A stretch of 11,106 nt of DNA. It comes from Treponema sp. GTDB lineage: Bacteria > Spirochaetota > Spirochaetia > Treponematales > Treponemataceae. Of this stretch, positions 1-11,106 are shown in pieces. The DNA lies in the NCBI GenBank assembly GCA_017617145.1, contig JAFZWX010000191.1, forward strand, positions 1 through 11,106. The letters are read 5' to 3'. Below the pieces are notes generated by a model, which did not search any database, had not been told where the DNA came from, and was given only the letters and a program-made list of their open reading frames with translations. The translations under genes and the position numbers were made by a program. Positions within the stretch are counted from its first letter, which is position 1, and every line of letters starts with the position of its first letter.

Positions 1-227
1 GTGATTGTGAATCCAGGTGGAACTGGAAGACTTAAAGGTTTCTTTGCCATCTGAGCAAGGTTAGCACCTTTACCACCGAGTTCAGCGCGCATTGACTCAT
101 CACCGTCTGCGTCGCCGTTACCAAAAAAGTAAACATACTTTTTAGCAGGTTTTGCTGCTGCTGTTTTTGCTGCAGGTTTAGCTGCTGCAGGCTTTGCTGC
201 CTGTTTTGTTGTTTCCTTTGTTGCCAT
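1..227 (-). CDS. ppdK: Pyruvate, phosphate dikinase, N-terminal fragment (runs off left edge)
   Basis: PPDK interconverts pyruvate, ATP and phosphate with PEP, AMP and pyrophosphate in the cytoplasm, at the PEP/pyruvate node of glycolysis. Only the first 75 codons are in the window. Residues 31-75 carry the family N-terminus: YVYFFGNG, then [11 protein letters not shown] (residues 50-60) and VPPGFTI (69-75), the start of the ATP-grasp nucleotide-binding domain. The start at 225-227 is supported by GGAG 8 nt upstream. Residues 1-30 are an unusual Ala/Lys/Pro-rich tail ([21 protein letters not shown]) that typical PPDKs lack. They start almost directly at the equivalent of Tyr31. A pyruvate-water dikinase-type relative is less likely because the [10 protein letters not shown] context matches PPDK better. 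The gene has its own promoter and is divergent from the chemoreceptor operon. Confidence 0.9.
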
Positions 228-275
228 TGATTTTACTCCATATTAAAAAAAATTTTTTTCGAGTTAAGTATTACT

Positions 276-304
276 ATAATAATGTTTTAAATTGATATGG
301 TCAA
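276..304 (-). promoter_or_regulatory. Sigma-70-type promoter of ppdK
   Basis: On the minus strand, TTGACC (304-299) is followed after exactly 17 bp by TATTAT (281-276). That predicts transcription starting near 269 and a leader of about 40 nt before the ppdK ATG. The -35 box is one half of the inverted repeat at 290-306, so a protein bound there could block this promoter. The call rests on hexamer matches and spacing only. Confidence 0.65.
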
Positions 305-306
305 TT
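290..306. promoter_or_regulatory. Perfect inverted repeat AATTGA-N5-TCAATT in the divergent promoter region
   Basis: Two perfect 6-bp half-sites, AATTGA (290-295) and TCAATT (301-306), are separated by TATGG. The repeat covers the ppdK -35 box. On the other strand it offers TTGATA (292-297), a possible -35 for the chemoreceptor operon, with TTTAAA 17 bp downstream. The position is typical of an operator serving two divergent genes. It does not resemble the known DtxR or MntR operators as I remember them, so the nearby DtxR-family protein is not an obvious ligand. Part of the symmetry could simply follow from two back-to-back -35 boxes. Confidence 0.4.
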
Positions 307-361
307 GTAGATTTTTTAAAGTAGATTTTTAATGTAGTTTTTTTAAAGTAGATTTTTTAAA
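307..361. repeat. Four tandem copies of a 14-bp AT-rich repeat
   Basis: The unit GTAGATTTTTTAAA occurs at 307-320, 321-333 (13 bp, ending AAT), 334-347 (one A-to-T change) and 348-361. Copies 1 and 4 are identical. The array fills the gap between the inverted repeat and the chemoreceptor start region. Each unit contains a TTTAAA or TTTAAT hexamer that could act as a weak -10 box. The T-tracts recur every 14 bp, which is not in phase with the helix. The array may be phase-variable in copy number by slippage. Confidence 0.85.
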
Positions 362-389
362 CAAAGTAATTTACAATTAAAGCAGATAA
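362..389 (+). promoter_or_regulatory. Possible sigma-28 (FliA-type) promoter of the chemoreceptor operon
   Basis: GCAGATAA (382-389) matches seven of eight positions of the flagellar/chemotaxis sigma-28 -10 element GCCGATAA. Twelve bases upstream, CAAAGTAA (362-369) matches TAAAGTTT at five of eight positions. A chemoreceptor is an expected member of this regulon. Against it, the transcript would start close to the Shine-Dalgarno sequence at 395-400 and leave a leader of only about 11 nt. A sigma-70 alternative is TTGATA (292-297) with TTTAAA (315-320). Confidence 0.35.
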
Positions 390-394
390 TCGTC

Positions 395-400
395 AAGGAG
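395..400 (+). promoter_or_regulatory. Ribosome binding site that selects the GTG start of the chemoreceptor
   Basis: AAGGAG at 395-400 directly abuts an ATG at 401, leaving no spacer. The in-frame GTG at 407 lies 6 nt downstream, an ideal distance. The GTG is therefore the likelier start, shortening the protein by two residues. Confidence 0.7.
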
Positions 401-406
401 ATGCTT

Positions 407-2476
407 GTGAAAATCAAATCTAAATTAATCATCAGTTATATTTCCATTGTTTTCTTTTCAATTATTGTTATTGCAGTTCCTGTTTTTATGTCGCAAATGA
501 AACAGCTGCAGACTTACATTGCAAAAAATTCTGAAGCACAGCTTACAATTGCAAAGGATTCAATTGATCTCTTTTTTGGAGAAGCTTCGGATATTGTGCG
601 AAGCGTTGAACCTTATATTAACTCAACCGATTTTAACCGCGAAAATGTAGAAAGCGATTTTCAAAAACTCATAGACAATAATCATACACTGGCATGTCTT
701 TACTTTATGGATCCTCTTCCTGGCTGGGAAGGAGGAACTGCTTATTCAAGTGACGGCTGGATTCCCGAAGAAGATTATGACAAAGAAACAAGAGACTGGT
801 ATATTGCCGGAAAAAATTCTTCAACCACAGAAATCACAGAGCCATACATTGATGAAGATACAAAAGACCTTGTTAGTTCTGTTGTTTATGGTATTCATTC
901 AAGAACCGGAGAATTGCTTGGAGTTGCCGGAATTGACATTCACCTTACCGAGCTTTCAGAAAAAATTGAAGCTATAAAAATTACAGAGCATGGACATTCT
1001 TTTATTATAAATGCAAATGGAGACTATCTTACAAATCCCGATATTAATAAAATTAATGCTGCAAATGTATTCAACGATTTTCCTGATGTTTCCCAATATA
1101 AAAATAAATCAAAAGATAATGTATTTGATATAAATTCCAGTAAACAGTATTACTTTATGTCAACAAAAATTAATGACAAAAACGACTGGTACTTTGTAAC
1201 AATAGGCGAAAAACGAGAGCTTATTCATATTCAGATGGTTCTTCAGATTATTCTTGTTATGGCTGTAATTACAATTGTTGTAGCAGCACTCATTTCTGTT
1301 TTATTTGCAAGAACTCTTGTAAAACCAATTAAGCAGGTAGATGAAACTGTAAACGAAATTGCAACAGGAAATGCCGACCTTACAAACCGACTTGAAATAA
1401 AAACTAAAGATGAAATTGGAAGTCTGGTAAAAGGCTTTAACATGTTCGTTCAAAAACTGCAGAGTATTGTTTATGAAATTCAAACTTCCAAAAATGATTT
1501 AAAACCTGTAGAAGAAGCGTTGACAGAAAGCGTTCAGGAAGCCGCAAGTGTAATTACAGAAATTCTTTCAAACATAGAAAGCATTGGCTCTCAAGTTCAG
1601 AATCAGTCAAATGCAGTTTCGCAAACTTCGGCTGCAGTACAGGAAATTGCAGAAAACATAAACAGCCTTGAAATGATGATTCAAAATCAGGCTAATGGAG
1701 TTTCAAATGCAAGTACTGCTGTAGAACAGATGATTGGAAATATAAATGCCGTAAACAGTTCTGTAGAAAAAATGGCAGAATCTTTTGGTCAGCTTGAAAA
1801 AAGTTCGGCAGAAGGTATTGACCAGCAGATGTTTGTTGACCGACAGATTATTGATGTTTCTGAACAGTCAATAGCACTTCAGGAAGCAAACGCTGCAATT
1901 TCTGCAATTGCCGAACAGACAAATCTTCTTGCCATGAACGCAGCAATTGAAGCAGCCCACGCCGGAGATTCTGGAAAAGGCTTTGCGGTTGTTGCAGATG
2001 AAATTCGTAAGCTTTCCGAAACTTCAACAGAACAGTCAAATAAAATTGGTGAAGAACTTAGTTTAATTTCTGAAACAATTAATAGAGTTGTTGAAGCTTC
2101 TGCAAGAAGTAAAGAAAGCTTTAAACAGGTTTCGGAACTTATTAATAATACAGACGAACTTGTTCATCAGATTAGCGGAGCAATGGAAGAGCAGCAGGTT
2201 GGTTCAAAGCAGATTCTCGATTCCCTGAAACTCATGAATGACAGCACGGCAGAAGTTAAAAATGCCGGTCTTGAAATGAAGGAAGGAAACAAACTTATTC
2301 TTAAAGAAATTACAAACCTTCAGGACACTACAACTGTTATTAAAGACAGCATGAACGAAATGTCTATTGGCGCCAAGAGCATGAATACAACAAGTGCTAC
2401 CCTTTCTGATTTGTCTGCAAAGGTACACTTGTCTATTCAAAAAATTGGCTACGAAATTGACCAGTTTAAAGTATAA
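407..2476 (+). CDS. Methyl-accepting chemotaxis protein with dCache_1 sensor domain
   Basis: Inner-membrane chemoreceptor of 689 residues (from the GTG start) that signals through CheW/CheA. Domain order: transmembrane helix 1 at about 6-29; periplasmic dCache_1 domain at about 35-270; transmembrane helix 2 at about 275-300; HAMP at about 301-355; then a long helical signalling domain with the conserved hairpin tip [20 protein letters not shown] at 501-520. The sensor carries Tyr124, Arg129, Trp131, Tyr132, Tyr147, Asp149 and Asp177. These match in order and spacing the amino-acid-recognition motif of dCache_1AA receptors such as PctA, so an L-amino acid or related amine ligand is predicted. 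No CheR-tethering pentapeptide is seen at the C-terminus, which ends IDQFKV. It is the first gene of an apparent four-gene unit, followed after 18 bp by a DtxR-family gene with no terminator between. Confidence 0.93.
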
Positions 2477-2494
2477 CAGATTAGAGGTAAAAAA

Positions 2495-2872
2495 ATGGTT
2501 ATTAGAGAATCTGCAGAAATGTATTTGGAAACTATTCTTGTTTTGTCAAAGGAAGGAACCGTGCGCTCTATTGATGTAGCAAAAGCACTTAATTTTTCCC
2601 GCCCATCTGTTAGCGTTACTCTTCATAATCTTGAAAAAGAAGGATACCTTTCTATTGCAGAAGATCAGACTGTTACACTTCTTGCAAAAGGCCTTGATAT
2701 TGCAAAAACAATTTACGAGCGCCATACAATTCTTACAGAATTTTTTGAGCAGCTTGGTGTAAAAAAAGTTATTGCCACTGCAGATGCCTGCAAAATTGAA
2801 CACGACATCAGTCCTGAATCTTTTAAAGCAATCAAAAAACTTGTAAAAAACAACAGAGCAGACGCTAAATGA
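2495..2872 (+). CDS. DtxR/MntR-family metal-dependent transcriptional regulator, short form
   Basis: A 125-residue cytoplasmic repressor-type protein. Residues 1-62 form the winged helix (SIDVAKALNFSRPSVSVTLHNL at 25-46 is the recognition region) and 65-120 the metal-binding dimerisation domain. The primary metal site aligns with Met9, Cys99, Glu102 and His103. Met and Cys at these places are the DtxR/IdeR (iron) pattern, whereas MntR has Asp and Glu. Glu12 and His77 match MntR numbering, but the ancillary Glu81 is replaced by Thr81, with Glu82 adjacent. The SH3-like third domain of DtxR is absent, as in MntR and treponemal TroR. AGAGG at 2483-2487 with a 7-nt spacer supports the start. Its stop overlaps the next start as ATGA, implying translational coupling. 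No adjacent metal transporter is present, so its target is unknown. Confidence 0.88.
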   Translation: MVIRESAEMYLETILVLSKEGTVRSIDVAKALNFSRPSVSVTLHNLEKEGYLSIAEDQTVTLLAKGLDIAKTIYERHTILTEFFEQLGVKKVIATADACKIEHDISPESFKAIKKLVKNNRADAK

Positions 2873-4374
2873 ACAAAGTTATTATGAAAAAGGGTTGCTG
2901 TGCTCTTGATTTGGGAGACGGCAGCGAACGTGGTTTTTATGTTAATCAGGATTATATTTTACACAAGCTCCATTCCATACATCGTGGAATAAGTCTTATG
3001 TACACTTATTATCCAAATGACAAGGAATGGCCTGTTCGTGCAAGTAAAATAAAAACGGACAAAGTAGCAACAGGCGCATGGGATTATCCTTACGAAGATT
3101 ATTTTCCTTATCGTGGTGGACGCGAAGGACTTCTTGATAATGAACCTTTTAATTTTATGAATGATATTCGCCGTCACGGGATGGATGTTGTCCTGACTCT
3201 TACAATTGATCCTTCATTAAAAGAAGCCGATATTCTGGAGCTTGCAAAAGACCTTCGCCCTTATGGACGAGTTCTTCTTAGAGTAAATCATGAATGTACA
3301 GGAAGCTGGTTCTGTTATACAAAGCGCGCTTCTTACCAGCAGATTGCAGACTTCTTTGTTATGGTATGCCGCGTTATGCATGAGCATGCTCCAAATGTAA
3401 AAATGATTTTATGTGCCGGCTTGTTTGACGACTCAACCGGTAAAATTGAAATGGAAGATATTTTTTTAGAAGCACATAAAGCAGCTGATATCTGGTCAGG
3501 GGATAATTATCTTTCGCTTCACTGGGGCTGGCCTTATGATATTGCAAAAAAACCTGGAACTTCCTTTGGAAATTTTGATACAGAAAAAACATATCAGAAA
3601 TTTAAAAAATCTGTTCTAAGACTACGTGAAATTACCGGACAAAACAAACCTATGGTTTTGAGCGAAATGAATGCGGACGGGGATGTAAATGGTCCCTACG
3701 ACCAGGCAAAAAAACTGCAGGATTTTATGGACCGGTTGGAAGCAGATCCAGACAAATGGCTCGATGCATTTACACTGTATCAATTCCGCGATGACGGACG
3801 ACTTGGACTTGAAGTAACAGATCCTAACAACAGCGAAGTTGGAATTGAACAGCCTATTTTAAAAAGCTATAGAGAAAGCCTGCACAAGCCGTTCTTCAGT
3901 AAAAAGTTTGAAGAAGCCGGAAGCATTGAGTTCCCTGTAAAACTGCGCTGGTCAAACTCAGAAGACGCCGAAGGTATTGAAATTAATGTACCGGTAGAAA
4001 AAGACCCTCACTTTGCAGAACTGTACTTTAAAGATGAGTTAGTTCAAGCTAACTTAATGATGGAGTTTGGCGGCTGGTGGTTCTACAAAGCTCCTGGAGT
4101 AAAATGCATTGATCTTATGAGTTACTTTTTCGAAAACAAAATTTCAAAACCTTGCATAATGAAGCTGCGTATTTTTGCACCGCCTGCTGATGGAAAAAAC
4201 CATCCTCTTGGAAAGGACGGGCTTTCAGATTTAAGTATTAACGGAGCAACCCTGCGCACGCTACCAGACGGGGAATGGATAAACAATTACTATGCACAAA
4301 TTAACTCGCTGCCAGAACTCCGAATAGAATATGAACCTGTTGTAGGAGCCGATGATGAATATAAATTTGACTAA
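2869..4374 (+). CDS. GH26-like TIM-barrel glycoside hydrolase (possible beta-mannanase type)
   Basis: A 501-residue protein, probably a clan GH-A endo- or exo-glycosidase. The barrel spans about 20-340. Beta-strand 4 reads VLLRVNHECTGSWF (135-148), with candidate acid/base Glu142 preceded by His141 as in GH26. Strand 7 reads PMVLSEMN (261-268), with candidate nucleophile Glu266. These are the expected positions of a retaining glycosidase. Residues 345-501 form a beta-rich domain of unknown kind, perhaps carbohydrate binding (FGGWWFYKAPG). No signal peptide or lipobox is visible, so it should act in the cytoplasm on imported oligosaccharides, unless the true N-terminus is different. The ATG overlaps the upstream stop and the Shine-Dalgarno match is poor, consistent with coupled translation; Met6 is an alternative start. 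The next gene is a CE2 esterase, suggesting acetylated mannan-type substrates. Another GH-A family is possible; assignment to GH26 is by motif only. Confidence 0.6.
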   Translation: MNKVIMKKGCCALDLGDGSERGFYVNQDYILHKLHSIHRGISLMYTYYPNDKEWPVRASKIKTDKVATGAWDYPYEDYFPYRGGREGLLDNEPFNFMNDIRRHGMDVVLTLTIDPSLKEADILELAKDLRPYGRVLLRVNHECTGSWFCYTKRASYQQIADFFVMVCRVMHEHAPNVKMILCAGLFDDSTGKIEMEDIFLEAHKAADIWSGDNYLSLHWGWPYDIAKKPGTSFGNFDTEKTYQKFKKSVLRLREITGQNKPMVLSEMNADGDVNGPYDQAKKLQDFMDRLEADPDKWLDAFTLYQFRDDGRLGLEVTDPNNSEVGIEQPILKSYRESLHKPFFSKKFEEAGSIEFPVKLRWSNSEDAEGIEINVPVEKDPHFAELYFKDELVQANLMMEFGGWWFYKAPGVKCIDLMSYFFENKISKPCIMKLRIFAPPADGKNHPLGKDGLSDLSINGATLRTLPDGEWINNYYAQINSLPELRIEYEPVVGADDEYKFD

Positions 4375-5515
4375 ACTAAAATGGTATGGACGAAACTTTG
4401 AACACGAAGGTATTCGTTATTTTAATTATTCGTGCAGCGGCTTTGAATTCTGTATGACAGGTAAAAAAGCAGTTGCCACAATTTTGAGTGATCCAAACAA
4501 ACAGAAAAAAACTGAACGCGGTGTAATTGGAATTTATGTTACAGAAATTACAGATACTTCAAAATATAAGGGTACCGGCTTCTGGGAAAACTTTCCTCCC
4601 GAAGGCGTTGAACCAGTGCGTATAGAACTTACAAAACAGGAAAATGAATGTGTACTTTTTGAAAGTCCTGTTGAAAAAACGGTTGTTATTAAAGTGCTTA
4701 AGTTGAGCGAATGTGCGTTTGGATATGCAGGACTAAAAAGGCTGGATATAAAAGGAGTGCCTGCATATGCGGCCCTTCGACAAGCTCAGGGAGTCGGTCG
4801 CTCCGCGACCTTACCAAGTTTGCAAAGCAAACTTGCGGCGGCATCTCCTAAGATTGAATTTATCGGCGACAGCATAACCTGTGGATACGGGCTTGAAGGT
4901 ATTTGGGAAAAAGACACGTTTACCACGACACAGGAACGTCCGGACAAGGCCTACGCATTTTTAACAGCACGTGCACTTGGTGCAGAATTCCAGCTTTGCT
5001 CCTGGAGTGGTATTGGCATTACTTCAAACTACGTAGACCCGGCAACAATATTTCTTCCAGAAACAAGCTGGCTCATGCCTGCCTGCTGGCCTTATACAGA
5101 CAAGCGCGGACAACTCAGACTCAAGCTTGAACCAGAGATTTGGGATTCTTCAAAATTTCCTCCAGATATTGTTGTAATAAATCTTGGAACAAACGATATA
5201 AGCTGGGTACGTGGTCTTGAAGAAAGACGACTTGCCTACGTAGCAGGCCTTCGTCAGTTAATAGAAGCAGTTCATCGCAGAAGCCCAGATGCAAAAATCT
5301 GCTGCTGTTTAGGTATAATGGGACAGGAACTTTGTAAATCGGTGAGTGAAGCATGCAGACTTTTTTCAAAGGATTTCCCAAGCGTACCTGTAAAGACTGT
5401 GAGGTTTGACTTACAAAAGGAAGAAGACGGAATTGGAGCAGACTGGCATCCATCGCCTGTTACTCATAAAAAGGCTGCAAAGAAATTGACTGCAGCACTT
5501 AAGGAATGGTGTTAA
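4355..5515 (+). CDS. CE2-type acetyl (oligo)saccharide esterase: jelly-roll plus SGNH hydrolase
   Basis: A 386-residue carbohydrate esterase that would remove O-acetyl groups from sugars. An N-terminal beta-sandwich (about 1-135) precedes an SGNH/GDSL domain (about 165-386), the CE2 order. The catalytic blocks are GDSIT (nucleophile Ser173), WSG (217-219), GTND (oxyanion Asn280) and DWHPS (Asp363, His365). No signal peptide is visible, so it probably works with the preceding glycosidase in the cytoplasm. It overlaps that gene by about 20 bp. AGGAG at 4344-4348 sits 6 nt from the ATG at 4355 and only 3 nt from the ATG at 4352, so 4355 is chosen. Residues 140-161, between the two domains, are encoded by three palindromes that look like an in-frame repeat insertion. 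The reading frame stays open and all catalytic motifs are intact, so the enzyme is probably functional. Confidence 0.88.
   Translation: MNINLTKLKWYGRNFEHEGIRYFNYSCSGFEFCMTGKKAVATILSDPNKQKKTERGVIGIYVTEITDTSKYKGTGFWENFPPEGVEPVRIELTKQENECVLFESPVEKTVVIKVLKLSECAFGYAGLKRLDIKGVPAYAALRQAQGVGRSATLPSLQSKLAAASPKIEFIGDSITCGYGLEGIWEKDTFTTTQERPDKAYAFLTARALGAEFQLCSWSGIGITSNYVDPATIFLPETSWLMPACWPYTDKRGQLRLKLEPEIWDSSKFPPDIVVINLGTNDISWVRGLEERRLAYVAGLRQLIEAVHRRSPDAKICCCLGIMGQELCKSVSEACRLFSKDFPSVPVKTVRFDLQKEEDGIGADWHPSPVTHKKAAKKLTAALKEWC
4773..4835. repeat. Cluster of three palindromes inserted in frame in the CE2 gene
   Basis: Three adjacent dyads: CCCTTCGACAAGCTCAGGG (4773-4791, imperfect); GGTCGC-TCC-GCGACC (4796-4810, perfect 6-bp stem); CAAGTTTGC-AAA-GCAAACTTG (4815-4835, perfect 9-bp stem). 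The span is 63 bp, a multiple of three, more GC-rich than its surroundings, and it encodes a low-complexity linker. The first motif is one I recall as a dispersed palindromic repeat in many bacterial genomes. Exact insertion boundaries cannot be fixed from one sequence. Confidence 0.7.
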
Positions 5516-5516
5516 G

Positions 5517-5575
5517 AGATTATCGGGTCAAGCCCGATAATGACAGTGTCATTGCCGTGCTTGACACGGCAATCT
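5517..5575. repeat. Inverted pair of 29-nt hairpin repeats (REP/BIME-like), CE2-argA junction
   Basis: Unit 1 (5517-5545) and unit 2 (5547-5575, opposite orientation) are separated by one base. Read in the same direction, each is AG, a 9-nt arm beginning ATT, loop TCAAG, the exactly complementary arm, then GACA. The arms are ATTATCGGG in unit 1 and ATTGCCGTG in unit 2. Unit 1 begins two bases after the CE2 stop codon (5513-5515). Unit 2 overlaps the 3' end of argA. There is no T-tract on either strand, so it is not a classical terminator, but the hairpins could protect or end both convergent transcripts. Confidence 0.85.
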
Positions 5576-6844
5576 ATAAACCTTAGATCCTCTTTCCGGC
5601 GACCACTTAGCACGACGCTCTTCAGGAATGCTTTCAATCTTATCTTCTGAAAATCCTATTTTTTCAAACCAGTCGCTTGCCTGAGTCGTCATTATAAAAA
5701 TAGATTTTGCTTCACAAGACTTAGCTTTTGCAACAAGCCCTTCTACAAGCTTTGGTCCGATTCCCATATGATTGTATGCTTCATCAACTGCCACAGCGGC
5801 AATTTCAAACTGTCCGTCATCATATTTATGAAGAGCGGCACACGCTCGAACTCCGCCGTCAAAATCGTAAACATAAAAATCTTCAAGGCGGGCTGCAACA
5901 TCACCTTCTGTACGAGGGAGCAGTTTTCCGTTTGCAACAAATGGACGCATTACAGCAAGAACACTCGGAATATCTGTCTGTTCCATTGAGCGGATTTTTC
6001 CATAGTTATTTGTATAAATCATTGTGCCCGAACCAAGATCACTGAAGATTTCTGTAAGCAGTACGCCATCCAGATTTCCATCAAGAAGATGCGAACGATT
6101 AACTCCATTCTGACAGGCACTTTTACAAAGCTCAAGAAGATTTTTTGTCTGTTCGTTATCGGCATGACTGGTAACATAAGAATCAACTTCTTCAATATTC
6201 ATTGCAGGAACAATTTCCCCATCCTTTAAAATTGGATTAGGCTCACCCATTACAAAAAAGAGCTTGTCTGCTTTTAGTTCAACTGCAACCTGCTGAGCAA
6301 GAACTGCAGAAGAAATATTATATGGTTTACCAACAGAGCTCCAGCCAATACAAGGAAAAATAGGAATAAAGCCGTCATCCAGAACTGTACGCAGAGAGAC
6401 TGTATCAAGTTTGTCAATTTCTCCAGCTGCACCAAAATCAAAACCATTAATCACACCTTTTGCACGCGAACGAACCCAGTTACCAATTACGGCAGTAATA
6501 TTATTTGCGGCAAGATTTGTCATAACAGTGTTACTTACATCAAAAGCGGCCATTTTTATAAAAGGCATTGCCTCATCATTTGTAATGCGGATATTGTCTT
6601 TATAAGTCCAGTTGAGTTTTGCAGAAGAAAGAACTTCGTCAATTCGAGTACGAGCACCAGGAATAATTACAACCTTAAGTCCTGCTTTATGCAAAAGAGC
6701 AATATCGCGGATATGCGAACTGAACAAAGAAGAACCAATTGTTTTGTCATCTAAGTAAATGACGATGAGAGCATTCTTAAACTTTTGCAAATAGCGGATT
6801 ACGTCACGAACGTTTTCGGCTTTTTTATTTGTACTTTGCATCAT
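5549..6844 (-). CDS. argA: N-acetylglutamate synthase (amino-acid N-acetyltransferase)
   Basis: Catalyses acetyl-CoA plus L-glutamate to N-acetylglutamate, the first step of arginine biosynthesis, in the cytoplasm. It is 431 residues, close to the classical bacterial ArgA length of about 440. Residues 20-265 form the amino-acid-kinase-like, arginine-sensing domain (VVIIPGARTRID at 58-69). Residues 285-431 form the GNAT domain, with the acetyl-CoA loop NHMGIGPKLVEGL (358-370) and WFEKIGF (392-398). The first ATG (6844) has AAGG 10 nt upstream; a second ATG follows directly. It is last in a minus-strand unit, 15 nt below the GH18 gene, but also has a possible promoter of its own. Its last eight residues, RLPCQARQ, and its stop codon are encoded by a hairpin repeat, so the native C-terminus appears to have been replaced. 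Arginine feedback sensitivity is expected from the domain layout but cannot be read from sequence. Confidence 0.93.
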   Translation of the reverse strand: MMQSTNKKAENVRDVIRYLQKFKNALIVIYLDDKTIGSSLFSSHIRDIALLHKAGLKVVIIPGARTRIDEVLSSAKLNWTYKDNIRITNDEAMPFIKMAAFDVSNTVMTNLAANNITAVIGNWVRSRAKGVINGFDFGAAGEIDKLDTVSLRTVLDDGFIPIFPCIGWSSVGKPYNISSAVLAQQVAVELKADKLFFVMGEPNPILKDGEIVPAMNIEEVDSYVTSHADNEQTKNLLELCKSACQNGVNRSHLLDGNLDGVLLTEIFSDLGSGTMIYTNNYGKIRSMEQTDIPSVLAVMRPFVANGKLLPRTEGDVAARLEDFYVYDFDGGVRACAALHKYDDGQFEIAAVAVDEAYNHMGIGPKLVEGLVAKAKSCEAKSIFIMTTQASDWFEKIGFSEDKIESIPEERRAKWSPERGSKVYRLPCQARQ

Positions 6845-6848
6845 AATG

Positions 6849-6877
6849 ATTATACCTTTTTATTTTTTAATTTCCAA
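6849..6877 (-). promoter_or_regulatory. argA: Possible internal promoter of argA, nearly leaderless
   Basis: On the minus strand, TTGGAA (6877-6872) is followed after 17 bp by a perfect TATAAT (6854-6849). The box ends 4 nt before the argA ATG, so a transcript would start at or just inside the start codon. It lies over the stop codon of the GH18 gene. AT-rich sequence gives such matches by chance, so this is tentative. Confidence 0.3.
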
Positions 6878-7984
6878 CCAGTTCCAGAATTCGGGATCTT
6901 CCTGGCCAACTCGCCAAAAGCCTATTTTCTTTACACCTGCTTCCTGATACATTCTCAACAGAGCAACATCGGACCAGGCATCATTAAAATATCCTGTTAC
7001 GTCTACCTGTGTTGTGTACTGCACCTTTGGAATATCCTTTTCATAAGTGATTTCTTCAACACCGTTTGCAATCATCATTCTGTTCAGACGCGAAAAATAA
7101 TAAGCACCCGAGGTTGCCTGTTCTGCCCAAAAACGCCCGTAAAAAGGTATGCCCATAATGAGTTTTTTTTCGGGAATTGCTTTTTGTGCATACTCCAAAA
7201 CCTTCTGGCACCAGTCAACAGAAGCAACCGGTCCTGGAACGCTACTAGACCAGTGTTCATCGTATGCCATAACAAAAACACGATCGCTGTAATTTGCAAT
7301 ATCGGAATATGGATATACATCTTCTGTAAGACGCTTAAAACGAGCCGGCACACAAACTGTAAACCATTTAGCCTGTCCTAACATATATCGCAAGTCGGCA
7401 AGAAATGTCAAAAAATGCTTACGGTCGCGGGTTGGAACAAGTTCAAAATCTATCTGAACTCCATCATAAGCAGCGGCTGCTTTTACAATCGATTTTAACA
7501 AAGTCTTTCGAACACCGTATTCAGGATCAATCACAAAATGAGTAAGAGAACGACTGTCACATGTAATAACAAGATGGCAGCGTGCTTTCCCAGTTTTCAA
7601 TTTAGAACGAACAGGTATAGCCGAAAGCTCGCCATAACAATTTATTTCCGCCGAAAAATAACAGACATCAGTAATTGGAAGGCTTGGATCATATTCATCC
7701 TCGCGTCCCTGACTCACATAACCCCAGGTTTCTGCAAATGCAACAGGCTTTCCTTCTACAGGCCGAAGTGTATATAACTGAACCGGTTCTTTTTCTGCAA
7801 TATCATCAGATAACGCTTCTGCATCTTCTGAAAATTCCAGCAACTCTGCTCCATCCTCTATGCTCTCAGAGGTAACCGGCTCACTTGAAATTTCAATATC
7901 ACCCTTCCCTTTTGCAAAAATCAGAGAACAAAAAAGAAATATAGTAAAGACGGATAAAGTCCGTTTAGTGATAATCTTAATCAT
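6860..7984 (-). CDS. Exported GH18 (YaaH-like) glycosidase
   Basis: A 374-residue protein. Residues 1-24 are a signal peptide (basic start, hydrophobic core, ending LIFA), and 25-70 an acidic low-complexity linker. The GH18 barrel runs from about 80 to 374. The catalytic motif is DGVQIDFE (174-181) with acid Glu181 and Asp179; MAYDEHW (239-245) and GFWRVGQEDPEFW (355-367) follow the family pattern. The DG-Q-ID-E form resembles YaaH/SleL-type GH18 proteins that act on peptidoglycan or GlcNAc polymers rather than classical chitinases, but the substrate is not certain. Cys19 lies in the hydrophobic core without a convincing lipobox, so secretion or a periplasmic location is favoured over a lipoprotein. 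The start has no clear Shine-Dalgarno sequence. The gene lies 20 nt below the cysteine-cluster gene and 15 nt above argA. Confidence 0.85.
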   Translation of the reverse strand: MIKIITKRTLSVFTIFLFCSLIFAKGKGDIEISSEPVTSESIEDGAELLEFSEDAEALSDDIAEKEPVQLYTLRPVEGKPVAFAETWGYVSQGREDEYDPSLPITDVCYFSAEINCYGELSAIPVRSKLKTGKARCHLVITCDSRSLTHFVIDPEYGVRKTLLKSIVKAAAAYDGVQIDFELVPTRDRKHFLTFLADLRYMLGQAKWFTVCVPARFKRLTEDVYPYSDIANYSDRVFVMAYDEHWSSSVPGPVASVDWCQKVLEYAQKAIPEKKLIMGIPFYGRFWAEQATSGAYYFSRLNRMMIANGVEEITYEKDIPKVQYTTQVDVTGYFNDAWSDVALLRMYQEAGVKKIGFWRVGQEDPEFWNWLEIKK

Positions 7985-8004
7985 AAAATAATTATCGGAA
8001 GATT

Positions 8005-8505
8005 TTACCTGCTATAAACAATATCAGACAAAAAATCGGTGCTTTCTTTAATAATATCAGGATGTTCTTTAGCGTAATCAATTATTTTCTGACCAAGCCC
8101 CGATTCCAAAAGTAATCTTATTTTTTCTCGTGCAACTTTATTTACGGCAGGACAAGTTGGAGTAAGAGCAACTGCAATTTCTTTTTGCTTTATATAAACG
8201 GCACGAAAAGGCCAGATACTGCAATCAAAAGGTTTTAATTCAAGCGGCAAAATACAGCCTTTTGATGTATCAAGAAATGGACAAGGGGCTTCTTCTTCAG
8301 GATTATCAGTTGTATAGCAATCCGAAAGTTCTACTGTCATGCTGCTGTTTCCAACTGAACGAAATTTAACATCCGGAAAAATTGACTTTAATTGTTCCGC
8401 TGAATCTTTTGTAAAAACCGGAGTTTCCCATAAACTCTGACGACGAAAAGAGCAGCAAAATTTGCAGGAAGCACAATCACTTTTTTTTAGTATCGATGAT
8501 AACAC
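8005..8505 (-). CDS. YkgJ-family cysteine-cluster protein
   Basis: A 166-residue protein of the YkgJ/UPF0153 type (putative zinc or iron-sulfur binding; biochemical role unknown). It has nine cysteines: CxxCxxCC at 11-18, then Cys63, Cys75, Cys84, Cys95 and Cys118. The segments CPFL, GCILPLELKPFDCSIWPF and TCPA are the family hallmarks. No signal peptide or membrane segment is seen. The start is a GTG (8505-8503) with GGAG 8 nt upstream, located inside the last codons of the DUF2156 gene; only 5 nt separate that stop from this start, so translation is probably coupled. Its tight link with DUF2156 suggests a shared process, which cannot be named from sequence. Confidence 0.85.
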   Translation of the reverse strand: MLSSILKKSDCASCKFCCSFRRQSLWETPVFTKDSAEQLKSIFPDVKFRSVGNSSMTVELSDCYTTDNPEEEAPCPFLDTSKGCILPLELKPFDCSIWPFRAVYIKQKEIAVALTPTCPAVNKVAREKIRLLLESGLGQKIIDYAKEHPDIIKESTDFLSDIVYSR

Positions 8506-8510
8506 AACAA

Positions 8511-9449
8511 TTACTCCACTAAGCCATAAAATTTTTCAAGTATAAGTGTTGGCTTATAAGATAGTTTTGCTTTACGAAGTCCTTCTACTCCCATATCTTC
8601 TTCGCGGTTAAGATACAAATAACTTCCATTCCGTTTTGAAAACTGTTGATTTATTACAGCATAAACTCCATTCTTCTCATATTCTTCAATTGCTTTTTCA
8701 TAAATCACATCAAGTACAGAATCCGAAATTGGCGAAGCAAGCGTCATAGCAGCAGGTTCTCCTTTTACATAAAGAACGCCTCCTGTAAACCTAAGAAGCT
8801 CTGCATTTTTTAGGGCAAGTTCTATACTCTGTAGTTCAAGCTTAAGTACAGGTTTTTCATCTCCATTTTTTTCGTTGTACCATTTTTGCGAAATAGAAAG
8901 AATGTCGGCAGATACATCATTTTGTGGAAAAGACTTAAACTCCCAGTCATCACCATAAATACGATTAAAGCGCGACACATGATTTCGTTTTTTCTGATAA
9001 TTGGAACCAGATAACTCTGCAAGATTTTTTTGAAGATAAATATAATCGCAATCCTCTCGATTTGTTTTCCACGCAACTCGTTTATTAAAATATTTTAAAA
9101 GACATTCATCAATCAAATCTTTCTGATCCCGTGTAATAAGACAAAATGAAAGTTCACGCTGTTGTTTTTTAGCATCCGCAAAAATAAATTCAAGAGCAGA
9201 TTTTAACCAGCTGGAATTGAGGTTCTGCGAATCCTTTGAATCCGACTCTTTTCTTAAAGGAACAGGAAATCCATAACCGGTACGATTTTCATCACCATAA
9301 TAATAGCGGAACAAAGTATTGTTTTGGATTTTAAGCCATGTATTATATTTTTCCTGCAGCAAAAAAAGATTCGCTATGCAAATGTCACTTCCATACAGGC
9401 CGTGGGTATCCAGATTATTTTCAAGATACTCAAAATCAAGCAGATTCAT
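8511..9449 (-). CDS. DUF2156 protein (GNAT-fold, LPG-synthase C-domain-like)
   Basis: A 312-residue soluble protein resembling PF09924, the catalytic domain family of phosphatidylglycerol lysyltransferases (MprF C-domain) and related aminoacyl transferases. Hallmarks are DYIYLQKNLAELSG (135-148) followed by YQKKRNHVSRF (151-161), and the C-terminal NREEDMGVEGLRKAKLSYKP (281-300). There are no membrane helices, so unlike MprF it is a stand-alone domain and its substrate is unknown. It is the first gene of a minus-strand unit with YkgJ, GH18 and argA. No Shine-Dalgarno sequence precedes the ATG at 9449, and a candidate promoter lies directly upstream. Confidence 0.82.
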   Translation of the reverse strand: MNLLDFEYLENNLDTHGLYGSDICIANLFLLQEKYNTWLKIQNNTLFRYYYGDENRTGYGFPVPLRKESDSKDSQNLNSSWLKSALEFIFADAKKQQRELSFCLITRDQKDLIDECLLKYFNKRVAWKTNREDCDYIYLQKNLAELSGSNYQKKRNHVSRFNRIYGDDWEFKSFPQNDVSADILSISQKWYNEKNGDEKPVLKLELQSIELALKNAELLRFTGGVLYVKGEPAAMTLASPISDSVLDVIYEKAIEEYEKNGVYAVINQQFSKRNGSYLYLNREEDMGVEGLRKAKLSYKPTLILEKFYGLVE

Positions 9450-9457
9450 ATAGTTTA

Positions 9458-9486
9458 AATTTACAAAAACCGTGAGGTTATTTCAA
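9458..9486 (-). promoter_or_regulatory. Candidate promoter of the DUF2156 operon
   Basis: On the minus strand TTGAAA (9486-9481), 17 bp, then TAAATT (9463-9458), ending 8 nt before the ATG. That would give an almost leaderless mRNA, consistent with the missing Shine-Dalgarno sequence. An alternative further upstream is TTGAAC (9537-9532), 19 bp, CATAAT (9512-9507). Neither can be preferred with confidence. Confidence 0.35.
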
Positions 9487-9569
9487 GTAAAAAAATCTAT
9501 GATTATATTATGATTCTGCAAAAACCTGTCTGTTCAAGCGAATTTTTAATTTATAGGGAAAATCCTTTA

Positions 9570-9597
9570 TTGATAAATTGAAAAAATACTATAAAAT
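9570..9597 (+). promoter_or_regulatory. Promoter of the GH43 gene
   Basis: TTGATA (9570-9575), 16 bp, TAAAAT (9592-9597); each hexamer matches the sigma-70 consensus at five of six positions. Transcription would start near 9604, giving a leader of about 45 nt. The rest of the 200-bp divergent region (9450-9649) shows no gene or longer repeat. Confidence 0.55.
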
Positions 9598-9618
9598 AAG
9601 AAAATGTAATATTAATCA

Positions 9619-9643
9619 AAGGCCAGGTGGCCTTCCTTAGGAG
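9619..9643 (+). promoter_or_regulatory. Leader hairpin plus ribosome binding site of the GH43 gene
   Basis: A perfect stem AAGGCC (9619-9624) / GGCCTT (9629-9634) with loop AGGT lies 4 nt before the strong Shine-Dalgarno AGGAG (9639-9643), which has a 6-nt spacer to the ATG at 9650. The hairpin near the 5' end of the predicted transcript could stabilise the mRNA or affect ribosome access. Confidence 0.5.
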
Positions 9644-9649
9644 TAATTT

Positions 9650-10618
9650 ATGATTGAAAGAAGACCTCTTGTAAACGATCTTTATACAGCAGACCCTTCT
9701 GCACATGTTTTTAATGGAAAAATCTATATCTATCCTTCACATGATGAAGACATTGATGTTGAAAGCAACGATAACGGCGATCAGTATGATATGAAAGACT
9801 ATCATGTCTACGAAATGAAAGACACCGAAACATATCCACGCGACTGTGGTTGTGTTTTTACACTTGATGATGTTAAATGGGCAAGCAAGCAGCTTTGGGC
9901 TCCGGATTGTGTTGAACGAAATGGAAAATATTATTTCTTCTTCCCTGCCCGCGACAAAACAGGAATGTTCAGAGTTGGTGTAGCTGTTGGCGACAAACCA
10001 GAAGGCCCATTCAAACCGGAAGACGACTACATACAGGGAACCTACAGTATTGACCCATGCTGTTTCCCTGATACAGACGGAAATTATTATTTGACCTTCG
10101 GCGGACTCTGGGGCGGACAACTTGACCAGTACCGCAACAACAAATGGAGTGCCGACAACAAGGAACCACGCGAAGAAGAAGCCTGCACACCAAAAATTGC
10201 TTTGATGAAAGAAAACATGACAGAGCTTGCAGAAGAGCCACGCGACCTTGTAATTGTTGATGAAAACGGCAAACCTTTAATTGGAAAAGATGAAGACCGC
10301 CGCTATTTTGAAGACCCATGGCTCTTTAAGAAAGGTGACACTTATTACTTTACATATTCAACAGGAACAACCCACTTTTTGAACTGGGCAACAAGCAAGA
10401 ATGTTTACGGTCCATACACCTTTGGCGGAAAGATTCTTACTCCAGTCCTTGGATGGACAACACACCACTCAATTCTTGAGTTCAACGGAAAATGGTATTT
10501 GTTCTACCACGACTGCGAACGTTCAAATGGTGTAAATCAGAAGAGAAATGTTAAGTTCCGTGAGTTGACATTTAATCCGGATGGATCTATTAAGACTATG
10601 GATGGAATGGAGTGGTAA
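9650..10618 (+). CDS. GH43 beta-propeller glycosidase (beta-xylosidase/arabinofuranosidase type)
   Basis: A 322-residue inverting glycosidase made of a single five-bladed propeller, the usual length for a GH43 catalytic domain with no extra module. The catalytic triad is visible as general base Asp15 (ADPSAHVFNGKIY, 14-26), pKa-modulating Asp135 (SIDP, 133-136) and acid Glu221 (FEDPWLF, 220-226). His273 in THHS is the probable metal-coordinating residue. No signal peptide is present: the protein starts directly with the first blade (MIERRPLVNDLYTADP). It therefore should act in the cytoplasm on imported xylo- or arabino-oligosaccharides. Exact specificity cannot be read from the motifs. It has its own promoter and leader, and ends at a repeat-derived terminator shared with the convergent GH94 gene. 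Confidence 0.9.
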   Translation: MIERRPLVNDLYTADPSAHVFNGKIYIYPSHDEDIDVESNDNGDQYDMKDYHVYEMKDTETYPRDCGCVFTLDDVKWASKQLWAPDCVERNGKYYFFFPARDKTGMFRVGVAVGDKPEGPFKPEDDYIQGTYSIDPCCFPDTDGNYYLTFGGLWGGQLDQYRNNKWSADNKEPREEEACTPKIALMKENMTELAEEPRDLVIVDENGKPLIGKDEDRRYFEDPWLFKKGDTYYFTYSTGTTHFLNWATSKNVYGPYTFGGKILTPVLGWTTHHSILEFNGKWYLFYHDCERSNGVNQKRNVKFRELTFNPDGSIKTMDGMEW

Positions 10619-10621
10619 GAT

Positions 10622-10726
10622 AGATTGTCGGGTCAAGCCCGACAATGACAAGTGTAAACGCGACAATGACAAGTGTAAACGCGACAATGACAAACTGTGT
10701 CATTCCCCGGCTTGACCGGGGAATCT
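10622..10726. repeat. Second inverted pair of 29-nt hairpin repeats, GH43-GH94 junction
   Basis: Unit 3 (10622-10650) and unit 4 (10698-10726, opposite orientation) belong to the same family as those at 5517-5575: AG, arm, TCAAG, complementary arm, GACA. Arms read in the same direction are ATTGTCGGG (unit 3) and ATTCCCCGG (unit 4), each with an exact complement. Here the pair is pushed 47 bp apart by a 21-bp tandem repeat. Confidence 0.87.
10640..10692. repeat. 21-bp tandem repeat, about 2.5 copies, inside the hairpin pair
   Basis: CGACAATGACA (10640-10650, the tail of unit 3) plus AGTGTAAACG (10651-10660) is repeated exactly at 10661-10681. It is followed by a third CGACAATGACA at 10682-10692. 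Because the repeated piece includes the right end of unit 3, the array probably grew by slippage or partial duplication after the element arrived. Confidence 0.88.
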
Positions 10727-10732
10727 TTTTTT
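10702..10732 (+). terminator. Rho-independent terminator of the GH43 gene, formed by repeat unit 4
   Basis: Stem ATTCCCCGG (10702-10710) / CCGGGGAAT (10716-10724), loop CTTGA, then C and seven Ts (10726-10732). It lies 84 nt after the GH43 stop. On the minus strand there is no U-tract after the hairpin, so it is a strong terminator only for the plus strand. The last Ts overlap the stop codon of the GH94 gene. Confidence 0.75.
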
Positions 10733-11106
10733 AACCTAATGTAATTTCTACATTAAATTCCTTCTTTCCTTCTACATATGGAACAACACAGCCTTCAACT
10801 GCTTTGCCGTCTACGAGCATTGACTTTACGCCCTTGCAAACGTGGCTTGGGTTTTTGATTGTGATGTTGTATTTAGCACCGCGGAAGAGACGTGTTGCTG
10901 TAAAGCCATCCCAGGCAGCTGGAATTGAAGGGTCAACTTTAAGACCGTCAAAGTCTGGCTGAATTCCAAGAATGTACTGGCTTATTGCAACCATGTTCCA
11001 GGCAGCAGTTCCTGTAAGCCATGAGTTTTTACCCTGACCAAAGTTCTTGCCTGTCTGACCGATGTCTGAACCTGCATCTTTACCGCCAATCATCTGGCCG
11101 TAAACA
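10731..11106 (-). CDS. GH94 cellobiose-phosphorylase-like protein, C-terminal fragment (runs off right edge)
   Basis: About 125 C-terminal residues of a GH94 phosphorylase, which splits beta-glucosides (cellobiose or related disaccharides) with phosphate to sugar-1-phosphate plus sugar in the cytoplasm. The visible part opens with [12 protein letters not shown] and continues with the family signature [32 protein letters not shown] and [14 protein letters not shown]. It belongs to the end of the (alpha/alpha)6 barrel and the C-terminal beta-sandwich. The catalytic aspartate lies outside the window, so cellobiose cannot be separated from chitobiose, cellodextrin or mannosyl-glucose relatives. 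The ORF continues beyond the internal Met at 11093 to the window edge. It is convergent with GH43. Confidence 0.88.

Follow-up and report, generated by a model that had tools for sequence, protein, structure and literature searches.

The four 29-nt hairpins found in the window, i.e., the whole stretch of 11,106 nucleotides analysed here, likely belong to a family of CGTC/TGTC-tagged REPs in Treponema, which are palindromic repeats, non-autonomous and with a fast turnover, that have spread genome-wide and are tolerated behind stop codons. Each unit combines a TGTC tag with a 9-bp hairpin (5-nt loop) and a tail of CT plus a T-rich stretch; we propose that units are moved by some enzyme. Inverted pairs account for more than half of the elements, and within the well-formed pairs the two partners are never identical in our sample. 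Copies would persist where they are least harmful, mostly between a stop codon and the next feature, and tags-inside pairs at convergent junctions occupy nearly the whole junction, where the hairpins and their T-rich tails probably terminate transcription.

All four hairpins listed in the first-pass annotation were confirmed at their positions (Table 1). Read in one direction, they share the form AG-ATTnnnnnn-TCAAG-nnnnnnAAT-GACA with common tag and loop, and every difference between their 9-bp stems is compensated, so that 4/4 arm pairs are fully Watson-Crick. The core pattern ATTN6TCAAGN6AATGACA has four matches in the window, versus none in 200 dinucleotide-preserving shuffles. In both pairs the tags (GACA/TGTC) point inward, and both are indeed flanked by convergent genes. 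The two units are separated by 1 nt in pair 1 and by 47 nt in pair 2, the latter gap being mostly occupied by a tandem array whose copies include the end of the right arm of the unit and the tag. Unit 1 begins 1 nt past the TAA of the esterase gene. Since the kinase gene ends inside unit 2, the repeat supplies its TGA stop and the last six residues of its product (PCQARQ); in the relatives L001–L003 the end is ...YRLK*. No Rfam family matched the window above its curated threshold.

Table 1. Repeat units and adjacent genes in the window.
Feature	Coordinates	Strand	Description
Unit 1 of pair 1	5517..5545	+	AG tail, stem ATTATCGGG/CCCGATAAT, loop TCAAG, tag GACA
Unit 2 of pair 1	5547..5575	-	Stem ATTGCCGTG/CACGGCAAT; the 3' end of gene 5549-6844 (stop codon, last residues) lies within it
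Unit 3, first of pair 2	10622..10650	+	Stem ATTGTCGGG/CCCGACAAT, loop TCAAG, tag GACA
21-bp tandem array	10640..10693		2.6 copies of CGACAATGACAAGTGTAAACG; end of unit 3 right arm, tag and filler
Unit 4, second of pair 2	10698..10726	-	Stem ATTCCCCGG/CCGGGGAAT; followed on the + strand by CTTTTTTT
CE2/GDSL-type esterase gene	4352..5515	+	Upstream of pair 1
Amino-acid kinase + GNAT gene (N-acetylglutamate-synthase-like)	5549..6844	-	Converges on pair 1
GH43 gene	9650..10618	+	Upstream of pair 2
GH94-like gene, 3' part	10731..11105	-	Converges on pair 2; extends past the window edge

The size of the family was estimated from relatives of the genome that contains the window, using an exact pattern with a reversed-pattern control. 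Five relatives (G001–G005) carry 60, 94, 185, 145, and 33 copies, respectively, in agreement with the REP/BIME-like family proposed in the first-pass annotation. Few or no further copies, the result that it had set against its own proposal, is not what we observe: across 196 sampled genomes from a single Treponema genus the number of copies per genome ranges from 0 to 206, and 27 genomes (below, copy-rich genomes) have at least 30. When a pairing-blind pattern was applied to the relatives and the window, 131 of 145 matches had Watson-Crick bases at all six variable pairs. On average, 5.85 of the six pairs matched, versus 4.51 with right arms dealt at random (maximum 4.79 in 2000 shuffles); hence stem compensation is not due to chance. 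The TGTC tag (GACA on the other strand) is present in 4/4 window units and, by a search pattern that itself requires it, in the 145 units from relatives plus window. A free-loop scan yielded the 7-bp inner stem with TCAAG in 149 of 184 hits, and control tags gave 4–27 hits each. The general layout is a 9-bp stem ATT.../...AAT, the 5-nt loop TCAAG, and a tail formed by CT (94–100%), a variable base, and a stretch that is on average T-rich in all element classes.

By described anatomy, the Treponema hairpins match CGTC/TGTC-tagged REPs. This superfamily (Di Nocera, De Gregorio, Rocco 2013, PMC3733652) counts dRS3 of Neisseria as well as RPE-4/RPE-6 of Rickettsia conorii among its members, and Spirochaetes are among its named hosts. 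Its members have an unpaired end tag CGTC or variants TGTC/CCTC, an 8–9 bp stem with AT at the first/second position, a loop of 4–5 nt, and a short unpaired 3-nt tail, mostly CCA; no transposase is known to be associated with them. The Treponema units share with them the TGTC tag variant, a 9-bp stem starting with AT, a 5-nt loop, and a short unpaired tail, as well as inverted dimers often formed by unlike units, location mainly downstream of genes, and spacers that are more uniform in tags-outside than in tags-inside dimers (PMC3733652). The absence of an associated transposase is also shared, being based here on searches for Y1 genes, co-occurrence of IS110 and reverse transcriptase genes, and inspection of 20 IS110 loci. 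Two features differ: the tail is CTN plus a T-rich stretch, not mostly CCA, and tags-inside (TT) pairs outnumber tags-outside (HH) ones (58 vs. 34), whereas in the described class HH dimers predominate and TT dimers are called rare, which is given as typical and not stated as defining (PMC3733652). Tagged hairpins in inverted unlike pairs, extragenic and downstream of genes, are also characteristic of GTAG REPs/BIMEs with RAYT, for example in Escherichia and Pseudomonas, but the tag there is GTAG, not TGTC, and no RAYT link was found here. The open-licence literature yielded no match to the hairpin strings, no report on RAYT or REPs in Treponema, and no title on a TGTC hairpin family among the Treponema palindromic-repeat matches listed.

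The claim that units always form inverted pairs holds only for the two-unit elements. Among 176 surveyed elements, all 92 two-unit ones are inverted, but 81 are single units; two head-to-tail neighbouring units were also seen. Partners within a pair are unlike: identical partners occur in none of the 73 well-formed inverted pairs, while 18.7 are expected (minimum 8 in 20000 shuffles). This absence, counted here, is a new observation. It could stem from copying of one founder pair class, to which 57 of the 73 pairs belong. In other species, partners differ in 31/31 nearby inverted pairs hand-picked among the matches listed, which is no independent proof, as just 1.55 identical pairs are expected (P(0) = 0.18). 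Folding was considered as a cause of the unlike-partner rule and rejected. In the folded set (68 of the 73 pairs, five with long spacers being omitted; DNA parameters used only where the module offered them), identical-partner controls reach greater stability as a single long hairpin (mean energies of -38.8 and -39.4, compared with -25.1 and -23.2 kcal/mol), yet two separate hairpins are the minimum-energy fold in just 25/68 real pairs. For window pair 1, RNA folding likewise favours a single long hairpin (-27.3, against -24 for the centroid with two hairpins).

The orientation of a pair is associated with its gene context. Tags-inside pairs are enriched at convergent junctions (22/55, compared with 236/1727 of all junctions, p = 2e-6), where only 2/30 tags-outside pairs are found. 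Elements overall are more frequent at tandem than at convergent junctions, so the assertion that they always lie at convergent gene ends does not hold beyond the window. Tags-inside pairs adjoin stop codons, which is a new observation: 65 of 75 stop-side gaps fall within -30..8 nt, and 44 of these are exactly 0, 3, or 6.

Given the T-rich tail facing outward after each hairpin, some family members probably serve as bidirectional terminators, and tags-inside pairs between convergent genes in particular probably function, as judged from sequence, in intrinsic termination on both strands or in forming mRNA 3' ends. Unit 4 together with CTTTTTTT is the first-listed terminator-like site of the window and qualifies by sequence under the usual description of intrinsic terminators, a GC hairpin with a T tract immediately behind it; units 1–3 are absent from that list. 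On the other hand, 31/55 tags-inside pairs are located in tandem junctions, with the next start at a median of 21 nt, and this short distance argues against strong termination there; the T content of tails is no different at convergent than at tandem sites (p = 0.29). One could go further and regard all the hairpins as ordinary bidirectional terminators, immobile, kept by selection, and altered by stepwise compensatory mutation. The convergent enrichment, the filled junctions, the T-rich tails, and terminator-like unit 4 agree with such an explanation; however, termination does not need a fixed tag, loop, and CT tail, and the family includes 81 elements of one unit and 34 tags-outside pairs, many of them in tandem junctions.

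Comparison of related species bears on the same question. The same pair was kept in just 6 of 66 comparisons of orthologous junctions with pairs. Other hairpin repeats were found at the same place in 18/42 tags-inside comparisons, which speaks for plain terminators, but nothing was present in 10/42 tags-inside and 8/24 tags-outside comparisons, and copy number varies over its full range within one genus sample. We therefore consider the plain-terminator explanation unlikely. That the same junction in a related species often contains another repeat or nothing is a new observation. We saw no fresh insertion, and in most junction comparisons a gain cannot be told from a loss.

As the mover, the first-pass annotation suggested RAYT (TnpA-REP) transposases. 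Tagged hairpins in inverted unlike pairs do resemble REPs/BIMEs, and RAYT-size Y1 genes occur in 21 of the 196 genomes. However, PF01797 is found in none of G001–G005, and RAYT-size genes are found in 0/27 copy-rich genomes (Fisher p no lower than 0.085); Y1 genes of any kind are present in 5/27 copy-rich versus 56/169 other genomes (p = 0.18). In 49 Y1 loci from this genus (145 kb) and in L043–L047, no TGTC unit flanks the gene or lies elsewhere in the locus. Instead, GGGACAGACC/GGTCTGTCCC-like repeats were seen by eye near the gene in 15/17 inspected RAYT loci. Such RAYT-size genes, present in the same genus, resemble the "TIRtrons" of PMC3733652, RAYT genes with terminal inverted repeats of consensus GGGGWSAS; their repeat is separate from the TGTC unit. 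With a TGTC rather than GTAG tag in addition, movement by RAYT is highly improbable, and RAYT or IS200 was rejected as the mover.

Reverse transcriptase genes show no link (10/27 copy-rich vs. 8/27 zero-copy genomes). IS110-type (bridge-RNA) elements might carry or spread the hairpins, or use them as landing sites. PF01548 occurs in 14/27 copy-rich versus 4/27 zero-copy genomes (p = 0.008; over the cut-off, 13 vs. 4, p = 0.018), although the zero-copy genomes were hand-picked and kinship was uncontrolled; insertion of IS elements into REPs is reported elsewhere (PMC1525189). In one IS110 subfamily (G032, G093, G152) a unit lies within about 130 nt 3' of the gene, but the unit-bearing loci are confined to this subfamily, and two of them represent the same site. 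Of the 20 loci, 10 of which come from one genome and are mostly near-identical copies, 15 have no unit or half-unit, one has a left half-motif only, and L243 has enlarged hairpins on both sides. As PF01548 is also missing from 13/27 copy-rich genomes, we regard an IS110 vehicle as quite improbable. Replichore-linked orientation, a signature of single-strand insertion, was rejected, the full G152 list mixing both strands. Genes flanked by units were surveyed as well: 28 pairs of neighbouring elements less than 4 kb apart enclose 47 called genes, which, judged from lengths and the first 70 residues, include similarity between non-orthologues in one pair only (G003:C78). The recognisable ones (dnaK, dnaJ, leucyl-tRNA synthetase, and the like) we take to be host genes.

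A bolder and rather doubtful possibility is that stop-codon junctions are docking sites for interchangeable palindromic cassettes. These cassettes, namely TGTC/TCAAG pairs, CGTC-ATTGCGAG pairs, ACAAG-loop pairs, and CCCTTCGACAAGCTCAGGG repeats, would come and go, always as two unlike units together, through a recombinase other than RAYT, conceivably an RNA-guided one of the IS110 type, and pair orientation would decide between the end of transcription and a quiet stay in an operon.

Two questions were left by PMC3733652: which agent mobilises CGTC REPs, and why unlike units tend to be joined in their pairs. For the former, our data count against RAYT, the default suspect; for the latter, the unlike-partner rule is now quantified (0/73). 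Given the span of copy numbers across the sampled genomes, the mover could be sought by comparison of complete genomes, and the genus is a natural experiment for finding it. The association of pair orientation with gene context, in turn, is testable by transcript mapping.

The window contains four matches to the exact pattern ATTN6TCAAGN6AATGACA, and 200 shuffles contain none; the coordinates and build that the first-pass annotation gave for its four hairpin units are both correct. The GACA/TGTC tags point inward in both pairs. Pair 1 (units 1 and 2) lies between convergent genes, one for a CE2/GDSL-type esterase, the other for an amino-acid kinase plus GNAT protein, and pair 2 (units 3 and 4) between convergent GH43 and GH94-like genes. 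Unit 2 encodes the end of the minus-strand gene: the residues PCQARQ and the TGA stop come from the repeat, whereas the same protein terminates in YRLK at the related loci L001–L003. The relatives' DNA ahead of this point also reads AGATT; hence, five bases are common to the junction and the repeat edge, a match whose meaning is a matter of interpretation.

Positions of hairpin units and of other repeats observed alongside them
Feature	Sequence	Position	Strand	Remarks
Unit 1	window	5517-5545	+	pair 1
Unit 2	window	5547-5575	-	pair 1
Unit 3	window	10622-10650	+	pair 2
Unit 4	window	10698-10726	-	pair 2
CCCTTCGACAAGCTCAGGG-type repeat	window	about 4770-4860		in frame within CE2/GDSL esterase gene (ALRQAQG...); this linker is variable among L001, L002 and L003, short in L004 and L005
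AT-rich tandem repeats	window	306-361		periods 13, 14 and 27; upstream of chemotaxis-receptor gene
Tandem arrays	G013:C1	67995-68245 and 160625-161017		same-strand units, regular spacing 112 and 122 bases
Chimera	G003:C86	about 74705		left arm ATTGTCGGG directly joined to another repeat (CACCCTTCGACAGGCTCAGGG)
Chimera	G002:C3	about 16402		as in G003:C86

The units belong to a repeat family with many further copies in relatives. Among 12 relatives obtained by protein search, every one titled Treponema, G001–G005 contain 60, 94, 185, 145, and 33 exact-pattern copies, G008 two, and G010 one; the remaining five have none, and a reversed-pattern control gave no matches in all 12. In a sample of 196 genomes from the genus of G003, at least one copy is present in 105 genomes, at least 10 in 45, and at least 30 in 27 (hereafter, copy-rich), the maximum being 206, while the control matched twice in total; variants are undercounted, because the exact pattern fixes the loop, tag, and outer stem. 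In a phylum-wide sample, the pattern was found in 17/247 genomes. Ten of them belong to the genus sample; of the other seven, G219 has 32 copies, G242 has 7, and the rest have a single copy each.

The compensated stem differences were confirmed. In 145 exact-pattern units from 1.53 Mb of G002–G004 plus the window, the six variable pairs are fully Watson-Crick in 131, and the mean of 5.85 paired positions lies above every shuffle (mean 4.51, largest 4.79). Counted by distinct arm types, 13/23 are fully paired in this set and 27/57 among the matches listed in the genus sample, where the 57 types average 5.16 pairs vs. 3.15 shuffled (largest shuffle 3.60). Arms mostly change as complete types. 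The two partners at one orthologous junction (G003:C60 vs. G004:C2) both differ and yet remain paired. For such stem changes, replacement by copying is no worse an explanation than stepwise compensation.

A relaxed scan of 2.2 Mb of G002–G004 plus the window, which favours paired units because four or more of the seven inner pairs had to form, yielded 275 units forming 176 elements: 81 single, 92 two-unit, and three larger. All 92 two-unit elements are inverted, 58 with the tags facing each other (tags-inside) and 34 with the tags facing away (tags-outside). Thus the proposed inversion holds for pairs, but the units are not always paired. Identical partners occur in 0/73 perfect-stem pairs, some of which come from related species and hence are not fully independent, vs. 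18.7 expected when arms are shuffled among pairs (minimum 8 in 20000 shuffles). Unlike partners would also arise if one founder pair class had been copied; like partners, judged by the left arm, are present in one imperfect mosaic array (G003:C78). Tags-outside spacers, including tails, measure 10 nt (5 pairs) or 14–16 nt (22 pairs). For tags-inside pairs, the distance between tags ranges from 0 to 58 nt; the scan gives these spacers as -2 to 56, since its unit extends one base past the tag. All element classes have a tail of CT followed by a T-rich stretch.

The claim that pairs always lie at convergent gene ends fails. According to a simple custom gene caller, not a standard program, tags-inside pairs are found at 22 convergent, 31 tandem, and two divergent sites, with one intragenic and two at edges; tags-outside pairs at 2, 24, and 4, with three intragenic and one at an edge; and single units at 18, 41, and 11, with 10 intragenic and one at an edge. 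Nevertheless, orientation follows gene context: the convergent share is 22/55 for tags-inside vs. 2/30 for tags-outside pairs (p=0.0009; 13/34 vs. 0/16 in a smaller first set), and the former exceeds the background of 236/1727 junctions (p=2e-6). For tags-inside pairs, 65/75 stop-side gaps fall within -30..8 nt of the stop codon, and in 44 of these the distance from stop to ATT is exactly 0, 3, or 6 nt; for tags-outside pairs, 22/28 do so, with five at 0, 3, or 6.

Where a tags-inside pair lies between convergent genes, it usually occupies the stop-to-stop space to within a few bases, and hence is the obvious terminator candidate there. Folding of either window pair is more stable than that of shuffled sequence, whichever strand is taken (z -3.4 to -4.9). 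Shuffling predicts 9.5 terminator-like sites for the window, which has 14; the first of these in the list is unit 4 with CTTTTTTT, and units 1–3 are not among them. The location of most tags-inside pairs between tandem genes argues against strong termination, as does a tail T content that shows no difference between gene contexts. Judged from sequence, tags-inside pairs likely terminate transcription at convergent sites; elsewhere, pairs may do so.

An orthologous junction in another genome could be assigned to 79/176 elements, and its content was classified by pattern matching. Opposite tags-inside pairs (42 comparisons) we observed another repeat in 18, nothing in 10, an unclassified segment in 7, and the same family in 7 (two with the same arms); opposite tags-outside pairs (24 comparisons) the numbers are 2, 8, 7, and 7 (four with the same arms). 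Another repeat is thus more frequent opposite tags-inside pairs (18/42 vs. 2/24, p=0.005), the comparisons not being independent because some elements were matched to several genomes and some comparisons were made from both sides. Strong folding is seen in several of the unclassified segments, and a remnant is present at one junction scored as "nothing" (window vs. L004). The pair 1 junction contains an ACAAG-loop pair in L001, a CGTC-ATTGCGAG pair in L002 and L003, a chimera of both units, of the kind expected from an internal deletion, in L004, and no element in L005.

The proposed mover, a Y1/RAYT (PF01797) transposase, does not hold on present evidence. Y1 transposases occur in 3/12 relatives and in none of G001–G005. 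In the genus sample, which includes many metagenome bins with possibly incomplete gene content, PF01797 is present in 61/196 genomes and RAYT-size genes, a class whose boundary is our choice, in 21/196; the highest copy count among these 21 is 19. Since RAYT-size genes in 0/27 copy-rich vs. 21/169 other genomes give a Fisher p of only 0.085, the argument leans also on 49 Y1 loci of the genus (145 kb), which contain no unit, so that a Y1/RAYT gene flanked by the TGTC hairpin was found at none of them. By eye, GGGACAGACC/GGTCTGTCCC-like repeats lie near the RAYT-size gene in 15/17 loci listed from L197–L216, resembling the "TIRtrons" in the available text of PMC3733652. IS110 shows a weak positive link (14/27 copy-rich vs. 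4/27 zero-copy comparison genomes, p=0.008). In one IS110 subfamily (418-aa open frame; L232, L238, L239 in G152, G032, G093), a TGTC hairpin unit follows the gene on its 3' side at a distance of up to about 130 nt; 15/20 IS110 loci have no unit. IS110 as mover is a lead, not a finding. At L243 (G017), an IS110 gene is flanked on both sides by a hairpin that resembles a unit but has a larger loop (ATTGCCGGA...TCCGGCAAT-GACA).

In the available text of PMC3733652, CGTC/TGTC-tagged repeats have 8–9 bp stems starting with AT and 4–5 nt loops, their hosts include Spirochaetes, and no transposase is given; tags-outside dimers predominate among CGTC repeats, and unlike partners have "no obvious explanation". 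The Treponema family matches this class as described there with two exceptions: its tail is not CCA, and tags-inside pairs are not rare in it. Treponema is not named in the accessible part of PMC6006769. The Treponema hairpins are a real, abundant, and well-structured repeat family, newly added to the CGTC REP class. Three of its features are worth following: partners are unlike as a rule, orientation goes with gene context, and elements at stop codons are rapidly exchanged.
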